Origin: a virus
DNA: 64,000 bases
Reading direction: 5' to 3' (one strand)
Virus record (IMG/VR): IMGVR_UViG_3300025771_000023
Span: 1 to 64,000 of that record
Positions 1 to 64,000 of this stretch are shown piece after piece. The stretch's first letter is position 1, and every line of letters starts with the position of its first letter. The position numbers and the translations under genes are program-made. A model generated the notes under the pieces. It saw only the letters and a program-made list of their open reading frames with translations, had not been told where the DNA came from and searched no databases.

Positions 1-1002
1 CTCGAATATACCTTTAATTGTTGTCTTATCATATTCGAATTCTGACTCATCAATATATCTATTCAAGATAGAAATTGTATTTTCTTCTTCACTAATTTCA
101 AAATCTTCAGATTCCTGAATGGCGAAGTTTTCTACAATTTTAAGCTCTTGAACACCGGCAGAGTGAATCTTATCAATAAACTTTTCAAAGTCTTTTGGTT
201 TTGATTTTTTACGAACAATAACCTTTACAATTTTATCTTTAAATTCAGAGGCATTGAAAAGTTTATAGTTCGTATCCTCATAGTAAATATTATAAAATAA
301 CTTATAAGGATTATCGATTGTGGTGTGTTCTAGGGTTTCTGTATCAAAAATATGAAATCCTCTTGGATCATTTACATCAGTCCAATACATCTCATAAGGA
401 TTTCCTAGATAGAAGACCTTTCCATCATCTGATCTAGTGTGGTAGTGACCGCTGTAGACTCTGGTGAAGTTCTCAAATAACTTGCCGTCAGTACCATGCT
501 CCATGACGATTTGTCGATTAACTCTAAATCCTTGGATCTCAAGGTGCCCCATCGCACACTTGCAAGATGTCTTTTGAATAAGTTGATAGGTTTCATTTTC
601 ATTTTCCGAATTAATCCAAGGTAAAAATAGAATATCCAGTCCTCCAATGTTAACTTCCGTTGCTTTGCTGTATGTTTTAACATTTGAATAACTTTGAAGA
701 AGAAGGTCTGGAGAATTTACATCATTGGTGTTTTTATAATAAGTATCATGATTACCAATAATCATATGAACATCATACTCTTTAAGTGGATCAAATACAA
801 CTCTTTTTGCCCACTCAAGACTTTGATAGTCAATTGACTTACGACTATCAAAAGCATCTCCCATATGAATCACAGTTTCTACGCCATGTTCCTTTAGAGC
901 AGGGAAGAAGACATTTTTGTAGAAAAGTTCAAAGTAATCATGAAGAAACTTTGAACCTTTTCTGGCGCCATAGTGAGTGTCTGTGATTAAACCGATACGC
1001 AT
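1..1002 (-). CDS. gp47: Recombination endonuclease subunit gp47 (Mre11-like), 3' end cut by window edge
   Basis: With gp46 this protein forms the SbcCD/Mre11-Rad50-type nuclease that resects DNA ends for recombination-dependent replication. Reading the minus strand from the ATG at 1002 gives 334 open codons to the window edge, close to the ~339 residues of T4 gp47, so only a few residues are missing. Calcineurin-like phosphoesterase motifs are in order: D8-x-H10 (ITDTHYG), GD at 48-49 (HMGDAFD), GNHD at 83-86 and a later GHYH metal-binding motif. It follows the small gene at 1015-1233 and gp55, the usual cyanophage order; gp46 should lie just outside the window. Identification is firm. Confidence 0.95.
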   Translation of the reverse strand, partial: MRIGLITDTHYGARKGSKFLHDYFELFYKNVFFPALKEHGVETVIHMGDAFDSRKSIDYQSLEWAKRVVFDPLKEYDVHMIIGNHDTYYKNTNDVNSPDLLLQSYSNVKTYSKATEVNIGGLDILFLPWINSENENETYQLIQKTSCKCAMGHLEIQGFRVNRQIVMEHGTDGKLFENFTRVYSGHYHTRSDDGKVFYLGNPYEMYWTDVNDPRGFHIFDTETLEHTTIDNPYKLFYNIYYEDTNYKLFNASEFKDKIVKVIVRKKSKPKDFEKFIDKIHSAGVQELKIVENFAIQESEDFEISEEENTISILNRYIDESEFEYDKTTIKGIFE

Positions 1003-1014
1003 AGTAAGTTTTAA

Positions 1015-1233
1015 CTAGATTTCAAGTTTAGAATGGTGTGCTTTAAGTGTCAAATCTGGAGTGCTTTCTTCTCTTGGTCGTTTTTTATTGATAACGATGA
1101 ATTTATCATTCGCAAAAGTTCCTGCGATGTTGATTTCAATTTCTTGATCGTCACTCCAGATGGGTGTGCCATCTTTCTTTCGCATGTCTAATGCTTTTTC
1201 TAGACGAGTAATAATATCTTCGGTAATTTTCAT
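1015..1233 (-). CDS. Small hypothetical protein between gp55 and gp47
   Basis: A 72-residue protein with an amphipathic N-terminal helix (EDIITRLEKALDMRKK) followed by a likely beta segment (DQEIEINIAGTFANDKFIVI). Its ATG overlaps the end of gp55 by four bases, so it is probably translated by coupling and co-transcribed with gp55 and gp47. No catalytic motif, signal peptide or membrane segment is visible. Small genes at this position are usual in T4-like cyanophages; the function is unknown to me. Its place between the late sigma factor and a recombination nuclease suggests a role in DNA or transcription metabolism, but that is only context. Confidence 0.75.
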   Translation of the reverse strand: MKITEDIITRLEKALDMRKKDGTPIWSDDQEIEINIAGTFANDKFIVINKKRPREESTPDLTLKAHHSKLEI

Positions 1234-1754
1234 CGGTTTCTATATTGAATATTATCTTTAATAGTGTTGTAGTCAGAACTGTGTCCCGAAAGCAAGCTGT
1301 CATCAACCATCATAACTTCATCAAATCCAGTCTTCTCAATAATTTTGGTTTTAATGTCAAGTTGCTTTTTCTCTTTTTGGATTCTACGGAGAAAAGCATA
1401 ATGAATGATCTGCGTAAAGTAAGCAAAAGGATTTTTGGATTTCTCAGGATCAAAATTATGAATATATTGAACGCAATTTTCGATTCCATCTGAAATCATA
1501 TCCTCACGAAACATATAATTTACAAAGTTTGGTTTATATGATAAGTGAGTTGCGATCTTTAAAAAACAATCTCCAAGATAATTTGGAATGGGAGGTTTAC
1601 CATCCCATCTTCGTGCTCTTTCTTCCTTTGGTTGTTCTCGTAAATCTTTACCGTATATCTCTTTATATTTCTTTTCGACTTTTGTACGGTAAACGATCAT
1701 TGCCTCCAACAACTCTTTATTATTTACATAATGTTCTGATTTCTTTTTAGGCAT
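1230..1754 (-). CDS. gp55: Late-transcription sigma factor gp55
   Basis: Gp55 is the small sigma-like subunit that directs host RNA polymerase to T4-type late promoters (NATAAATA), several of which occur in this window. The protein has 174 residues (T4: 185). It shows a sigma region-2-like segment: GDCFLKIATHLSYKPNF, then REDMISDGIENCVQYIHNFDP and NPFAYFTQIIHYAFLRRIQKEKKQ, matching the D-I-x-D-x-I and aromatic/basic pattern of region 2. The position between the uvsW and gp47 groups is standard for cyanophages. A sigma70-like promoter lies just upstream, so it should be made before late genes. Identification is strong. Confidence 0.93.
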   Translation of the reverse strand: MPKKKSEHYVNNKELLEAMIVYRTKVEKKYKEIYGKDLREQPKEERARRWDGKPPIPNYLGDCFLKIATHLSYKPNFVNYMFREDMISDGIENCVQYIHNFDPEKSKNPFAYFTQIIHYAFLRRIQKEKKQLDIKTKIIEKTGFDEVMMVDDSLLSGHSSDYNTIKDNIQYRNR

Positions 1755-1786
1755 GACATCGATTACTAATTCTATAAGATATCTTT

Positions 1787-1815
1787 ATTTTAGCACATCA
1801 ACAAAGACTTGACAA
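1787..1815 (-). promoter_or_regulatory. Sigma70-like promoter upstream of gp55
   Basis: On the minus strand TTGTCA (1810-1815) and TAAAAT (1787-1792) are separated by exactly 17 bases, about 33 bases before the gp55 start. This fits a host-type early or middle promoter. The -35 box is embedded in CTTGTCAAG, whose complement also reads TTGACA on the plus strand with a TAGACT box 17 bases on; no plus-strand gene follows. Confidence 0.6.
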
Positions 1816-1864
1816 GGTGCCAGATTAGCAGTAGACTACCTTTGTTAGGGTTGAAGGATGAGCT

Positions 1865-2290
1865 TTAGCTTTCTTTAGTATCTTCTACTTCTAACTTAAA
1901 TATATCTTCCAGTTTCTTACGGGCTTCTTTGACCGTAGAAATATATCCCATCTTTTCAGATGGCTTTACTTTTCCATATTGACTGAATTCATCAATGTCT
2001 TCATCAGAAGAATCCGTAATATATTGAGTGTAGATATTGATTAACTTCTTATCTGTAGTTTCAGTCATAGTAATAATTTTATCTTGTCTAACAATAAAGA
2101 AATCATCATCAGATAATTCAACCCAAGGTTTCACCTTTATAAAAGATCCATGTTTGTTTTCTGACATTTTAACTACTACTGGATTTTGGAGAACAAGAAT
2201 AGGATCACCATCATTCTCATCCACCATTACTAATGACAATACTTCTTCTCCAGATATCATTTTTATGATTGCGTGAAATTCATCTCCCAT
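1865..2290 (-). CDS. Hypothetical protein, possible Sm/Hfq-like small beta-barrel
   Basis: A 141-residue acidic protein. The first ~75 residues read like a small beta-barrel: FHAIIKMISGEEVLSLV, then ILVLQNPVVVKM, then GSFIKVKPWVEL and FFIVRQDKIITM. This resembles the strand spacing of Sm/Hfq-like RNA-binding folds, but I see no Hfq signature and the call is inference. The C-terminal half is charged and helical (TVKEARKKLEDIFKLEVED). It sits one base beyond the uvsW start in the same operon and upstream of gp55, a place conserved in cyanophages. It could instead adapt the polymerase or late transcription; nothing in the sequence settles this. Confidence 0.75.
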   Translation of the reverse strand: MGDEFHAIIKMISGEEVLSLVMVDENDGDPILVLQNPVVVKMSENKHGSFIKVKPWVELSDDDFFIVRQDKIITMTETTDKKLINIYTQYITDSSDEDIDEFSQYGKVKPSEKMGYISTVKEARKKLEDIFKLEVEDTKES

Positions 2291-2291
2291 A

Positions 2292-3755
2292 TTAATTTTT
2301 AAGCGGTATGTTTACAATATCATAATTAAAATTTTCTTCGTTATAAATTTTAATTCTTTCGATTAGATGATTTAAAGTATAATTTTTCCTGGACTTGTAG
2401 GAAATGTCGTCAGCAATATCATAGAGTGTTGCTTTTGTTTTGTTATTTCCTTTTCTGAGAACTCTACCAATTGATTGGAGATTCCTAATCCTCGACTTGG
2501 AAGGAGAAGCAAAAATAACATTGTGTAAGTTTTTAATGTTAATGCCAGTAGAGAATGTTCCATAAGATGCAACAATAATCGCATCATTCTCTTTCTCTGT
2601 AATCTCTCTTACTTTTTCTCTGTCTTCTGTTGCCACTCCACCATGAACAAAAAAGACATGTCGATCATCAATCTTATTGCTATTTATCATTTCATATAAA
2701 GGTTGACCATGACCTTCTACTCTGGAGAATAGAATAAGAGTATTACCTTTAAGATCGAGAGCAAGATTTCGAATAAATTTATTTCTTCGTTCATGATTTA
2801 TGATATACTGAACTTCTTCTTCAAAATTTTCAAATCTATGTGCTGGGTGCTTCAGTAGAAGCACATTAATGTCCAATTGAGCAACATGCCCTTTCTTCAT
2901 CAACTCATCAGTTTTAATAATCTTATATGATGGTCCAAATAGACCTTCTAAGACCCACTTATGAGTTTGTGTTCCATCAAGCGTTCCGGTAAAACCAAAA
3001 CGATACTTGCAATCTGCAAGCTTTGACATTATAGATATAAGAGATTTTGATTTAAACTGGTGTGCTTCATCTCCAACAACCACATTGAATCTTGAAAAAT
3101 ACTTGCGAGGGAGTTTGTAGATGGACTGCCAGGTGGTGATAATCACCTGAGAATCAGTCTCTCTTTCACGTCCCGCATAAATCTTGTGGCAAAATGAACC
3201 TACATCCCAACCATAGTCTGCAAAGTCTTTATACATTTGCTCTACAAGCGAAGTCGTTGGAACAACTATCAGAATATTTTGTTGCTTCTCAACGTAATAT
3301 CTCACAAGAGAGTATATCATCAGAGACTTTCCAGAAGCAGTTGGGGATATCAGCAGTCTTCTATTATGTCTTAGAGCGTCGTAGACCCCTTCTATTTGGT
3401 AGTCTCTAGGGGAATACCTACAGATAGCATTTATATAGTCTTTAACGCCTTCCTTAGAGATCATATTGTTCGTCTCAAAAGGAAGTCCATAAAATTTATT
3501 GTCTACAAACTCATAAGTATAATCATGAGTTTCACAAAATCTTACGACTTTATCCAATAAACCAACATATATCTCACTAGTTTCGGTATTGAATAAACGA
3601 ATTTTTCCATCCCAGTGTCGATTACGAAACTGAGGCATAAACTTTGCACCAGGAACCTCAAACGTGAACTGATCTGCAAGTTCGTAATAAACGTGAGGAT
3701 CTGCCTTTATTGTTAAATATACTTCGTTCTTCTTTTGAATAATCAAATGAGACAT
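2292..3755 (-). CDS. uvsW: RNA-DNA helicase UvsW
   Basis: UvsW is the T4 superfamily 2 helicase that unwinds R-loops and branched recombination intermediates, switching replication from origin-driven to recombination-driven. The 487-residue length equals the family norm (T4 ~502). Motifs: Q-like SPRDYQ (~115-120), Walker A SPTASGKS (137-144), DEAH (229-232) followed by FGFTGTLDG, and motif VI QSIGRVLRKG in the C-terminal RecA domain. The N-terminal ~100 residues correspond to the UvsW DNA-binding domain (PQFRNRHWDGKIRLFN). The gene is led by a late-type promoter and is two bases from the downstream gene. Identification is firm. Confidence 0.96.
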   Translation of the reverse strand: MSHLIIQKKNEVYLTIKADPHVYYELADQFTFEVPGAKFMPQFRNRHWDGKIRLFNTETSEIYVGLLDKVVRFCETHDYTYEFVDNKFYGLPFETNNMISKEGVKDYINAICRYSPRDYQIEGVYDALRHNRRLLISPTASGKSLMIYSLVRYYVEKQQNILIVVPTTSLVEQMYKDFADYGWDVGSFCHKIYAGRERETDSQVIITTWQSIYKLPRKYFSRFNVVVGDEAHQFKSKSLISIMSKLADCKYRFGFTGTLDGTQTHKWVLEGLFGPSYKIIKTDELMKKGHVAQLDINVLLLKHPAHRFENFEEEVQYIINHERRNKFIRNLALDLKGNTLILFSRVEGHGQPLYEMINSNKIDDRHVFFVHGGVATEDREKVREITEKENDAIIVASYGTFSTGINIKNLHNVIFASPSKSRIRNLQSIGRVLRKGNNKTKATLYDIADDISYKSRKNYTLNHLIERIKIYNEENFNYDIVNIPLKN

Positions 3756-3778
3756 ATACTCATAATATTAATTATAAG

Positions 3779-3786
3779 TATTTATT
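3779..3786 (-). promoter_or_regulatory. T4-type late promoter before uvsW
   Basis: The minus strand reads AATAAATA, matching the NATAAATA late-promoter consensus recognised by polymerase carrying gp55. It lies 24-31 bases before the uvsW start and just before the stop of the 739-residue gene. Confidence 0.5.
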
Positions 3787-3790
3787 GGGG

Positions 3791-6010
3791 TTAGTTTGGA
3801 TAACCTTGCTGTTCTCCGGCAGCGTCCATTCTCTGTCTAGTGTCTGCTCTTTCTGCTTCCGTTCTTTCTCTTTTTCTTTTCTTTGGTTTAATCTGAACTT
3901 CTTGTGGTTGTTGGGGTTGAACTTCTTGTGGTTGTTGGGGTTGAACTTCTTGAGGTTGTTGTGCTTGTTGTGGTTGTTGTGCTTGTTGTGCTTGTTGAGG
4001 TTGTTGAGTTCTTGCAGATTTTTTAATTTGTTGCAAACGCTGCAAACTTCGCTGATGTTTTGATGATGCAGTATCATAATTACTTTGAGCTGTTGCCAAA
4101 GTATTCTGTGCTTGTTGTCTTATTTGATTGTTTGCTTGTGCAATAGGAGAAGTGGGATCCGTTGCAATATGAACCTCTACATTTTTTCTATGCTGCCTTA
4201 ATATTGGTTCTCCAGTTTCTGGATTTATGGGAATAGATGCATTTTGCGCATTTACACTTGCTACTTCTAGATCTCTTTCAGTATCAAAGAATGCTTGTTG
4301 TGTTTGTTGCGCCTTTCGTGCAGCATATCTTGCCCGTCTTTCTGCTGCCTGCCTCTCTATCCTTTCTTGTTTTACTGCCTCTCTTTCTGCTGCTAACCTT
4401 TCATCTCTTTCCCTACCAACTCCTTTTGATCTCAATTCGGCAGTTCTTGCTTGTCTATTAAACGTATCCAAGGTCATTGGTCCTTGTTGTGGTTGTGCTT
4501 GATTATCTGGTTTATCTGCATCAGGTTTTGCTGGCCCAACTCTTCCTGCTAAAGCACCAGATCTTTGTATCCTTTGTGGTTCTTCTCCTCTACGTCTCAT
4601 TTCAGATGCACGGTATCCATCCTCTGTTTTGCTACTTTTACCCTTTCCAGATCTAGGAGTAAGAGGTTGGTCCAGATCTGCCCTTTGAGATACTGGTTCA
4701 GATTTTGCTCTACTAACAACTTCACCCGTCTTAGGATCTACATAAGTTCCCCTAACAACTTCAGTTGCCTGCCCAGATGGGGAAGACTTAAGGAAATCTG
4801 AGAGAGATTTCATAGTTGGATACTTTGAAAGAATACCTTCAATTCGTTCTCTTTGTCCCTTTTTTAAATCACTTACATCAATTCTTTTTGTCAATAGTTT
4901 ATAAGCTTTTTCATATTCTTTTCTTTTTGGATCATCTCTATCCATACCCATATAATCTATCTTAAGTTGTTTTGGATTATTTTTATATTTTTTACTATCG
5001 GCAATTTTTTTAATTGCTCCAAGTTCACCTACTTCCAAATCTGACTTATCAATTTTATCATTTGGACTTCCTTTACCCCTCAAAAGTCTCATTGCAGTTA
5101 ATGCATCTTTAAATTCTTGACTTTCTGGATCTAACTGAGCAGAAACTTCTTTCCCGAATTTTTGTTCACCACCAGCAGCTTCTTTATCAACTAATCTATC
5201 AAATCCGGGATAATTTTTAACAAGAGCATCAACTGCAGATTGAGCAATTGATAATCTTTTCTCACTCTTTTCTTTATTTTCTGTTGGACTAATTTTTAAA
5301 TTCTGTGCTCTAACATATTTTGATATATTAGATTCTAAGTCTGCCTCAAATTTTTTAATTTCTTCCTTTGAGGCACCATCTTTTTTCAGTTTTTGAATAT
5401 ATTTTTTAGCAGCAGCTTTGAATAATCCTCTAACTTCTTCTGGTTCGGCAGATAGAGTTTGTGATCCTTCTCCCTGCTTTAAACTAATTCCTTGTCCAAA
5501 TTTTTTATCTTTTGTGTCTGCGATAGAAATATCTCTTTTTGATGTATCTGCTTCTTTTCCAACTACATCTTTCCACATTCTTGTAGTGGGTGGAGTTGCT
5601 CCACCTTCAACTTTAGCATAAGCAGTTGATCTATTAGCAGCAGATTTTCCTCTTCTTCCTTTTGTATATGCTACAACACTATCTGGTGCCAATTTCAATT
5701 CGTCATAGTATGTTGATTGACTTTGACTTGCATTAGTATCTTTTCCCTTTTCAAATCCCCGTTTTGCCTTTGCAAAACTTAATGGATGTTTAGGATCTTG
5801 TCTAGCAGCATCAATTTCTTTCTCCATTGCTTGTCTAGCATCATCATATTTTCCAGCATTAATAAGATCTCTTATTTCTCTGCCGTATTTTCTATGAGTA
5901 ATAAAGTGATTCCATACTTTTCTGAATGCATGTTCATCACTATATTTTCCCTCAAATAAAAGGAAACCATATCTATAACATTCAAATATAAAATCTCCGA
6001 AAGACTTCAT
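3791..6010 (-). CDS. Large charged protein with T4-type capsid-targeting N-terminus (candidate internal head protein)
   Basis: A 739-residue hydrophilic protein. It begins MKSFGDFIFE, which parallels the T4 capsid-targeting sequence MKTYQEFIAE of internal proteins, with the gp21-type cleavage pattern I-x-E at 8-10 and a second L-F-E at 18-20. Residues ~145-200 (RDISIADTKDKKFGQ, then GISLKQGEGSQ) resemble the D...SxK core of PD-(D/E)XK nucleases (D165, K178); this is tentative. The middle is lysine-rich and helical. The C-terminal third is low-complexity Q/A/R-rich, with 8-residue QPQQPQEV repeats encoded by near-identical 24-base units at about 3895-3960, and a basic tail. It stands between uvsY and uvsW with its own late promoter, as a packaged virion protein might. 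Function unproven. Confidence 0.8.
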   Translation of the reverse strand: MKSFGDFIFECYRYGFLLFEGKYSDEHAFRKVWNHFITHRKYGREIRDLINAGKYDDARQAMEKEIDAARQDPKHPLSFAKAKRGFEKGKDTNASQSQSTYYDELKLAPDSVVAYTKGRRGKSAANRSTAYAKVEGGATPPTTRMWKDVVGKEADTSKRDISIADTKDKKFGQGISLKQGEGSQTLSAEPEEVRGLFKAAAKKYIQKLKKDGASKEEIKKFEADLESNISKYVRAQNLKISPTENKEKSEKRLSIAQSAVDALVKNYPGFDRLVDKEAAGGEQKFGKEVSAQLDPESQEFKDALTAMRLLRGKGSPNDKIDKSDLEVGELGAIKKIADSKKYKNNPKQLKIDYMGMDRDDPKRKEYEKAYKLLTKRIDVSDLKKGQRERIEGILSKYPTMKSLSDFLKSSPSGQATEVVRGTYVDPKTGEVVSRAKSEPVSQRADLDQPLTPRSGKGKSSKTEDGYRASEMRRRGEEPQRIQRSGALAGRVGPAKPDADKPDNQAQPQQGPMTLDTFNRQARTAELRSKGVGRERDERLAAEREAVKQERIERQAAERRARYAARKAQQTQQAFFDTERDLEVASVNAQNASIPINPETGEPILRQHRKNVEVHIATDPTSPIAQANNQIRQQAQNTLATAQSNYDTASSKHQRSLQRLQQIKKSARTQQPQQAQQAQQPQQAQQPQEVQPQQPQEVQPQQPQEVQIKPKKRKRERTEAERADTRQRMDAAGEQQGYPN

Positions 6011-6037
6011 CTCTATCTTACTTCTATCATTATTAGG

Positions 6038-6045
6038 TATTTATT
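6038..6045 (-). promoter_or_regulatory. T4-type late promoter before the 739-residue gene
   Basis: AATAAATA on the minus strand, 28-35 bases before the ATG at 6010 and touching the stop codon of the upstream small gene. It supports late expression of the candidate internal head protein. Confidence 0.5.
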
Positions 6046-6238
6046 ATTCACCACAATTAAACTTGAAATCTAAAACTGCTTTATACAGTTCAGTTTTAAG
6101 ATAATGTAAGTGTTCTTGCTCAAATGGATGCCTGGAAGGATATCCCTCCCAGGTTTCTATTCTTTTACATACACAATGGTATAAAAGATGAATATCTTCT
6201 ATACCAAAATCCATTATAAACTTGGATTCTTCATCCAT
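6044..6238 (-). CDS. Small hypothetical protein next to uvsY
   Basis: A 64-residue acidic, mostly helical protein (FIMDFGIEDIHLLYHCVCKR, then HLHYLKTELYKAVLDFKF). Its ATG overlaps the uvsY stop codon by one base, so the two are translationally coupled. It has no membrane segment or recognisable motif. Tight coupling to the recombination mediator suggests a helper in recombination, but this is context only. Confidence 0.75.
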   Translation of the reverse strand: MDEESKFIMDFGIEDIHLLYHCVCKRIETWEGYPSRHPFEQEHLHYLKTELYKAVLDFKFNCGE

Positions 6239-6669
6239 TAGTTAAACCCTGCTTGAAATCTGTGCCACTCGATTGCATTTTTAATTTGAAAAGTTCTATT
6301 AGAGATAGTCTTAATAATCTCTTCAAGAAACTTTAACATGGTATCGTAATATTTAATTTTTAAATCTACTGCTGTTAATCTTTCATCAGCATCAAGATAG
6401 CGTTGAAGTACATCTTTTTCTCTTATCTTGTAGGGAAATGGATTTTCTTCATACACTTCAGCAGGTGCTTTACCTGCATAATAATTATATCTTTCTAACC
6501 TCACACGATTAAAAGACTCTCTTGCCTTTTCTCTTAAAAGAGTAATCGTATTGTATATGGTATAGTATTTAGAGTGAAGTTGAGGTATTTTAAGTGATTC
6601 ATCATGTAAGTTATCTGGATCTATGAAAGAATCTCTCTCCCACATCTCCTGAATTTGTTCAAGATTCAT
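6238..6669 (-). CDS. uvsY: Recombination mediator UvsY
   Basis: UvsY loads the UvsX recombinase onto gp32-coated single-stranded DNA. This protein has 143 residues (T4: 137) and the family pattern: N-terminal LEQIQEMWERDSFID, then DESLKIPQLHSKYYTIYNT, the long helix LLREKARESFNRVRLERYNYYAGKAP, and a C-terminal coiled-coil half (YYDTMLKFLEEIIKTISNRTFQIKNAIEWHRFQAGFN). Position between the gp23 cluster and uvsW is standard for cyanophages. Its ATG overlaps the preceding structural gene by four bases. Identification is strong. Confidence 0.93.
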   Translation of the reverse strand: MNLEQIQEMWERDSFIDPDNLHDESLKIPQLHSKYYTIYNTITLLREKARESFNRVRLERYNYYAGKAPAEVYEENPFPYKIREKDVLQRYLDADERLTAVDLKIKYYDTMLKFLEEIIKTISNRTFQIKNAIEWHRFQAGFN

Positions 6670-7214
6670 AAGGGTGTTCTGTTGTCAGATGCTAGTATAT
6701 TATATACAGTATACTTGAAAGTAACCTCTGCTGTAAAGTAATTAATATCAGTATCTGTTGCTGCAAAGTCTAAAGAAGTTAATGATGTTGGATATAGATC
6801 TTTAAATTTAATGATTGCAACAGTATTATAATTGCTATTCAAAATATGAAGACTTGCATCACTAAATGATTCATTTGGATCTTTTATCCCATCAGAATTA
6901 GTAATAAAATCGGCATAATCTTGCGTGGATTCTGGAAAACCCAAACCAGTAATCCAATTATGAATGGTCGAATAATTTACAAGATTTTCATCAACTAAAA
7001 ATTTTAAAGATAAGTCGCCATACTGAACAATTCCTCCAGGAATATCAATATTTTTTAAGTATGATGCCTGATTTAAAGTCGTTAAGGTAATTTCAGGAAT
7101 TCGGGCAGAATTGCAAAAAAATGATACTTTAGGATATTTGGCAAGATTAAACTTAAATCCTATTGGAGACAAAAAATTTCTATTACTTATCTGCTTATCA
7201 AAAGCGGTTGCCAT
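6666..7214 (-). CDS. Tail-tube-like / tail completion structural protein (gp3 position)
   Basis: A 182-residue protein beginning with the pattern NRNFLSPIGFKFNLAKYPKV and FFCNSARIPEITL, followed by YLKNIDIPGGIVQYGDLSLKFLVDENL and IHNWITGLGFPES. This layout is like the tail-tube (gp19) fold also present at 12674-13264. In cyanophages the gene between gp23 and uvsY is usually called gp3, tail completion and sheath stabiliser, and T4 gp3 has a similar length (176). It is first after the gp23 terminator. I am confident it is a tail structural protein; whether it is a true gp3 or a tube paralogue cannot be settled here. Confidence 0.8.
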   Translation of the reverse strand: MATAFDKQISNRNFLSPIGFKFNLAKYPKVSFFCNSARIPEITLTTLNQASYLKNIDIPGGIVQYGDLSLKFLVDENLVNYSTIHNWITGLGFPESTQDYADFITNSDGIKDPNESFSDASLHILNSNYNTVAIIKFKDLYPTSLTSLDFAATDTDINYFTAEVTFKYTVYNILASDNRTPL

Positions 7215-7235
7215 GGCTTTTATTTGTATTTAGAT

Positions 7236-7262
7236 AAAAAAAGAGGGTCCAAAGGACCCTCT
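7236..7262 (-). terminator. Intrinsic terminator after gp23
   Basis: On the minus strand a perfect 9-base-pair stem (AGAGGGTCC / GGACCCTCT) with a TTT loop is followed by a run of T. It stands 25 bases after the gp23 stop and before the next gene, as expected where the most abundant capsid transcript must end. Confidence 0.9.
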
Positions 7263-7286
7263 GTAAGAAACTCTATGTAAAAGACA

Positions 7287-8687
7287 TCACATGAGGTTAG
7301 AAACCTTAGTGCGTCTGTAGTATACGTTAGAGTTGGTGGAAATAATACCAGGATCGGAGAGAGAACCGCCCTTAGCGAATGGATTAGCGACCATGCCGTA
7401 GCGGGTCTTAAAGCCAATCTTAGGCTGGAAGGTGTTCTCGCCAACAGCACGAACCATCTGAAGAGGAACGTATGGGCAATAGAACAGACCTGCGTCATAA
7501 GGTGAAGAACCCTTATAACCAACGGTGTAATACTGAGTAGAAGCAACGTTGGCAGAATATGGGTCAATATAAACGCGGAACTTACCAGCAAGTACACCAG
7601 CGAAGGTGTTACCGGTGTCGTCTACCTGAAGGTTTGCATTGAGTGCAGGAGTGTAATCAAGTACACCTGCCATTGCAAGAGCGGAAGCAACATCAGCAGA
7701 ACAGATGATGATGTTACCCTTTCCTCTACGAGTTTGCTGAGCGATAGCGTTGGCATCGCGCTCGATTTGGAAGATCAGACCCTTGAACTTCTCAACAGAC
7801 CAACGACCATTGGAGTCAACATCAAGGTCGAAAGTACCAGCAGTAGCAACGTTTGCCTGAGCACCAGGAACAGCAGACTTATAGATGGTACGAACAACTT
7901 CGCGGTTGATTTCGGCAAGAATCTCAGTAGAGAGAATGTTTGCCAACTCGGCTTCGGCGTTCAGACCATGAATTGCCTTAAGGTCCTGAGCAAGCTCAAG
8001 TGAGTACTCAGCCTTCAGTGCGCGTGACTTGGCAGTAACGGTGACCTTCTCGATCGAGAATGCCATCTGGTTAAAGTTCTCGGACTCGCCAAGACCTTCA
8101 GCAGCATCGGTTCTCATGCCCTGACCAACGTTGTACTGATTAGCACCAGTTCCAGCGTTAGTAGATTGATCGGTTGGGCTAAGGATTGAAGGATTGCTTC
8201 CACCCTGAGCAGTAGTACCAAGACCGACAGCACCATCAACGAAACCAGCAGTCTCGTTGAATCCTGAGTCTTGACCGGAGAATGCCGAATCTACTTCGTT
8301 GTAGAAGTTCTCGCTACCAGCATTAGTCTTATAACGGGAGCGCATCGCAAAGATGAGTCCGGTAGGACCGTTCATTGGTTGGACACCGCAGATGTCGTAT
8401 GCCATCAGGTTAGGCATCGAACGTCTGATCAGAGAGATCAGAACGGGATCGAAACCTTGCAGTGCGCCAGTGGTTTGACCACCAAGACCAGCATAAGTGC
8501 CAGAAGCAGTGCTGTTGGTTGGTGCTTCGTAAAGGAACTCACGTGCCTCACGAATTGAATTTTCTTGGTTTTCGAGCAGAATTGCAGTTACATTTCTACG
8601 ATGGGAATCTTTGATAGGATCAAGACCTTCGTAGTCTAAGAGTGGGGACCACTTCTCTTGCAATTGCTCTGCATTGAACATTTGCAT
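7287..8687 (-). CDS. gp23: Major capsid protein gp23
   Basis: The main shell protein of the T4-like head, 466 residues before processing (T4: 521). The N-terminus FNAEQLQEKWSPLLDYEGLDPI is typical of cyanophage gp23. FLYE|APTN at residues 51-58 matches the gp21 protease site (L-x-E before A), giving removal of a ~54-residue propeptide. Family features follow: PVLISLIRRSMPNLMAYDICGVQPMNGPTGLIFAMRSRY, and SLELAQDLKAIHGLNAEAELANILSTEI. A GAGGT ribosome site precedes the ATG, with a second ATG two codons in. The gene has noticeably higher GC and more C/G-ending codons than its neighbours, as seen for highly expressed genes. Confidence 0.98.
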   Translation of the reverse strand: MQMFNAEQLQEKWSPLLDYEGLDPIKDSHRRNVTAILLENQENSIREAREFLYEAPTNSTASGTYAGLGGQTTGALQGFDPVLISLIRRSMPNLMAYDICGVQPMNGPTGLIFAMRSRYKTNAGSENFYNEVDSAFSGQDSGFNETAGFVDGAVGLGTTAQGGSNPSILSPTDQSTNAGTGANQYNVGQGMRTDAAEGLGESENFNQMAFSIEKVTVTAKSRALKAEYSLELAQDLKAIHGLNAEAELANILSTEILAEINREVVRTIYKSAVPGAQANVATAGTFDLDVDSNGRWSVEKFKGLIFQIERDANAIAQQTRRGKGNIIICSADVASALAMAGVLDYTPALNANLQVDDTGNTFAGVLAGKFRVYIDPYSANVASTQYYTVGYKGSSPYDAGLFYCPYVPLQMVRAVGENTFQPKIGFKTRYGMVANPFAKGGSLSDPGIISTNSNVYYRRTKVSNLM

Positions 8688-8735
8688 TTTTTTTTACCTC
8701 GTTAAAATTGTGTAAGTTTGACTATGATCTATAAA

Positions 8736-9824
8736 TCACTTTTTGGAAACTCTATGAAGAGTATTGAGATATGCACCCATGGTGCTACTTACTGAATCCT
8801 CAATCGAGTAATCAGTTTCTTCTGATAAATTTTCACTAGAGTTTCTTTGAGCACTGGTATTTGTTGGAAAATATGATTCTCTCAAGGTTACCAGTTTCTC
8901 ACGATAGCTCTGTTCACTATCAAACTCAACATTTTCAGCAAGAGAAGCGAGTTTGTCCTTCTGAGAAAGTGCAAGACCCTCAGCGACATCTGCAAAAATT
9001 ACATCAGCAACTGACTCTGCTAATCTTTGATTTAGAGCAACATTTCTTTGAATTTGCTCGTTGAGTTTTCCTTCCATTTCATCAAGTTTATCTACCATGC
9101 TCTCGATTACATCATATTTTTCTTCAGGGATTGTTACATAATGATCTTCAAAAAGTTGCTTCATTCCTACCAGGAATGATTCTGTCATTTCAGTCTTAAG
9201 ACCGTGCTCAACTGCGAGTTGATTGTCAGAAATCCATTCATCAGCAACATACTCAAGATAAGAATCAACACGCTCTACAAGACTTTCTTTAATAGTATTA
9301 ATTTCTTCTACAAGTGCATCTTCGTATGCATCTTGAAGTTGTTCCTTAACTTCTGCAACTTTAGAACGAATTGCAGATTCGAAAATAATTTTTGCTTTTT
9401 CTTGGAACTCTTCAGAAAGCTCTTCTCCTTGAAGAAGTGCCTCAACATCTTCATCGATATTAAATTCTTCTTCTACTTCCTCTTCAACAACTTCCTCTTC
9501 GGTAGTTTCTTCTTCGGAAACATATTCCTCTTCGGTAGTTTCCTCTTCAGAAACAAATTCTCCCTCTTCTTCCTCAGCAGATTCTGCAGCTACAGCCTTA
9601 GCATTAACTACATCCTTAACCTGAGCAACAGTTTTTGCGGGATCTCTCAATTTAGCTGAATCATCATCAGATCTATAATTTTCTGGAGTAGGACCACCCA
9701 AATCTTCAACCTGAGCTTGACCAGGAGTAGAAACTCTGGAAGCATCAGATTTAATTTGTTCGGCAGGTGCTGCCCCTTTGGTTACTACGTTTTCCATTTC
9801 TTGTAAATTGCTACCAACGGACAT
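8736..9824 (-). CDS. gp22: Prohead scaffold protein gp22
   Basis: The major scaffold core protein around which the prohead assembles, later degraded by gp21. The 362-residue sequence is longer than T4 gp22 (269) because of an acidic insert: residues ~84-125 are nearly all E, D, V and T with EEETTEEEYVSEEETTEEE repeats. Beyond it is a long helical coiled-coil part (IIFESAIRSKVAEVKEQLQDAYEDALVEEINTIKESLVERVDSYLEYVADEW). The C-terminus is basic (LNTLHRVSKK), as in scaffolds that bind shell protein. It lies between gp21 and gp23 and has its own late promoter. Confidence 0.93.
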   Translation of the reverse strand: MSVGSNLQEMENVVTKGAAPAEQIKSDASRVSTPGQAQVEDLGGPTPENYRSDDDSAKLRDPAKTVAQVKDVVNAKAVAAESAEEEEGEFVSEEETTEEEYVSEEETTEEEVVEEEVEEEFNIDEDVEALLQGEELSEEFQEKAKIIFESAIRSKVAEVKEQLQDAYEDALVEEINTIKESLVERVDSYLEYVADEWISDNQLAVEHGLKTEMTESFLVGMKQLFEDHYVTIPEEKYDVIESMVDKLDEMEGKLNEQIQRNVALNQRLAESVADVIFADVAEGLALSQKDKLASLAENVEFDSEQSYREKLVTLRESYFPTNTSAQRNSSENLSEETDYSIEDSVSSTMGAYLNTLHRVSKK

Positions 9825-9856
9825 TTTTCTTTAGATTTATTGTATTAATCTATATT

Positions 9857-9864
9857 TATTTATA
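9857..9864 (-). promoter_or_regulatory. T4-type late promoter before gp22
   Basis: Perfect TATAAATA on the minus strand, 33-40 bases before the gp22 ATG; an overlapping AATAAATA lies at 9853-9860. It would drive gp22 and gp23. Confidence 0.75.
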
Positions 9865-9866
9865 AA

Positions 9867-10520
9867 TTACAAATCTAAGAGGAATTGTTTGAATAATTCC
9901 AATTTATGCTCTTCAAGTTGTCTTTGACCTACGAGAGTATTAATTCTCTTCTGAGTTCTTTCTGCAAGTTGTTCGCGAAGAATACCGCCTTCCCAAACCC
10001 ATTCTTTTCCTTCCATAATTCCATTAACAAAAGCATCTGGAGCAGAAGGATCTGCAACAATGTCGGCAGCAGTTGCCAATTGGAAATCTTCGCCGACAAC
10101 TTTACAACCACTGCGATGATCTTCTCTCAAAGATCCAACACCACGAGAAGAAACTCCGAGCATTACACCTTCATCCAAAAGGGAAGATGCAATCTTACCC
10201 ATAGGAGTATTAAGAATTTGTGCCTTACCTCTAAAATTAGTTCCCTCTCGAACGAGTGAAGTAATTTTGTGAGAAACACGATCCAGATTTACGGTGGGTC
10301 CATCGGGATGACCAAGTTCTCCCAGAGCACGTCCCTTATTTACAAAGGTTTCGCAATAACGATTTACCTCACGGGAAAGTGTCTCCATTGGATACATTCT
10401 ACCGTTACGGTTTTTGAGATCACCTTGAAGGAAAACACCCTCAATGTATAATTTCTTACTGGCACCCTTGCCTTCGGTAATAATTTTTACGTTTGATACT
10501 TCTTCTGTGATGAGTTTCAT
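9867..10520 (-). CDS. gp21: Prohead core protease gp21
   Basis: This serine protease of the herpesvirus-assemblin-like S80 family cleaves gp22, gp23 and internal proteins during head maturation. It has 217 residues (T4: 212). Conserved segments are visible: LYIEGVFLQGDLKNRNGRMYP, GELGHP at 67-72 with a catalytic histidine candidate (H71; H84 is another), and GVSSRG at 122-127 carrying the serine. The C-terminus (KLELFKQFLLDL) may be a self-processing tail. It is five bases from the next upstream gene. Confidence 0.95.
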   Translation of the reverse strand: MKLITEEVSNVKIITEGKGASKKLYIEGVFLQGDLKNRNGRMYPMETLSREVNRYCETFVNKGRALGELGHPDGPTVNLDRVSHKITSLVREGTNFRGKAQILNTPMGKIASSLLDEGVMLGVSSRGVGSLREDHRSGCKVVGEDFQLATAADIVADPSAPDAFVNGIMEGKEWVWEGGILREQLAERTQKRINTLVGQRQLEEHKLELFKQFLLDL

Positions 10521-10524
10521 TTGA

Positions 10525-10797
10525 TTATCCTGTGAATCCTACTTTTGTTCCTAAGACATCTGTTCCGGTATTAACATGAACAGTATGCGATGGTTGCTTT
10601 TCTAACAATTCTGTCGTATTGGCTAACATAGTAAAAGTTCCAATCGTGGGACCAGCATTCGTTTCAGATACTGTAATTACATAATCAGTTGTACTTGGAT
10701 TTGCCAAGCGAACGACAGTAGCTTCACTAAAACTAGATCCAGCACCAACTGTATTTGGAACTTGAATTTCTGTTCCCTTTAATAAAATTCTTCCCAT
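10525..10797 (-). CDS. Small beta-rich protein in the prohead gene cluster
   Basis: A 90-residue protein (MGRILLKGTEIQVPNTVGAG, then SEATVVRLANPSTTDYVITV) predicted by eye to be nearly all beta strand, without membrane segment or cysteine. Its ATG overlaps the stop codon of the gp67-like gene (TAATG) and it ends five bases before gp21, so it is made with the prohead genes. A minor head or decoration protein is plausible by context. I do not recognise a T4 counterpart. Confidence 0.8.
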   Translation of the reverse strand: MGRILLKGTEIQVPNTVGAGSSFSEATVVRLANPSTTDYVITVSETNAGPTIGTFTMLANTTELLEKQPSHTVHVNTGTDVLGTKVGFTG

Positions 10798-10964
10798 TAT
10801 TCCTCCTCGTGTGTTGCTTCAGAGTCTGCAAATAATGATGCAGCAACCGAAGACTTTTGACTTTCAATTTTTTCTGCTGCTTTTGCGTATAATAAATTTT
10901 TAATCTGGTCAGTAACAACAGATGGAGATTCATCCGTTGCAATCAAATCGATAAGCTCTTCCAT
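10797..10964 (-). CDS. gp67: Prohead core protein, gp67-like
   Basis: A 55-residue protein starting MEELIDLIATDESPS and continuing NLLYAKAAEKIESQKSSVAA, with an acidic tail EATHEEE. The pattern resembles T4 gp67 (MEGLIEAIKS..., A-x-A-A-R-x-I-x-x-x-K-x-x-x-A, acidic C-terminus), a small prohead core protein encoded next to gp21 and gp20, the same position as here. The start is supported by a perfect late promoter 23-30 bases upstream, and the stop overlaps the next start (TAATG). It is shorter than T4 gp67 (~80) because the acidic tail is reduced. Confidence 0.75.
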   Translation of the reverse strand: MEELIDLIATDESPSVVTDQIKNLLYAKAAEKIESQKSSVAASLFADSEATHEEE

Positions 10965-10986
10965 TAAATTTTTGTCAGTATAAAGT

Positions 10987-10994
10987 TATTTATA
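10987..10994 (-). promoter_or_regulatory. T4-type late promoter before the gp67-like gene
   Basis: Perfect TATAAATA on the minus strand between gp20 and the gp67-like gene; it would drive the prohead core and protease genes. Confidence 0.75.
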
Positions 10995-11005
10995 TTTTGT
11001 TGCTA

Positions 11006-12643
11006 TTATATTTCTGGTGCCTGAGTCGAACTTGCGTCAATTTCCGGTTCCATTGGAACATCTCCCAAGTTTTGTTGTTCACTATCTTGAGGAATTGGAT
11101 TACCCATTTCATCCGTTGGGGCATTTGGATCAGGAAGTATTCCTTTTTGAATCTCATCATCAATTTGATAATCAATTTCAATAATTTCAGAATCCGTTTG
11201 TCGTAAAATTTTCTTACGAACGTATTCTGTTGAAAAATATTTTCCAATATATGGTTCAATAGTCGTAACTAAGTTTAATCTTTCAGAAAGAAGTTCAGAC
11301 TCTTTTAATTCTGAGAAATGGTTATCATACAAGAAGTCATATTGAATATGATCTTCCATGATTTCCCAATCATCTGGGGTTACTATATTTTTAAGCAGTA
11401 ATTGAGTTCTCAGCATATCATTAAACATCTGAGAAAATCTTTTTCTTAAACGTCCAACAAATTTTGAGAACTTTAATTCATCTCTTAAAATTTCTGAAGA
11501 GCGACCAAGATTGAATCCCTCATTGGCAGCAATTCTTGACTCTGGAACTCCCAAAGCTCTGTATAATTTCTTTTGGAAATACTCAATATCGGCAAGTTCG
11601 CCAAGATTTTGTCCACCAGGAAGAGTGGTAATTTCAGTACCTCTTCCGCCCTCTCTTCTTGGAAGCCAAAAATCTTCGAGCATTGACATAAATTTACGAT
11701 CATCACGAACTTCACCAGTTTGTGCGTTATAAACTAATTTATTTCTATAACGTGACATAACCTCTTTGAGGTATTGTTCTGCCTTTACCTTAGGAAGATT
11801 GCCAACGTCAATGTAGAAAATTCTACGTTCTGGTGCTCTTGATAATCTGTAAATAACAAGAGAATCTTCAATCATACGAAGTTGATTGAGAGCTTTAATT
11901 GCTTTGTGAAGATATGAAAGAACCGTTCCTTTGTTTCTATCTACTAATCCAGAGGTGCAATATGTAATAGAATCTTTTGCAATTTTAACTGTACCTTTAG
12001 ACTTTGCTCCCATATAACCAACGTTATGGGCAGGAGCAGGAGAATAAACGTAATATTCTTCTATCTTTGAATGATTTATGGGAATACTGCCATCAGAGAA
12101 ATTTCCATTTAAAGTATTATCTCCATTCTCTTTAACTTCTTGACGAACATGCTTCATCCTCATAGGATCAATGTATCTTAATTCTTTGATTCCTTCATGA
12201 GGTTTTTTAATGTCAATGACTTTTAGATAAAATAATCTCCCATCAACATACCAATTTCTAAAAATTTCGTGCGACTTTCTATCAAAATCCATCATCTCTT
12301 TGATAGACTTAAATTCCTCTCTAATTATTTGCTTTAATTTATCTCCAGCATTTACATTGGTAAGTTCTATTTCCACAGGAGAATCATACAAATCACTAAC
12401 AATTGCCTCATTAATAACATCTTCAATTGCACCATCGCATTCTGGATGCAGTGCCATTTCCCGGTAACGACGAATTAAATCGTACTCAGTTCTATAGACA
12501 CCTTCAATATCTACATACTGACCATAAAATCCGGATTGTATATAATGATCAACCCCGTCCTCATTAGTTTGAGGAACGGGGGATACTATAGAACTAGATT
12601 TTTTCTCTTTATCATCAATCGAAAAACCAAAAAGTTTCGCCAT
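11006..12643 (-). CDS. gp20: Portal vertex protein gp20
   Basis: The dodecameric portal through which DNA enters and leaves and on which the prohead initiates. The 545-residue length fits (T4: 524). Recognisable family stretches include YRTEYDLIRRYREMALHPECDGAIEDVINEAI, the segment SRAPERRIFYIDVGNLPKVKAEQYL, VYNAQTGEVRDDRKFMSMLEDFWLPRREGGRGTEI with TLPGGQNLGEL, and FQKKLYRALGVPESRI. These are the regions used in cyanophage gp20 surveys. The C-terminus is a P/Q/E-rich flexible tail. The order gp20, gp67, gp21, gp22, gp23 in transcription direction is conserved. Confidence 0.98.
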   Translation of the reverse strand: MAKLFGFSIDDKEKKSSSIVSPVPQTNEDGVDHYIQSGFYGQYVDIEGVYRTEYDLIRRYREMALHPECDGAIEDVINEAIVSDLYDSPVEIELTNVNAGDKLKQIIREEFKSIKEMMDFDRKSHEIFRNWYVDGRLFYLKVIDIKKPHEGIKELRYIDPMRMKHVRQEVKENGDNTLNGNFSDGSIPINHSKIEEYYVYSPAPAHNVGYMGAKSKGTVKIAKDSITYCTSGLVDRNKGTVLSYLHKAIKALNQLRMIEDSLVIYRLSRAPERRIFYIDVGNLPKVKAEQYLKEVMSRYRNKLVYNAQTGEVRDDRKFMSMLEDFWLPRREGGRGTEITTLPGGQNLGELADIEYFQKKLYRALGVPESRIAANEGFNLGRSSEILRDELKFSKFVGRLRKRFSQMFNDMLRTQLLLKNIVTPDDWEIMEDHIQYDFLYDNHFSELKESELLSERLNLVTTIEPYIGKYFSTEYVRKKILRQTDSEIIEIDYQIDDEIQKGILPDPNAPTDEMGNPIPQDSEQQNLGDVPMEPEIDASSTQAPEI

Positions 12644-12673
12644 TTTATAAACTTACTTGTGACCGTGTACTAT

Positions 12674-13264
12674 TTAGTTGATATCTTCTCCGCCAGCTGC
12701 CGGAGAAGTTCCCTTAATTGCTTCCCACCAGTGAATTTGCATCTCAACAGTAAATTCTTCAATTGCTTCGCTATCGTAAGAGAGATTGATTGTTGAAATA
12801 TTTGTTGGGAAAATATCATAGAAATGATATGATCTCAAAATAGTTCCATCACGATTTAACTGATGGACAAAAGCATCTGCCTGATATGTTGCAGGATCGG
12901 TAGATCCAGTGCTATCAGACAAACGATTGATGTAGTTTGCCCATTTTTCAAATGATGAACGAATAGAGAAATCGACATCATTAATGACAGTAATTGTCCA
13001 TGTTTCAAATGTTCTATCGCCAGCAAGTTTTAGAGTTCTTCCTCTAAATGCTACTTCCAATGGTGTGATATTTGAAGCAGGAAGTGCTGCTGATTTTACA
13101 AGAAATCTTGTCTTATCTAAGGTTACCGCATCAATACCAACTGCTGTTGGAAAAGCAAGTTCAACTTCAAAAAGATTACTTCTTGTACCACCGCCCGACA
13201 ACTTACTCTTGAAGTCGGTAATTTTCCTCAAGGGAATGTTATTAATTTGGTTTCTGGTTGCCAT
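12674..13264 (-). CDS. gp19: Tail tube protein gp19
   Basis: The protein that stacks as hexameric rings to make the inner tail tube. It has 196 residues (T4: 163). Typical features: NIPLRKITDFKSKLSGGGTRSNLFEVELAFP, LVKSAALPASNITPLEVAFRGRTLKLAGDRTFETWTITVINDVDF and a C-terminal FTVEMQIHWWEA. It lies between gp18 and gp20 as in T4, and its similarity in layout to the gene at 6666-7214 suggests the two share a fold. Confidence 0.94.
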   Translation of the reverse strand: MATRNQINNIPLRKITDFKSKLSGGGTRSNLFEVELAFPTAVGIDAVTLDKTRFLVKSAALPASNITPLEVAFRGRTLKLAGDRTFETWTITVINDVDFSIRSSFEKWANYINRLSDSTGSTDPATYQADAFVHQLNRDGTILRSYHFYDIFPTNISTINLSYDSEAIEEFTVEMQIHWWEAIKGTSPAAGGEDIN

Positions 13265-13286
13265 TTTTTTAGAGCCTCTAAGTTAA

Positions 13287-15698
13287 TTAAAAGTTACCGA
13301 TTACTTCTTCAAAATCAACACCAGTCTTGGTGGCAACAAAGGTCAGACCAATGAAGTTAATTGATCTTGCGGGTTTGATAAAGATATCTGCCACAAACTC
13401 ATTATTATCTATCACCGCAGCAGTGTTATTTGTTTCATCGCAAATAACAACATAATCTTGAATACCTCTATTTGACTGAACATCACGTAAGAATGGTTCA
13501 ACAACATTTACAAAGTTTGTTCTTGTAATTTCATCGTTGAACTCAAAGAGTTGATCTTTCGCAGCAGCAGAAATAGCATTCTCAAGATAGATGAACAAGC
13601 GACGGACGTTAATGCGGTCAAATGCCGATGCCTTAGCAAGTCCAGTTTTATCTCCAAAGAGAACAATACCTGCACCAGGAGAGAATACAACTGGGTTGAT
13701 TCTATTTGAATACAGACGATCTCTTTGTGCTTTTGTTGGATTGTACGCAAGTTTTACCGCGTTTAAGATAGAACCTCTTGATGTTCCTGCTGGAGAATAC
13801 CAAGGGAAGTTATTAATATCAGTACGAGCACAAATACCTGCAATATCTCCATTTAGCGGAACATATCTGAAAGTATTTGAGAAGCGATCATACATGTACT
13901 TATAACCACTATCAAATATCGCATAAGAAGATGAAGACACGGAAGCATAGAATTCAATTAATTTATTAGTAATATCTGATGCACTATAAACTGTTGTATC
14001 ACCTTGTGTTGTGGTGTCGCTCATGATAGAATCTCTACTTGGAGATACAAAAGCAACAGCATCCTTTCTCAGTTCAGCGACAGAAATAACTTTATTTGCA
14101 AGTGCCTGAGTATCTACCTTAGCCTTGGAGGCAGATCCCATAAGCAAGAAGTCTGCTTTATAGTTATCTGTAGACTCAAACAAGTCATAACCATCGGAAA
14201 GTTCTCCAATACTTGCTGTCAGAGCACCAGATTTAGTTAAGTCAGTTTTTCCTCCATAATTTGTTCCTCCTGTTAGGTCATCAGTTGAAGAACCTGCAGC
14301 ATTAAAAATAGTACCTTCTGCATCTCTATCCCAACCACCATTCGAGACAAGTGCAAAATTAGAACTATAACCTGTCTCTACAGTGTTTGCGGGAGAACCT
14401 AAACCAAAGACATATTCTGAGTTATTTGCAAGAAAACTTCTCCAGTAAGATGGACTTCCTACAGAGAACTCTGCATCTTTTGCCTTCGAAAGACTTAAAT
14501 GCTTCTCAAGAATAGTTCCTGCATTTCCACTGATAGTTCCAAGAGAGTCAATAACAACAACGTGAACTTCATCAAATCTTGAATTTCTTGCTGCTGCATA
14601 GGCAGAAGTTCCAGGTCTTGGTGCAAGAGTATTCCAATTAACACTTGATGTGGTGGTTAAACCAACTGTTTGTTGATCGAACCAATCTTGTCTTGCGGTG
14701 TAAGAAGTAGAACCATAAGAAGTTATTTCATTATTTTTAGTAATTGAAACGTCTCCCGATCCAGCAAATGCATAAACTCCGGATGGTTGATAATCTACGT
14801 CCGTTACAGTTCCTGCTGAGGATACATGAGAAAGAACTTTTACGCCTACAGAAGATGCGCCAATTTCAGTAATAATACCCTTTAAGTGACCATCAAGAGT
14901 GCTAGTTGTACCAGGACCAGGAAGAGTGGAAGATATTGCCTGTGTGACTCCATATCCAACAACCAGTGGATCGCTGACTACTGAGTTGGAACCGAAGTCA
15001 AACGTAGTAGTAATATCAACAGAAGATAGTGATGCAGTTGAAATACCAACTACATCTCCCACTGCAATTGAAGTAACTGTAGTGCCTGCAGCAACAACTC
15101 CAGCAACATCACATCTTACAATTTGCCCCAATGTTACCGATGCGGTCGAAATGCCGATTGTTGTAGCACTGCCAACTAAAGTACCACTTCTGTTAGAGAT
15201 AGCAGCAACAAAGTTAACAACTCCAGATGTATTAATTCCTGTCAGAATTTGATCTGCTTTTGAGTCAATAATTGCAACTCTTGCCCCGTTTGCCCAAGTA
15301 CCGGGGTTTCTGGCAGCAAAAACAACATTACTTAAAGTATTTTCATCATACCCTAAAGAATTGTAGTTGTCTAAACTATCAATCTTAACGCTTGATGCAG
15401 TTCCTATAAAAGCATTTTTTAATTGGGAGTCGTTTGCTCTTACAACTCTAAGTGATCCGCCATAAGAGAGATAAGAAGAAGCAACTAACCAGTTCTCATA
15501 GTGCTTATCTGTGGCATATGGTTGCCCAAAATTCTTAAGTAAACCATTCTCGTTCTCTACCAGTATTGGTACGTCTACTGGTCCCTTTGCAAAAGGTGCT
15601 ACAATAGCTCCGATTCTAGCTGAAGAAGGAGTAACTCTTCCAATAGTTAAATCAACTTCCTTTACTACAATCCCAGGAGATGCTAAATTTAATGGCAT
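13287..15698 (-). CDS. gp18: Contractile tail sheath protein gp18
   Basis: Forms the contractile sheath around the tube. The start LASPGIVVKEVDLTIGRVTPSSARIGAIVAPFAKGPVDVP and the C-terminal RLFIYLENAISAAAKDQLFEFNDEITRTNFVNVVEPFLRDVQSNRGIQDYVV are classic sheath signatures. At 803 residues it is longer than T4 gp18 (659); the extra length is in a central glycine/serine/threonine-rich part (about residues 160-330), likely an outward-facing domain. A late promoter lies upstream. Confidence 0.97.
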   Translation of the reverse strand: MPLNLASPGIVVKEVDLTIGRVTPSSARIGAIVAPFAKGPVDVPILVENENGLLKNFGQPYATDKHYENWLVASSYLSYGGSLRVVRANDSQLKNAFIGTASSVKIDSLDNYNSLGYDENTLSNVVFAARNPGTWANGARVAIIDSKADQILTGINTSGVVNFVAAISNRSGTLVGSATTIGISTASVTLGQIVRCDVAGVVAAGTTVTSIAVGDVVGISTASLSSVDITTTFDFGSNSVVSDPLVVGYGVTQAISSTLPGPGTTSTLDGHLKGIITEIGASSVGVKVLSHVSSAGTVTDVDYQPSGVYAFAGSGDVSITKNNEITSYGSTSYTARQDWFDQQTVGLTTTSSVNWNTLAPRPGTSAYAAARNSRFDEVHVVVIDSLGTISGNAGTILEKHLSLSKAKDAEFSVGSPSYWRSFLANNSEYVFGLGSPANTVETGYSSNFALVSNGGWDRDAEGTIFNAAGSSTDDLTGGTNYGGKTDLTKSGALTASIGELSDGYDLFESTDNYKADFLLMGSASKAKVDTQALANKVISVAELRKDAVAFVSPSRDSIMSDTTTQGDTTVYSASDITNKLIEFYASVSSSSYAIFDSGYKYMYDRFSNTFRYVPLNGDIAGICARTDINNFPWYSPAGTSRGSILNAVKLAYNPTKAQRDRLYSNRINPVVFSPGAGIVLFGDKTGLAKASAFDRINVRRLFIYLENAISAAAKDQLFEFNDEITRTNFVNVVEPFLRDVQSNRGIQDYVVICDETNNTAAVIDNNEFVADIFIKPARSINFIGLTFVATKTGVDFEEVIGNF

Positions 15699-15734
15699 CT
15701 TGATTACCCTCGCAATCCAAATTTGTTCTAATAA

Positions 15735-15742
15735 TATTTATT
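15735..15742 (-). promoter_or_regulatory. T4-type late promoter before gp18
   Basis: AATAAATA on the minus strand, 37-44 bases before the gp18 ATG; likely drives the sheath and tube genes. Confidence 0.6.
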
Positions 15743-15783
15743 GATTTGTCTTTTTTCAATGGGGAAACGATGCGTGAACAATA

Positions 15784-16014
15784 CTACCAGTCAGGATATT
15801 CCCATTCACATCTACATGGAACTCTTTTTCTTGTTTGTTGTATTCTTTTTATTGTACATTCTTTACATTCGTACGAATATGATGACATTGCAGATGCTCT
15901 ATCTTTTTTAGTTCTATAAAAACCATCTATTAAATTTTTTGTAAATCCACAAGATCTACACTTTCTTTCATTGAGTAATAAATGTCCTAATTTAATTTGA
16001 TCATCAAAATCCAT
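15784..16014 (-). CDS. Small zinc-ribbon-like protein downstream of gp17
   Basis: A 76-residue basic protein with two Cys pairs, C-R-S-C-G and C-K-E-C, about 30 residues apart, plus a C-R-C near the end, as in a zinc ribbon or a degenerate HNH-type fold. I choose the ATG at 16014, which overlaps the gp17 stop (TAATG); a GTG five codons earlier is also open. Coupling to the terminase suggests a DNA-binding partner in packaging, but no HNH catalytic histidines can be assigned. Confidence 0.7.
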   Translation of the reverse strand: MDFDDQIKLGHLLLNERKCRSCGFTKNLIDGFYRTKKDRASAMSSYSYECKECTIKRIQQTRKRVPCRCEWEYPDW

Positions 16015-17660
16015 TAATGATATTCCCACATGTAACTTTTATCCCCATATTCGTCAGTAAACCATCTATCTCCCTCACTATCAGTAAATCCTCCTGGATC
16101 ACTTAATCCATCGGAAACAAATCCAAATGGAGCCATATCTTGTTCTATCTGATTTTTTTGCTCCTCATAGATTCTTTTTCTGACATCATTATCAGTCATC
16201 TCCTTAAAATAGTCTTGTGCGACTAACCAAGAAAAAATAACTAAGCACATTGCAAGGTCATCATTACAACCTTCTTCCGCCTCAAACGAATTATGTTTTT
16301 GAGAGAAAGTTGTTAATTCGCTAATAATTTCATAATCAACAGTCAGCAACTTATCATCTTCTAAAAATGTTTTGAGATTAGAACATCCCAACTTTTTAAC
16401 TGCGGATGTCATACGAACACCAAGTTGAGATTTCTTACCGCTAAATCCTGTACCAACAATTTGACCAGCACGACCTCTCATTGATGCCATAAGAAGATTG
16501 TCATATTCCAAATCATAATGAAGAATATTTGCTACCTGATCACCAATATCATTTACTTCTATTAGTAACCAAGCGTCATTATACGCTTTTCCAACTTCTT
16601 GAATAATGTTGGGAAAGAGCATTGGTTTGATTTCATTATTCCGATATTTTGCGACGACTTTGTACGGGAATTGTGTGATATCAAACACGATAAAAGCAGA
16701 ATAGTCGTTCCCCAAACCCCGAGCAACATCAACAGTAATGAGATAGTTATTTTCTGGTTTTGCATTTTCATAAATGTCAAGTCCTGCATTTCTTTTTATA
16801 GGATTTTCATAAACAAGATTTTTGAGTTTAGTTGGATTAATAAGAGTATTGGTTGATCCTAAAAATTCGCATTCAAACTCAACTTTGAACTGTGCTTCTG
16901 AGGTATTGGCAATCGTTTGCTCTTTCCAAGCTTGATCTCTGCCAGGAACTTCTGACCAGTGAACATCCGTTGGTACATATTCATTCTTACCCCTTTCCGC
17001 ATCATGCCACATGCGGTAGAAGTGGTTCATACCGCGAGGAGTAGAAACGATAATTACCTTTGTGCTCTGTCCAGAAGAAATAGTAGGATAAACAGAGGCA
17101 AAGAAGTCATCAGCAATGTGATTCGGGATGAAAGCGAACTCGTCAAGAAAGATGACATTATAGGATCCGCCTCGGACAGCAGATGAAGAAGTAGAGTTAG
17201 ACGAAATTTTGGACCCATTTTCTAATTCCAGACTACCTTTGTTCCATGATATAATACCCTGCTGCATCCACTTCGGCAAGTTCTCATAAGCAAGTTGTAA
17301 TCTTCCAAGAAGATCACGGGCAGTTGATGCCTTGTTTGCTAGGATGGCGATGTTAACATTATCGTTAAAAACAGCATAGTGTAAAAGATATGATACACAA
17401 GTAGTAGACTTACCAGTCTGACGTGGCATCTTACAGATATTAAACCTATTATCATGGAAATTTTGAATTAGTTTTTCCTGAAATGGGTACATATCAAAAG
17501 GAACAAGTCCTTCATCAAGAGAAACAATTTTTATATACTTCCTTGCAAAATATACCGGGTCTTGTTTACATTTGAGGAACTCAATAACATTCTCTTCTGT
17601 AAATTCAATCGCAGTATTTGCTTTCTTAAGGTTTGGGTTACCTAAATAAACTTCACTCAT
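16014..17660 (-). CDS. gp17: Terminase large subunit gp17
   Basis: The DNA-packaging motor ATPase and headful nuclease. It has 548 residues (T4: 610). Walker A-type MPRQTGKST at 78-86, Walker B FLDEFAF at 171-177, coupling motif VSTPRG, and an RNase H-like nuclease domain beginning ITVDVARGLGNDYSAFIVFD with later acidic residues (LLIEVNDIGD; EGCNDDLAMCLVIF). The C-terminus is acidic (DGLSDPGGFTDSEGDRWFTDEYGD). It lies between the virion gene at 17676 and gp18. Confidence 0.98.
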   Translation of the reverse strand: MSEVYLGNPNLKKANTAIEFTEENVIEFLKCKQDPVYFARKYIKIVSLDEGLVPFDMYPFQEKLIQNFHDNRFNICKMPRQTGKSTTCVSYLLHYAVFNDNVNIAILANKASTARDLLGRLQLAYENLPKWMQQGIISWNKGSLELENGSKISSNSTSSSAVRGGSYNVIFLDEFAFIPNHIADDFFASVYPTISSGQSTKVIIVSTPRGMNHFYRMWHDAERGKNEYVPTDVHWSEVPGRDQAWKEQTIANTSEAQFKVEFECEFLGSTNTLINPTKLKNLVYENPIKRNAGLDIYENAKPENNYLITVDVARGLGNDYSAFIVFDITQFPYKVVAKYRNNEIKPMLFPNIIQEVGKAYNDAWLLIEVNDIGDQVANILHYDLEYDNLLMASMRGRAGQIVGTGFSGKKSQLGVRMTSAVKKLGCSNLKTFLEDDKLLTVDYEIISELTTFSQKHNSFEAEEGCNDDLAMCLVIFSWLVAQDYFKEMTDNDVRKRIYEEQKNQIEQDMAPFGFVSDGLSDPGGFTDSEGDRWFTDEYGDKSYMWEYH

Positions 17661-17675
17661 AACGAAACTCCTTTT

Positions 17676-19262
17676 TTAGTCTTCTACATAAATGAACGAC
17701 ACACTGGCATTGGTGATATTACTTGAAGATGCAATAACTGCTGATATACAGTCTCCTGGTGGAACATCAATACCAATAGCAGTTAAATCAACATTAATAG
17801 TGTCACCATTAGAAACATGAAATGCTGCAATTGCTGGTGTTGATTGTGGTGCTAATGAAAACTGCCCAGCACTATCTTGAGTAGCATACAAAGATGCATT
17901 GAAGTTTGTTTGTGTTGTAAGTCTCAAATAATTTGTAAATTTTGCATTAAAATACAAGTAAATGATTGCTGGATCCTGAGTTGTATTCACAGAAGCAGTC
18001 AATCTTTGTGGAATCAAATCTCTGGTATTAATTTTTCCTTGATAGATAATTTTATTTTTGAGAGTAAGTAAATGATATAAAGTTCCAGGTGTATTCATAC
18101 CACTGTTTCTGGTTGCAGTCACAGAATAAGGAAGTCTGGTATTTGTTACCAAACCTTCAATAGCACCAAGGAATGAAGATCCAGTGCAAGTTACAACACC
18201 ACTTGCAGGAGCTCCCAAGTTTGCTGCAACATATCCAATCTTCATAGATGGATTATCTAAATGAGGAGATTCATTTCTATTTGTGTAATGTTCATGGTGG
18301 AAGAACATCATATCCCCATTAGTGGGGTTCTCAATAGCATAACGGATCTCACCAGCACCCAACCAACGGAAGTTGATTTGATACACATTTAGTTTTGATG
18401 GATCAATAGTAACACCAGAGTATCCAGTTCCATCCAGTTTGTCTAAGTTAAAATCATCTTGGAATGTCCAGTTTTCTGTCTGTGTTACTCCAGTTTGTTT
18501 TTTTGTATTGGTAAATGTTATACCTGCAGTACTGGTTGCATTAAATGTACCAGATTGAGCACCAAGAGATGTTGCTAAGAATGAAATCTTTGCCTGATCA
18601 TATTCTAGGAGATATAAAGCATTAAAAAGTGCCTGATCTTGCAATCCTTCTGCAAGTAATGCAATGTTTGCGGCAATACTTCCACCACCTAAAGTTACCG
18701 CAGTAAAACTAGTGCCGTTGAGAGTAACTGTTACATCCCCATCTGCCAGTGTAGTGAAGGCAAACTCTTGTATATTTGCTTTACCTCCACTGGCACGAAG
18801 GACGCCAAACTGTCCATTGGTATGTGCATAACCGATTTGAAGGGCATTTTCTTGATTGAATAAACCTACTCTTTGAGTAAATCCTACTGGGTTAGAAGAA
18901 AATGCGGCAGTAAATCTTGCAACTGCACCCTGCCCAGGACGATATCTCAAAAAGTTTGTGGTTCTAATAACACCATAAGAATTAGCATCTGTTCCTGCAC
19001 TAACTTTAAATTTAAAATCTCCATTTGTTGCAATACCACTATTGCTAAATGTAAATGTCTCAAACTCTCTTGGATCTAATCCATAGACAGCATCACCCTG
19101 AATCTTTGGTGTGATGGGAACTGCAATATTCTCACCAAATGCAGATTCGCCACAAGCACTTGGAGTAATGATTTGACCATATTCGTCACACCGCATGTAA
19201 ACTTCATGTAGTGTTCTTTCTTGGTTTAGAAAGTCCTGTGTGTTCTTATTCCACTGAGCCAT
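17676..19262 (-). CDS. Cyanophage virion structural protein (beta-rich, unknown role)
   Basis: A 528-residue protein starting MAQWNKNTQDFLNQERTLHEVYM. It is rich in T, S, N, G and aromatic residues and reads as successive beta domains (KVSAGTDANSYGVIRTTNFLRYRPGQGAVARFTAAF; a QIGYAHTNGQFGVLRASGG stretch), typical of phage surface or head-fibre proteins. No enzyme motif is evident. Proteins of this kind upstream of gp17 recur in T4-like cyanophages and are called structural. Its stop overlaps the small gene before it, so the cluster is co-expressed. An accessory head or neck protein is the best guess. Confidence 0.8.
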   Translation of the reverse strand: MAQWNKNTQDFLNQERTLHEVYMRCDEYGQIITPSACGESAFGENIAVPITPKIQGDAVYGLDPREFETFTFSNSGIATNGDFKFKVSAGTDANSYGVIRTTNFLRYRPGQGAVARFTAAFSSNPVGFTQRVGLFNQENALQIGYAHTNGQFGVLRASGGKANIQEFAFTTLADGDVTVTLNGTSFTAVTLGGGSIAANIALLAEGLQDQALFNALYLLEYDQAKISFLATSLGAQSGTFNATSTAGITFTNTKKQTGVTQTENWTFQDDFNLDKLDGTGYSGVTIDPSKLNVYQINFRWLGAGEIRYAIENPTNGDMMFFHHEHYTNRNESPHLDNPSMKIGYVAANLGAPASGVVTCTGSSFLGAIEGLVTNTRLPYSVTATRNSGMNTPGTLYHLLTLKNKIIYQGKINTRDLIPQRLTASVNTTQDPAIIYLYFNAKFTNYLRLTTQTNFNASLYATQDSAGQFSLAPQSTPAIAAFHVSNGDTINVDLTAIGIDVPPGDCISAVIASSSNITNASVSFIYVED

Positions 19263-19567
19263 TAGTCACTCCAAGTTAATCTTTCTGGTTGATATCTTTG
19301 TGCGTTTTTAATTTTTGAAGGAGAATTTCCTGGATAAATTTGATGAACCATTGCTCCAGGATATTCTCCTTGAATCTGCTCTGCCAATTCATTCTTGGAA
19401 AGCATTTTACCTTCTACTTCAAGACGATATAACTTACCTTCCCAGACAACATCGGCAAAGAACGACTCTTGTGCCTGTTCTGGTTGAGAACCTCCTACAT
19501 TGAGAGTTCCATTGAAATCACCATTAATGGTGATGCTTTCTGAGAGAAATTGTTGAAAACTTTTCAT
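19262..19567 (-). CDS. Small protein with T4-type capsid-targeting N-terminus
   Basis: A 101-residue protein starting MKSFQQFLSE, which matches the capsid-targeting pattern of T4 internal proteins (MKTYQEFIAE), including L-x-E at residues 8-10 where gp21 would cut. A beta-like part (SITINGDFNGTLNVGG) and the segment SFFADVVWEGKLYRLEVEGKMLSKNELAEQIQGEYPGAMVHQIYP follow. Its stop overlaps the start of the next gene. I infer it may be packaged in the head and processed; no function beyond that is visible. Confidence 0.75.
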   Translation of the reverse strand: MKSFQQFLSESITINGDFNGTLNVGGSQPEQAQESFFADVVWEGKLYRLEVEGKMLSKNELAEQIQGEYPGAMVHQIYPGNSPSKIKNAQRYQPERLTWSD

Positions 19568-19570
19568 TGA

Positions 19571-21124
19571 TCAGCACTTCCAGCGACGACGGGCTTTACA
19601 AACAGGTTTATCGGGGGTTTTAGAGCAATCAATGTTATGCATGTCTTGCTGCCCCTTAGAGCGAGCACAGAAAGACTTTCTACGCTTCGCATCCTTACTA
19701 CCTGGCTTTGGATCACCAGTTACGGCAGTCTTGAGTTTAGAACCTGGATTCTCACGACGATATGCTTTGACTGCAGCAGGACTCATACCATCAGTTTTAT
19801 CAGACTTATTTACTTTCTGCCAATCTTCTTTGACTTGTTTATGGCAAGATTTACCACAGGTCATACAAGGATCTTTCCCACACTTGCAATTGCAATGAGA
19901 CTCTGCAATTTGAGATCTCCAATCAGAAAACTGCTCTTTCTTGACCTTTACTTTTTTAGAGTCTCCAGTCCTAAACTTTCCATATGGAGTTGGAAGTTGT
20001 TCACCATATTCTCCCGTCTTCTTCTCAACTTTATCCTGCGCATCTACATCGCCATCGACATCATAATCAATTCTTTTAACTGCTTTTTTGACAAGTTTTT
20101 TTATATCTCCTGAAGGTATCTCAATTTCTGATGAATTTTCAAAAACACTTGTGATTTTTGGATCTTTGTTAGAAACCCATTCACCTTGAGCATTTTTCCA
20201 ACGCATTTCTCCACGTCTTAATCTTGGTTTTTTTTGAGTTTCTTCTCTTCTTCTTTTGTTTCTTGTTATTGCTTCACTATCTCTAACTCCACTGACAGTG
20301 CGACCTTCACCAATTTCTTCTGGTTTGATAAGATCAATGAACTCATATTCAGTTGCCTTAAAATCATCTCTCCAATTAGAAAATTCCACTGATTCTGTCT
20401 TATTTCCCCAGTTAGCAGCACCAACTTTACGGCACTTAACCAGAGCACCTGAGGCATACGCACTTGGCCAGACAGAATAACGAGACTTGACCTTGTTATA
20501 GCAGGCATCTTTCTTGCCGCTACCTTTACCTGGTTTATCTTTTACTTCTTGGATGTTCATTTCTTCAGTTTTTACGTTAGTTGGTTTGGCAGCACCAGAT
20601 TTTTCTGGTTGATTTGGATCTTGACGATTTTTTCTTCTTCTTGCAGATTCCTCTTCTTCGGCACTCAAATTTGCTGCCATTTTAGAACTTCCACACTTTG
20701 GCGTTGAAGTTTGACCTGGTTGACGAGCACAAGGTTTACCTGCCCATTTGCCACCAAGTTGAACCCATCCTTTTTTGCCATCTGAAGACTTGGATTTACC
20801 AAACCAATCGTGAAGACCTTGATCTCCGGATTTTGTTTCTTCATTAGTCACATAATCTGCTGCAGTATCAATATAATCTGCTGCTTTGGTAATTTTGGAT
20901 TGAACCCATGCTTGCAAATCCCCCTCACCTTTCTTTCCCATCTTCTTTTGAAGACGCTTTACGGCATTGGTCACGGTCTTTAATTCTGACCGTGCCATGG
21001 AGTATTCGTGATCTTTCTTTTCTTCACTCATTTTCTTTTTGCGACCCTGGCAGTGAGCACGTTGACTGAAACCTTTTGGGTTGTTGCAATCAATTGATTT
21101 TTTATATTTTTCTGACCAACCCAT
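19571..21124 (-). CDS. Multi-module basic, Cys-containing protein (polyvalent-type)
   Basis: A 517-residue, Lys/Arg/Ser-rich protein built from separated short modules: 1-31 (GWSEKYKKSIDCNNPKGFSQ), ~100-175 (DWFGKSKSSDGKKGWVQLGG then GKPCARQPGQTSTPKC, like the DUF5872-type module), ~205-250 (KKDACYNKVKSRYSVWPSAY then GALVKCRKVGA), a Cys cluster (CNCKCGKDPCMTCGKSC) and a C-terminal module (RRKSFCARSKGQQDMHNIDC). Such beads recur in T4-like cyanophage and large-virus proteins of unknown role. The conserved Cys and basic residues suggest metal or nucleic-acid binding, and its place among virion genes suggests it is packaged. No membrane segment. Confidence 0.78.
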   Translation of the reverse strand: MGWSEKYKKSIDCNNPKGFSQRAHCQGRKKKMSEEKKDHEYSMARSELKTVTNAVKRLQKKMGKKGEGDLQAWVQSKITKAADYIDTAADYVTNEETKSGDQGLHDWFGKSKSSDGKKGWVQLGGKWAGKPCARQPGQTSTPKCGSSKMAANLSAEEEESARRRKNRQDPNQPEKSGAAKPTNVKTEEMNIQEVKDKPGKGSGKKDACYNKVKSRYSVWPSAYASGALVKCRKVGAANWGNKTESVEFSNWRDDFKATEYEFIDLIKPEEIGEGRTVSGVRDSEAITRNKRRREETQKKPRLRRGEMRWKNAQGEWVSNKDPKITSVFENSSEIEIPSGDIKKLVKKAVKRIDYDVDGDVDAQDKVEKKTGEYGEQLPTPYGKFRTGDSKKVKVKKEQFSDWRSQIAESHCNCKCGKDPCMTCGKSCHKQVKEDWQKVNKSDKTDGMSPAAVKAYRRENPGSKLKTAVTGDPKPGSKDAKRRKSFCARSKGQQDMHNIDCSKTPDKPVCKARRRWKC

Positions 21125-21132
21125 TAGAAAAA

Positions 21133-21549
21133 TTACTCTTTATTATTTAGGAATCCCTGCTTAAGCATTTTTTGAAGTTCAGAAGTTGATCCAACAAACA
21201 CTGCATTATTAGTTACATTATTGGTAGTCTTGACAGTATCCTCTTCAACATCTTTAAGTTTCTTTTGAAGATCTATGAGTTTATCAGTAGTATCAGCAAC
21301 ACTCTTAATTAACTGTCCAGCAACCTCATATGCCCTTGGGCTTGCTCCTTCCCCTGCGAGTTCCATAATGCCATTAATTGCCTCTTGACCCTTCTCTATG
21401 AGCGAATAGAGGTTGGCTCTAGTGTATTCATAATCTTTTTGCACATCATTACTATTAGTCTTAGCAATCTCTATTTCTTTCGCGGTAGTTTCTATAATAC
21501 TACTTTGAGTATTCAATGCCTTATCAAGACCATCATAACTGCTATTCAT
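21133..21549 (-). CDS. gp16: Terminase small subunit gp16
   Basis: Gp16 recognises phage DNA and regulates the gp17 motor. The 138-residue protein is almost wholly helical and coiled-coil-like (SSIIETTAKEIEIAKTNSNDVQKDYEYTRANLYSLIEKGQEAINGIMELA) with a family-like segment SPRAYEVAGQLIKSVADTTDKLIDLQKKLKDVE. T4 gp16 is 164 residues and also oligomerises through coiled coils. It lies between gp15 and the basic modular protein, near gp17. Confidence 0.88.
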   Translation of the reverse strand: MNSSYDGLDKALNTQSSIIETTAKEIEIAKTNSNDVQKDYEYTRANLYSLIEKGQEAINGIMELAGEGASPRAYEVAGQLIKSVADTTDKLIDLQKKLKDVEEDTVKTTNNVTNNAVFVGSTSELQKMLKQGFLNNKE

Positions 21550-21560
21550 ATATCAGAACC

Positions 21561-22358
21561 TCATATATCTTTTTGTTGAGTTGGACTATATTCCTTAGAA
21601 TCAAACAACATCTCTATTGTTTCACTAAATCCAAAATCATCTGCTGGTTCCGCATCAATTGGATCAGGAACGGCAGTATATCTCATCTCTCTTTTTGCCG
21701 TATTTGTATCCGTTCCAGTATAATAATCAACCTGAACCTTACGAATGAGACCATCCGTACTCTCTGCAATTGGTCCAAATAGATATGTTTTCGCAGTAAA
21801 GTTTAAGGTGTAAATAAGTGCTCTTCTTGTAGAAAAATTTCCTTCATAATTATCTTGGAATGATATATTATCAAGTATTATCGGAATATCTTTTTTCTCT
21901 CCTATAGAACTAACTAAATCAACCGTTAAATTAAATGATGGTTGAAAAAACGGAAGTATCTGCTCAACTATTTGTAGAGCATCATCATTCAATTTTGTAA
22001 AAATACTCAATTCGAATCCAATATTATATGGTACTGGCATGTAAACTTTTTTCAAGTTACTTCCATCAGAAGCTTTAAATGTTTGAGTTACACTCGACTT
22101 TCTTGTAGGGTCATATTGAATAGATGTCATTTCAAATGACATTCTAGGAAGAGTAGTAGCAATTGATTTTGTTAATTGTGCCTGCTCTTCTATTTTGGCA
22201 AGGAACTTCTGCATTGGACCATAAGACAAAGCAACTTTTGTTTCATCAAGAGTTGATCCATCTTTTTTCTCATGACGAATGTAAATGTTATTAAAAAGAG
22301 TACCAAATCCAACTATGGTCTTTCTAATAATTTCGTGATAAAAATAAGTCCCTAACAT
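21561..22358 (-). CDS. gp15: Proximal tail sheath stabilisation protein gp15
   Basis: Gp15 caps the tail and joins it to the neck. The 265-residue length fits (T4: 272). Typical features: LGTYFYHEIIRKTIVGFGTLFNNIYIRH near the start, VPYNIGFELSIFTKLNDDALQIVEQILPFFQPSFNLTV, and ALIYTLNFTAKTYLFGP. The ATG overlaps the last base of gp14. Gene order gp13, gp14, gp15, gp16 in the transcription direction follows T4. Confidence 0.93.
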   Translation of the reverse strand: MLGTYFYHEIIRKTIVGFGTLFNNIYIRHEKKDGSTLDETKVALSYGPMQKFLAKIEEQAQLTKSIATTLPRMSFEMTSIQYDPTRKSSVTQTFKASDGSNLKKVYMPVPYNIGFELSIFTKLNDDALQIVEQILPFFQPSFNLTVDLVSSIGEKKDIPIILDNISFQDNYEGNFSTRRALIYTLNFTAKTYLFGPIAESTDGLIRKVQVDYYTGTDTNTAKREMRYTAVPDPIDAEPADDFGFSETIEMLFDSKEYSPTQQKDI

Positions 22359-23791
22359 TAATAATCTCCGAATGGATTAGATTCTGTAAAATCTAAAATA
22401 GAATCCGCTTCATCTTCTATTTCTTTATTTGCATCATATGGATCATCATAACTGTCTGTTGAATAAGACTCGACGATATATCTTGCAGAAGAAATTGAAC
22501 CTGCAACAACCTCTCCAGCAGAAAACTTACCACTATTTATTGCAACTCGTAAATTGGTAATGGCAACTTCTCCAGGTAAAACTGGAACTGTTGTTCTATA
22601 ATCTCTAACTCTAGCTGTTGTACCAGAAGTTTCTCCAGTTACTACTTCATTATAGATAAATGTACCAATTCCTGTTGTAGATAATCCTGCAACCGTGACT
22701 GTTGGATTTTCAGTATAACCAATACCAGGATTTGTAATGACTATTTGAGAAATGGAACCAGAAGAAATTATGGATTCTGCGGTAGCAGTTGCCGTAATTC
22801 CAGATCCTGTTGGCTCGGAAATTATTATGTTTGGTTTTGTATAATATCCATCTCCAGCATTTGTAATATTGAAAGAAACAACGCCTTTTCTTATTGGTTC
22901 AACCGAACAAGTTGCAGCTGCACCAGTTCCACCTCCCCCTGTTATGGTTATTGTTGGCGGTTCTACATAACCAGATCCAGCATGAGTTAATAAAATTCTA
23001 TCTATAGATTTGAGACCGGCAACTGAAGTAACAGTAGCAACTGCCGTAGCTCTAGTTCCTGAAGGAGGAGGTGATAATGTAACAGTCGGTGCCGAGGTAT
23101 ATCCATAACCATCATTATTTAAGAATATTTCCCTAATATAACCACTTCCAATACCAGCAGTTGCAGTTGCATTTGTTCCTCCATTTACTAAGACCAAAGT
23201 CGTAATATAACCTTCATCCTCCACAGTGTTGTCAATTTCATCTATTGCAGTATCGATAAGTTCATTTTCATATTCATATAATTCACAATTTAATTCATAG
23301 ACATAATTCTTACCAAGTTGATAAAATGGTTTTTCCGATTCTACTCTTTTAATTTCAAATAATCTTTCACCTAATGGAAAATATATTAAATCTCCTTCTT
23401 TTGGTCTTGTAATCAAGTCAGCAAAATCAAATCCAGTAATTCTACCTTCACGGACTCCGGAAGATATACCTTCTAAGAAAGGTGCAATAAATTCTTCATA
23501 ACGTTCTCTTGAGATTGTAATACTAATCTCATTTTTTAGAGATAATCCAAATTTAGTCATTATATCACTTCCTGGAGCATATCCTTCATAATTGTTCAGA
23601 TATGCTTCTATCAAAAAAGTATCATCAAATTTTGATGATTGTATTTCTCTGATAATATTGTCAGTTGTAAATATTTTTCTTGGCAAATAGTATACTTCTA
23701 TGCCATACATTCTTAATTGTTCATTTATAAGATCTTGTATAAGGTATTGCTCACTTTGAGAACCTTGTAAGAAAAATGGATTTAGTGCCAT
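22358..23791 (-). CDS. gp14: Neck protein gp14, enlarged by a GxGY-repeat insert
   Basis: A head-completion/neck protein to which tails attach. The N-terminal ~195 residues match gp14 (FLQGSQSEQYLIQDLINEQLRMYGIEVYYLPRKIF; LIYFPLGERLFEIKRVESEKPFYQLGKNYVYELNCELYEYENE). The whole is 477 residues against 256 in T4. Residues ~200-380 form an insert of repeated units of the type GYGYTSAPTVTLSPPPSGTRA, GSGYVEPPTITITGGGGTGA and GIGYTENPTVTVAG. The acidic C-terminus returns to a gp14-like tail. Similar units occur in other virion proteins of this phage. Confidence 0.92.
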   Translation of the reverse strand: MALNPFFLQGSQSEQYLIQDLINEQLRMYGIEVYYLPRKIFTTDNIIREIQSSKFDDTFLIEAYLNNYEGYAPGSDIMTKFGLSLKNEISITISRERYEEFIAPFLEGISSGVREGRITGFDFADLITRPKEGDLIYFPLGERLFEIKRVESEKPFYQLGKNYVYELNCELYEYENELIDTAIDEIDNTVEDEGYITTLVLVNGGTNATATAGIGSGYIREIFLNNDGYGYTSAPTVTLSPPPSGTRATAVATVTSVAGLKSIDRILLTHAGSGYVEPPTITITGGGGTGAAATCSVEPIRKGVVSFNITNAGDGYYTKPNIIISEPTGSGITATATAESIISSGSISQIVITNPGIGYTENPTVTVAGLSTTGIGTFIYNEVVTGETSGTTARVRDYRTTVPVLPGEVAITNLRVAINSGKFSAGEVVAGSISSARYIVESYSTDSYDDPYDANKEIEDEADSILDFTESNPFGDY

Positions 23792-23793
23792 GA

Positions 23794-24639
23794 TTATCCG
23801 ATAAAGTCATAAGGTGGAAGTTCATAATCCATCGACATTCTCTGTAAAATGGAGGCGATTTCTTTTTCTGCATCATCATATAATTCTCTTCCATTAAGTT
23901 CGATTCCTCCAGGAAGTTTTACACCACGGAATTTAATTAAATTTTGTCCCCACTGGCGCTTTATCAATGCAGTAAGATATCTTTTAACAAAACTATCATT
24001 ATAAACTCTTGTGAAATCATTGGGATTTAAAATTCTATAGCAATCAATAACTAAAAAATTGTCTAAAGATTGAGATCCCCAATCAATGTCCAAATACAAT
24101 CTATTCTGTCTTTTGTTAAATCTTAATTGCTTATCTGTTGTCAGTAAATAATCTATGTCTTCCAAATACGATTTAGTCATTGCATACTGCAAAAGTTCAA
24201 CTGAATTAAAATAATATAAATCATTTAAAAATAATTGATATTTGATGCTAAACATTCCTCCAGAAATGCTGCTAGTATCAAATTTAAATACTTTTTCTAT
24301 ACCAATTACAGAATCTGGTATTTGAATAAAATTAGAAGTTTCATAAAAATTGAATGATGTGGATCCATAACCCGGAATACTTGTTGATGTTCCTATGGTT
24401 GTTGCTATTCCAACTCCAGTTGTCCCTGATGCTTTTCCCCTATCTAGGTCATCTTGAGATATTTTGTATTTCAAATACATTCTTTCTACACCATCAAAAT
24501 GCCTCTCATGAAAAAGTTGAAGGGCGTCATCTACTAAATCATCAATTTGATCATCATCAACATTTATTTCTAACACAGGAGCTCCTAATCTCCTTAAACA
24601 ATAATCGATTAATCCTTGTCTAGTGCTTGGTTGAGCCAT
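23794..24639 (-). CDS. gp13: Neck protein gp13
   Basis: A head-completion protein that joins the portal to gp14/gp15. I start at the ATG at 24639 (MAQPSTRQGLIDYCLRRLGAPVLEINVDDDQIDDLVDDALQLFHERHFDG), the characteristic gp13 beginning; an upstream ATG at 24648 adds three residues. This gives 281 residues (T4: 309). The C-terminal SFVKRYLTALIKRQWGQNLIKF and GVKLPGGIELNGRELYDDAEKEIASI are also typical. Its start overlaps the stop of the fibre-like gene (TGATG). Confidence 0.94.
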   Translation of the reverse strand: MAQPSTRQGLIDYCLRRLGAPVLEINVDDDQIDDLVDDALQLFHERHFDGVERMYLKYKISQDDLDRGKASGTTGVGIATTIGTSTSIPGYGSTSFNFYETSNFIQIPDSVIGIEKVFKFDTSSISGGMFSIKYQLFLNDLYYFNSVELLQYAMTKSYLEDIDYLLTTDKQLRFNKRQNRLYLDIDWGSQSLDNFLVIDCYRILNPNDFTRVYNDSFVKRYLTALIKRQWGQNLIKFRGVKLPGGIELNGRELYDDAEKEIASILQRMSMDYELPPYDFIG

Positions 24640-25895
24640 CAATACCATCCTCCGTCAATTACTGATGTCCATGTAGGTATTCCTACAGCATCTGTTGTAA
24701 GAATAAAATTACTCGTTGTTATTCCTGTTGTAGTTGCTGCTGCTCCTATAAGTTTTCCTGTATCATCAAAATATGCAATGCCATTTGGACCTGTATAATT
24801 ATCACTATCATAATATAAACCTTCAGTTACTGTTACAAATCCTGTGATACTTACATTATTTTTAAATGTTGAAAGACCTGATATATAAAGTTGTTGTGCA
24901 GTTATATCAGTAAGTGTAGTAACTCCTAAAGTACTGATACCACTTACATTAAGTTGTTGTAGTGTTAAATCAGTAGCAGTAGTAACTCCTAAGGTACTGA
25001 CACCAGAAACATTAAGTTGTTGTGCAGTTATATCAGTAAGTGTAGTAACTCCTAAGGTACTGATGCCAGAAACATATAGATCTGTAGTTGTTACTAGTCC
25101 AGAAAAACGTCCAGTTCTCCACCTTTGAGTAGAGATACCAATATCATAGGTGTTATCATCATTTGGAACCAAATTGGATATAAATTCGCCACCAATATCA
25201 ATATCATCACCAGTGGAGTCTCCAATACCAATGGTTCCTCCCTTAAATGTTACATTTCCAATAAATGTGGAAGCTCCAACAACATTTACATTTCTACCAA
25301 CATAAAGATCATCATCAACATATAAATCGCCACCAGTAGTTGTTATGCCACCATTTGATGCTAGTGTGGTTGTTCCTTTAGATTCAAAAAGACCACTTCC
25401 AGTTATTTTTCCTGTTACATCTAATGTAGTAAGAATATCGACCGCAGCATTAATATCCAGATTAGATGCAAATGTCGATAATCCTGTTATTACTATATTT
25501 CCACCAACGTCTAGATTGGAAAGAATATCAACCGATGCATTAATATCCAAATTAGATGCAAACGTTGATAATCCAGTTATCGAAACACCTCCACCTATGT
25601 TTAAATTTTTGCCAATACCAACACCACCACTTATAACAAGAGCACCATTTGTTATAAGTGAAGAATCCGTAGTATTAGTAAAAGAAACAAGACTACTTGC
25701 GCCAAAAATAGCACTATCAATAACACTAGTGGTTATAAATTTTTCAGTGCCAAGATCCCAAACTAGAATGACACCATCATCTCTTATAGTAGAATCTACA
25801 TCAGTAAGATTAGTTAATCTTGTTGGTGGCGCTGAAGCATTAGATAAAACACGAATTACATTTTGAGATCCAATTCTATCGTTTATATTAGGCAT
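24639..25895 (-). CDS. Fibre-like virion protein with collagen-free beta repeats
   Basis: A 418-residue protein made largely of short repeated units: NLDVGGNIVITGLSTFASNLDINASVDIL twice, and a 21-residue unit of the type LNVSGVSTLGVTTLTDITAQQ three to four times. Such T/S/G/L repeats form trimeric beta-helical shafts in tail or neck fibres. The C-terminal ~50 residues differ (YDSDNYTGPNGIAYFDDTGKLIGAAATTTGI). It lies directly before gp13, so a neck whisker or head fibre is possible; a tail fibre is an alternative. No T4 counterpart is recognised. Confidence 0.8.
   Translation of the reverse strand: MPNINDRIGSQNVIRVLSNASAPPTRLTNLTDVDSTIRDDGVILVWDLGTEKFITTSVIDSAIFGASSLVSFTNTTDSSLITNGALVISGGVGIGKNLNIGGGVSITGLSTFASNLDINASVDILSNLDVGGNIVITGLSTFASNLDINAAVDILTTLDVTGKITGSGLFESKGTTTLASNGGITTTGGDLYVDDDLYVGRNVNVVGASTFIGNVTFKGGTIGIGDSTGDDIDIGGEFISNLVPNDDNTYDIGISTQRWRTGRFSGLVTTTDLYVSGISTLGVTTLTDITAQQLNVSGVSTLGVTTATDLTLQQLNVSGISTLGVTTLTDITAQQLYISGLSTFKNNVSITGFVTVTEGLYYDSDNYTGPNGIAYFDDTGKLIGAAATTTGITTSNFILTTDAVGIPTWTSVIDGGWY
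24889..25077 (-). repeat. Three 63-base in-frame tandem repeats
   Basis: Three copies with a 63-base period (unit starts at 24889, 24952 and 25015) encode the 21-residue fibre repeats. Copies one and three are nearly identical, and copy two differs in codons for TDLTLQQ, which indicates duplication or exchange after divergence. Confidence 0.85.
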
Positions 25896-25896
25896 T

Positions 25897-26232
25897 TTAC
25901 CTTGTTACTCCTGCTCTAACGAGTGCGGAACCTTCTATAGCTTTGTATTCTTTTCCATCTGCCGCCACTTTTATATCATAATTATATCTTCCAGGTTTTA
26001 TCAAAATAGTTTGGGCAGCAGTCAGTGATATTGAAATAATACCAGTATCTGGATTAGTAACAGTCGTGGCAAATGAAACTGCGGTAGAGCTGCCAGGATG
26101 CTTTCTCAATTGACCTTCGGTAGTATAATTATTAAGATCCAGAAAAGAATTTGTTCTAGTATCCTCTAATTGGAAAGAAGTATCAAAATCGAAACCTTGC
26201 TCAATTACTATATTGGATACATATACTGCCAT
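25897..26232 (-). CDS. Small virion structural protein (fibre-adaptor-like)
   Basis: A 111-residue beta-rich protein: VYVSNIVIEQGFDFDTSFQLEDTRTNSFLDLNNYTTEGQLRKHPGS, then GIISISLTAAQTILIKPGRYNYDI and a charged end. This pattern, a strand-rich domain with SLTAxQTxxLKPGRYxYDI, recurs in T4-like cyanophage structural proteins and resembles fibre or baseplate-upper adaptor domains of other phages. It precedes the fibre-like gene by one base and carries a perfect late promoter. Role inferred from context. Confidence 0.8.
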   Translation of the reverse strand: MAVYVSNIVIEQGFDFDTSFQLEDTRTNSFLDLNNYTTEGQLRKHPGSSTAVSFATTVTNPDTGIISISLTAAQTILIKPGRYNYDIKVAADGKEYKAIEGSALVRAGVTR

Positions 26233-26253
26233 TATTTAAAAAAGAATATATCT

Positions 26254-26442
26254 TTAGGTATTTATATTTCCAATAGTTGGTAAAGATTTTAAAACCTCTT
26301 GCTGCTTCAAATAAAGTTTGATATAGGACTTTGCAATATTTTTTAAATCTTCAATATTTTCAATTTCATCAATCATTCTAGATTCTTTTTCATATGCAAA
26401 CATTTTTGCCATAGTTTCCAATTCAATATCATTTGGATTCAT
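26254..26442 (-). CDS. Small helical protein, weakly NblA-like
   Basis: A 62-residue protein (NDIELETMAKMFAYEKESRM, then NIEDLKNIAKSYIKLYLKQQEVLKSL) forming two helices. Size, helical hairpin and the run E..F..E....I....DL...A...IKLY..QQEVL are reminiscent of NblA, the cyanobacterial phycobilisome-degradation adaptor, but the match is by eye and key NblA residues are not certain. It overlaps the next upstream gene by 14 bases and lies among virion genes, which equally allows a small structural or chaperone role. The NblA reading is speculative. Confidence 0.75.
   Translation of the reverse strand: MNPNDIELETMAKMFAYEKESRMIDEIENIEDLKNIAKSYIKLYLKQQEVLKSLPTIGNINT
26259..26266 (-). promoter_or_regulatory. 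T4-type late promoter before the 111-residue structural gene
   Basis: Perfect TATAAATA on the minus strand, 27-34 bases before the ATG at 26232, lying inside the last codons of the 62-residue gene. It would drive the fibre-like gene, the neck genes and those beyond. Confidence 0.7.
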
Positions 26443-26629
26443 TTACCAACTCCTTTAGTAATGTTTTAATTTCTTCAATATCACTTTTCATTTTTTCAAT
26501 TTCTCTTTTTTGAGTTTCTCTATTATTTGATGAAATAATGTATTGATTGTAGGATTGACTGTCACAATTTATAATGGCTCCGGATTTTTCATCCCGATAT
26601 AAATTTGGATGCCCTTTTACTGGTATCAT
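26429..26629 (-). CDS. Small coiled-coil protein
   Basis: A 66-residue protein with an ordered N-terminus MIPVKGHPNLYRDEKSGAII and a C-terminal coiled coil (NNRETQKREIEKMKSDIEEI, then KTLLKELVNE). Its start overlaps the end of the 2396-residue gene by four bases, so translation is coupled. Proteins with this VKGHPNLYRDxxSGAI start recur beside structural genes in marine T4-like phages. An assembly or adaptor role is plausible; unknown. Confidence 0.78.
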   Translation of the reverse strand: MIPVKGHPNLYRDEKSGAIINCDSQSYNQYIISSNNRETQKREIEKMKSDIEEIKTLLKELVNESK

Positions 26630-29600
26630 GCTAATGCTATGCTCCTGAGGTCCTTAAATCTTGGTGCATGTGCCTGATCTGTTCCGGACATTACAATTTT
26701 AATTGTATATCCAACAAAACTGTCAAGGTCATTTATGCTATACTCATATTCTCTAAATTCATCTTCCAAACTAGCAGGAATACGACGATCTTGCAATCCG
26801 CTATTTTTTGATGGATCGACAACATCTAAGAATCCATCCGTATCATTATCTAAAGTTAGATTGTCATATCCTGGGAACAATTCAAATGATTGTGAAACTT
26901 CACTAGAATCTGGTTTAATTAAACTATAAAGAACTCTAAAATCAGCAGATGAATGACGATAAGCACTTAAATATACTCTAAGAGATGTTGCTGGATTTGC
27001 AAGTCTAACAGTATTTGAGACATATACTGCAGAGTGTGGATCATTGGAAATTGAATTCACTCTATTATCACTTGGATAACTTGAAATTGGTTTGTTTAGA
27101 CGATTACTGATAAATTCTATAGAAGAATTATCCCAGAAAACAATTGGAGATAAATTTGGATTATTTGATTGTAAGTCAACTTTTAATGTGAATGATTTAT
27201 TTCTCAATAAATTACTTAAATATGTAGTTTCATTTACATCCGAACAGACTATTCTGGTTGAAGATAATCTATTTTCTGATCCAATTTCAACAGATTCATA
27301 TCCTTGATCAACAAATGAGGTCTCATTTCCTCCAACACTAGTTCCACTTACTGTTCTAATTTGAGCAGTTACTGAAGTTTGCGAATTTGGATTAATTAAG
27401 TCGATATGGGGATTAATTGCATTGAATTGTATATTTTCTGTTGCGGTTACATTACTTTCTCCACAAACCAATGATTTATTGAAAGAAAGTAATGGTGATC
27501 CAGAGGATTGAGGAGCACTATCTTGATCCGAATTTCTATTAATTGTATTTGAATCGAAGTTAGATCTATCAAATACGACATAATAACTATCAATATCATT
27601 GCTATTAGAACTAATAGAATGCTCAGTATTAATTCTTCTCAACGAAACCCCACCAATCTCATACTTATATACTTTAGTGCCCAAATCATAATCTAGTTGA
27701 ATAGTTGAATCTATACCTCTTGTCAAACCTGAAATTGTATTATCAACAACTGATGTATACTTAATAATTTCATCTTTAATTTTCAAATATCCTGGATTGT
27801 TGCCATCAACTACCAAACCTTCAAAAGTTTCAAAATCACTTGCAGAAGCAACGAGTATAGAAGTTTCGCTAGTTGTTAATCGGTTTGCCAATGTTGTTGG
27901 TTTAATGTCACTAATGACATTCGAAATAACTACTTTATTTAAATCTGAATACATTCCATGATGATAATGGTCAACTTTGAAATAATTTCCAGAATAAATT
28001 CCACCGGTAGGTGTTGATGTATTTACAGTTGTTGCTGTGGCAACTTGTACTACTCCGCTATTATCATAGTATGTTAAAGTTGCAGCCGCTCCAGCAAAAG
28101 AGTCTCCCTGAACATTTGATACGAATAAAGTATTTGCTCCTGTTCCAATTCCAGTAATTGTTATTTGAGCATCTCTACCAGTACCGGAAGACATATCAGA
28201 AGTTACAATGCCAACAACATCGCCAACATTATATCCGCTCCCATAATTTACTGGAGTTACGCTGTTAATAATTCCTGCATTTGCTTCAACATCTAAGGTA
28301 AGACCGCTTCCGTTTCCAGTAATTGCAAAAGTAGAGCACTCATTGTCGCTATCAGTTACATAATTAAATCCACCTGTAGTAATTCCAACAGTAACTACGG
28401 AAGCACCTGTTCCAACAATAGTTCCATAAGTATATGGTCTCAATTGTGTTGAAATTTTTCTTCCTTCTGTGAGAATACCAATAAGAGAATCATCTGTTAA
28501 AGTAGTAATGCCAAGTTTAACCTCTCTTGGAACAATAGTCAGTGGATTTGAATTGAGAGATTGAATATATCCATTACTTACATCTAAAGATGGATTGTGG
28601 AATAATACGCTGCCGCTTGATGAAGTGAAGTTTGCTTTATGAAGTTTAAACTTCATATCTTGATATTGATTTGCAGTCCATATAGATCCATTTTGGGACT
28701 TGAAAAGACTTCCGATAGCAAACTGTCTTCCATATTTAATTGCCTGAGAATCGGGAAGATCTCTGGTTTCAATAGTTTTTTCTCCCATTTCAGCAATCCA
28801 AACTTCATATTGGTCTGATTGCGGTGCAAGAAGAACTAATGCATATTCTGAATTTGGTTCGAGAGGAATTGGATAATCAAAAGTAAAGGTTGTTGGGATA
28901 GAAGCATCTCTAGATGTAAATACTTGATCAGGATTTAAAGTTACCCTATTTCCAATTCTATTGTTTGTTGGTGTCCCAAGTTCAACCTTTCTTATTTCAA
29001 GACTGACTGTAGCATTTCCTGAATCTTTATTTCCAAAGAATACATCAACTGCTGTTAAATAGGCTCCATATGCATCATCACTTCTGATTGCAATATTTGG
29101 TGCTTGAACATCTTCGATACTCCCACCAACGGTAAATGATTGTGCCAAAGGATCGCTGTAATCAACACGAATGCTTATATTCGTAGTTCTTATTGTAAGT
29201 CTTTGCCATGCTTGCCAAATTCCTGTAGAAGTATACAAGGATTCTCCAGAAGAAATTAATTTACTTCCTGGAAGAGGAGTTTCATTTGTGGGACTAGATG
29301 TTAATTTATAAACTTTGGATCCGGTTTCAATTCTAACTGATGGTGGTGGACTTGTAAGAGGATTTTTCAAATAGAATGAACCGGATAAGAATCCATTTAT
29401 ATCACTAATTAATCTTAGATTCTTTACATAAGCTACGGTTCCACTAGTTTGTCCAACTAATTGCATACCCTGTACAAGATATCCATTATATAAACCTTGT
29501 GCTTGAGCAGATAGACCGGCAATATCAACATTTAAAGTTTTTGATGATGCACTATACGCTTCAGGAATATTTTCATTTGTTGAATATGGATTTGTAGTAT

Positions 29601-32600
29601 ATTTTATAGATGGATTGTTAAATGGTCCTTCTTTATGATTCGATTGTGCAACTCTAAAAGTTATTAATCTTTGTCCATCAAAAGAACCAACTACAGTTTC
29701 TCCTACAGTAAATGCTCCAGATGCACCATAGTTTTCTAAAGTAGAATCTGTTGCGATTTCGATTAATTTGGGAATGTAATCAACTCCACTATTTCCATCC
29801 AAAAATTGATAATACCTTGTTAATGGTTTTAGATTAACAACAGAGAATCCTGTATTTCTGGATCTCATGTAAGTTTCACTTCCAGAAGCAACTACTCGAT
29901 CAAATCCCCACTGGAATGTACTAACTCCCCATGAACCTCCAAAAAATGTATTAGTTCGACTAATAATTTGATCGGCAAGTCTGATTGGTCTAACCCAACT
30001 ATCTCTTTCGGGACTTAATTTGATATTTCCTGTATAAAGGATGACATGGAAAGGATTGACATTTTCCACTTTAGTTGCAAAATTTTGACTTATCCAGTCA
30101 ACGCTTTCATATTTTAAAGTAACTGCTTCTCCTGTTTTTTGTACGTTATTGTCAATTAAGGTGTAATTATTGGCATAATCTAAGTTTTCATCAGAAATAT
30201 TTTCTTGAGTGACAAGCTTCATTTCAAGACTATTTCTAGTCAATGGAGTTGTTAACTCATTATTTTCAGAATTAATTTCTATATCAGAAACGCCAACATT
30301 TATCAAGTCATAATTCTTAAAATCATCTACAAAAAATCCACTCTTGAATCTATCAAGACCCTGAGCATCTCTGATCTGTAAAGTTTTTGTATTTAACTCT
30401 AACAATGATAATGAAGTAACTCTCTCAAGAGTTTCTACACGATCTTCGATTTTTCCAATATCACGCATAGTATATCTTTTGTTATCAACTAATGTTATTT
30501 CAACATCATTTGTATCATAAAGATATGCTGGTAATCTGATGCTTGCAAGTTCCATTGCATCATCTAGACTTGCTGGTGGTTTTGGATTTACTGAAGGAAT
30601 TCCCTTAACAATATTGAGTGTTCCAGTCTTATCTAAGAACAATCTATCGATTCTTGGTAAATAAAAGTCATATCCAATTAAAGCACTTTCGTTTGGCGAA
30701 ACTATAAAGTTCAGAGAGTTAGCAAATCTATTTGGAGTTCCATAGAAAGGAGAACTTGTTGTTCCTGTAAATGGAGATACTCTTGGTCTAAAGTCGAGTG
30801 TGTCAGACGCTCTTACAGCAGATCTTCCAATATTAGGAATATCTGATAAAAATCTTTCTTGCGAATAACTATTTACTGTGAATAAATCTCCAGTATCTCC
30901 AGAAGGAATCGAATAATAATCAAATATAATTGAAAGTTTTCTTGATGGAGAATCTTGACCTCTCTTTCTTACAAGACGAGAATAATCGTAGAATTGATCA
31001 TTTTGACCTTTATTTAATGCAAATTTATCGGTAATATTTCTATATTGTCCAGATACAATTGTTTGTATTTCTGTTTTAATATTAGAATCTTCAAATATTA
31101 CAGATTCATTTGTAGAAAATCTATTATTATTCAAATATACGATACCAAGAGTATCTGTAGAAGTCTTTGTTACCACTCTGGCGACAGTATTGGTTGACCT
31201 CCCAATAATATTTTCTCCGATAATTGCATTTGTATCTACATTTGCCAAAGAACTAAATGTTATTTGATCCAATACTGGCAAATTATTATCTAAAGATTCA
31301 AGAACTGCTAAAACTTTTCCTACATCTGGATAATTTAAACTTATTTCATCATCTTGAACTCTTAAACCATATGCCTGATTATTGTAAGTCAGACCATCAT
31401 TAATTGAACTATTAGCACTAGAACCAGATTGTGGATTTTTAGAAAGAACTACATTAACTATTTTGCTTCTATTATACTGCTTTGCCTTACTCTGAATACC
31501 GTTCTTTACAAAAGTTGCTTTTATATTAGAAATTTCTTTATTGTCAAGACCAGTAAAAGTTACTTCATTATTACTTAAACTAAATTTGTCTGGAGTTAAA
31601 TCATCAATTGTTCCATCACTATATGAAATAGAATATCTTTCTTCATCAAATTGCTCAAACTGAGCGGTTATTGAGTTTACACCTAATGTGAAGTTGCCTC
31701 TATTTACGGTTAGAGTTCCTGATGAAGGAGTAAAAGTTGTATTAGAGTCTGCCGTAAATGAAATTACAGAAGAACTTAAATTTACTGAAGATACATTTGA
31801 ATCTTCAATTTGGGCATACAGATATCCATCTTCCTCGTTTCTAATTTTTGGAACACCTAAAGAATAAGAACCAGAGAAATTACTTCCTGGATAAGTTCCA
31901 CTGCAAACACCACTGACATTAGCAATCTCGCTTAATTCCATTGAAAGTAGTGATGGATCAATGGAAGATACCTTATTATATGTTTCAGTACTATCATCTA
32001 TTTGATATCTGATAATATCCCCAGTTTTAATTCCACTGAATGAAGCAGGGGATCCAATAGTTGCAGTTCCTCCTGTAGTAATTTTAATGATACCTGGTCT
32101 CGATATTCTATCGAGTTGAGTATCTGCTAAGAATGCGGTTTGAAACCCAGAGATTGAAGTTGATTGATGAACAGATTTAATATCCGAAGTTTGATAAGAT
32201 CTGACAGTCTTAATAGTTCTAGAAACCAATTCTGAACCATTAATTAAAATCTTCTCACCAGCAGAAAAAGTTCCTGAGGTTTGTTTAATTTGTATAATCT
32301 CAGTGTCAGACCCAGCGGAAACTGCATATCCACTCGCTCCACTACTCTTACCTTTTATGTAAGATGACTGGGGAACATCTGTTGAACTAACGCTTTGATT
32401 TAAAGTTAACTCTGTATATGTTTGTACATCATATAGATACAAATCCCAATTAGTGGATGGATTCTGATATGCAGCATCTGTTAAATTGAATGTATATACC
32501 TGAGCATCTCCAATAGTAACTCCTGCTGCGGTCTCAGTACTATTCTTTCTTTCTGATTGGAGATATACGACATTATTTTGTTTTGGAGATCCTGTTACAT

Positions 32601-33816
32601 TGTTTACTCTTAACAGGTTACCCATTTCAAATGGAACATTTGAAATAGAGACCGTTTCCGTGGTTCTTGGCTTCTCAACATCAATGATTTCTATACCAGT
32701 TTTTTCTATATCATATCCTCTAACATAAGCTTTGCCTGGAGATAATTTAATACTCAATAAATTATCCGATGGGATATTGCCTTTATCTGTTTTTTCAGTA
32801 TCAAAGAAGACACCATCATTACCTAATCTATCATTTAAAGAATTTTTTATTTTTATTTCAAATGGGGTTGTTGTATAATCTCCAGATTCATCATATGTTC
32901 TTTGTGCCAAATAATCTTTAATTATGTTATAGTTAGATTTAATATCTAACTTTTTGATTGCACCATCTTTAACTCGTAAAATCTCAATGAAATCAGTATC
33001 ATTAGTATCTGACAACAATTTCTTTGTAAGAACTAAAGATATCTTAAATCTATCTGCTCCAGGAGCAGCAAAATTTGTAAATCCCTTTGCATTATCATAA
33101 AGAGATGAGTCGTCCTTAGCAGTTATAATTTCTTCATTGACTTGTAAACCGACCCTATATGAAGGACTATTTGTATAATAATCTAAAATTATAGTCTGCT
33201 TTGGAACTCTAACGAATGCCCCTCTAACAAAATAAACTCCCTCATTAATTGACGCTGAAGAACCAATTTTTGTTGCATCAGAAGAAATAGTTGTCGCAAA
33301 AGTTGTATCAGCGTTAATTGTTGTAGTTGAATATGTAATATTTTCAGACGCCGAAAGAGGTTCATTATCCTGAAAAGGATTGAACTCATAATTTGAATCA
33401 GAATTAAGATATTTAACGTATAAGGTTGGATATTCTACTTCAGAATTTGGAAGTTGTGCAAGTTGCACTGATGCACTAACTCCAGAATTTTGTCCAACAA
33501 TTGTTTTCCCAACAAGTTGAGACAAATAAGTAGATATGCTAACTCCGAATTGAGTTAAGTTTAACTTAACTGCATATAAATTATTGTCAAAGGTTGTACT
33601 ACCTGGAATAACTAGCGAACCTTCTTTAAAGACGTGACTTCCAAATTTCTCTACTTGGTCTTGCAATATAGATTGTAAAGTATTTAATTCACGAGCTTGT
33701 ATTGGCTTTCCTGGATTGAATAATACTTTATAGTAATTTTTATCTTTAGCACCTACACCGGATTCTAAAAAGTCATCATAATATGGACTTACATTTAAAT
33801 TAGTTTTTTGAGCCAT
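26626..33816 (-). CDS. Giant baseplate-associated structural protein, DUF4815-type
   Basis: A 2396-residue protein whose N-terminus (NVSPYYDDFLESGVGAKDKNYYKVLFNPGKPIQARELNTLQSILQDQVEKFGSHVFKEGSLVIPGS) is the DUF4815-type domain found in cyanophage baseplate or tail proteins. Repeats of beta units fill the middle. Around residues 1660-1800 a distinct domain (VSLEIRKVELGTPTNNRI; PLEPNSEYALVLLAPQSDQYEVWIAE) recurs in such proteins. A later segment (ILVASASDFETFEGLVVDGN; IKYTSVVDNTISGLTRGID) resembles modules in the 3948-residue protein. It follows gp8 in transcription, where T4 has gp9/gp10, so it may replace them as baseplate-fibre connector. No enzyme motif seen. Confidence 0.85.
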   Translation of the reverse strand: MAQKTNLNVSPYYDDFLESGVGAKDKNYYKVLFNPGKPIQARELNTLQSILQDQVEKFGSHVFKEGSLVIPGSTTFDNNLYAVKLNLTQFGVSISTYLSQLVGKTIVGQNSGVSASVQLAQLPNSEVEYPTLYVKYLNSDSNYEFNPFQDNEPLSASENITYSTTTINADTTFATTISSDATKIGSSASINEGVYFVRGAFVRVPKQTIILDYYTNSPSYRVGLQVNEEIITAKDDSSLYDNAKGFTNFAAPGADRFKISLVLTKKLLSDTNDTDFIEILRVKDGAIKKLDIKSNYNIIKDYLAQRTYDESGDYTTTPFEIKIKNSLNDRLGNDGVFFDTEKTDKGNIPSDNLLSIKLSPGKAYVRGYDIEKTGIEIIDVEKPRTTETVSISNVPFEMGNLLRVNNVTGSPKQNNVVYLQSERKNSTETAAGVTIGDAQVYTFNLTDAAYQNPSTNWDLYLYDVQTYTELTLNQSVSSTDVPQSSYIKGKSSGASGYAVSAGSDTEIIQIKQTSGTFSAGEKILINGSELVSRTIKTVRSYQTSDIKSVHQSTSISGFQTAFLADTQLDRISRPGIIKITTGGTATIGSPASFSGIKTGDIIRYQIDDSTETYNKVSSIDPSLLSMELSEIANVSGVCSGTYPGSNFSGSYSLGVPKIRNEEDGYLYAQIEDSNVSSVNLSSSVISFTADSNTTFTPSSGTLTVNRGNFTLGVNSITAQFEQFDEERYSISYSDGTIDDLTPDKFSLSNNEVTFTGLDNKEISNIKATFVKNGIQSKAKQYNRSKIVNVVLSKNPQSGSSANSSINDGLTYNNQAYGLRVQDDEISLNYPDVGKVLAVLESLDNNLPVLDQITFSSLANVDTNAIIGENIIGRSTNTVARVVTKTSTDTLGIVYLNNNRFSTNESVIFEDSNIKTEIQTIVSGQYRNITDKFALNKGQNDQFYDYSRLVRKRGQDSPSRKLSIIFDYYSIPSGDTGDLFTVNSYSQERFLSDIPNIGRSAVRASDTLDFRPRVSPFTGTTSSPFYGTPNRFANSLNFIVSPNESALIGYDFYLPRIDRLFLDKTGTLNIVKGIPSVNPKPPASLDDAMELASIRLPAYLYDTNDVEITLVDNKRYTMRDIGKIEDRVETLERVTSLSLLELNTKTLQIRDAQGLDRFKSGFFVDDFKNYDLINVGVSDIEINSENNELTTPLTRNSLEMKLVTQENISDENLDYANNYTLIDNNVQKTGEAVTLKYESVDWISQNFATKVENVNPFHVILYTGNIKLSPERDSWVRPIRLADQIISRTNTFFGGSWGVSTFQWGFDRVVASGSETYMRSRNTGFSVVNLKPLTRYYQFLDGNSGVDYIPKLIEIATDSTLENYGASGAFTVGETVVGSFDGQRLITFRVAQSNHKEGPFNNPSIKYTTNPYSTNENIPEAYSASSKTLNVDIAGLSAQAQGLYNGYLVQGMQLVGQTSGTVAYVKNLRLISDINGFLSGSFYLKNPLTSPPPSVRIETGSKVYKLTSSPTNETPLPGSKLISSGESLYTSTGIWQAWQRLTIRTTNISIRVDYSDPLAQSFTVGGSIEDVQAPNIAIRSDDAYGAYLTAVDVFFGNKDSGNATVSLEIRKVELGTPTNNRIGNRVTLNPDQVFTSRDASIPTTFTFDYPIPLEPNSEYALVLLAPQSDQYEVWIAEMGEKTIETRDLPDSQAIKYGRQFAIGSLFKSQNGSIWTANQYQDMKFKLHKANFTSSSGSVLFHNPSLDVSNGYIQSLNSNPLTIVPREVKLGITTLTDDSLIGILTEGRKISTQLRPYTYGTIVGTGASVVTVGITTGGFNYVTDSDNECSTFAITGNGSGLTLDVEANAGIINSVTPVNYGSGYNVGDVVGIVTSDMSSGTGRDAQITITGIGTGANTLFVSNVQGDSFAGAAATLTYYDNSGVVQVATATTVNTSTPTGGIYSGNYFKVDHYHHGMYSDLNKVVISNVISDIKPTTLANRLTTSETSILVASASDFETFEGLVVDGNNPGYLKIKDEIIKYTSVVDNTISGLTRGIDSTIQLDYDLGTKVYKYEIGGVSLRRINTEHSISSNSNDIDSYYVVFDRSNFDSNTINRNSDQDSAPQSSGSPLLSFNKSLVCGESNVTATENIQFNAINPHIDLINPNSQTSVTAQIRTVSGTSVGGNETSFVDQGYESVEIGSENRLSSTRIVCSDVNETTYLSNLLRNKSFTLKVDLQSNNPNLSPIVFWDNSSIEFISNRLNKPISSYPSDNRVNSISNDPHSAVYVSNTVRLANPATSLRVYLSAYRHSSADFRVLYSLIKPDSSEVSQSFELFPGYDNLTLDNDTDGFLDVVDPSKNSGLQDRRIPASLEDEFREYEYSINDLDSFVGYTIKIVMSGTDQAHAPRFKDLRSIALA

Positions 33817-33819
33817 TTT

Positions 33820-35400
33820 TTAAAATTCCAGGATAATTTTAACGTCTTCTTTTTGTCTACTGTTTCTTTCAACAGTTTTTCTATTGTCAATATAAATTAC
33901 ATCTCCAGACTTACTATTTATCTCGGGATTAGCAAGACCTCCATTAAACACTACTCCCAAATTAATAACTTTATTTGAGATAGTTGTAGTTATTCCTCCA
34001 AATCCGGTGTCAATAGTTCCACTGAATCCTCCCCCAGTTTTTGTGATGTTGCCAGAATCACCTTTAAACTTTAAAATAGTCCCATTAGTATCATAATAAG
34101 TTCCAATATTAGTAAAATCTATATGACCATAGGTAGATTGATTATAAAATAGTGATCTATCTTGATAATATTTAATTACTGCAGTATTTCCTTGTTCATC
34201 CAAAATATCATACGAAGCAACATATGCTAAGGCAGTTTTCCCATCAGAAGTTTGTTGTATTTTGTCTCCGGGAGACAGCGAACCACTAGAAACATTAACC
34301 TTCATAGCATAGAGTGCAGAAAACTCATTGGTAGAGTAAACTGTAGTATTAATGCCCGTTGAATCGAAAACTGTTGGATTCTTAACAATTCCAATTTGAG
34401 CAAATTTAGTATCTATTGGAAAATCTTTTGTCGAGTCATCAAATCTTGCATAAATTAAAACTTTATCTGCTCCAAGTTCCTCATAGATATCAAAACCATG
34501 CCCTTTTGACGGAGGGATAATTGGGATTAATTCTGCATTAATTTCTGGCAGATTATTTGGATCTGTTCCCAAATTTATCATTCCATAAGTATATCCCCTT
34601 CCACCAGAAATTACTGTAACATTAGTAATTTTATTATTATCAACACTTAAAGAAACTTCTCCACCAGTTCCATCGCCAACTATTTTTGCTGTATCGCCAT
34701 CACTTATGGAATATCCCTTTCCTTGATTTTGGATGTAAACTTTTTTAATTTGATTTTCATTTACATCAGAATTGCCATTTGTTCTAATTGCTGAGATTTG
34801 AGGATCTGTTGATGTATCCCAATTATTTGGAACTGTAATATATTCTGTAGTATCAAACTTTACAATATCACTTGGAGAAATAGAATACAAATATTTCCAA
34901 GTATATCCATCACTCAATTTGGTTGGTTCCAAATCAGTAAAAGATGGCTCTACTGTAGATGCAGTACCATTTGTGCTTATTCCAGATGATCCATTATCAA
35001 TACAAATATAAACCCTATAATCGGAATTAACCACATAATAATCAGCATCATATAGTCTCAAAGAGTTAGAGATTGGAGATGGATTAAGAATACTATAATC
35101 TGACCTATACATCTCATAAGTTAGTCCCGAAGTCCAATTAATTCTCCGTATTACTCTTCTAATATTGGCAGTCGTAATTTTTTTTCCAAAAAGCATCGTA
35201 GATTCATAATGATTTAATCTATCAATATTATCAACTGGATTTGGAGTTGTTGTATCCCAGTTACTATCTCTACCATACCCACTAGATGTTGGATTTGTTA
35301 ATCCAACAAAAACATAATATGAATTTGAAGAATCATTGACAGAATCTACAAAACTTGTGGTATTTAATATTCTAAATTGATCCGTTACAAGAGCAGGCAT
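33820..35400 (-). CDS. gp8: Baseplate wedge protein gp8
   Basis: A wedge subunit that joins gp7 and gp10. The N-terminus is a strong gp8 match: TDQFRILNTTSFVDSV, YYVFVGLTNPTSSGYGRDSNWDTTTPNPVDNIDRLNHYESTMLFGKKITTANIRRVIRR and YEMYRSDYSILNPS, then DADYYVVNSDYRVYICIDNGSSGIST. At 526 residues it exceeds T4 gp8 (334); the extra C-terminal part carries glycine-rich GKGYSISDGDTAKIVGDGTGG units like those in gp14. It lies between the gp7-position giant and the DUF4815 giant as in T4 order. Confidence 0.93.
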   Translation of the reverse strand: MPALVTDQFRILNTTSFVDSVNDSSNSYYVFVGLTNPTSSGYGRDSNWDTTTPNPVDNIDRLNHYESTMLFGKKITTANIRRVIRRINWTSGLTYEMYRSDYSILNPSPISNSLRLYDADYYVVNSDYRVYICIDNGSSGISTNGTASTVEPSFTDLEPTKLSDGYTWKYLYSISPSDIVKFDTTEYITVPNNWDTSTDPQISAIRTNGNSDVNENQIKKVYIQNQGKGYSISDGDTAKIVGDGTGGEVSLSVDNNKITNVTVISGGRGYTYGMINLGTDPNNLPEINAELIPIIPPSKGHGFDIYEELGADKVLIYARFDDSTKDFPIDTKFAQIGIVKNPTVFDSTGINTTVYSTNEFSALYAMKVNVSSGSLSPGDKIQQTSDGKTALAYVASYDILDEQGNTAVIKYYQDRSLFYNQSTYGHIDFTNIGTYYDTNGTILKFKGDSGNITKTGGGFSGTIDTGFGGITTTISNKVINLGVVFNGGLANPEINSKSGDVIYIDNRKTVERNSRQKEDVKIILEF

Positions 35401-35419
35401 GTGAATATTGTTTTTTCTA

Positions 35420-35427
35420 TATTTATA
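35420..35427 (-). promoter_or_regulatory. T4-type late promoter before gp8
   Basis: Perfect TATAAATA on the minus strand in the gap between the gp7-position gene and gp8, 20-27 bases before the gp8 ATG. Confidence 0.75.
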
Positions 35428-38400
35428 TTATGAAATAGGACCTATGTTTCTTAATCCTTCTCCTCTTCTTTGAATTGTTGGGAATGTTGTCAATCCTGAA
35501 GAAACTTCATATGCAGAAACTCCTATTGATATTGGAGATGCTCCTCTAGTTAAGTTGGATAATCTTCCCCAAGAGAATTTTCCAACATAGTTTCCAGTAG
35601 TGGTTGCTATTCCAACAACATTTGTTTGAGAATGTATATTGCAAGTAACAATACCCGCTCCTGCATCCAATCCACTAATTCGATAGATGTTATCTACACA
35701 TGTTGTTCCAATGCCAACTATATCATCATCAGTATCGATAATAGAGGTTACTCCATTTCCAACAATAGTATCTGAAACATAAATGTAATATCCAGTTTGC
35801 AAATCGCCAGTAGTTATATTAAAATATAATGCCAAATCTGTTCCAATTCCAACTGTTGTTCCAATACCAGTAATATTTCCATCTGCTCCCTGAACAGTTT
35901 GAATATTTGTTATCTCTTCAGAAACTATTTCTGGGAGAGCAATGATAACTTGTGGTGGTTTTGTTTGAGTATATCCAAAACCAGGATTTGTAATAGTTAC
36001 TGGAGTAGTTAGGGAACCATTTGAGACAGTAATAGTAGCAGTAGCAGTTGTTCCAATACCAACACCAACTCTTTGTGGGGCAGATATCTTAGCAACAACT
36101 GAAGAACCAGTATAACCGCTTCCGCCACTTTCTATTGAAAGTGATTGAATAGTTCCCGCAGCAGAAACGACTGCTGTTACCGCAGCTGATACTGGATCAG
36201 ATACTCCGGAAACGATTAACCCATCAAATGATGTTGGAGTATCATATTCAAAGAACTGGGAATTGTCTACAAATATGGTGGAATCTGTTGTTGTTACATC
36301 CTTAATAATCTTAGCAGTAGGATACACCTGAGGTTCGATCGAATTTCTTGTTTTGTAAACCGGGTATCCATCAATAATTTTATCTACTTTTTGTTTAGTC
36401 CAATATAGTGGTTTGTCATTTACTTCATCAATTCCAACTCCCCTATAAAGATTTGTCTGAATTTTATCAGAATATGCAATGTCTGAAACTGTTCTAATTT
36501 CTTGAGTCTTAGTGTCCTCAATATTAATGTTATCAAATACTTGAACACTATCCCCAATCTTTATAGTTTCTTCTTCATCTACGATGAAACTGTCTGAGTA
36601 ACTTCCTCTATAGAAATAAATTGCAACATCATCTTCTGGTTTTGGAGCATCTGTAAATACAAATGATGTTCCTCCTTCAAACTGATATGATTCTTTTGGT
36701 TGTTGAAGAATTCCATTAATAAAAATTATTAACAAGGAATCCATATCAATGAATTGGGAATCATCATTTGATGTATTTTTTTCGAAACTCAGTAATTGAT
36801 TATTATAGAACAATGAGAATCTCTTTTGAATCCCATCCTGATACTGTTTTATAGAATCGATGTAATCTAATGTTCCAAATTCCCATGAAGAGAATTGATC
36901 TGTAAAGGTATCTAAGACAGTTAATTGGAATTGCTCCAGTGGTTCTGACAACCCATAATCAGTCACAAGACCTACAGCAGTGATAACATCTCCAGGTTTA
37001 AATCCATAACCACTTCTAACAACGCTAAATTCGCTTACCTGGAACAATGTTGAACCAATGCCTGTAGTTTGACTTGCTCCAATTTCAATATTCAACAACA
37101 ATCCGGTTCCAGTTTCTGTTGTTGTTCCAATACCAAGTCTAGAAACTCCAATAACTGATAAATTTTCATAAGATGGAGAAGGTAATTCAACTATTGTCGT
37201 AGATTCATCATATCCGCTTCCACCATTAGAAACATTAAATGATAGTGTTCCACCTGCTCCAACAATAACACTAATATCTGCTCCTGAACCACCACTAGAA
37301 TCTGTAATTGCAATAGAAACGGGTTCTCTATATCCAGATCCCCAATTTCCAGTTGTACCGATACCAATAGAAGTAATTGATCCTCCGGCAATTATAGCCG
37401 TTACAGAAGCTCCTACAAGAGGTGCATAACCCAAACCAGGAGTAGAACCAAGAGAGACAATCATGCCACCTCTAGGAAGTTGATTCTGGTTGACATCAGA
37501 CTCAGAAATTATTTTAGAGCCATCTGTTGAAGTTATTCCTGAGAATACAATAGAACTAATACCGGCAACGGTATCTTCTTCTATTAAGAAATTATTTGAT
37601 GGATTATTTTCTGTTGTTGGAGATTGGAAAATACCATTAATTAATACAATTCCACTTCCTCCCGTAGAACCCAATCCAGTTGTATTAATTCCACCAACTG
37701 TCAGTTGATATGTTTGTCCAATTCCAGTAAAGTTTTCTGAAATATTGTCATAAATTTTATTTGTAGTATAATCTTGTTTTAAGAAGACTCTGCCTCCAAA
37801 AGAAGATCTTGCATCTGGAAGATTATTATCATCTTCTTCAGATCTATTTTCCAAAACTCCAGTAGGAGGTGCTGTAAAGTGAATTTTGTTTCCTGCAATA
37901 TTAAACGCACCTCTATACAGAGAAACCGTTGTTGCGTCAGAATATGTTGAGGCAGAAGTACCAACAAACTCTCTCTCAACTTGAACAAGTGGGAAAGTTC
38001 CTCCAAATGATATTGGTCCTGAGATTGAGGTTCCAAAACCAACATTAGATACTTTCATGTACTCATCACCAATTTTTAAAACGTCATTAGGAACAATTGA
38101 TGAAATTCCACTCAGAGGAATAATATTGGTAGTAAATCCAATATTATTACCATTATTATCTACATTGTATTGTAACAATGAATATGATAATGGAGGTTGA
38201 ACAACATTGTCAATAGAAATAATTACTTTTTCATTTTTCTTTACCATTTCAAACTCATGAGCATTGCCCTCACCAGGAGAAACAAAAGTAACCGCTGTTC
38301 CTGCTCTTTCTGTTGAGATGCTAAATGTATTATTGTTGGATTTAATAGCAAATACTCTTGATGGCAATGACCCTATTCCAGTTGCAGATTCATACTGCAT

Positions 38401-41400
38401 AGGTGTTGAACCTACACCAACAAAAGTTGATTTTGGTCTATAAATCAATTCTTCATTTGTTTGGAAGAAATGATTCGGTATATTAAACTCTCCTGTAGAC
38501 AAATTCAATTGAGAAGCATTGTTTGGATCAAAGGATTTTGTAAAGATTGGAGTATTTTGATAATTTAAATCAAAAATAGTTCTATCCAAACCCGAAAGGT
38601 ATTGATTTACATTGACAGACTCTGCATTATTATTGTATTGTAATGTGTTTGGAACATTTATCTGATCTATTTCTGAATAAAATAGTTCGTTATATGTTAA
38701 AATTTCAAGATTTCCAGAAAATTCTGGATCTGGATAAAACTTTAGAGATACTACTGATCCAGTTATATCTCCACCGAATGTCCCTATTCCGCTTGTGCTT
38801 CCTATTGATAAAAATGGGTGTTGGATAGTAACAACATTGGTTCTATCCGAAATTAACATCACTTGGTGTAATGCACTTGTAGTTCCAACACCAACCTTTA
38901 CGGTTGATTTGAGGGAGGTAAATGTATTTACATCAAATGATTTAATTGTAGAGGCAGCGGAAATATTTGAATATAATGCATCATAGATAACTGTTTTTTC
39001 AGACTCATCTGGTTGACCAGTAGATTTGAATCTATATGTACCAATTCCAGATGCCGTAGTTCCGAATCCAACATTTCTAGATCTAACTATGATTGAGTTG
39101 TCAGTTGTATTTGTATATTCAATACTTAAAATTCCACCACTTATTGAAGCTCCAAAAGAACCAATAAAGTTGGAACTTAATTCATCTTCATTAGTATCAA
39201 AATAAAGTTCGGAAATATTAGTATTTGTACCATCATGATCAACAAACAATTCAACATAATTCATATTATTGTTTGTGTTATCAATAATATGAATTTGTGA
39301 ATGTATTGATTCAATTTTAGAAGTTGAAATTCCAATTAATGTGGAGGTATTTCCAGATCCAACAATCTTTGCCGAAGATGTTAAATCAATAAATCCAAAT
39401 GACTCTGTTCCGATACCAGAAGAAAAACTTGTAAAATATGAATTCAAATATTTAATATTATAATCAGTGCTGTAAGGATTATTTGGACTAAATTTTAAAA
39501 CTTTTATGTCATTCTTATCTTCAATAGAAATATCACCTATTTTAGTGTGATCCGATGTTGTTAATCCAACATTAGATATAGAACCTTTTTCAAAGGTAAA
39601 TGTATTTCCATCATCATCATTTAGGACAATAATTTCATCAAATTGAACTTCAGAGTAATCATCACTAGTAATTTGAATTAAATATCTATTATACTTTCTT
39701 GATGTTTGTAAGTCATCAACCGCTGAAGATAATTCCTGTGACTGTTCACTATTTGCAAATAAGTTACTTATATCATCAATTTGTAAAACTCTATTTGTTT
39801 TGCAATATATGTAATCGGATAGTCTCTTATTTTTAAATTTTAAATATCTAGATCCACCAGTAATGGTGTCTACATCATAAACAAAATCAAAATTATTGAT
39901 AGTATCTACTCTATTTTGATTTATCAAATCAACTAATGTTATTGAAGCACTTACGGAGGTTGTTATTCCACTCTCAACGTTTTTAATTATCTCAGTATCC
40001 GCAAAATTCTTAAGACCACTAGTATGGAGAAGTTTATTTACTGGACTTACAATATCTTCCCATTTTTGTCTACTCTTTACAGTATAGGATAGATTTTGAT
40101 AGTAATCATTATTTGGAATGACTTGAGTATCTTGATTTAATTTTCCAATATCATCAGACCATCCAATATCTTGTCTGGTAAAATAATCAACTTCAAATCT
40201 ACCAACAGACTCTTTAATGGTATTAATTGTTGCTGTAGTATAAGATTCTCTTCCTCTTATAATATCATCTTTCTTAATTTTGTAATCTCCACTGACTTTG
40301 ATGGAGTTTTTATTAGATTCGGAAACTCTCAAATCCACTTCAACAAACCCAACATTAGTTTTAACTTCTAAAGATTCGCCAATAATAAATTGAGCATAGT
40401 CTAAGGAAACATTGAACTTGGGATAATTATTAAAGTTTACTATCGAAGCATATACATTTTGTACGGTTTGCCCTATACCTGGATTTGTTGTTAAACCTGA
40501 AATATCAAACTCAAGTTCTGCATTTACTCCAACTCCGCTATTAGTATAGGAAGAAACTGTAAAGAAATTATATCCATAATCTGAGGAATTAAATCCATCA
40601 CCATCAGAACTGCTCTTTTCAAGACCTTCTACAAATATTTTGTCTCCGGTAGAGAATGGTTCTTCACCAAAACCAGTAGCTGGAGTCGTAAGAATACAAG
40701 TTACAATACCAGAAGATGATGCATAGAAAGTATTAATTCCAATACCATTTGTATTATTGATTGCTCTAACAATAGTATTTGAAGTTAATCCCTTTGATGA
40801 AACAACATTCGAAACTGATATTATTGAGTTTCCTGAAAGATTTGCACGCAATAACCCAGAATCATTAACTTTACCAGTATCTCCATCAATAACAATTAAA
40901 TCTGGAGTTGATAAGTAATTTTTACCTCCATTAGTTACATTAATAGAACTGATAGTATATGAATTATCTAATGTTATTAACTTATCAATAGACGCTTCTG
41001 GTCTTAAAGTTTTATCAGAAGAATATTCAAATCCCTGATTAATAATTTTTACTTGATTTACCTTTCCTATAGTATCTGATTTGACAACAACATATGCTTC
41101 TGTTCCTGACTGAGATTCAATATTAACAAAATCGGGAATCTTTTTATAATTCAATCCTGGTGATATAGTTCTGATGTCAGAAACACTTCCTGAAGCAGAT
41201 GATGAATTTGTAGTGTACTTTAATACATCACACTCTGTTTTTGCATATGAAACTTTTTCTGGTTCCTTATCTAATACAATATTAAAGGTTGTTGTTCCAG
41301 ATCCGGAAATATTATATGTTCCAGAATAAACACTATCAACAAATAGTATTTCATTATAATTTTTTATTTCTTTATCAGCAGTGCTAATATATCCAGATTT

Positions 41401-44400
41401 CTCTAAGTTATAATAAAGTTTAGTAGGAATATTCTCATCATGATAAACTGTTAAAGCAGACCCTACACTTCCTGGAGTTCCTGATGCAATTACATTGAAA
41501 GTATCTGTTGAACCGGTAGAAATAAATTCATCTTTAAATTCATTATCATAAAAAACCTTTAAGTTATATCCAGACAAACTAGAGTCTGAAGTATCAAAAA
41601 CTAAATTATTTCCTTTTATTACTTCTATTTGGGGAGATATTAAACGGAAATTACTTGTAGAATCACCACTACTAGTTAATGAACTAACTATTGGGGGATT
41701 TTTGGTAGAATCTAAGTAGGTTTCGCATAGTTTAAATGTGTTATCATCAATTTTGTAAATATAGTAAGATCCAATATTAGTATCAACAATACTTCCGCCG
41801 GTTGTATAAGAATAATATACTTTATCACCAGTTTTATATCCATGCGAAGATATTGTTATTTCATCATTACTAGTATCAACACTAACACCTGGATTAAAAT
41901 AAGTTCTTATGCTGGGTAAGTTATGTGTAACATCTAAAGTTATTGCAACAGATGTGCTAGTCCCAATACCAACATTAAGATTTGGTTGAACACTTAGATT
42001 AATAGAGTCCCCATTTGTAAGACCATGAGAGGTTGAAACAGAAACTTGAGATCTAATTCTTTTTATATCTGCAGTTATTTGAGTAAAATTAGATTCTAAA
42101 GAATATTTGTAGTTATTATCTCCATTATTAATAAAGAATAACCCATTAGTAGTTGTAGTTAAACCAACTTCAGTAACGATTCCAATATGATCAGGAGATT
42201 TTTTTATAATATAAACATTTTGAGAATCTCCATCTGGCAAATCAAATGGAGAACTTGCAGAAGTATTTGCTACAGAAATAGAAGATGATCCTGTAGGCTT
42301 TGTTAAAGTTACTTGTTGATTTGTTTTAAATGGATGTCCGGGTAGGAAAATAGATTGAGTAGGTATGGAAATAATATTATTAGTTTGGTTGCCAACATTG
42401 TAAGTTACAGCAACTCCAATTCCTGCTGTTGTTCCAACACCAACAGATTGATTAGGGTTGAGATATACTAAGTCGTTTTCTTTTGAATCAAAATATTGTA
42501 ATGACTTACTAATTGTAAATGAATCTGGAATAAAATTAACTGTTGTAGATGCACTATGAGCAGATCCGACAGACCCTCTATCAACTCTTAAAACACCTTG
42601 ATTTCTAAAAATATTCAATAACGTAAAAGTATCTGATCCAATTTCAATACTACTTCCAATAGAAACATTATTTGGTATTCTTGAAACGTAAATATCAGTT
42701 ACTACTCCTGCAGCAGGAATTTCTTTATTGAGAACAGTCGTATAAGATGTTACTCCTATTTGATGTGTTCCTAACAACTCTGTCAAAGTAGTTGAAAATC
42801 CAGAAATAGTTACATAGTCTAAATTATCTAAAGAATGTCTTGGAGATACTTTTACCTTTACACTATCTTTATCGTTCCAAACAAAAATTGAATCATTGTA
42901 TGGTAAAGTCGTTGTTTCAATTGATTCAATTTGTTTTCCACCAATTCTACCTACTTGTGCTATTAAACCGCTACCCCCTGTTTCAGATTCGTTAAATTGA
43001 AGAGTATCGCCAACTTTATAATTGTCTCCTGAGTTTATAATATTAAAATTTTCAATAGATCCCTTAGAAACAGATTCTACATTAATATTCTGCTTAACAA
43101 TTTCGTTTGATTCAATAATAAAATCGTTCTCAGCATTATCGGCAGAAAGTTTATACGGAAATGTATTACGAATTAAATTCGAATTATTAAAATCAAATGA
43201 TTGACTTAAATCTTTATTTTCACTAACAAAAGATGATCTATATCTATCTCCTATGAAGTATGGAAATACTCCTACATTATCTCCTTCGGCATTTTCCACT
43301 GCCGTGGCAAAGTAAGCATATGTTCCATTGGGAAATTCGGGTGTTACACAATATCTACCATTATATTCATCCAAATCACCAATATTTGTAAACTTGTAAT
43401 CTTCTATAAAAAATCCAACCTCACCAGTAGAAGATTCGGAAGGTCTATTTGGTATATTGCTTAAACTCTTAGAATATCCTGAAACCAAACGTTTAGTATC
43501 TGATTTAATATCTTTTGGATTGGAATATCCAAACGCACCATAAATTGGATTACCGTCATAAGCCCAACCAATAATTGGAGAATGAACTGGAGAAGCGTCT
43601 GTTCCCACATCTCCGAGTTCATTTTTTATGACATCTCCATATCCGCAAATAGAATACTGAAGTTTATTGTAAGAAGAAGATATAATCTCATTTGCTTCAG
43701 CATCTGTACTTGTAACGTCATTATAAAAAATATTATTATTTACATTTAATGAACGAATATTAGCATCAAGTAATGCTCCACTACCTGCAGATTTTGCCTG
43801 AATTATTGTATTTGATGTTGAATAACCTATACCACTATTAACAACAATAATACTATCAATTTTATTATTGACCAATACTGGTTTTAACTCAGCTCCGGTT
43901 CCATTTCCACTGACAATAATGTCTGGTACTGAATAATATTCTCTACCTTTACTTTGAATAGATACTCTTTCTATACCGCCATTTGAAATAATGGGAATAA
44001 ATTGAGAATCTTTTCCATTTTTTATTTCAATTGTTGGTTTTTTATTATAATTTAAAATAGTAGATCCATAATCAGATCCTTGATCATATACTAATGCAGA
44101 AACAATTTTTCCTCTTACGATAGGTGTAGCACTGATTGAACCTCTAAATTGCGTGCTACCTAATCCAACCGCTCCATAATTTACTTGAAGACTAATATCT
44201 GGATAATTAAAAATTTGATATCCGCTTGCTCCAGATTCTAATCGGACATATTTTTGTCTATCATAATTTGTTTTTATGGTTCCACCTATTCCAGCATCAG
44301 ATACTTTAAAAGTATCATCGTCAATTTTAGTTACATAATATTGATTTGCCGAAGAAAGACCAGTAACAGCAGATGTTTCATATGTATATGATACTAACTC

Positions 44401-47274
44401 TCCACTATTAAATCCATGATTTTTAAAAGTTATTGAATTTTTTCTATTTTTTGGACTAATATTTGATGGATCGACATAAATTTTTCTATTTTCATATCCC
44501 TCTCCACCATTAATAACTCTAATTTCTGATAATGTATTTTTTACTTGAGTTCCAAACTTTTGTATACCCAAAGTACCAGTAGAAGTAAATCCTACAGTAT
44601 TAATACCAGACTTATAATCACCTAATGATTTGTAAAGTTGAATAGTATTATCACTTATAAACTTAGTGTAATAAGTTACATTATTGCTAAGGGTTTCTCC
44701 AGTACTATCATTCGAACCATTAAAAGTTCCTATACCTAAAGCAGAAACTCCAGTTCTAGCAAGATAAGTAATTGGCTCTCCATCAACTAAACCATGAGGT
44801 TTTGTAAATGTTATAGTTTCGTTTGTAACATCAACACCTCCGCCATTAGATAATTGTGCTGCATTAAACTCTATTTCCCTACGTTTTTTTCTAATAACAG
44901 GTTCAAAAGATGCACCTTTACCATTACCACCTGTTAAAACAACCGAGACTATGACATCAATATCAAAATCTTGTGGTTCTACTAATATTTTTTCTACAGA
45001 CCCTCTTATTGCAGGTTGGACAAGAGCAGTACCAGAATCGACGGAAAGAAGTGGAGGATTAATAACATCGTATCCAGATCCACCAGATAAAACATTAACA
45101 GACTCTAAAGGACCATAATAAATTTTGTTATCGGTCTTATAGCTTGTAATTTCGACTCCATTGACTAACATTCCAATAGAACCTGGAGTTATTAAATCAG
45201 ATTTTCCATCGCCCATATTGACCGATAATGGAAACTTCCTTAATATTTTTTGAGCTGATATAACTTTTTCTTTTTGAGATTTGAGAACAAAATTATGAGT
45301 TCCTGGGGGCAATATACCAAAATATTTGTATCCAGAAGTTCCTAATGTGGATCTAGACTCGTGCAATCTTATTGAAAGATTGTCGGATAAAACCTCAACA
45401 AAATACGATCTTTCTGACAATCCAGAAATTACGTTTCCAGTTGCAGAGTAATAGACTTCCGATCCAGTTTTGAATGAAACTTTTGACGAAAAAGTAATCG
45501 TTGAATAAAGATCAGTATTTGTATTTTTTCCACCAACTCCTGATGCATTATAACTAAAAATATTTTTAGTTATTTCATATGATGGTAATGAATTTGATGC
45601 AACATACATAAACTCATCATTTTCATTATAAACATTTTGAATATCAGATACTATAGAATTAAATTCTAAATTAACATTTCTCGATGAAGAGGACTTTAAT
45701 TTTCTTCTAATATCATACTTAAAACCATTTTTAAGTACAAATGACTTTGATAAAGAAATTGTTCTTCCTGCAATCGATGTGATTTCTAAATCAGTTTCTT
45801 CTTTATTTTGAGAATTTCTTGAAAGTATATCTACTACATCACCTACCTTTAAACTTGATTTGTCAATATCACTACTTAAAGTTACTTGAGATGTTTCTCC
45901 AGATGAAAAACTATTGATTTCATACCTGGAACTTGTATTATAAATCCAACTATTTGCAAATATCTCTTTATAAGTTTTATTATCTATTGGATTTTCAATT
46001 ATTTCTCCAAGATTTTTTACCTTTAATTTTTCATTAACTGATACTGATGACTCTTCTTTTCCTGAATTATACTCAGATATAACGCCAGTTAATCTTAACT
46101 CTACTTTTTTTGTAATGTCTCCATTTTCATACCCATAATATGTTTCATTAGAACGAACTATAGATGCAGTAGGAACATATTCTGTAATGTTTGAACATCC
46201 AAAAAATTGATTTATAGACTTACTTGTATAAGTTATTTGATTATTTCCTGCATAAAGTGTTCCGGACTCTGGAAAACCAATGGTGCTATCTACCGTAATG
46301 ACAGTATCTGTAGTCAGGATATCGTTTATATTTCTGCTACTACCTGTAATATTAAATGTGCCAGTAGTTGTTGGAAATGCATCATCAAAACCGACAAAAA
46401 GAAAAAGTTTATAGTAAGTTTTTCCTTTTCTATTAATTATTTCAACTTCAGACACTGGTGCTGTACTGCCAGAATCTGTTGTTTTAATAATAGTTTGCCC
46501 AGCAAGATTTAAGGGATTTCCTGATATTGCTTCCGCAACTACTACATCTCTTCTGATGTATGTAGATGAAGATGGTTTATTTAAAAACTTTTCTAGATCA
46601 ACTACCTTTGGAGTTTCTCCATAAAGAACATTAAACAATATTCTAAAGGACTCTTCTGTTCCTTTAGACTCATAAAAAGTTCTAGCTTCTTTAATAAAGT
46701 TGCCAACGTTTAAATTTTCAGTGAAATTTAAATTTTCTAGTCCCGGTGTTAAAGAATATTTAATTTTTTTATAAAATTCCTTCAAAAATAAGGAACTTAA
46801 ATTCTGAACAGGAGAATTTGCATCATGAGACGACGCAGATGATGTTGAAAATATGAGGTCTTCTTGATTTAATTCTTGATGATAATTGGTAATTCCACTA
46901 AAACCACGAACACAACCAGTAAAAGTTGTTGTAGTTGATCCAGTGTAAGTAATGATCTCGTCATCAATTTTTATGAGACCATATTTTGATGGAAATCCTT
47001 TTGTGCTACTAACACTAATCGTACTATCATCTACAAGAACTGCTTGTGTTGTTGTAGAACTATCTACTATAACCTCTGGTTTGAACTTATCAAGTTTTAA
47101 ATATTGATCAAGATTGTCAATAATATCGACAACGCCACCTTGATATTCTTGAGAGATATAGTACTGCTTTAAAAATTCGGCAGTTTTTGGACTTTCATCT
47201 ATAATAAATTCTGGGAGTTGATTGTCAACTATTTGCTGAATCTTTATTCTAGATTCAAAACCAGCTTCGATCAT
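35428..47274 (-). CDS. gp7: Giant baseplate wedge protein at the gp7 position, with YHYH-like domain
   Basis: A 3948-residue protein without internal stops. The first ~75 residues (MIEAGFESRIKIQQIVDNQLPEFIIDESPKTAEFLKQYYISQEYQGG) are the usual start of the cyanophage protein between gp6 and gp8, where T4 has gp7 (1032 residues), the wedge initiator. Several hundred residues are repeat units: VDSTIGFP...ITYT modules, GGSGYDVINPP-type glycine units, and FTKPHGLVDGEPITY / HGFNSGELVSYTYE units. Around residue ~1220-1330 (about 43,280-43,620) a YHYH-like domain is clear: GWAYDGNPIYGAFGY, then GDLDEYNGRYCVTPEFPNGTYAYF. It adjoins gp6 by one base. gp7 identity rests on position and N-terminus. Confidence 0.8.
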   Translation of the reverse strand: MIEAGFESRIKIQQIVDNQLPEFIIDESPKTAEFLKQYYISQEYQGGVVDIIDNLDQYLKLDKFKPEVIVDSSTTTQAVLVDDSTISVSSTKGFPSKYGLIKIDDEIITYTGSTTTTFTGCVRGFSGITNYHQELNQEDLIFSTSSASSHDANSPVQNLSSLFLKEFYKKIKYSLTPGLENLNFTENLNVGNFIKEARTFYESKGTEESFRILFNVLYGETPKVVDLEKFLNKPSSSTYIRRDVVVAEAISGNPLNLAGQTIIKTTDSGSTAPVSEVEIINRKGKTYYKLFLFVGFDDAFPTTTGTFNITGSSRNINDILTTDTVITVDSTIGFPESGTLYAGNNQITYTSKSINQFFGCSNITEYVPTASIVRSNETYYGYENGDITKKVELRLTGVISEYNSGKEESSVSVNEKLKVKNLGEIIENPIDNKTYKEIFANSWIYNTSSRYEINSFSSGETSQVTLSSDIDKSSLKVGDVVDILSRNSQNKEETDLEITSIAGRTISLSKSFVLKNGFKYDIRRKLKSSSSRNVNLEFNSIVSDIQNVYNENDEFMYVASNSLPSYEITKNIFSYNASGVGGKNTNTDLYSTITFSSKVSFKTGSEVYYSATGNVISGLSERSYFVEVLSDNLSIRLHESRSTLGTSGYKYFGILPPGTHNFVLKSQKEKVISAQKILRKFPLSVNMGDGKSDLITPGSIGMLVNGVEITSYKTDNKIYYGPLESVNVLSGGSGYDVINPPLLSVDSGTALVQPAIRGSVEKILVEPQDFDIDVIVSVVLTGGNGKGASFEPVIRKKRREIEFNAAQLSNGGGVDVTNETITFTKPHGLVDGEPITYLARTGVSALGIGTFNGSNDSTGETLSNNVTYYTKFISDNTIQLYKSLGDYKSGINTVGFTSTGTLGIQKFGTQVKNTLSEIRVINGGEGYENRKIYVDPSNISPKNRKNSITFKNHGFNSGELVSYTYETSAVTGLSSANQYYVTKIDDDTFKVSDAGIGGTIKTNYDRQKYVRLESGASGYQIFNYPDISLQVNYGAVGLGSTQFRGSISATPIVRGKIVSALVYDQGSDYGSTILNYNKKPTIEIKNGKDSQFIPIISNGGIERVSIQSKGREYYSVPDIIVSGNGTGAELKPVLVNNKIDSIIVVNSGIGYSTSNTIIQAKSAGSGALLDANIRSLNVNNNIFYNDVTSTDAEANEIISSSYNKLQYSICGYGDVIKNELGDVGTDASPVHSPIIGWAYDGNPIYGAFGYSNPKDIKSDTKRLVSGYSKSLSNIPNRPSESSTGEVGFFIEDYKFTNIGDLDEYNGRYCVTPEFPNGTYAYFATAVENAEGDNVGVFPYFIGDRYRSSFVSENKDLSQSFDFNNSNLIRNTFPYKLSADNAENDFIIESNEIVKQNINVESVSKGSIENFNIINSGDNYKVGDTLQFNESETGGSGLIAQVGRIGGKQIESIETTTLPYNDSIFVWNDKDSVKVKVSPRHSLDNLDYVTISGFSTTLTELLGTHQIGVTSYTTVLNKEIPAAGVVTDIYVSRIPNNVSIGSSIEIGSDTFTLLNIFRNQGVLRVDRGSVGSAHSASTTVNFIPDSFTISKSLQYFDSKENDLVYLNPNQSVGVGTTAGIGVAVTYNVGNQTNNIISIPTQSIFLPGHPFKTNQQVTLTKPTGSSSISVANTSASSPFDLPDGDSQNVYIIKKSPDHIGIVTEVGLTTTTNGLFFINNGDNNYKYSLESNFTQITADIKRIRSQVSVSTSHGLTNGDSINLSVQPNLNVGIGTSTSVAITLDVTHNLPSIRTYFNPGVSVDTSNDEITISSHGYKTGDKVYYSYTTGGSIVDTNIGSYYIYKIDDNTFKLCETYLDSTKNPPIVSSLTSSGDSTSNFRLISPQIEVIKGNNLVFDTSDSSLSGYNLKVFYDNEFKDEFISTGSTDTFNVIASGTPGSVGSALTVYHDENIPTKLYYNLEKSGYISTADKEIKNYNEILFVDSVYSGTYNISGSGTTTFNIVLDKEPEKVSYAKTECDVLKYTTNSSSASGSVSDIRTISPGLNYKKIPDFVNIESQSGTEAYVVVKSDTIGKVNQVKIINQGFEYSSDKTLRPEASIDKLITLDNSYTISSINVTNGGKNYLSTPDLIVIDGDTGKVNDSGLLRANLSGNSIISVSNVVSSKGLTSNTIVRAINNTNGIGINTFYASSSGIVTCILTTPATGFGEEPFSTGDKIFVEGLEKSSSDGDGFNSSDYGYNFFTVSSYTNSGVGVNAELEFDISGLTTNPGIGQTVQNVYASIVNFNNYPKFNVSLDYAQFIIGESLEVKTNVGFVEVDLRVSESNKNSIKVSGDYKIKKDDIIRGRESYTTATINTIKESVGRFEVDYFTRQDIGWSDDIGKLNQDTQVIPNNDYYQNLSYTVKSRQKWEDIVSPVNKLLHTSGLKNFADTEIIKNVESGITTSVSASITLVDLINQNRVDTINNFDFVYDVDTITGGSRYLKFKNKRLSDYIYCKTNRVLQIDDISNLFANSEQSQELSSAVDDLQTSRKYNRYLIQITSDDYSEVQFDEIIVLNDDDGNTFTFEKGSISNVGLTTSDHTKIGDISIEDKNDIKVLKFSPNNPYSTDYNIKYLNSYFTSFSSGIGTESFGFIDLTSSAKIVGSGNTSTLIGISTSKIESIHSQIHIIDNTNNNMNYVELFVDHDGTNTNISELYFDTNEDELSSNFIGSFGASISGGILSIEYTNTTDNSIIVRSRNVGFGTTASGIGTYRFKSTGQPDESEKTVIYDALYSNISAASTIKSFDVNTFTSLKSTVKVGVGTTSALHQVMLISDRTNVVTIQHPFLSIGSTSGIGTFGGDITGSVVSLKFYPDPEFSGNLEILTYNELFYSEIDQINVPNTLQYNNNAESVNVNQYLSGLDRTIFDLNYQNTPIFTKSFDPNNASQLNLSTGEFNIPNHFFQTNEELIYRPKSTFVGVGSTPMQYESATGIGSLPSRVFAIKSNNNTFSISTERAGTAVTFVSPGEGNAHEFEMVKKNEKVIISIDNVVQPPLSYSLLQYNVDNNGNNIGFTTNIIPLSGISSIVPNDVLKIGDEYMKVSNVGFGTSISGPISFGGTFPLVQVEREFVGTSASTYSDATTVSLYRGAFNIAGNKIHFTAPPTGVLENRSEEDDNNLPDARSSFGGRVFLKQDYTTNKIYDNISENFTGIGQTYQLTVGGINTTGLGSTGGSGIVLINGIFQSPTTENNPSNNFLIEEDTVAGISSIVFSGITSTDGSKIISESDVNQNQLPRGGMIVSLGSTPGLGYAPLVGASVTAIIAGGSITSIGIGTTGNWGSGYREPVSIAITDSSGGSGADISVIVGAGGTLSFNVSNGGSGYDESTTIVELPSPSYENLSVIGVSRLGIGTTTETGTGLLLNIEIGASQTTGIGSTLFQVSEFSVVRSGYGFKPGDVITAVGLVTDYGLSEPLEQFQLTVLDTFTDQFSSWEFGTLDYIDSIKQYQDGIQKRFSLFYNNQLLSFEKNTSNDDSQFIDMDSLLIIFINGILQQPKESYQFEGGTSFVFTDAPKPEDDVAIYFYRGSYSDSFIVDEEETIKIGDSVQVFDNINIEDTKTQEIRTVSDIAYSDKIQTNLYRGVGIDEVNDKPLYWTKQKVDKIIDGYPVYKTRNSIEPQVYPTAKIIKDVTTTDSTIFVDNSQFFEYDTPTSFDGLIVSGVSDPVSAAVTAVVSAAGTIQSLSIESGGSGYTGSSVVAKISAPQRVGVGIGTTATATITVSNGSLTTPVTITNPGFGYTQTKPPQVIIALPEIVSEEITNIQTVQGADGNITGIGTTVGIGTDLALYFNITTGDLQTGYYIYVSDTIVGNGVTSIIDTDDDIVGIGTTCVDNIYRISGLDAGAGIVTCNIHSQTNVVGIATTTGNYVGKFSWGRLSNLTRGASPISIGVSAYEVSSGLTTFPTIQRRGEGLRNIGPIS

Positions 47275-47275
47275 G

Positions 47276-49183
47276 TTATATCCTCTTTAATTCCCCGTTT
47301 GAATAGCTTGATCTATAATAATCAGTTCTTGAAAATACTGTTCCTGATATATCATCACCAGATGCAATAACATCTTTTACCATATTTATATTGCTTTTGC
47401 CAATGCTGAAGGACAAATACAAATCGTTTAAACCAATGATATCATTTGATTCTGGGAATGCTTGTATCTCCACAATATCACCAGTTAAAGATGTAGATGT
47501 AATGGTTACGGCTCCTATTAGTATTTCTCCCGTAACATAGTTCACAGTACCCGCTGACTGGACCACAACTGGTATTGAGGAAGATATAGTACCATCTGCA
47601 TTAGAGATTGTTTCTACGTCCTTTACGATAGAAATTGTGCCTGTTCGGAGGTCTTCATTTGGAGTATCAGTAAAGTATACTGTACTGGTTTCTCCTAAAA
47701 CTTTAAATCCGGTAGATTTAATATTTTTTCCGGCAGGATTTGCATGAAATTTATTTCCAAAACAAATTTCATATTGCGTTGGAGAATTGACTTTAACCTT
47801 CAAATCCCTTCGAATTCTTACTTTCGTAATATTTGATGTTATAGCAGCATCTGTTGCATCTATGGTTCTAAGGACTTTACTATATCTAAATCTTCCACCA
47901 AATGAATTTAATTCCGATGATCTTGAATATGCGGTCAATGAATTAATAACTCTAGATTTTAGATCTTCGACACTACCTACCTGAGAAGAGTTATAATATA
48001 TTGATGAATCTAATTCGACATAAAGTATTTTTGCATCGATGATATCCGCATCAATGCCGGAAACCGAATATAATTTAAGTTTATTTTTTATTTGCTGCTT
48101 ATTAAAATCTGAAACATAAGTACCACCTTTTGGTTTAATACTTATAATTACCTTTCCAAATTGAGGTGGATCTAATTCCTCTCCACCAACTACGGATACG
48201 GATTCTGCGTTTGGAAATATTTTTGATTTAATAATTGTCTCATAGTCCCCAGAAGTTACTGCTCTATATTGAGAAGCATACAAACGAGGAGCAAAATTGC
48301 GAATAGAATCTATAGATTCAATATCAGAACCATTTTGTGAACTCTGAATAGTTGTTATAGCACTGACTGTTGCAGTATTATCATCAGTGAATGCTCCGGC
48401 AAAAGAAAATGATGATGCACCATTACCTTCTTTTCCATTTGTCACAATATAAGTGACGGTAATTACCGAATCATTTTCTAATTTTTTACCAAAATATCCA
48501 TCACCAAAAAGAAGTTCATATTTTTCGTCTTGAACTTCTTGAATTAAAAACGTTTCTGATGTTGAATTAACTTGGAAAATATTTTCAATTAAATCATACT
48601 TATTCCCATTTCCACTATCATTCGGACCCTTTACATAAACAACAATTGTTGAGGTGTCTATAAATGAATTATCTAATACAAATCTTTGATCTAGAGATCC
48701 ATCAACTGTAAAAGTTTTCTTTAAAAACGTTCCTTCTTTGATTTTAACATTATTAAATGTTGCAACCCCATTGGATACTGTTGCCGTAATATTTTCAGGA
48801 ACAGAAAAAACGTAAGAACTTTCTCTAAGATTACCTATACAAACTAGACCTGCTTGTATAGTTAATGTATCAGTTCCACTTGTTGTTGCCGTAAATGATA
48901 CGGTTGCCTCGGATGAAGTTCTTGATGAAGGAACATATCCAATATTCCTTGCAAGAGATACTACATTCTCTCGAACTGTTGCCGAATCTAAAAATGATTC
49001 ATTGACGACCAAATTCGAATTAAATGCAGTAATGTAAGTATTATATGCTAACGTATCGATCAGAACAGAAAAGTTTGAACCCTCAAAATCAAAATCCGTG
49101 AAAGTAGAATTTGCACGGAGATAATCTTTTATTGAAGTCTTTATCTGATCAAAATCTAGATTTGTAAACTTTGTAAAAGGCAT
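47276..49183 (-). CDS. gp6: Baseplate wedge protein gp6
   Basis: Gp6 forms the inner ring that ties baseplate wedges together, related to the J-like family of contractile tails. The 635-residue length fits (T4: 660). Signatures: FDQIKTSIKDYLRANSTFTDFDFEGSNFSVLIDTLAYNTYITAFNSNLVVNESFLDSATVRENVVSLARNIGYVPSSRTS, ELLFGDGYFGKKLENDSVITVTYIVTNGKEGNG and FAPRLYASQYRAVTSGDYETIIKSKIFPNAESVSVVGGEELDPP. It follows gp25 by one base and precedes the gp7-position giant, as in T4-like phages. Confidence 0.97.
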   Translation of the reverse strand: MPFTKFTNLDFDQIKTSIKDYLRANSTFTDFDFEGSNFSVLIDTLAYNTYITAFNSNLVVNESFLDSATVRENVVSLARNIGYVPSSRTSSEATVSFTATTSGTDTLTIQAGLVCIGNLRESSYVFSVPENITATVSNGVATFNNVKIKEGTFLKKTFTVDGSLDQRFVLDNSFIDTSTIVVYVKGPNDSGNGNKYDLIENIFQVNSTSETFLIQEVQDEKYELLFGDGYFGKKLENDSVITVTYIVTNGKEGNGASSFSFAGAFTDDNTATVSAITTIQSSQNGSDIESIDSIRNFAPRLYASQYRAVTSGDYETIIKSKIFPNAESVSVVGGEELDPPQFGKVIISIKPKGGTYVSDFNKQQIKNKLKLYSVSGIDADIIDAKILYVELDSSIYYNSSQVGSVEDLKSRVINSLTAYSRSSELNSFGGRFRYSKVLRTIDATDAAITSNITKVRIRRDLKVKVNSPTQYEICFGNKFHANPAGKNIKSTGFKVLGETSTVYFTDTPNEDLRTGTISIVKDVETISNADGTISSSIPVVVQSAGTVNYVTGEILIGAVTITSTSLTGDIVEIQAFPESNDIIGLNDLYLSFSIGKSNINMVKDVIASGDDISGTVFSRTDYYRSSYSNGELKRI

Positions 49184-49184
49184 T

Positions 49185-49586
49185 TTATCTTGTTGCCTCT
49201 AATATGAACGTAAACTGTTGTGTTGGAATCTCTTGTCCAATAATATTAAAAACTATTGTAACCTCAAATTCATTTGAATCTGGAAGTACTTCCACAGAAA
49301 CATCAACATCTTCAACTCTTGGTTCATAATTTGATATTGCATTTAAAATTTGATCCCGAATGATAGACCCGGTTCCAAAATCGGCAAATTCGAACAAACT
49401 TGAACGAACTTCTGATCCTAAATCTGGATTAAAAAATCTTTCATTCGGGATTGTTTCTACAATATTGCGAATTGAGCGACTAATTGCTCTTTCATTTTTC
49501 AGAATTGGCAAGTCTTTCGTAATAGGATGAGGTTCAAAGGACAAACTAATGTCCTTAAACGCTCTTGATATGCGAGTTATTGCCAT
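49185..49586 (-). CDS. gp25: Baseplate wedge protein gp25
   Basis: A lysozyme-like-fold wedge protein that nucleates sheath assembly. It has 133 residues (T4: 132). Signatures: FKDISLSFEPHPITKDLPILKNERAISRSIRNIVETIPNERFFNPDLGSEVRSSLFEF with the conserved EPR segment NAISNYEPRVEDVDVSVEV. A perfect late promoter stands just upstream, so gp25, gp6 and the gp7-position giant probably form one late unit. Confidence 0.97.
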   Translation of the reverse strand: MAITRISRAFKDISLSFEPHPITKDLPILKNERAISRSIRNIVETIPNERFFNPDLGSEVRSSLFEFADFGTGSIIRDQILNAISNYEPRVEDVDVSVEVLPDSNEFEVTIVFNIIGQEIPTQQFTFILEATR

Positions 49587-49605
49587 CAGACAAGGGATTT
49601 TTCTT

Positions 49606-49613
49606 TATTTATA
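49606..49613 (-). promoter_or_regulatory. T4-type late promoter before gp25
   Basis: Perfect TATAAATA on the minus strand, 20-27 bases before the gp25 ATG and just past the stop of the 73-residue gene. Confidence 0.8.
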
Positions 49614-49614
49614 G

Positions 49615-49836
49615 CTATTCGTGCCATCTTTCAACAAAATCATCAAACCCATTTGCACCACCACAAGGTCTTGAAAGACGATTTTCTGGTATTTGATACT
49701 CTTTCTTTAAATCATCGTGCATAACTTCCTGCAAGACCTGTTTTGGTGACAACGAATCATAATCTGTAACCAATTTTGTGGTTCCCCACATCTCTCTCAT
49801 GTAGTTTTTGTTTCTATCGACTGGTAAATTCGACAT
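49615..49836 (-). CDS. Small hypothetical protein upstream of gp25
   Basis: A 73-residue protein (PVDRNKNYMREMWGTTKLVT, then LSPKQVLQEVMHDDLKKEYQIPENRLSRPCGGANGFDDFVERWHE). It is soluble, with one helix and a conserved-looking C-terminal GGANGFDDFVERWHE. A ribosome-binding GGAG lies before the ATG and a late promoter further upstream, so it is a late gene next to baseplate genes. No motif recognised. Confidence 0.78.
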   Translation of the reverse strand: MSNLPVDRNKNYMREMWGTTKLVTDYDSLSPKQVLQEVMHDDLKKEYQIPENRLSRPCGGANGFDDFVERWHE

Positions 49837-49893
49837 TTTAGCTCCTGATTTGTGAAAATCAGAACTTTTAAAGGGGTTGCTATCCCTAAAAAT

Positions 49894-49901
49894 TATTTAT
49901 T
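49894..49901 (-). promoter_or_regulatory. T4-type late promoter before the 73-residue gene
   Basis: AATAAATA on the minus strand, 58-65 bases before the ATG at 49836 and overlapping the stop of the 198-residue gene. Confidence 0.45.
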
Positions 49902-50493
49902 TTATCCAAAAACCTTTGCGATAATAATCAGAATCACTTATATATTGGTAATTTTTCATATCATTTGAAATTTCATTGTTCCATACCGGAATTGCCTCAT
50001 CATTTCCAAATCTAAAGTCGGGATTTTGCCTAAAATGAACCTCTATAAGACAGTTTCCTATGAATTCGCAGTTAATCCATTCATAATTACCATGCAAATT
50101 CTTTAAAATGTTTGGAAATTCTATATCTCTTTCTATTTTTTGCCATTTTTTCCACTTATAAAGAGGGTCTTCTTCATTACGAGTCCCTATTACTGCCAAT
50201 TTTTGCTTCTGGTATTGATAATCAATACTTATATGTTCTCCATTAAATAATTCACACCAAAATTCACCTGGATGATAGTTATCAGTATTGTCATGAATAT
50301 ATTCAATACGAGCAAATCGCCCCATACCCAGAAGATTCATACAAGGACGGATAATATAAAAGTCGGATTTGGGGACTTGTGTTCCAACAGGACCACACTT
50401 ATATCCCAAAATCCGACTTAAAATTAATTTATTATAAACCCAAAGGTCATGAGGATGAATTTGATTCCATTCTTCATTTCCTTCTAGGTACAT
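49897..50493 (-). CDS. Hypothetical protein, 198 residues, aromatic-rich
   Basis: A soluble protein rich in W, Y, H and N (LEGNEEWNQIHPHDLWVYNKLILSRILGYKCGPVGTQVP, a FYIIRPCMNLLGMGRFARIEYIHDNTDNYHPGEFWCELFNGEHISID segment and GNYEWINCEFIGNCLIEVHFRQNPDF). The layout of short strands and conserved polar residues suggests an enzyme-like or carbohydrate-related fold, but I recognise no family; some residues recall ATP-grasp-like reading of a short genome-conserved protein, which I cannot support further. It shares its operon with the basic 48-residue gene and the glycosyltransferase. Confidence 0.8.
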   Translation of the reverse strand: MYLEGNEEWNQIHPHDLWVYNKLILSRILGYKCGPVGTQVPKSDFYIIRPCMNLLGMGRFARIEYIHDNTDNYHPGEFWCELFNGEHISIDYQYQKQKLAVIGTRNEEDPLYKWKKWQKIERDIEFPNILKNLHGNYEWINCEFIGNCLIEVHFRQNPDFRFGNDEAIPVWNNEISNDMKNYQYISDSDYYRKGFWIK

Positions 50494-50498
50494 TTTAT

Positions 50499-50645
50499 TT
50501 AACCTTTACCTTGTCCCCGATACTTTTTCTTAGCCGAGTTACGAGAACTTGCGGACAATTTTGTGTGCTTCCCTTTTCCTTGACGAGACTTTTTAGGTTT
50601 GGCTTCGACATAATTACCCTTTCTCATAAAACCAGTTTTTGCCAT
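50499..50645 (-). CDS. Small very basic protein (48 residues)
   Basis: The product is MAKTGFMRKGNYVEAKPKKS followed by RQGKGKHTKLSASSRNSAKK and a KYRGQGKG end. About a third of residues are K or R, with no cysteine or hydrophobic core, so it should be unfolded and bind nucleic acid or acidic protein. The start has a ribosome-binding AAGGAG (minus strand) before it and neighbours on both sides are a few bases away. A DNA-condensing or ribosomal-type role is possible; unknown. Confidence 0.65.
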   Translation of the reverse strand: MAKTGFMRKGNYVEAKPKKSRQGKGKHTKLSASSRNSAKKKYRGQGKG

Positions 50646-50652
50646 AATTTTT

Positions 50653-50811
50653 TTACTCCTTGTAAATTTCAGTTTCAAGTTCCGAAGGATCCGGAGAACC
50701 AGTCTGATAGTATTCTACCGCAAGGTCCTCCATTACCTCAAAATATTCAAGTTGACCTAGGTTTTTATATATTCTGTCTCCTTTGTACAGAATATCATAA
50801 CGCTCACTCAT
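50653..50811 (-). CDS. Small acidic protein coupled to the glycosyltransferase gene
   Basis: A 52-residue acidic protein (MSERYDILYKGDRIYKNLGQ, LEYFEVMEDLAVEYYQTGSP, then DPSELETEIYKE). The ATG overlaps the stop of the glycosyltransferase-like gene (TAATG), so it is translated by coupling. An AAGGAG before the next start suggests the operon continues. A short strand pair then a helix can be imagined; no family known to me. Confidence 0.68.
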   Translation of the reverse strand: MSERYDILYKGDRIYKNLGQLEYFEVMEDLAVEYYQTGSPDPSELETEIYKE

Positions 50812-51569
50812 TAGATTACGCGAGTCTTTTCGTGCCCCACACGAACACGAGGATCACACCAAATCTCAAATCCTGCTTCAATGGCATCCAAACAGAAGGA
50901 TACATCCTCTCCACACATATCTTGAACCTCTCCAGACTCAAATACCTGCATCTTCGGAGCAAACCATGGATACTTCATACCCTCATTCTCAAAGACTCCG
51001 TGCTTGATGAGTAACCACCCAAATCCTGTATAATCAACAGTAAAAGGTTTGCGCCTCTTGGAGATGCTCTCGATGGTTTCGTGATTCATCACACCTCCAT
51101 TGTTACGGAAGTCATCCTCCTCCAACCAATGAGCAACTGATGTTGTGCGACCATCTTCGGTACAATACCAACCAGCGGCAATGTCCTTATCCATTAATAC
51201 TAACTGATAAAACTTCTCAGTATTAAAAACAATATCACTATCAATCCATAACTGATAATCATATTTTAACTTACCGTCCCAGGGAATTTGATTCGGTCCG
51301 CGCAGTACATTAGCTCCAAGACACTTGCACCTTGCAAAGTTGACCATGGAGGAGTAGTCCTGCGAGATCTGAATGCTTGCCCCGCACTGTACAAGATCAA
51401 AACAAAGTTGTACAAAACTCTTCAAATACGTATAAGATACTCCGCGCCCTGGAAGACAAAAAACAATACTCTTTCCTCGAAGCATCTCTTTTGCCTTGTC
51501 ATAGTCCCATTCTTGCTCTTGTTTCGCCACTGTAGGAGCGGCTGCTTTTACTGTAAATCCTTTAGCCAT
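50811..51569 (-). CDS. GT-A-fold glycosyltransferase-like protein
   Basis: A 252-residue soluble protein. It has a GT-A nucleotide-sugar layout: KSIVFCLPGRGVSYTYLKSF near residue 33, variable middle, LWIDSDIVF with the metal-binding D110-x-D112, YTGFGWLLIKHGVFE, and a C-terminal GEDVSFCLDAIEAGFEIWCDPRVRVGHEK (E221/D222, H246). It could modify phage DNA bases, virion proteins or host surface sugar. It is led by a near-perfect sigma70-type promoter, so early expression is likely, which favours a host- or DNA-directed role over a structural one. Substrate cannot be read from sequence. Confidence 0.82.
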   Translation of the reverse strand: MAKGFTVKAAAPTVAKQEQEWDYDKAKEMLRGKSIVFCLPGRGVSYTYLKSFVQLCFDLVQCGASIQISQDYSSMVNFARCKCLGANVLRGPNQIPWDGKLKYDYQLWIDSDIVFNTEKFYQLVLMDKDIAAGWYCTEDGRTTSVAHWLEEDDFRNNGGVMNHETIESISKRRKPFTVDYTGFGWLLIKHGVFENEGMKYPWFAPKMQVFESGEVQDMCGEDVSFCLDAIEAGFEIWCDPRVRVGHEKTRVI

Positions 51570-51591
51570 AATAGAATTGAATTACTTTCGA

Positions 51592-51620
51592 ATCATACTG
51601 CATTATGTATACTCTGTCAA
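51592..51620 (-). promoter_or_regulatory. Consensus sigma70-type promoter before the glycosyltransferase
   Basis: TTGACA (51615-51620) and TATGAT (51592-51597) on the minus strand with exactly 17 bases between. The ATG is 23 bases after the -10 box, giving a leader of about 16 bases. It overlaps the stop of the upstream gene. Confidence 0.75.
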
Positions 51621-51799
51621 GAATCTGTAATATCAGTAATGATAATACAGTCATTCTCAACTTCAATATTAACTTCGGTTCCTTCATACCACCCCTTTTC
51701 ATCACATATCCATTCGGGAATCTTTAAAAAATACTCCCCACTTACTGGATCAATCTCTATAGTCGTAAAATTTTCTGCGCGATTTTTTTGCATCTCCAT
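51617..51799 (-). CDS. AbrB/MazE-like small DNA-binding protein
   Basis: A 60-residue protein with the swapped-hairpin pattern: FTTIEIDPVSGEYFLKIPEWICDEKGWYEGTEVNIEVENDCIIITDI, where GEYFLKIPEW...GW..GTEVNIEV resembles AbrB/SpoVT/MazE antitoxin-fold domains (G-x-x-x-I-P at the first turn, G-x-x-V-x-I later). No toxin partner is next to it. It could be a regulator of early genes; repeats lie directly upstream on its 5' side. Confidence 0.72.
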   Translation of the reverse strand: MEMQKNRAENFTTIEIDPVSGEYFLKIPEWICDEKGWYEGTEVNIEVENDCIIITDITDS

Positions 51800-51837
51800 T
51801 AAACCTAGTTGTTGTTTTTATATAGCAAAAAAATTTT

Positions 51838-51957
51838 TTATGTGCCTTTGAAATCTTAGAGGATTTTGTGTTGTGGAATTTTGTGTTTCTTTGAGATCTT
51901 GGAGAATTTTGTGTTCCTTTGAGATCTTAGAGAATTTTGTGTTCCTTTGAGATCTTA
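51838..51957. repeat. 28-base tandem repeats, about four copies
   Basis: Units GAGAATTTTGTGTTCCTTTG + AGATCTTA at 51902-51929 and 51930-51957 are identical. A third at 51874-51901 differs in four bases, and a weaker one precedes it. Each contains AGATCT. The array lies in the 260-base gene-free gap before the AbrB-like gene and after the GC-rich island. Confidence 0.85.
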
Positions 51958-52008
51958 GACGACATCGTAACACTTTGTAGACTCTGGGGACCCATGGATT
52001 TTAATATA

Positions 52009-52028
52009 CGGGGGGGCGAACCCCCCCG
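52009..52028 (-). terminator. G7/C7 hairpin with UUCG loop after the 148-residue gene
   Basis: On the minus strand seven G, TTCG, seven C (extended by one CG pair) form a very stable stem 30 bases after the stop at 52060. There is no clear T tract, so it may be a terminator or an RNA-stabilising end. Confidence 0.55.
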
Positions 52029-52059
52029 GACTGCTGTAACGAACGAATGAGACTGCTGA

Positions 52060-52506
52060 TCAGGCAGCAAAGGTCTCAGGATATTGGCGGGCGATCCGCA
52101 GCACCTGCTGATCGATCTCCCACTCAGTGTCGCCGGGGCAGGAACGATCCAGGACGCGGAAGCGGGAAAACTTCTGCCCAATGGAATCGGCAGAATGCCC
52201 GGACTCGGGGAATGCTGCCATGAAAGCAGAGACGACGGCATCGCGGTCGCCTTCGGTTGCAAGGTAGCGGTCGGCGATGAAAGCAGTCTGCTCTTCAGAG
52301 TAGGGCACTCGCTTAGAGGGCACCGCCATGGCAGCGGCAAGAGCGGCGTCCATGAGTTGCCGCCCCTTCTTAAAGAGCAGGCGCTCGGGGCGGTCCAGAT
52401 TGGTCAGACCATACCCGGCAACATAGGCGGCGTTCTGCTGATAGAACTCCAGAGCGTTGCGGTCGGAAGCGGTCAGGGTTGAGGTCATGAGTCGGTTTGG
52501 GTTCAT
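52060..52506 (-). CDS. Hypothetical protein at the right-hand end of the island, 148 residues
   Basis: A GC-rich gene with an Ala/Arg/Asp/Gln-rich product: LTASDRNALEFYQQNAAYVAGYG, LLFKKGRQLMDAALAAAMAVPSKRVPYSEEQTAFIADRYL, then HSADSIGQKFSRFRVLDRSC and a helical tail. The later segment EEQTAFIADRYLAT...DRDAVVSAFMAAFPESGHSADSIGQKFSRFR looks like a helix-turn-helix or SANT/Myb-type DNA-binding unit (three helices, final helix HSADSIGQKFSRFR). The start may be the ATG at 52488 instead. Base and codon use differ from the core genes. DNA binding is inference. Confidence 0.72.
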   Translation of the reverse strand: MNPNRLMTSTLTASDRNALEFYQQNAAYVAGYGLTNLDRPERLLFKKGRQLMDAALAAAMAVPSKRVPYSEEQTAFIADRYLATEGDRDAVVSAFMAAFPESGHSADSIGQKFSRFRVLDRSCPGDTEWEIDQQVLRIARQYPETFAA

Positions 52507-52530
52507 TTGACTTGAGAGAATTCTACAGGG

Positions 52531-52755
52531 TCACCATACATATCGGGGACCGATAGCGTGACAGTTCACCCATTGTCCCTTTGAGGTGTCGCCGCTGAAC
52601 CAAAGCATCTTCAGAATGGCGCGGCGTGAGACGTGGGTGTGACGGTGCTCAGTCAGAGGGGTGTTAAACCAGCGGACCCGTGCCGTTCCCGTGATAGGGT
52701 TCAAGCGGAGGGTCCAAACGCTCTGAGAGTCGCTGCAGTCGATTGGATAGCGCAT
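52531..52755 (-). CDS. Hypothetical protein, 74 residues
   Basis: A beta-rich start (SVWTLRLNPITGTARVRWFN) is followed by a basic HRHTHVSRRAILKMLWF segment. No cysteine pairs. A -10-like TAGGAT stands 23 bases before the ATG, so it has its own promoter. It is GC-rich like its neighbours. Not recognised; a small DNA-binding fold with a strand pair and a basic helix is possible. Confidence 0.6.
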   Translation of the reverse strand: MRYPIDCSDSQSVWTLRLNPITGTARVRWFNTPLTEHRHTHVSRRAILKMLWFSGDTSKGQWVNCHAIGPRYVW

Positions 52756-52777
52756 CGGGTTTCCGTTTGGTCCCCCT

Positions 52778-52783
52778 ATCCTA
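52778..52783 (-). promoter_or_regulatory. -10-like box before the 74-residue gene at 52531
   Basis: TAGGAT on the minus strand, 23 bases before the ATG, in the gap after the small gene at 52834. Its spacing matches other -10-like boxes of the island. Confidence 0.35.
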
Positions 52784-52833
52784 TCAAATCAGGTGCCCCC
52801 TGCAACCCCTCTCAGGCAAGTCTCATGAGTCTC

Positions 52834-52935
52834 TCAGAACTCAATCGGTGTCGTGGTGATAGCATCCAACACGGAGAGCAGTCGCTCACCATTCTCTGCT
52901 TGAGACAGGAGTGCAATCATGAGACCAACGGACAT
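52834..52935 (-). CDS. Possible tiny protein, 33 residues
   Basis: MSVGLMIALLSQAENGERLL followed by SVLDAITTTPIEF, an ordered helical peptide. The pattern ALLSQAxNGERLLxVLDxI resembles very small cyanophage proteins I have seen between such genes. No clear ribosome site is visible upstream, so it is only a candidate. Confidence 0.4.
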   Translation of the reverse strand: MSVGLMIALLSQAENGERLLSVLDAITTTPIEF

Positions 52936-52976
52936 GAGAAAAATGTTAATGAAGGACAGTGAGTTAATGTTAGTTG

Positions 52977-52997
52977 GGGGGAGAATGTGTCTCCCCC
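52977..52997 (-). terminator. Hairpin after the KTSC-like gene
   Basis: On the minus strand GGGGGAGA / TCTCCCCC form an 8-base-pair stem with a 5-base loop, 13 bases after the stop at 53010. No T tract follows, as in the other island hairpins. Confidence 0.6.
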
Positions 52998-53009
52998 TGA
53001 CTGATACTA

Positions 53010-53234
53010 TCAGGCAGCAACCTTGATAGTTTCCAGATCCTTATTGCGGATGCTGGTGTTCACAAAACGACCGACAGATTCCTCTGCCTTGATAACGTTA
53101 TTCAGTTCATTCACGAAACCGCTAACATCAGCGGACTTGTAGTCGTATTGGCGACCACCGTTGAATTCGATGGTGACGGTATCACCTTCGGTAGCGATGG
53201 AGTTGATAGCGGAAGAAGTGAAGTTGGAGATCAT
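53010..53234 (-). CDS. KTSC-like domain protein
   Basis: A 74-residue protein: SSAINSIATEGDTVTIEFNG, GRQYDYKSADVSGFVNELNN, then VIKAEESVGRFVNTSIRN. This follows the KTSC domain layout: S-[ST]-x-I at the start, TVEF.xGxxYxY, a helix, and ESVGRFVNxxIR. KTSC domains are small, of uncertain biochemical role, and sometimes sit beside nucleases or lysyl-tRNA synthetase. It is preceded by a stem-loop and has no other partner here. Identification moderate. Confidence 0.75.
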   Translation of the reverse strand: MISNFTSSAINSIATEGDTVTIEFNGGRQYDYKSADVSGFVNELNNVIKAEESVGRFVNTSIRNKDLETIKVAA

Positions 53235-53303
53235 GTTGATAATAAAGCGATGGAATGTGATGTGTTTTGAGCGGGATGCATCACCCCCGCTGAGGTTATT
53301 AGA

Positions 53304-53325
53304 GAGGGGAAGTTTCCCACCCCTC
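53304..53325 (-). terminator. Hairpin after the 119-residue gene
   Basis: Minus-strand GAGGGG / CCCCTC arms flank TGGGAAACTT, 10 bases after the stop at 53336, another intergenic hairpin without a T tract. Confidence 0.5.
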
Positions 53326-53335
53326 AGTGATAACG

Positions 53336-53695
53336 TCAGGCAAGCAGAAGGTCGTTGGAAAGTGTGCCCAGTTTCATAGAGTTACGAAACTCAGTGACAA
53401 AGAACTCAGTGCCATTGTAGAGACGAATGAACCAATCGAAGTTCTTCTGAAAGACATGTTCTCCTGCGATTGCGTGCTCTGAGAGAATCGCATTCAGACG
53501 CGATTTGGTGGTGGTTGATTGATGCCCACCGTCCCAAAGGCGGACGCCAAAGTCACCGACTTCTGCAATCTTACCACCGTGGAGATACACTGTGGAAATG
53601 TTAGTTTCAGGGTCGAAAGTAACAGCAGTGTTGCCAGATTGCCAGTTGATGCTGTTAGAAATGGCGGCGTTCATTTCCTGTTCGATCTTACGCAT
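53336..53695 (-). CDS. Conserved small cyanophage protein, 119 residues
   Basis: A soluble protein with a beta-sheet feel: NAAISNSINWQSGNTAVTFDPETNISTVYLHGGKIAEVGDFGVRLWDGGHQSTTTKSRLNAILSEHAI and WFIRLYNGTEFFVTEFRN. The core WQSGNTAVxxDxExxxSTVYLHGxKIAEVGD is one I associate with small cyanophage proteins of unknown role. A TATAGT -10-like box is 27 bases upstream of the ATG. Contains no catalytic residue pattern known to me. Confidence 0.78.
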   Translation of the reverse strand: MRKIEQEMNAAISNSINWQSGNTAVTFDPETNISTVYLHGGKIAEVGDFGVRLWDGGHQSTTTKSRLNAILSEHAIAGEHVFQKNFDWFIRLYNGTEFFVTEFRNSMKLGTLSNDLLLA

Positions 53696-53721
53696 TTGGT
53701 GTCGTTTGTGTGACTGAAGTC

Positions 53722-53727
53722 ACTATA
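53722..53727 (-). promoter_or_regulatory. -10-like box before the 119-residue gene
   Basis: TATAGT on the minus strand, 27 bases before the ATG at 53695, preceded by a CCCCCAAACCCC stretch shared with other island promoters. Confidence 0.45.
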
Positions 53728-53759
53728 GAACGGATGGGAGGGGTTTGGGGGAAATGGTG

Positions 53760-53777
53760 GACAGTCCCCCGACTGTC
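53760..53777 (-). terminator. Hairpin after the 94-residue gene
   Basis: Perfect 7-base-pair stem GACAGTC / GACTGTC with a GGGG loop on the minus strand, one base past the stop at 53779. Confidence 0.65.
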
Positions 53778-53778
53778 A

Positions 53779-54063
53779 TCAACCGATCTGTTCGTGACCT
53801 CCATTGACTGCGGATTGTTCCCACACATGGTAGAACATATCCCATGCCCACTTATCAGCAACAAAGGTAGAAATGTCTGCCTGTTCGCATACCCAATCGT
53901 ATGCCATATCGCAGTCGGCGTCCATCTCTCCCACGAAATCATAGAGACCTTCGATTGCACTCCGGAATGCAGGATTCTCAACAGCAGACACAAACCACTT
54001 GCCAGTTTCATCATCTTTGATGATGTGATTGCCCTGCAGAGAGTGAGTGGCAGTGAAAGACAT
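53779..54063 (-). CDS. Hypothetical acidic protein, 94 residues
   Basis: The product is acidic and aromatic: SFTATHSLQGNHIIKDDETGKWFVSAVENPAFRSAIEGLYDFVGEMDADCDMAYDWVCEQADI and FVADKWAWDMFYHVWEQSAV. Two or three helices are likely, with no membrane segment. Acidic, tryptophan-rich small phage proteins are often host-protein inhibitors or DNA mimics, but nothing specific shows this. A TATATT box stands 28 bases before the ATG. GC-rich like its neighbours. Confidence 0.7.
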   Translation of the reverse strand: MSFTATHSLQGNHIIKDDETGKWFVSAVENPAFRSAIEGLYDFVGEMDADCDMAYDWVCEQADISTFVADKWAWDMFYHVWEQSAVNGGHEQIG

Positions 54064-54090
54064 TTGGGTTGAACTCCCGACGACTTATGT

Positions 54091-54096
54091 AATATA
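54091..54096 (-). promoter_or_regulatory. -10-like box before the 94-residue gene
   Basis: TATATT preceded by GGTG (extended -10 like) on the minus strand, 28 bases before the ATG at 54063. Confidence 0.45.
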
Positions 54097-54153
54097 CACC
54101 AGATCGGTGCCTTGTGGGGGTTTGGTGGACAGTTGCCCAACTGGTCGGGCAGC

Positions 54154-54180
54154 CGCCCAGTTTGTGTTAGAAACTGGGCG
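54154..54180 (-). terminator. Perfect 10-base-pair hairpin after the 82-residue gene
   Basis: CGCCCAGTTT / AAACTGGGCG with a 7-base loop CTAACAC on the minus strand, 13 bases past the stop at 54193. It belongs to the intergenic hairpin family of the island. Confidence 0.65.
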
Positions 54181-54192
54181 ACACAGTTAGTA

Positions 54193-54441
54193 TTACTCAG
54201 GCATCAAATCATTCAGGATTTCCTCATCATAAAGGTCCACAATCTCTGCCTTAAGTTGTTGCTCACTGATGTCATCAAAGTTGCTAACCAACAGATCAAA
54301 TGCCAGTTGACACAAATCGTCCAGGTCCATGCCGTCAACAATCATGTTGGCATAGTTCTCTTTCAGTTGCTGAAGTTTCTCTGAGTTCATGGTGGTGTCA
54401 GTCATGGTGTTTGTGTGATCGAAGGTGGAAAGGAATGCCAT
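54193..54441 (-). CDS. Acidic helical protein, related to the gene at 59021
   Basis: An 82-residue acidic protein: NSEKLQQLKENYANMIVDGMDLDDLCQLAFDLLVSNFDDI and QLKAEIVDLYDEEIL. The protein at 59021-59248 has the same layout (LQFFKENYASVLVDEMEEDAIIEYAILKIAEEM...YDSIVEVYDKE), so they are distant paralogues. The first ATG overlaps the stop of the upstream gene (TGATG); the true start may be the ATG at 54405 (MTDTTMNSEKL). Function unknown; three helices with a conserved KENYAxxxVDxM at the front. Confidence 0.75.
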   Translation of the reverse strand: MAFLSTFDHTNTMTDTTMNSEKLQQLKENYANMIVDGMDLDDLCQLAFDLLVSNFDDISEQQLKAEIVDLYDEEILNDLMPE

Positions 54442-54578
54442 CAGTAATCGATGTTGGAGTTGATGTAATCTTCTACGTTGAACTTGTTATCATCTTTCTC
54501 CCATTCTTCCTTGTAGTCGATGACATCGAAGATCTCACCGGAAGCATCTTGAATCTCAGACCAGAGTTCATCAAACAT
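54441..54578 (-). CDS. Small acidic protein, 45 residues
   Basis: MFDELWSEIQDASGEIFDVI then DYKEEWEKDDNKFNVEDYIN and a SNIDY end, strongly acidic. Its stop overlaps the next ATG (TGATG) and it starts just after the stop at 54584, so it is the middle of a small operon. No known family. Confidence 0.65.
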   Translation of the reverse strand: MFDELWSEIQDASGEIFDVIDYKEEWEKDDNKFNVEDYINSNIDY

Positions 54579-54583
54579 GTGAA

Positions 54584-54754
54584 TCAAATGCAGATAGAGT
54601 AGCAAGCGACAGAAGAGGGAATGCCAGATAAACTCAGTTTGTAGTTCATCTCTTCAGCGTAATCATACGCATCCTCGGCATCATAAAAGGGTCCAATGTA
54701 TTGAGGTTCGCTTAACTCATCAGAGTCAAACTTGACCATAACATTGAGAAACAT
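54584..54754 (-). CDS. Small hypothetical protein, 56 residues
   Basis: From the ATG at 54754: MFLNVMVKFDSDELSEPQYI, then GPFYDAEDAYDYAEEMNYKL and a short tail. The layout of one strand, a YIGPF turn and a helix rich in D/E and Y is a common tiny phage fold. A TATATT box is 26 bases before this ATG, which is why I start here; the reading frame stays open upstream to a TTG. First gene of the 54193-54754 operon. Confidence 0.68.
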   Translation of the reverse strand: MFLNVMVKFDSDELSEPQYIGPFYDAEDAYDYAEEMNYKLSLSGIPSSVACYSICI

Positions 54755-54779
54755 GGGGTTGATCCCTGAGGACTTGATC

Positions 54780-54785
54780 AATATA
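54780..54785 (-). promoter_or_regulatory. -10-like box before the 56-residue gene
   Basis: TATATT with GGTG before it, 26 bases from the ATG at 54754 on the minus strand; same spacing as the other island promoters. Confidence 0.45.
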
Positions 54786-54842
54786 CACCGGATCGGGTCC
54801 CGGTGCCGGATTAGTGGACAGTTGGTGGATCGTCCACTCGCG

Positions 54843-54895
54843 GCCGCCGATTCTCAATAGTGGATGTATATTGAGAACCGGAACGGTTAGTGTTA
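54843..54895 (-). repeat. 53-base intergenic hairpin repeat, copy 1
   Basis: Identical over 53 bases to copy 2 at 55478-55530. On the minus strand CCGGTTCTCAAT pairs with ATTGAGAATCGG around an 11-base loop, with one G-U pair. It lies between a gene stop (54908) and the next promoter (54780). No T tract follows. Confidence 0.85.
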
Positions 54896-54907
54896 GAAAC
54901 TAACACA

Positions 54908-55090
54908 TCAATAACCTAACCAAACTAGAAACTCACCAGCATCCACTCCCATGCTCCAATCCTGTTGGATTCCATACTCTTTCACAAAGTCATCCAAAAC
55001 ATAATGATTGCGGGAAACTGCCTCAGCGACAGCATACGAAATGCAACCATTCTGATCAGCAGTGTCAAGCAAAATTTCAGAGAAAGTCAT
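54908..55090 (-). CDS. Small hypothetical protein, 60 residues
   Basis: Product: MTFSEILLDTADQNGCISYA then VAEAVSRNHYVLDDFVKEYG and a C-terminal part with SMGVDAGEFLVWLGY. It forms three short helices and a hydrophobic end. No signal peptide. Its stop is followed by the copy-1 hairpin repeat, so it ends an operon with the gene at 55133. Unknown function. Confidence 0.7.
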   Translation of the reverse strand: MTFSEILLDTADQNGCISYAVAEAVSRNHYVLDDFVKEYGIQQDWSMGVDAGEFLVWLGY

Positions 55091-55132
55091 TTTTTAAAGT
55101 GTGAATGTGCAGAGGTTAGTGTTACTAAATTA

Positions 55133-55390
55133 TCACAACTCCCACAGCATTTCATTCATCTCATCAGCATCAATTGCAGGGTCATTCCATGCAACGTCGT
55201 CGCCAGTTTTTTCAAGATAGCGACCTACTTGCCCGTGCATCATACAGCGGACAAACTTATCCCAAGGCGTCTCTAATCCTTCGCGGAAAGTCACACATGC
55301 TTTCGCAGTGTTGTAGAGAAATCGATCATTTTGAATCCAAAGGGCAGCATTCCAGGTTTCCCAGTTTGCCCATCCGTTGTAACCTTCCAT
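55133..55390 (-). CDS. Conserved phage protein with GWANWETW motif (DUF7249-type)
   Basis: An 85-residue protein: GYNGWANWETWNAALWIQND, then RFLYNTAKACVTFREGLETPWDKFVRCMMHG and a helical acidic end. The pattern YxGWANWETWNxALWIQND...YNTAKACVxxREG..PWxKFV is found in small proteins of many phages and plasmids, of unknown function (DUF7249-type). A TATTGT box 25 bases before the ATG is the likely -10. The family recognition is good, the function is not known. Confidence 0.82.
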   Translation of the reverse strand: MEGYNGWANWETWNAALWIQNDRFLYNTAKACVTFREGLETPWDKFVRCMMHGQVGRYLEKTGDDVAWNDPAIDADEMNEMLWEL

Positions 55391-55414
55391 TGTCGAATTC
55401 CTGAGGACTTAGAT

Positions 55415-55420
55415 ACAATA
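55415..55420 (-). promoter_or_regulatory. -10-like box before the GWANWETW gene
   Basis: TATTGT on the minus strand, 25 bases before the ATG at 55390. Just downstream the GTCCTCAGG leader resembles that of the gene at 54754. Confidence 0.35.
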
Positions 55421-55477
55421 AACGATTTTGGACCCTGTGCCCATTTTGTGTGCCACTTAGGTGATCGTCCACCGGCA

Positions 55478-55530
55478 GCCGCCGATTCTCAATAGTGGAT
55501 GTATATTGAGAACCGGAACGGTTAGTGTTA
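55478..55530 (-). repeat. 53-base intergenic hairpin repeat, copy 2
   Basis: Same 53 bases as copy 1. It follows the stop of the gene at 55531 directly and precedes the promoter at 55415. Confidence 0.85.
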
Positions 55531-55725
55531 CTAACAGAGACTACTCAGGTTAACATGAACCTCCTCAACTTTGTCCCATGCATCATCAGGAAGGTCACCA
55601 CATTGTGCTTCCATAAAGTCACAAACCATCTCCCAATCTGCATCAAACATTTCAACAAACAATGGCAAAGATTCCAGAGCAGAGTTGAACAAATCTTCTT
55701 GAGTTTGAGTCATTTTGATCATCAT
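55531..55725 (-). CDS. Small acidic protein, 64 residues
   Basis: Acidic and helical: MTQTQEDLFNSALESLPLFVEMFDADWEMVCDFMEAQCGDLPDDAW and KVEEVHVNLSSL. The ATG at 55713 (MTQTQ) is as likely a start as the one at 55725. It shares an operon with the gene at 55730, whose stop is four bases from its start. Strong negative charge and aromatic residues; no known family. Confidence 0.7.
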   Translation of the reverse strand: MMIKMTQTQEDLFNSALESLPLFVEMFDADWEMVCDFMEAQCGDLPDDAWDKVEEVHVNLSSLC

Positions 55726-55729
55726 GGTT

Positions 55730-56029
55730 TCAGTTAGTGATGAGATCGAGGTTCAGATTGTTAACACAATTCACACCAGCGTAATACGCATCCAGGAAGT
55801 TATCGAAAACCTCAATAGTTTCAGTCACTGAATGGCGAGGATTGACCTCTGTACGAATAGCAACTGCGAACACATCCACAGTACCATCATCAGTGTACTT
55901 TGCAGAGTGAGTGAGAATCACATTGTCGTTTTCCTTGAAACGATAAACCGAACGGGTCGGAAGGTGATGAGCAGTCAATTCACTGCCAAAGTAAACTTCT
56001 GCTTTCCAACCTTGAGAGAAGAGAGACAT
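55730..56029 (-). CDS. Hypothetical protein, about 99 residues
   Basis: From the ATG at 56029: MSLFSQGWKAEVYFGSELTAH, then RSVYRFKENDNVILTHSAKYTDDGTVDVFAVAIRTEVNPR and a last helix AYYAGVNCVNNLNLDLITN. Frames remain open upstream to 56137, but a CATATT -10-like box at 56057-56062 lies 28 bases before 56029 and makes the earlier starts unlikely. Beta-rich core; soluble; unknown function. Confidence 0.65.
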   Translation of the reverse strand: MSLFSQGWKAEVYFGSELTAHHLPTRSVYRFKENDNVILTHSAKYTDDGTVDVFAVAIRTEVNPRHSVTETIEVFDNFLDAYYAGVNCVNNLNLDLITN

Positions 56030-56056
56030 TTGAGAGGCGTTTTTTTCCATGCACCT

Positions 56057-56062
56057 AATATG
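56057..56062 (-). promoter_or_regulatory. -10-like box before the 99-residue gene
   Basis: CATATT on the minus strand 28 bases before the ATG at 56029, preceded by a CCCCAAACCCCCCGATTC stretch seen at other island promoters. Confidence 0.4.
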
Positions 56063-56171
56063 GCACAGAATCGGGGGGTTTGGGGCGAATAGTGGACACT
56101 TGCCCAACTGGTCGGGCGGCTGCCTAGTTTCTAACACTAACCGTGCGTTTAGTTAGTGATACTTTGCGGCG

Positions 56172-56221
56172 GCCGCCGATTCTCAATAAGAGATGTATAT
56201 TGAGAATCGGTACGGTTACTA
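56172..56221 (-). repeat. Intergenic hairpin repeat, diverged copy 3
   Basis: Minus strand CCGATTCTCAAT pairs perfectly with ATTGAGAATCGG. Where copies 1 and 2 have a G-U pair this copy has A-U, so the stem is kept though the bases differ. It directly follows the stop at 56229. Confidence 0.8.
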
Positions 56222-56228
56222 TAAAGAA

Positions 56229-56549
56229 TCAGAGCGCACCATTCTCATTAACTTTGCCCCACACCAGTTGGTTACCATAAACACCCGCATAGTATGCACC
56301 AAAACTCACACCCATGCGCTCATCATTGTTGTCACAATTGCGGGTAAGATTCAGACCAAAGTAGAACTTGTCGCCAATCTGATGAGGTGTGGAAAACTTA
56401 ACACGGCGCAGTTGTTGATATGCTGCTCCGATAATCACCGCGCAGATTGCACCAATGGTCATCAAATTAATCCAGAGTTGTTGATAATCAAACTCCATCA
56501 CATCATCGACGAAGTTGATAGTTTGTGCGGAGAAAGTGCTGAAGTTCAT
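56229..56549 (-). CDS. Small membrane-anchored protein, 106 residues
   Basis: Soluble N-terminus (NFSTFSAQTINFVDDVMEFD) followed by a hydrophobic segment around residues 25-46 (LWINLMTIGAICAVIIGAAY), then a polar C-terminal domain (RVKFSTPHQIGDKFYFGLNL, and AYYAGVYGNQLVWGKVNE). One membrane helix is likely, with the C-terminal part facing one side. Its stop is followed by hairpin repeat copy 3. A role at the host membrane is inference from topology. Confidence 0.72.
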   Translation of the reverse strand: MNFSTFSAQTINFVDDVMEFDYQQLWINLMTIGAICAVIIGAAYQQLRRVKFSTPHQIGDKFYFGLNLTRNCDNNDERMGVSFGAYYAGVYGNQLVWGKVNENGAL

Positions 56550-56648
56550 TGTTAGAAATTGTGAACGATTTGTGGGAGAAAAATGTGCCTTTCCTCAACC
56601 ACGAACTAACAATAACCCATCACCGGGGAAAATGGGGAAAATAGTGTG

Positions 56649-56712
56649 CAGTTCCCAGATTGGCACAATCTCATGAGTCTCTCTTCAAGATCATGTGCCA
56701 ATCTGGGAACTG
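56649..56712. repeat. 19-base perfect inverted repeat
   Basis: CAGTTCCCAGATTGGCACA (56649-56667) and its exact reverse complement (56694-56712) flank a 26-base loop, just past the stop at 56718. As RNA it forms a long stem, a strong terminator-like or processing structure without a T tract. The loop contains TCTCATGAGTCTCTC, also present near 52820-52837. Confidence 0.9.
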
Positions 56713-56717
56713 GAAGT

Positions 56718-56906
56718 TTAAAAGATGTCTGAGTAATCCTTGATGCTAACATCAACATGCTCATCACCTTCGAGATCTAGAATATCATTCCAGTCTAGAT
56801 CTTCGGGGCGAAAGTCATCATAACACTCAACGTCGAGAGTAATGCGTACGTGGCGCTTTGTGTGCATGAGCATGTATCTAGATGCGATGTTTGCGTATTC
56901 TATCAT
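56718..56906 (-). CDS. Small acidic protein with beta/helix layout, 62 residues
   Basis: Product: KRHVRITLDVECYDDFRPED, LDWNDILDLEGDEHVDVSIK, then DYSDIF. The core RxTLDVxxYxxFxPExLDWxDIxDLE..VxVSIKxYxDI is a known pattern of tiny cyanophage proteins of unknown role. The start may be at an ATG two to fourteen codons downstream. It is the first gene leftward of the iteron-like repeats, whose sites lie 50-280 bases before its start, so they could act as its operators. Confidence 0.68.
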   Translation of the reverse strand: MIEYANIASRYMLMHTKRHVRITLDVECYDDFRPEDLDWNDILDLEGDEHVDVSIKDYSDIF

Positions 56907-56958
56907 GCATAATGCCTGTATGCAAGCTCGTTGTAATCATATGTATCTCGTGCATAAT

Positions 56959-57188
56959 CCTCGTCGAGATCATATGTATCTTGCATATTATATGATGAGT
57001 GTACGCCCATCTCGTCGAGATCATATGTATGATCTTGTGCCTGAGTATAGTCGAGATCGTAATCGTCGTAGAACATGAGAGTCTCGTCGAGATGTGTGTT
57101 TACTTTATAAGTATATGATGATCTCGTCGAGATGTCAAGTGTGAGTCTCGTCGAGATCCATAACCATTATTTATAAGTCTCGTCGAGA
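56959..57188. repeat. Iteron-like array of TCTCGTCGAGA palindromes
   Basis: Five perfect copies of the 11-base near-palindrome TCTCGTCGAGA at 57010, 57082, 57122, 57146 and 57178, a one-mismatch copy at 56959 and a half site near 57050. The sequence CATATGTAT follows several copies or lies between them. Copy spacings are 72, 40, 24 and 32 bases. This is a clustered-binding-site pattern. Confidence 0.92.
57168..57175 (-). promoter_or_regulatory. Orphan late-promoter-like TATAAATA in the iteron array
   Basis: Perfect TATAAATA on the minus strand between two palindromes. The nearest minus-strand gene starts 262 bases further on, so it may prime replication or drive a leader RNA, or be chance. 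Confidence 0.3.
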
Positions 57189-57199
57189 AAATGTGTAGG

Positions 57200-57525
57200 T
57201 CTCATGATTTTTCGCGGCGCGGCACTTGACAAACTGCGCGTCTTATGATACGCTCGCTAAACTTGCATCAGGGAGGGACCTTTTCATAAGATATAAAGCA
57301 TAAGATCTGGTGGTTTCAGAAGGTTTTAATGAGGTTTATAAAGCATAAGAATGAGGTGCTTTATGAGAGGTTTATGAGGTTCTTTATGAGTATTAAAAGA
57401 TACTTTTCCACAGGATAATAGAGGTTTTCCACACTATTATAATACTTTTCCACAGGGTTGTGGAAAACGAAACAAAACACTAAAACATATTTAAAATATC
57501 TTTTTAAATATAAAATTAACCAAAT
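57200..57525. other. Candidate replication origin: four DnaA boxes and AT-rich tract
   Basis: No gene is seen in 56,907-57,525. TTTTCCACA, the cyanobacterial DnaA-box form, occurs perfectly at 57404-57412, 57425-57433 and 57446-57454, and inverted at 57459-57467, so four in 64 bases. Left of these are short direct and inverted repeats of ATAAAGCATAAG / CTTTATG type at 57280-57390, and right of them an AT-rich tract (57470-57535) that could melt. The palindrome array lies immediately left. A GC-rich stretch with TTGACA at 57226-57231 separates the two blocks. Iterons, DnaA boxes and an AT-rich region together are the usual theta-origin layout. Inference from motifs only. Confidence 0.6.
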
Positions 57526-57792
57526 TTACCTCTTTTTAACGTATTCCAGGTCTTTCCAATCCTCTGGATACACTACAACCAAACATCTTTCATTCCGATG
57601 AAACGTTGCATCATTGAAACTCTCTTCACTCTTCTCTCTTACCATAATCTCAAGAGTTAGATACTGTTTATGTTTATCAACAAAGTATATCCAACCCTCC
57701 ATATGTTTGTGCTTTACATAATGATCTACTTGTGGCGCGTAGTGCTGATCTTGATCAATGTGAGGAACTTGTTCCGGTGGTACATAAGTCAT
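57526..57792 (-). CDS. Hypothetical protein beside the origin-like region, 88 residues
   Basis: Product: PPEQVPHIDQDQHYAPQVDH, YVKHKHMEGWIYFVDKHKQY, LTLEIMVREKSEESFNDATF, then a charged end. Histidine-, tyrosine- and charge-rich with a central beta pair. Its ATG overlaps the stop of the upstream gene (ATGA). It is the last gene of the 58.9-57.5 kb chain and ends at the AT-rich tract. No known family; an origin-binding role would fit position but nothing in the sequence shows it. Confidence 0.7.
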   Translation of the reverse strand: MTYVPPEQVPHIDQDQHYAPQVDHYVKHKHMEGWIYFVDKHKQYLTLEIMVREKSEESFNDATFHRNERCLVVVYPEDWKDLEYVKKR

Positions 57793-57962
57793 CAGTTATC
57801 AAGTACTGCTCTCATTCTTTTTGGAGAATAACCAAGATTTAAATATTCCTGCAATTGTTGATCACATTGTTCCTTTGTAAGTTTGACTGCATCATCTGCA
57901 ATCAGTTCCCAACCAGTAGTACAGAACTCTTCAATACGATACAATTTAATTTCTTCTGTCAT
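57792..57962 (-). CDS. Small conserved-type cyanophage protein, 56 residues
   Basis: MTEEIKLYRIEEFCTTGWEL, IADDAVKLTKEQCDQQLQEY, LNLGYSPKRMRAVLDN. The pattern IKLYRIEEFxTTGWELI....LTxExCDxxLQEYxNxGYxPxRxRAVxD is familiar from many cyanophage small genes of unknown function. Both ends overlap neighbouring genes by four bases or less, so it is translated by coupling. Confidence 0.75.
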   Translation of the reverse strand: MTEEIKLYRIEEFCTTGWELIADDAVKLTKEQCDQQLQEYLNLGYSPKRMRAVLDN

Positions 57963-58195
57963 GTTGTAAATACCTCCAGAATACCTGACTGATAATCTTC
58001 TAACAATTTAAACTTTTGGGCAGTAAGAATCTTTTCCATGATCTTACTTGTATATCCTTCATAACTATTCAATTGTTCTTCATTGACAATAGTATTAAAA
58101 GCATCATTATCATTCTCTGCAATAAGAGTTACCATTCCACCATATTCTGATTGTGGAAATGGTACCCAGTAATCAATAATATACAAATACTTCAT
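57959..58195 (-). CDS. Small hypothetical protein, 78 residues
   Basis: KYLYIIDYWVPFPQSEYGGM, VTLIAENDNDAFNTIVNEEQ, then helical LTAQKFKLLEDYQSGILEVF. Starts with a strand (YLYIIDYWV) and has a layout like a small alpha/beta fold where GGMVTLIAENDNDAFNTI marks a strand-turn-helix. Coupled to the genes on both sides by four-base overlaps. Unknown function. Confidence 0.72.
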   Translation of the reverse strand: MKYLYIIDYWVPFPQSEYGGMVTLIAENDNDAFNTIVNEEQLNSYEGYTSKIMEKILTAQKFKLLEDYQSGILEVFTT

Positions 58196-58434
58196 TCTAC
58201 AAAATACTCCATTTCTCCGGTTTCAAGATTGAGGGCATGATAGTCATACATATACTCATCATACTTATGACCAGTCAGATTTGTGTACTGTCGTTCCAAT
58301 TCACATTTAACTGATATGAGTTGATTGTGTATATAACTCTTCCATTCATTATCTTCTGTCAAATGAACAACATTATCCATTTGTAGAAGAGCAGACATCA
58401 ACTTGTCCTTTTCAGTAAGATGCTTCATGATCAT
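58192..58434 (-). CDS. Small helical protein, 80 residues
   Basis: KHLTEKDKLMSALLQMDNVV, HLTEDNEWKSYIHNQLISVK, CELERQYTNLTGHKYDEYMY, then DYHALNLETGEMEYFVE. Mostly helical with a charged surface and a short strand at the C-terminus. Two in-frame ATGs lie at the start (58434 and 58428). Overlaps its neighbours. Unknown. Confidence 0.68.
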   Translation of the reverse strand: MIMKHLTEKDKLMSALLQMDNVVHLTEDNEWKSYIHNQLISVKCELERQYTNLTGHKYDEYMYDYHALNLETGEMEYFVE

Positions 58435-58612
58435 ACTTTTGAGTGTTCTTGTAAGAGATGGTTTCTAAATGAGTATGAAGTTTATTATAAAGAGTTGGAA
58501 CTGATCCGTGTTCTTTGGCAATACGATTCTCTTCACTCAGTTCTAATGTTTGAAGTGCAGATAAGAGTATATTAATTTCATTGGAGTTAAGATTCATTAT
58601 TGTTTCGTACAT
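58412..58612 (-). CDS. Small helical protein, 66 residues
   Basis: From the ATG at 58612, chosen because GAGGAG lies four bases upstream: MYETIMNLNSNEINILLSAL, QTLELSEENRIAKEHGSVPT, LYNKLHTHLETISYKNTQKY. The segment NSNEINILLSALQTLE...HGSVPTLYNKLHTHL is like small phage helix-hairpin proteins. Another ATG at 58597 follows. Overlaps the next gene by 23 bases. Unknown function. Confidence 0.68.
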   Translation of the reverse strand: MYETIMNLNSNEINILLSALQTLELSEENRIAKEHGSVPTLYNKLHTHLETISYKNTQKYDHEASY

Positions 58613-58751
58613 GTGTCTCCTCAAACATTGTATCTATCTTATCAACAATCATAGCATAATCATTTATTTCATCTTCTGGTACAATGAAACCTTCTGCTTC
58701 GACTGCATCACGAATGATTTGTAATTCTTTCTCAGTAAAATGAATCATCAT
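58587..58751 (-). CDS. Tiny helical protein, 54 residues
   Basis: MMIHFTEKELQIIRDAVEAE, GFIVPEDEINDYAMIVDKID, then TMFEETHVRNNNES. The helices and the VPEDEINDY turn give an ordered small fold. It overlaps the following gene's 5' end by 26 bases and the preceding 40-residue gene's stop by four. Unknown. Confidence 0.65.
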   Translation of the reverse strand: MMIHFTEKELQIIRDAVEAEGFIVPEDEINDYAMIVDKIDTMFEETHVRNNNES

Positions 58752-58870
58752 TTGATTTGTGATTTGTAAAAGCGTTGAAAAGCAGTAACCAGAATAATCC
58801 CAGTGCTAATAATACCAAGTAACCCCAGAAGAGTAGTGCCATTTCCGGCAGAGAAATCGTAAGTATTCAT
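58748..58870 (-). CDS. Tiny single-span membrane protein, 40 residues
   Basis: MNTYDFSAGNGTTLLGLLGI then ISTGIILVTAFQRFYKSQIK. A hydrophobic segment at 12-30 with a basic C-terminus predicts one membrane helix with the basic end in the cytoplasm. Its ATG overlaps the stop of the next membrane gene. Possible pairs of small membrane proteins in phages include holin/antiholin or host-envelope modulators; none can be assigned. Confidence 0.62.
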   Translation of the reverse strand: MNTYDFSAGNGTTLLGLLGIISTGIILVTAFQRFYKSQIK

Positions 58871-59037
58871 TCGTATGTATGTGTCATAGGGCAATCAAGA
58901 TGAGTATTTGGTGGAAGTGTGATACAGACACGTTGTAATCGATCCGCATAATCTTCGGAACGAATGGCAAAGAATACCATGTTCACTCCAAATACAAAAA
59001 ACAACAAGAGAAAGAAGTAATCAATTCTTCGAATCAT
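58867..59037 (-). CDS. Small single-span membrane protein, 56 residues
   Basis: From the ATG at 59037: MIRRIDYFFLLLFFVFGVNMVFFAIRSEDY, split into an R/R start, a hydrophobic helix at 6-24 and a polar tail with two cysteines (RVCITLPPN, HLDCPMTH). Positive-inside logic puts the N-terminus in the cytoplasm and the Cys-bearing tail in the periplasm. Frame is open to an earlier ATG at 59082, which would overlap the previous gene by 62 bases. Follows a cytoplasmic gene and precedes another membrane gene. Confidence 0.65.
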   Translation of the reverse strand: MIRRIDYFFLLLFFVFGVNMVFFAIRSEDYADRLQRVCITLPPNTHLDCPMTHTYE

Positions 59038-59248
59038 AAAGTTTTGCAATGCGATACTGATCAGTTGCAGTCTCTTTATCATAAACCTCTACAATACTAT
59101 CATAAACTTCCTCTTCTGTCATCTCTTTCATCTCTTCGGCAATCTTTAAAATTGCATACTCAATAATGGCATCTTCTTCCATTTCATCAACAAGTACAGA
59201 AGCATAATTCTCCTTGAAAAACTGCAGTTGGTTTGGAGTGAGTGTCAT
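59021..59248 (-). CDS. Acidic helical protein, related to the gene at 54193
   Basis: A 75-residue protein: TPNQLQFFKENYASVLVDEM, EEDAIIEYAILKIAEEMKEM, TEEEVYDSIVEVYDKETATD. Shares KENYAxxxVDxM, a central amphipathic helix and I-V-x-[LV]-YDxE with the protein at 54193-54441, including the order of helices, so the two are paralogues ~5 kb apart. Unknown function. Confidence 0.74.
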   Translation of the reverse strand: MTLTPNQLQFFKENYASVLVDEMEEDAIIEYAILKIAEEMKEMTEEEVYDSIVEVYDKETATDQYRIAKLYDSKN

Positions 59249-59251
59249 GAT

Positions 59252-59449
59252 TCAGTTGGGAATACGGCGGACGGATTCGATATTGTGTAGGGGAAACTCT
59301 TGATGAAGATGTTGAATACAATCATCCATATCAATACACTCCTCAATAGTAGTGAAAGTAAACTTATCAGGATTGGACTGAAGTGAAAGAATCACCTTAA
59401 ACGTTTCCATGGTAGTAATCATTTTGGTTGGGTTTGGTAGAGAGATCAT
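59252..59449 (-). CDS. Small hypothetical protein, 56-65 residues
   Basis: METFKVILSLQSNPDKFTFT then TIEECIDMDDCIQHLHQEFP and HNIESVRRIPN. Strand, helix, strand layout with FTFTTIEECIDMDDCIQHL in the centre is like a small ferredoxin-type fold. The ATG at 59449 overlaps the stop of the previous gene (ATGA); ATGs at 59422 and 59410 are alternatives, the first preceded by the ACCAAACCCAACC leader common in the region. Confidence 0.68.
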   Translation of the reverse strand: MISLPNPTKMITTMETFKVILSLQSNPDKFTFTTIEECIDMDDCIQHLHQEFPLHNIESVRRIPN

Positions 59450-59706
59450 ACAGGCACAGTTGTATAAAACAATCCTGCTGCTTGCATCATCTTACACAAT
59501 GTCAATTGAATCTCATCCAACTGTTCCTTCATATCAACTTCATCTCCCATCAGTGCCATAAAGTCAACAAAGTCAAACTCTTCCAGATTGATGGTATTGT
59601 CATGATGAATTGGAGCGCAGAACAACTCACCTTCTGTACAAACAGTATAAACACAACCGTGCTCCTCAACAGTCAAATAAACACCAGAAAATTCAAGATC
59701 GGTCAT
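59446..59706 (-). CDS. Small acidic hypothetical protein, 86 residues
   Basis: From the ATG at 59706: MTDLEFSGVYLTVEEHGCVY, TVCTEGELFCAPIHHDNTIN, LEEFDFVDFMALMGDEVDMK, then a helix EQLDEIQLTLCKMMQAAGLF. The C-terminal EVDMKEQLDEI...LCKMM helix is conserved-looking. A TATAAT -10-like box 23 bases upstream fixes this start; the earlier open frame crosses a terminator and promoter. Start of the 59.7-57.5 kb chain. Confidence 0.7.
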   Translation of the reverse strand: MTDLEFSGVYLTVEEHGCVYTVCTEGELFCAPIHHDNTINLEEFDFVDFMALMGDEVDMKEQLDEIQLTLCKMMQAAGLFYTTVPV

Positions 59707-59728
59707 TTGCTTTGTCTGAACTGAAGTT

Positions 59729-59734
59729 ATTATA
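59729..59734 (-). promoter_or_regulatory. Perfect TATAAT -10 box before the 86-residue gene
   Basis: TATAAT on the minus strand, 23 bases before the ATG at 59706 and downstream of the hairpin at 59754-59776; likely the promoter for the tiny-gene chain running to 57526. Confidence 0.55.
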
Positions 59735-59753
59735 GAATGAATGGATCCGATTT

Positions 59754-59776
59754 GGGAGTGGGAATGTGCCACTCCC
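59754..59776 (-). terminator. Hairpin after the 78-residue gene
   Basis: GGGAGTGG / CCACTCCC, a perfect 8-base-pair stem with a 7-base loop on the minus strand, 10 bases past the stop at 59787. Without a T tract. Confidence 0.7.
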
Positions 59777-59786
59777 TGAACTGGCA

Positions 59787-60023
59787 TCAGCAGTAGACAG
59801 GAGAGTAGTCAGAACCCTGGTATGCTTCCAGGTTGAAGTCGGTTACAGTGGCACCATTTGCAAGATACTGATTGATGTCATACATTGCATCAGACTTCAC
59901 ACGAGTGGTGAAAGATGTCATCTCAGTCTCTTCACCCTTGTGCCAGATGACACGCTTTACGAAACGCTTACCGGTGCCGACGGGATAGAAGTCGATCTGA
60001 GTGGCAGAGGTTTGAAGTTGCAT
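59787..60023 (-). CDS. Hypothetical protein, 78 residues
   Basis: MQLQTSATQIDFYPVGTGKR, FVKRVIWHKGEETEMTSFTT, RVKSDAMYDINQYLANGATV, then TDFNLEAYQGSDYSP. It is beta-rich at the front, with a helix SDAMYDINQYLANG and a conserved-looking TDFNLEAYQGSDYSP end. A TATAAT box 25 bases upstream. Single-gene unit between two hairpins. Unknown. Confidence 0.7.
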   Translation of the reverse strand: MQLQTSATQIDFYPVGTGKRFVKRVIWHKGEETEMTSFTTRVKSDAMYDINQYLANGATVTDFNLEAYQGSDYSPVYC

Positions 60024-60047
60024 TTGGGGTTGGTTGCTTATGTGCTT

Positions 60048-60053
60048 ATTATA
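60048..60053 (-). promoter_or_regulatory. Perfect TATAAT -10 box before the 78-residue gene
   Basis: TATAAT on the minus strand, 25 bases before the ATG at 60023, just past the stem-loop that overlaps the stop of the methyltransferase SAM-binding gene. Confidence 0.55.
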
Positions 60054-60094
60054 GTGCCGACTGGGGCAGAGTCAGATGCCGAGTGGACAGTTGC

Positions 60095-60505
60095 TCAACC
60101 GTCCTTCATAAAAGAGTCCAGATCAACCCTTGAACCGAAACTATAATCGTATTTCAAAGAATTTGCGCAAACATAATGCGGATGTTCCGTACTTACTCCC
60201 AGTCTTTCACAAAATTCTGAATGATTATCCTCCATAAGTTCAACTGCATAGAGCATGTAATTCAAAACATGATCAAGATCATGATATTTGACCAGTTCGT
60301 CGCGGAGAGCGATCAGAAAGTTGCCGCTTCCCGCAGAATCGTCCAAAAATTTGGATTTGGGATCTTTTAGACTCTCTTCTGGTATGGATTGAACCATTTG
60401 AATACAAATTTCCATTGGAGTAAATACTTCTCCCGTAGAATTGATTCTTTCATCAGATCTCTCAATCTTAGATCCAACATTCTGATTATGTTTGTTTCTA
60501 CTCAT
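60095..60505 (-). CDS. SAM-binding half of a split N6-adenine methyltransferase
   Basis: A 136-residue protein from the ATG at 60505, which overlaps the stop of the NPPY gene (ATGAGTAG). It holds the N-terminal part of a methylase: GEVFTP (25-30; typical pre-motif segment), motif I LDDSAGSGNFL (54-64) that binds S-adenosylmethionine, a following helix LIALRDELVKYHDLDHVLNYMLYAVELMEDN (acidic residue of motif II), and CANSLKYDYSFG, where a normal enzyme would continue into the NPPY motif; it ends there. The missing catalytic motif is in the neighbour upstream, so the two polypeptides may combine. Reading confident for fold, inferred for complementation. Confidence 0.85.
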   Translation of the reverse strand: MSRNKHNQNVGSKIERSDERINSTGEVFTPMEICIQMVQSIPEESLKDPKSKFLDDSAGSGNFLIALRDELVKYHDLDHVLNYMLYAVELMEDNHSEFCERLGVSTEHPHYVCANSLKYDYSFGSRVDLDSFMKDG

Positions 60506-61487
60506 TTGGCATATCCGGGATGGTTTTGAATAGTTCCTTACTATTGACATTTGAAATCTTATTCATTCGAACAAGATTTTTAACTTCTTCGGACAAAAGA
60601 TAATCTCTCAAACGTTCGCTTTCTTCAAGAGAATTGGTCTTCAAACAAACTGCCGAACTACTAATCGAATGTTCATATTGCTTGACGTAAATTGCTCCAA
60701 AAGATTTCTCCGTACCTCCGTACTTACTATTCATAATGACTCCATGTTGATTTACGCAACTGAAATGCTGAGATTCATCAACCATTGTTATAATAGGACC
60801 ATTCCCCCTAAATCCTCCCATAGTCTGAACCATAGGACAATTTCCGGGTTTTAATTCATGTAGAAAAACATCCCCTGTTTGATGACGATATGCCATGTTA
60901 TTGGATACTTCAACAACATAATCAGGATTCGTCAACTTGATACAAGTCTCTTCATTCAAATACATCTCCTTGACAGTACCATCCATAAAGGTAATCTTTG
61001 TTGGTCCCCTATAACCTCTCTTCCATGTTGGAATACAAGTTTCAGTCAAAGAAATGGTGGGAAAGGTACTCTCTGGCAAAGCTTGAAGAGATATTAATCC
61101 TCCCTCAGATCCTCCAAATAACTTCTTTCTAAATGCAGAACCTTTCTTTGCAAAAAATTTAGAACGAATAATCATGGAAACATAACTACTTCGCTCCATT
61201 GCTCTTGCATAAAAAATACAATCTAAATCCTTGGATCCTCCACCGGAAGAAGGTCCAAGAATAGTTGATGGATCAGTATAGGGAGGATTACCAATGGTTG
61301 CAGTAAAGTCCATTGAACAATTATCCCACTTATCAAAACTCATAGTATTATAACCCTTTTTACGAAAAAAATCAATATATCCAGGAAGAGTTGCAATGAC
61401 TGTTACTTCTCCTCGTTTGGATAAGTTTTCAATGTCAGACATTGCTCCATTTCCAGGTTCTTTTACAAGATATGCAAAACTTTTCAT
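60498..61487 (-). CDS. Catalytic/target-recognition half of a split N6-adenine methyltransferase
   Basis: A 329-residue protein from the ATG at 61487, two bases after the helicase stop. Residues 56-72 (NCSMDFTATIGNPPYTD) contain the NPPY catalytic motif IV of N6-adenine methylases, preceded by only ~55 residues without an S-adenosylmethionine motif I. The part from ~85 (CIFYARAMERSSYVSMIIRSKFFAKKGSAFRKKLFGG) matches the post-NPPY Eco57I-type region. The rest is a probable target-recognition domain (DYVVEVSNNMAYRHQTGDVF; the SFGAIYVKQYEHSISSSAVCL segment). Motif I is in the next gene downstream, reversing the usual order of Eco57I-like enzymes. Confidence 0.88.
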   Translation of the reverse strand: MKSFAYLVKEPGNGAMSDIENLSKRGEVTVIATLPGYIDFFRKKGYNTMSFDKWDNCSMDFTATIGNPPYTDPSTILGPSSGGGSKDLDCIFYARAMERSSYVSMIIRSKFFAKKGSAFRKKLFGGSEGGLISLQALPESTFPTISLTETCIPTWKRGYRGPTKITFMDGTVKEMYLNEETCIKLTNPDYVVEVSNNMAYRHQTGDVFLHELKPGNCPMVQTMGGFRGNGPIITMVDESQHFSCVNQHGVIMNSKYGGTEKSFGAIYVKQYEHSISSSAVCLKTNSLEESERLRDYLLSEEVKNLVRMNKISNVNSKELFKTIPDMPNE

Positions 61488-61489
61488 AA

Positions 61490-63733
61490 TCAAATCGAAT
61501 CAATCAAATTGAAATCAAATAAATCTGTTGGGTGATCACAACTACCAAATCCAAAATATTTGTATTGCCCTTCGGATGATGCACTCTTGGTTAGAATCAA
61601 ATTCATAAAAACCTCAGGAAGATAATCATAAAAATGTTCAAGAATCAGTTCAGGATGAATACCAACCAAACTGAGATAATCTTTTACTTTGTCGGCATCA
61701 GATGAAATCACCATCATAGCATCCTTGAAGTTATTTGAACCAGGAGCAAGATAGTAAACATTTCCGGCAGTCTTGATAATCGAAAGAATCTTTTCCTTGA
61801 ATTTCTTGATTTTTGCCTCATTGGGATCAGAACTTTTTTCGGAAGAAGATTCTGTTGAAATATAACTTTTTGCCGACTCAAGAATTGGTTCCCATTCTTT
61901 TTTAGTCTCGCTGAAACCACCTGTCTTGACTCCTTTTAGGAGATTATCAAGATCAATATTGGCAAACATTTTATCCCAGTCAAGAATTGAACTTGCCATG
62001 TTCTGAAGATTCTCATCAGACATTACATACTCCGAGAAATCAGAAATAGAACGCCTTGAGAGATAACCATACTCATCCTTGCGATAGAAGTTTACCAATC
62101 CAAAGACACGACGAATGGCATAATCAACATCTGAAGAATGCTTCTTCAGACTAGAAGAAATAAGATCAGTTTCAAAGTTAGAAGATCGTTCAGTATTGAA
62201 TGACCAATTAATAATCAGACCTACTTTCTTTCCACAACCAGGAGTAAAGCAGCGTGATGACTTTTGAATGGCAGAAGACATCGAACCACCATCAGAGCAG
62301 TTAATGACGGAGATGATGTTTGGAATGGAGAAAGAACGAGCACCCATAGAGCAGGATACAATAATTGTACGTTCTTTATCACTATTGTTTATCAACTTCT
62401 TGATCAAATCTTCTGCAGAGCGATTACTGTATTCATCACTGTGTAGAGCAACCCAGTTACACCACGGAGCAATACTCTTACCCAAGTTGATAAAATTATC
62501 TACATCTGCCTTGGTTGTTGGAATAAACAGCATAACAGCGGGTTTTTCAATAGAACCATACTCTGATTCATACAAACCAAATACGTCTTGATTTGTATCT
62601 TCATCACAGAGTTCCCGCTTGATAAACTCTCGCTGAAGATGACCATTACGCTTGGAAAAGAACTTAACCATGTTAGGTCGATCTTCTTTACTCAAGTTAT
62701 TATGCAAATCAATAAAAGTCTGATTAGCATCCAAAGTAAGACAATCAACCTCTACAAGATTGTCAAGTTTAGATGCCCAACTCTGAGGATCATCACAGCA
62801 AAATCCTCCGGGTTCAAACAATGGACCCTTACACCGTTTTGCCTCCAATAGATCCAAATAAGAAACTGTAATAGGCACCTCAACTTCATGAGATCCAATC
62901 AGTGCTTTTTCAATATTGGTGCCAGTAGCAACACAAACAAGGTTGATACCAGAGTTAATAAACTGTGATGCAGTCTCTCTGCTGGATGAAGTCCATGCTC
63001 CAAAGTCTGCCTCATCAATGATAATGAGTTTTTTATAGACTGATAACGCAGAAATCAGCACAGGATCAATCTTCTCTGCATCAGTATGCAAGGATAAATC
63101 GATTAGTACACGCTTGCCTTGAGAAATTGCTTTCTTAAATTCTTCGTATTTGGGTTTAATGACTGCAATATCAGCAGTAATATCAAAACGTTCGTTAACT
63201 GCGGATACAAAAGAATTATTTGCTGCCAACCAATGTGCGGCAACTATCATGACTTCAAGACCAGAATCTTTGAACAAAGAAAGTGCCTGAAGAGTCTTGC
63301 CAAAACGTGGAGCAAGGTTTAGAGGTTGAGTAACAGTACGAGTGCCATCAAAACGACTAAGAATAACACTATTGACCCATGCCTGATGAGGGCGAGGATC
63401 AAAATACTTATTGACCTTTACAACTCCATTCTTGTAATTAAATAGTTCCTTCTCCGCATCTTCTACGGTAATATAGAACCATTCACGTTCTTTGCGACTC
63501 CTTTCATAACCCAGAATTTCAAGATATTCATGAAACTCCCGATCACCAAATGATGTATAGTAACTACCCTTCTTATCTAAAGGTAAAGCACATGCAGTAG
63601 TGTCCTGCTGTTTAATACGCTCATCAACTACTTTTAATTCTGTGTCACCAATCTTGAGTTTAGGAGTCTTTCCTAAGGCAATTTGGTCTTCATACCTATC
63701 GGTGTCAGAATAAAAATAGATTTGTTTGGTCAT
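61490..63733 (-). CDS. GIY-YIG-like nuclease fused to a DEAD helicase (restriction-like)
   Basis: A 747-residue protein. The first ~90 residues resemble a T5orf172/GIY-YIG nuclease: IYFYS (5-9), KLKIGDT (25-31), ERIKQQ with R39, an acidic REFHE (65-69) and REWFYI (83-88). Then a superfamily 2 helicase: RPHQ (114-117), Walker A-like APRFGKT (141-147), DEAD (240-243), a CVATGTN motif III, SCSMGARSFSIPNIISVINC and QKSSRCFTPGCGKKV as motif V/VI. The C-terminal ~300 residues are charged and unfamiliar. Followed by the two methylase genes, this is the arrangement of a helicase-type restriction-modification or modification-dependent system. Nuclease assignment moderate, helicase firm. No T4 counterpart. 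Confidence 0.85.
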   Translation of the reverse strand: MTKQIYFYSDTDRYEDQIALGKTPKLKIGDTELKVVDERIKQQDTTACALPLDKKGSYYTSFGDREFHEYLEILGYERSRKEREWFYITVEDAEKELFNYKNGVVKVNKYFDPRPHQAWVNSVILSRFDGTRTVTQPLNLAPRFGKTLQALSLFKDSGLEVMIVAAHWLAANNSFVSAVNERFDITADIAVIKPKYEEFKKAISQGKRVLIDLSLHTDAEKIDPVLISALSVYKKLIIIDEADFGAWTSSSRETASQFINSGINLVCVATGTNIEKALIGSHEVEVPITVSYLDLLEAKRCKGPLFEPGGFCCDDPQSWASKLDNLVEVDCLTLDANQTFIDLHNNLSKEDRPNMVKFFSKRNGHLQREFIKRELCDEDTNQDVFGLYESEYGSIEKPAVMLFIPTTKADVDNFINLGKSIAPWCNWVALHSDEYSNRSAEDLIKKLINNSDKERTIIVSCSMGARSFSIPNIISVINCSDGGSMSSAIQKSSRCFTPGCGKKVGLIINWSFNTERSSNFETDLISSSLKKHSSDVDYAIRRVFGLVNFYRKDEYGYLSRRSISDFSEYVMSDENLQNMASSILDWDKMFANIDLDNLLKGVKTGGFSETKKEWEPILESAKSYISTESSSEKSSDPNEAKIKKFKEKILSIIKTAGNVYYLAPGSNNFKDAMMVISSDADKVKDYLSLVGIHPELILEHFYDYLPEVFMNLILTKSASSEGQYKYFGFGSCDHPTDLFDFNLIDSI

Positions 63734-63891
63734 AATTTTGGATTACAAATGAAGAAGTTATACTGTTGCCCATAAGTGTCCTCTGCAATTTTACAGTAGT
63801 ATTGGGGAGGTGGTTCTGGCAATCTATACAATGTTACCATCGCAATGATTACCTGAATAAACGGAAGAATGAAAACAATTTTGTCTCTCAT
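63730..63891 (-). CDS. Small membrane-anchored protein upstream of the cassette, 53 residues
   Basis: MRDKIVFILPFIQVIIAMVT, LYRLPEPPPQYYCKIAEDTY, then GQQYNFFICNPKL. A basic start and hydrophobic residues 5-21 form a signal anchor; the C-terminal part is polar with two cysteines and should face the periplasm. Its stop overlaps the start of the helicase gene (ATGA), and its own start overlaps the preceding gene. Unknown function. Confidence 0.65.
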   Translation of the reverse strand: MRDKIVFILPFIQVIIAMVTLYRLPEPPPQYYCKIAEDTYGQQYNFFICNPKL

Positions 63892-64000
63892 GTATTAAGA
63901 GCAGTTTTCATACCAAGCAGTTTACCATAGATTTTGGCATAAAACAATCGAACTGACTTTTCTTCATCATTCATGATTTGATCCTTGACTAACTCTAACA
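63888..64000 (-). CDS. Partial small gene at the right edge
   Basis: The 3' part of a gene whose start lies outside the window. The visible product ends LELVKDQIMNDEEKSVRLFY then AKIYGKLLGMKTALNT, a helical soluble segment. Its stop overlaps the next ATG by four bases. Cannot be identified. Confidence 0.6.
   Translation of the reverse strand, partial: LELVKDQIMNDEEKSVRLFYAKIYGKLLGMKTALNT

Follow-up and report, generated by a model that had tools for sequence, protein, structure and literature searches.

A candidate replication origin with phased host-type DnaA boxes in T4-like cyanophages

Introduction

The locus described here raises the question of whether a T4-like cyanophage may start its replication at a site that is partly built from binding sites for DnaA, the initiator of its host. 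Cyanomyoviruses are among the commonest marine viruses, and we know of no use of host DnaA by T4 itself. A search of the open literature retrieved no earlier paper describing DnaA boxes in a cyanophage of the T4 type.

Results

The DNA originates from IMG/VR record IMGVR_UViG_3300025771_000023, a contig of 71,933 bp, of which positions 1-64,000 form the window, i.e. the whole 64,000-nt stretch that was analysed. Its major head, portal, sheath and terminase proteins match the corresponding PHROGs, which is in line with the earlier assignment to a T4-like cyanomyovirus, and the phages closest to it at this locus are Synechococcus phages of the Kyanoviridae type. All genes around the site lie on the minus strand, without a strand switch there. 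From left to right, small conserved minus-strand genes are followed by a promoter (P-) with palindromes on both sides, a second promoter (P+), repeats, DnaA boxes and an AT-rich stretch:

56718..56906, minus strand: small acidic gene, PHROG 12516 (no assigned function), adjoining the site in many cyanomyoviruses
56903..57076, minus strand: small acidic ORF of 57 aa with the C-terminus ELAYRHYA, homologues in S-SKS1, S-T4 and S-SRM01
57010..57020, unstranded: palindrome 1, TCTCGTCGAGA, inside the 57-aa ORF
57082..57092, unstranded: palindrome 2, lying between P- and the start codon (ATG) of the 57-aa ORF
57110..57138, minus strand: sigma70-like promoter P-, TTGACA-17-TATACT, 11/12 matches, divergent, palindrome in its spacer
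57122..57132, unstranded: palindrome 3, in the P- spacer
57146..57156, unstranded: palindrome 4, immediately upstream of the P- -35 element
57178..57188, unstranded: palindrome 5, between P- and P+
57226..57254, plus strand: putative sigma70-like promoter P+, TTGACA-17-TACGCT, recurring in 34 loci, with a weak -10 element in the window
57292..57390, plus strand: imperfect repeats (45-bp x2 and 12-bp x3.4) between P+ and the boxes
57404..57412, plus strand: DnaA box 1, TTTTCCACA, 21-bp phase to box 2
57425..57433, plus strand: DnaA box 2, TTTTCCACA, 21-bp phase to box 3
57446..57454, plus strand: DnaA box 3, TTTTCCACA, perfect match
57459..57467, minus strand: DnaA box 4, inverted TTTTCCACA, present as a degenerate inverted copy in S-SM2, S-SKS1 and S-SCSM1
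57479..57540, unstranded: AT-rich low-stability stretch of the ATTTAAAA..TTTTTAAAT type, a candidate DNA unwinding element that also occurs in box-less relatives

Analysis of the boxes revealed four perfect copies of TTTTCCACA within 57404-57467, as the earlier note had stated; two of them had been described as inverted to each other, but three are direct repeats at steps of exactly 21 bp, and a single box has the opposite orientation. Since shuffled sequences lead one to expect 1.8 copies per 64 kb, four within 64 bp lie far beyond chance, and the cluster thus has what is expected of an oriC-type site, namely at least three consensus boxes grouped more closely than chance allows. The boxes are also not scattered evenly: outside the cluster, the 71,933-bp contig has TTWTCCACA at just two positions, 56388 (minus) and 71293 (minus). 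The sequence, previously described as the Synechococcus-type form, is indeed the oriC box of cyanobacteria for which there is experimental support (PMC4674748, PMC3480399).

Directly adjoining the boxes is the AT-rich stretch of the earlier note, and its 40-bp segment starting at 57479 is the third least stable in 72 kb, exceeded at two other places; by sequence stability, the candidate unwinding element is therefore positioned as in an oriC. What the earlier note had overlooked is P+, which reads into the boxes and opposite to every neighbouring gene, on a strand that holds no gene downstream. A consensus promoter scan did not list P+, whose -10 element (TACGCT) is weak, and its assignment as a probable promoter in the window is based on conservation. 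With P+ upstream of, and reading into, the AT-rich low-stability element, the locus also has the arrangement of a T4-type origin. In S-SKS1, a perfect tandem array (22-bp x4.7) occupies the same place between promoter and boxes as the imperfect repeats of the window. No terminator was detected in the locus, including at the inverted boxes, which were accordingly dismissed as a terminator.

The 600 bases that had been taken as free of genes are so for the most part, except that 56936-57076 overlaps the 57-aa ORF and that the AT-rich stretch ends within an ORF at 57526-57792 (minus). The S-SKS1 homologue of the 57-aa ORF is already annotated, and those of S-T4 and S-SRM01 are recognisable. This ORF (56903-57076, minus) features YDLDE repeats, which are partly encoded by the palindrome copies within it, and the C-terminus YARDTYDYNELAYRHYA; homologous ORFs elsewhere are also short. 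A search for a Rep initiator among the small proteins flanking the site yielded no Pfam match and only PHROG matches without assigned function. Positions 56649-56712 hold a 28-nt inverted repeat (hairpin) with TTGGCACA/TGTGCCAA, and a similar intergenic hairpin, GTGCCA...TGGCAC, is present in S-SKS1 (L002, ~4930-5025). The region 51000-57000 is a block of small genes with a GC content of ~0.44-0.52 compared to ~0.35 for the genome, possibly the result of recent acquisition.

The five perfect TCTCGTCGAGA near-palindromes of the earlier note were found (57010, 57082, 57122, 57146 and 57178), together with a one-mismatch copy at 56959; counting both strands and allowing one mismatch, 11 matches were observed versus 0.5 expected from shuffles. 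Their description as iteron-like proved less convincing. S-SM2 and S-SCSM1 carry boxes without palindromes upstream, and many palindrome clusters lack boxes, so that iterons essential to an origin were discarded as an explanation. Evenly spaced direct repeats, as iterons would be, are seen as a perfect array in S-SKS1 and as an imperfect counterpart in the window; the palindromes themselves are irregularly spaced. In 38 of 344 unique contexts among the matches listed, the spacer of a sigma70-like promoter holds the palindrome at a near-fixed offset, which suggests a phage operator with its regulator. Because of these spacer positions and the missing upstream copies in S-SM2 and S-SCSM1, an operator role fits the palindromes better than an iteron role. 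Arrays of the ATCTCGTCGAGAT palindrome are common in viral contigs (loci L124-L241, among the matches listed).

We considered 16 complete isolate genomes selected without regard to boxes, with a cluster defined as a TTWTCCACA pair within 50 bp. Such a pair is present in six of them (S-SKS1, S-SM2, DSL-LC03, Syn9, S-PM2 and P-TIM68), whereas random placement predicts 0.15 genomes of 16 and gave at most two in 5,000 draws. The clusters of S-PM2, DSL-LC03, Syn9 and P-TIM68 have a different promoter context; that of Syn9 is one inverted pair at 52565-52597, and an AT-rich stretch follows the clusters of S-PM2 and the first of DSL-LC03. The two clusters of DSL-LC03 (OR003938; 80123-80156 and 80507-80579) lie ~400 bp apart, one followed by AT-rich sequence and the other comprising five boxes. 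Direct boxes in phages show spacing peaks at 11-12 and 20-22 bp with a phase coherence of 0.83 (p ~3e-8 if shared ancestry is ignored). Cyanobacterial chromosomes likewise have most direct boxes 11-12 and 20-22 bp apart (coherence 0.85), and the phage boxes are thus helically phased in the chromosomal manner.

On the host side, DnaA domain IV was detected in 11 of 11 picocyanobacterial genomes, so that an initiator would probably be available in the host of this virus; a phage-encoded DnaA was dismissed, as domain IV was found in 0 of 9 phage records. Close box pairs are few among 37 picocyanobacterial genomes (direct in 9/37, inverted in 1/37). In one host genome, G286, thrC and dnaN flank a cluster of four boxes, of which three are perfect TTTTCCACA and one is TTATCCACA. 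Among the picocyanobacterial oriC regions beside dnaN (G286, G175, G237 and G282, corresponding to L486, L485, L475 and L476), one-mismatch boxes only are frequent (L475, L476 and L485). The one-mismatch boxes of G175 are spaced about like the perfect boxes of G286, as if box strength had decayed in some strains.

A search for the pattern TTGACW-16/18-TANNNT followed by at least two direct boxes within 320 bp retrieved 34 loci, including the isolates S-SKS1, S-SM2 and S-SCSM1, with none in a reversed-box control. Promoter, boxes and AT-rich element stand in the same order in all 34, which are not independent because several are closely related to the window. The cluster is indeed conserved in relatives: in S-SKS1 the same promoter precedes TTTTCCACA, TTATCCACA and TTATCCACA, spaced 21 bp from one to the next; S-SM2 has a pair of boxes at a distance of 21 bp, an inverted TTGTGGAGAA and then ATTTAAAAAACCTTTTTTAA; and S-SCSM1 has the boxes TTCTCCACA and TTTTCCACA. 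When loci were selected by the palindrome only, a promoter was located upstream on the same strand in 11 of 17 box clusters, compared with 0-1 of 17 for the downstream side. Not all viral box clusters are arranged in this way: among viral stretches selected by boxes only, unrelated viruses included, a promoter points into the boxes in 16 of 111 (a modest enrichment) and divergent promoters occur in 33 of 111.

The same promoter and AT-rich element occur without boxes in S-SRM01, Bellamy and SynMITS9220M01, and S-T4, judged by eye, is similar to these; with boxes missing from this position in several relatives, DnaA cannot be required universally. The box position is taken by a TTCTCAAYAA / TTATTGAGAA motif in S-T4 (L001, 3100-3140), Bellamy (L246, upstream of gene 103) and S-SRM01 (L003, 5555-5590), which may bind another protein.

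Cumulative GC skew gave no support for an origin at the clusters: it is monotonic in six complete relatives, Syn9 among them, without a turning point at the clusters, and may simply track gene orientation. Neither a strand switch nor a change of skew thus marks the site, where genes run one way. Several T4 origins (oriE, oriF and oriG) lie near such a switch or change, which is a tendency and not a requirement. G-rich skew of the R-loop type between promoter and boxes is strong in the window (+0.47) and averages -0.01 over the 34 loci; it was therefore abandoned as a general signature. The predicted P+ transcript, which would start near 57261 (plus), folds modestly better than shuffles (z = -2.5), and a search of its region matched no Rfam family at gathering score; a structured RNA was set aside on these two results.

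Discussion

The earlier reading of the locus as an origin gained from the clustering, the conservation, the oriC form of the boxes and their phasing; GC skew and the iteron role assigned to the palindromes did not speak for it. What links the site to T4-type origins is P+, the promoter directed into the boxes; in oriF and oriG, a promoter is joined to a downstream A+T element (PMC3016281). Cyanomyoviruses lack motA, and their early genes are thought to be transcribed by unmodified host polymerase, which the sigma70-like P+ fits (PMC2984593). Taken together, the T4 origin plan and early transcription without motA point to a T4-type origin to which DnaA boxes would have been added in many lineages. 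On balance, we favour the interpretation that the locus is probably a replication origin of T4-like cyanophages, composed of a promoter and an AT-rich unwinding element with phased host-type DnaA boxes added. More tentatively, we propose a hybrid origin in which a T4-style promoter and unwinding element are assisted by host DnaA, an arrangement that might have been gained and lost repeatedly across the family.

From this anatomy we infer how the site would operate. Host RNA polymerase, unmodified early in infection, would start at P+ and read across repeats and boxes into the AT-rich stretch. Host DnaA molecules, lined up on one side of the double helix, would assist in melting this stretch or in keeping it melted. 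Priming of the phage replisome would then fall to the transcript or to phage primase, with helicase loading of the gp41/gp59 type, and the palindromes would serve as operators through which a phage regulator adjusts P- and P+, the two divergent promoters.

The same boxes could also be there to titrate DnaA, in a datA-like manner, so that the host chromosome stops initiating, with the phage itself replicating by T4-type transcription and recombination without DnaA. Because several host oriC regions hold one-mismatch boxes only, perfect phage boxes could outcompete them, and the scarcity of close box pairs in picocyanobacteria as well as the persistence of promoter and AT-rich element in box-less relatives would agree with such a role. 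We nevertheless consider it unlikely, as a pure sink has no need of a fixed order with promoter and unwinding element, and three to five boxes are few, even though phage copy number rises later. Rather improbable, in our view, is that the locus controls early genes and is no origin, in which case DnaA would regulate the divergent promoters as a transcription factor, or obstruct them as a roadblock, and the palindromes would be operators. The near-consensus P- with a palindrome in its spacer, the recurrence of this placement in other promoter spacers and the frequency of divergent promoters beside viral box clusters all suit this explanation; however, promoters and boxes are separated by 150-300 bp, with the boxes on the far side beside a highly unstable stretch, no gene follows P+ on its strand, and the AT-rich element is conserved even where boxes are missing.

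A non-coding RNA gene, with P+ driving a structured early RNA in which the inverted boxes form a stem-loop, appears very improbable. Boxes 3 and 4 would indeed give a 9-bp stem in a transcript that folds somewhat better than shuffles, but the region yielded neither an Rfam family at gathering score nor a terminator, the direct boxes share the phasing of DnaA boxes in chromosomes, and several loci have no inverted box, which breaks the stem there. We thus retain the interpretation as a probable T4-type origin with added DnaA boxes. If correct, a T4-type replication system uses host DnaA, which would be unexpected, and phage replication with such a hybrid origin could be tied to the cell-cycle initiator of the host; this could couple infection to the cell cycle of the host or account for the shut-off of host replication. 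Candidate origin coordinates are now at hand in the cultured phages S-SKS1, S-SM2 and S-SCSM1, and the box clusters of the cultured S-PM2, Syn9, P-TIM68 and DSL-LC03 are likewise exact candidate sites. The candidate positions are 58.06 kb in S-SM2 (GU071095), 151.4 kb in S-SKS1 (HQ633071), 52.57 kb in Syn9 (DQ149023) and 19.24 kb in S-PM2 (AJ630128).

Comparison with known systems

Syn9 is also a cyanomyovirus and has an inverted box pair, although its GC skew has no turning point; a single theta origin was predicted for this phage, as cited in PMC2984593. T4 oriE combines an early promoter with 12-nt repeats (PMC3016281), and the phage site resembles it in its early-type promoter and short direct repeats, most clearly the S-SKS1 array. 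It differs in the sequence and length of the repeats and in the DnaA boxes, none of which are described for oriE (PMC3016281). As in T4 oriF and oriG, a promoter in non-coding DNA reads into an AT-rich element of low stability (PMC3016281). In these R-loop-primed T4 origins the promoter is MotA-dependent, whereas that of the window is host sigma70-like, and phased host-type DnaA boxes are inserted between promoter and AT-rich element.

Repeats, DnaA boxes and an AT-rich stretch occur together in iteron plasmid and P1-type origins. The phage site combines the same three components and differs in that its palindromes behave more like operators and that no Rep initiator gene was recognised beside it. 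Compared to the cyanobacterial oriC of Synechococcus elongatus PCC 7942, Anabaena PCC 7120 and Cyanothece 51142, the site lies away from dnaN, has an outward promoter and fewer boxes than that of PCC 7942, and belongs to a lytic phage with a T4-type system, yet it shares with them both the TTTTCCACA box and the 11/21-bp phasing.
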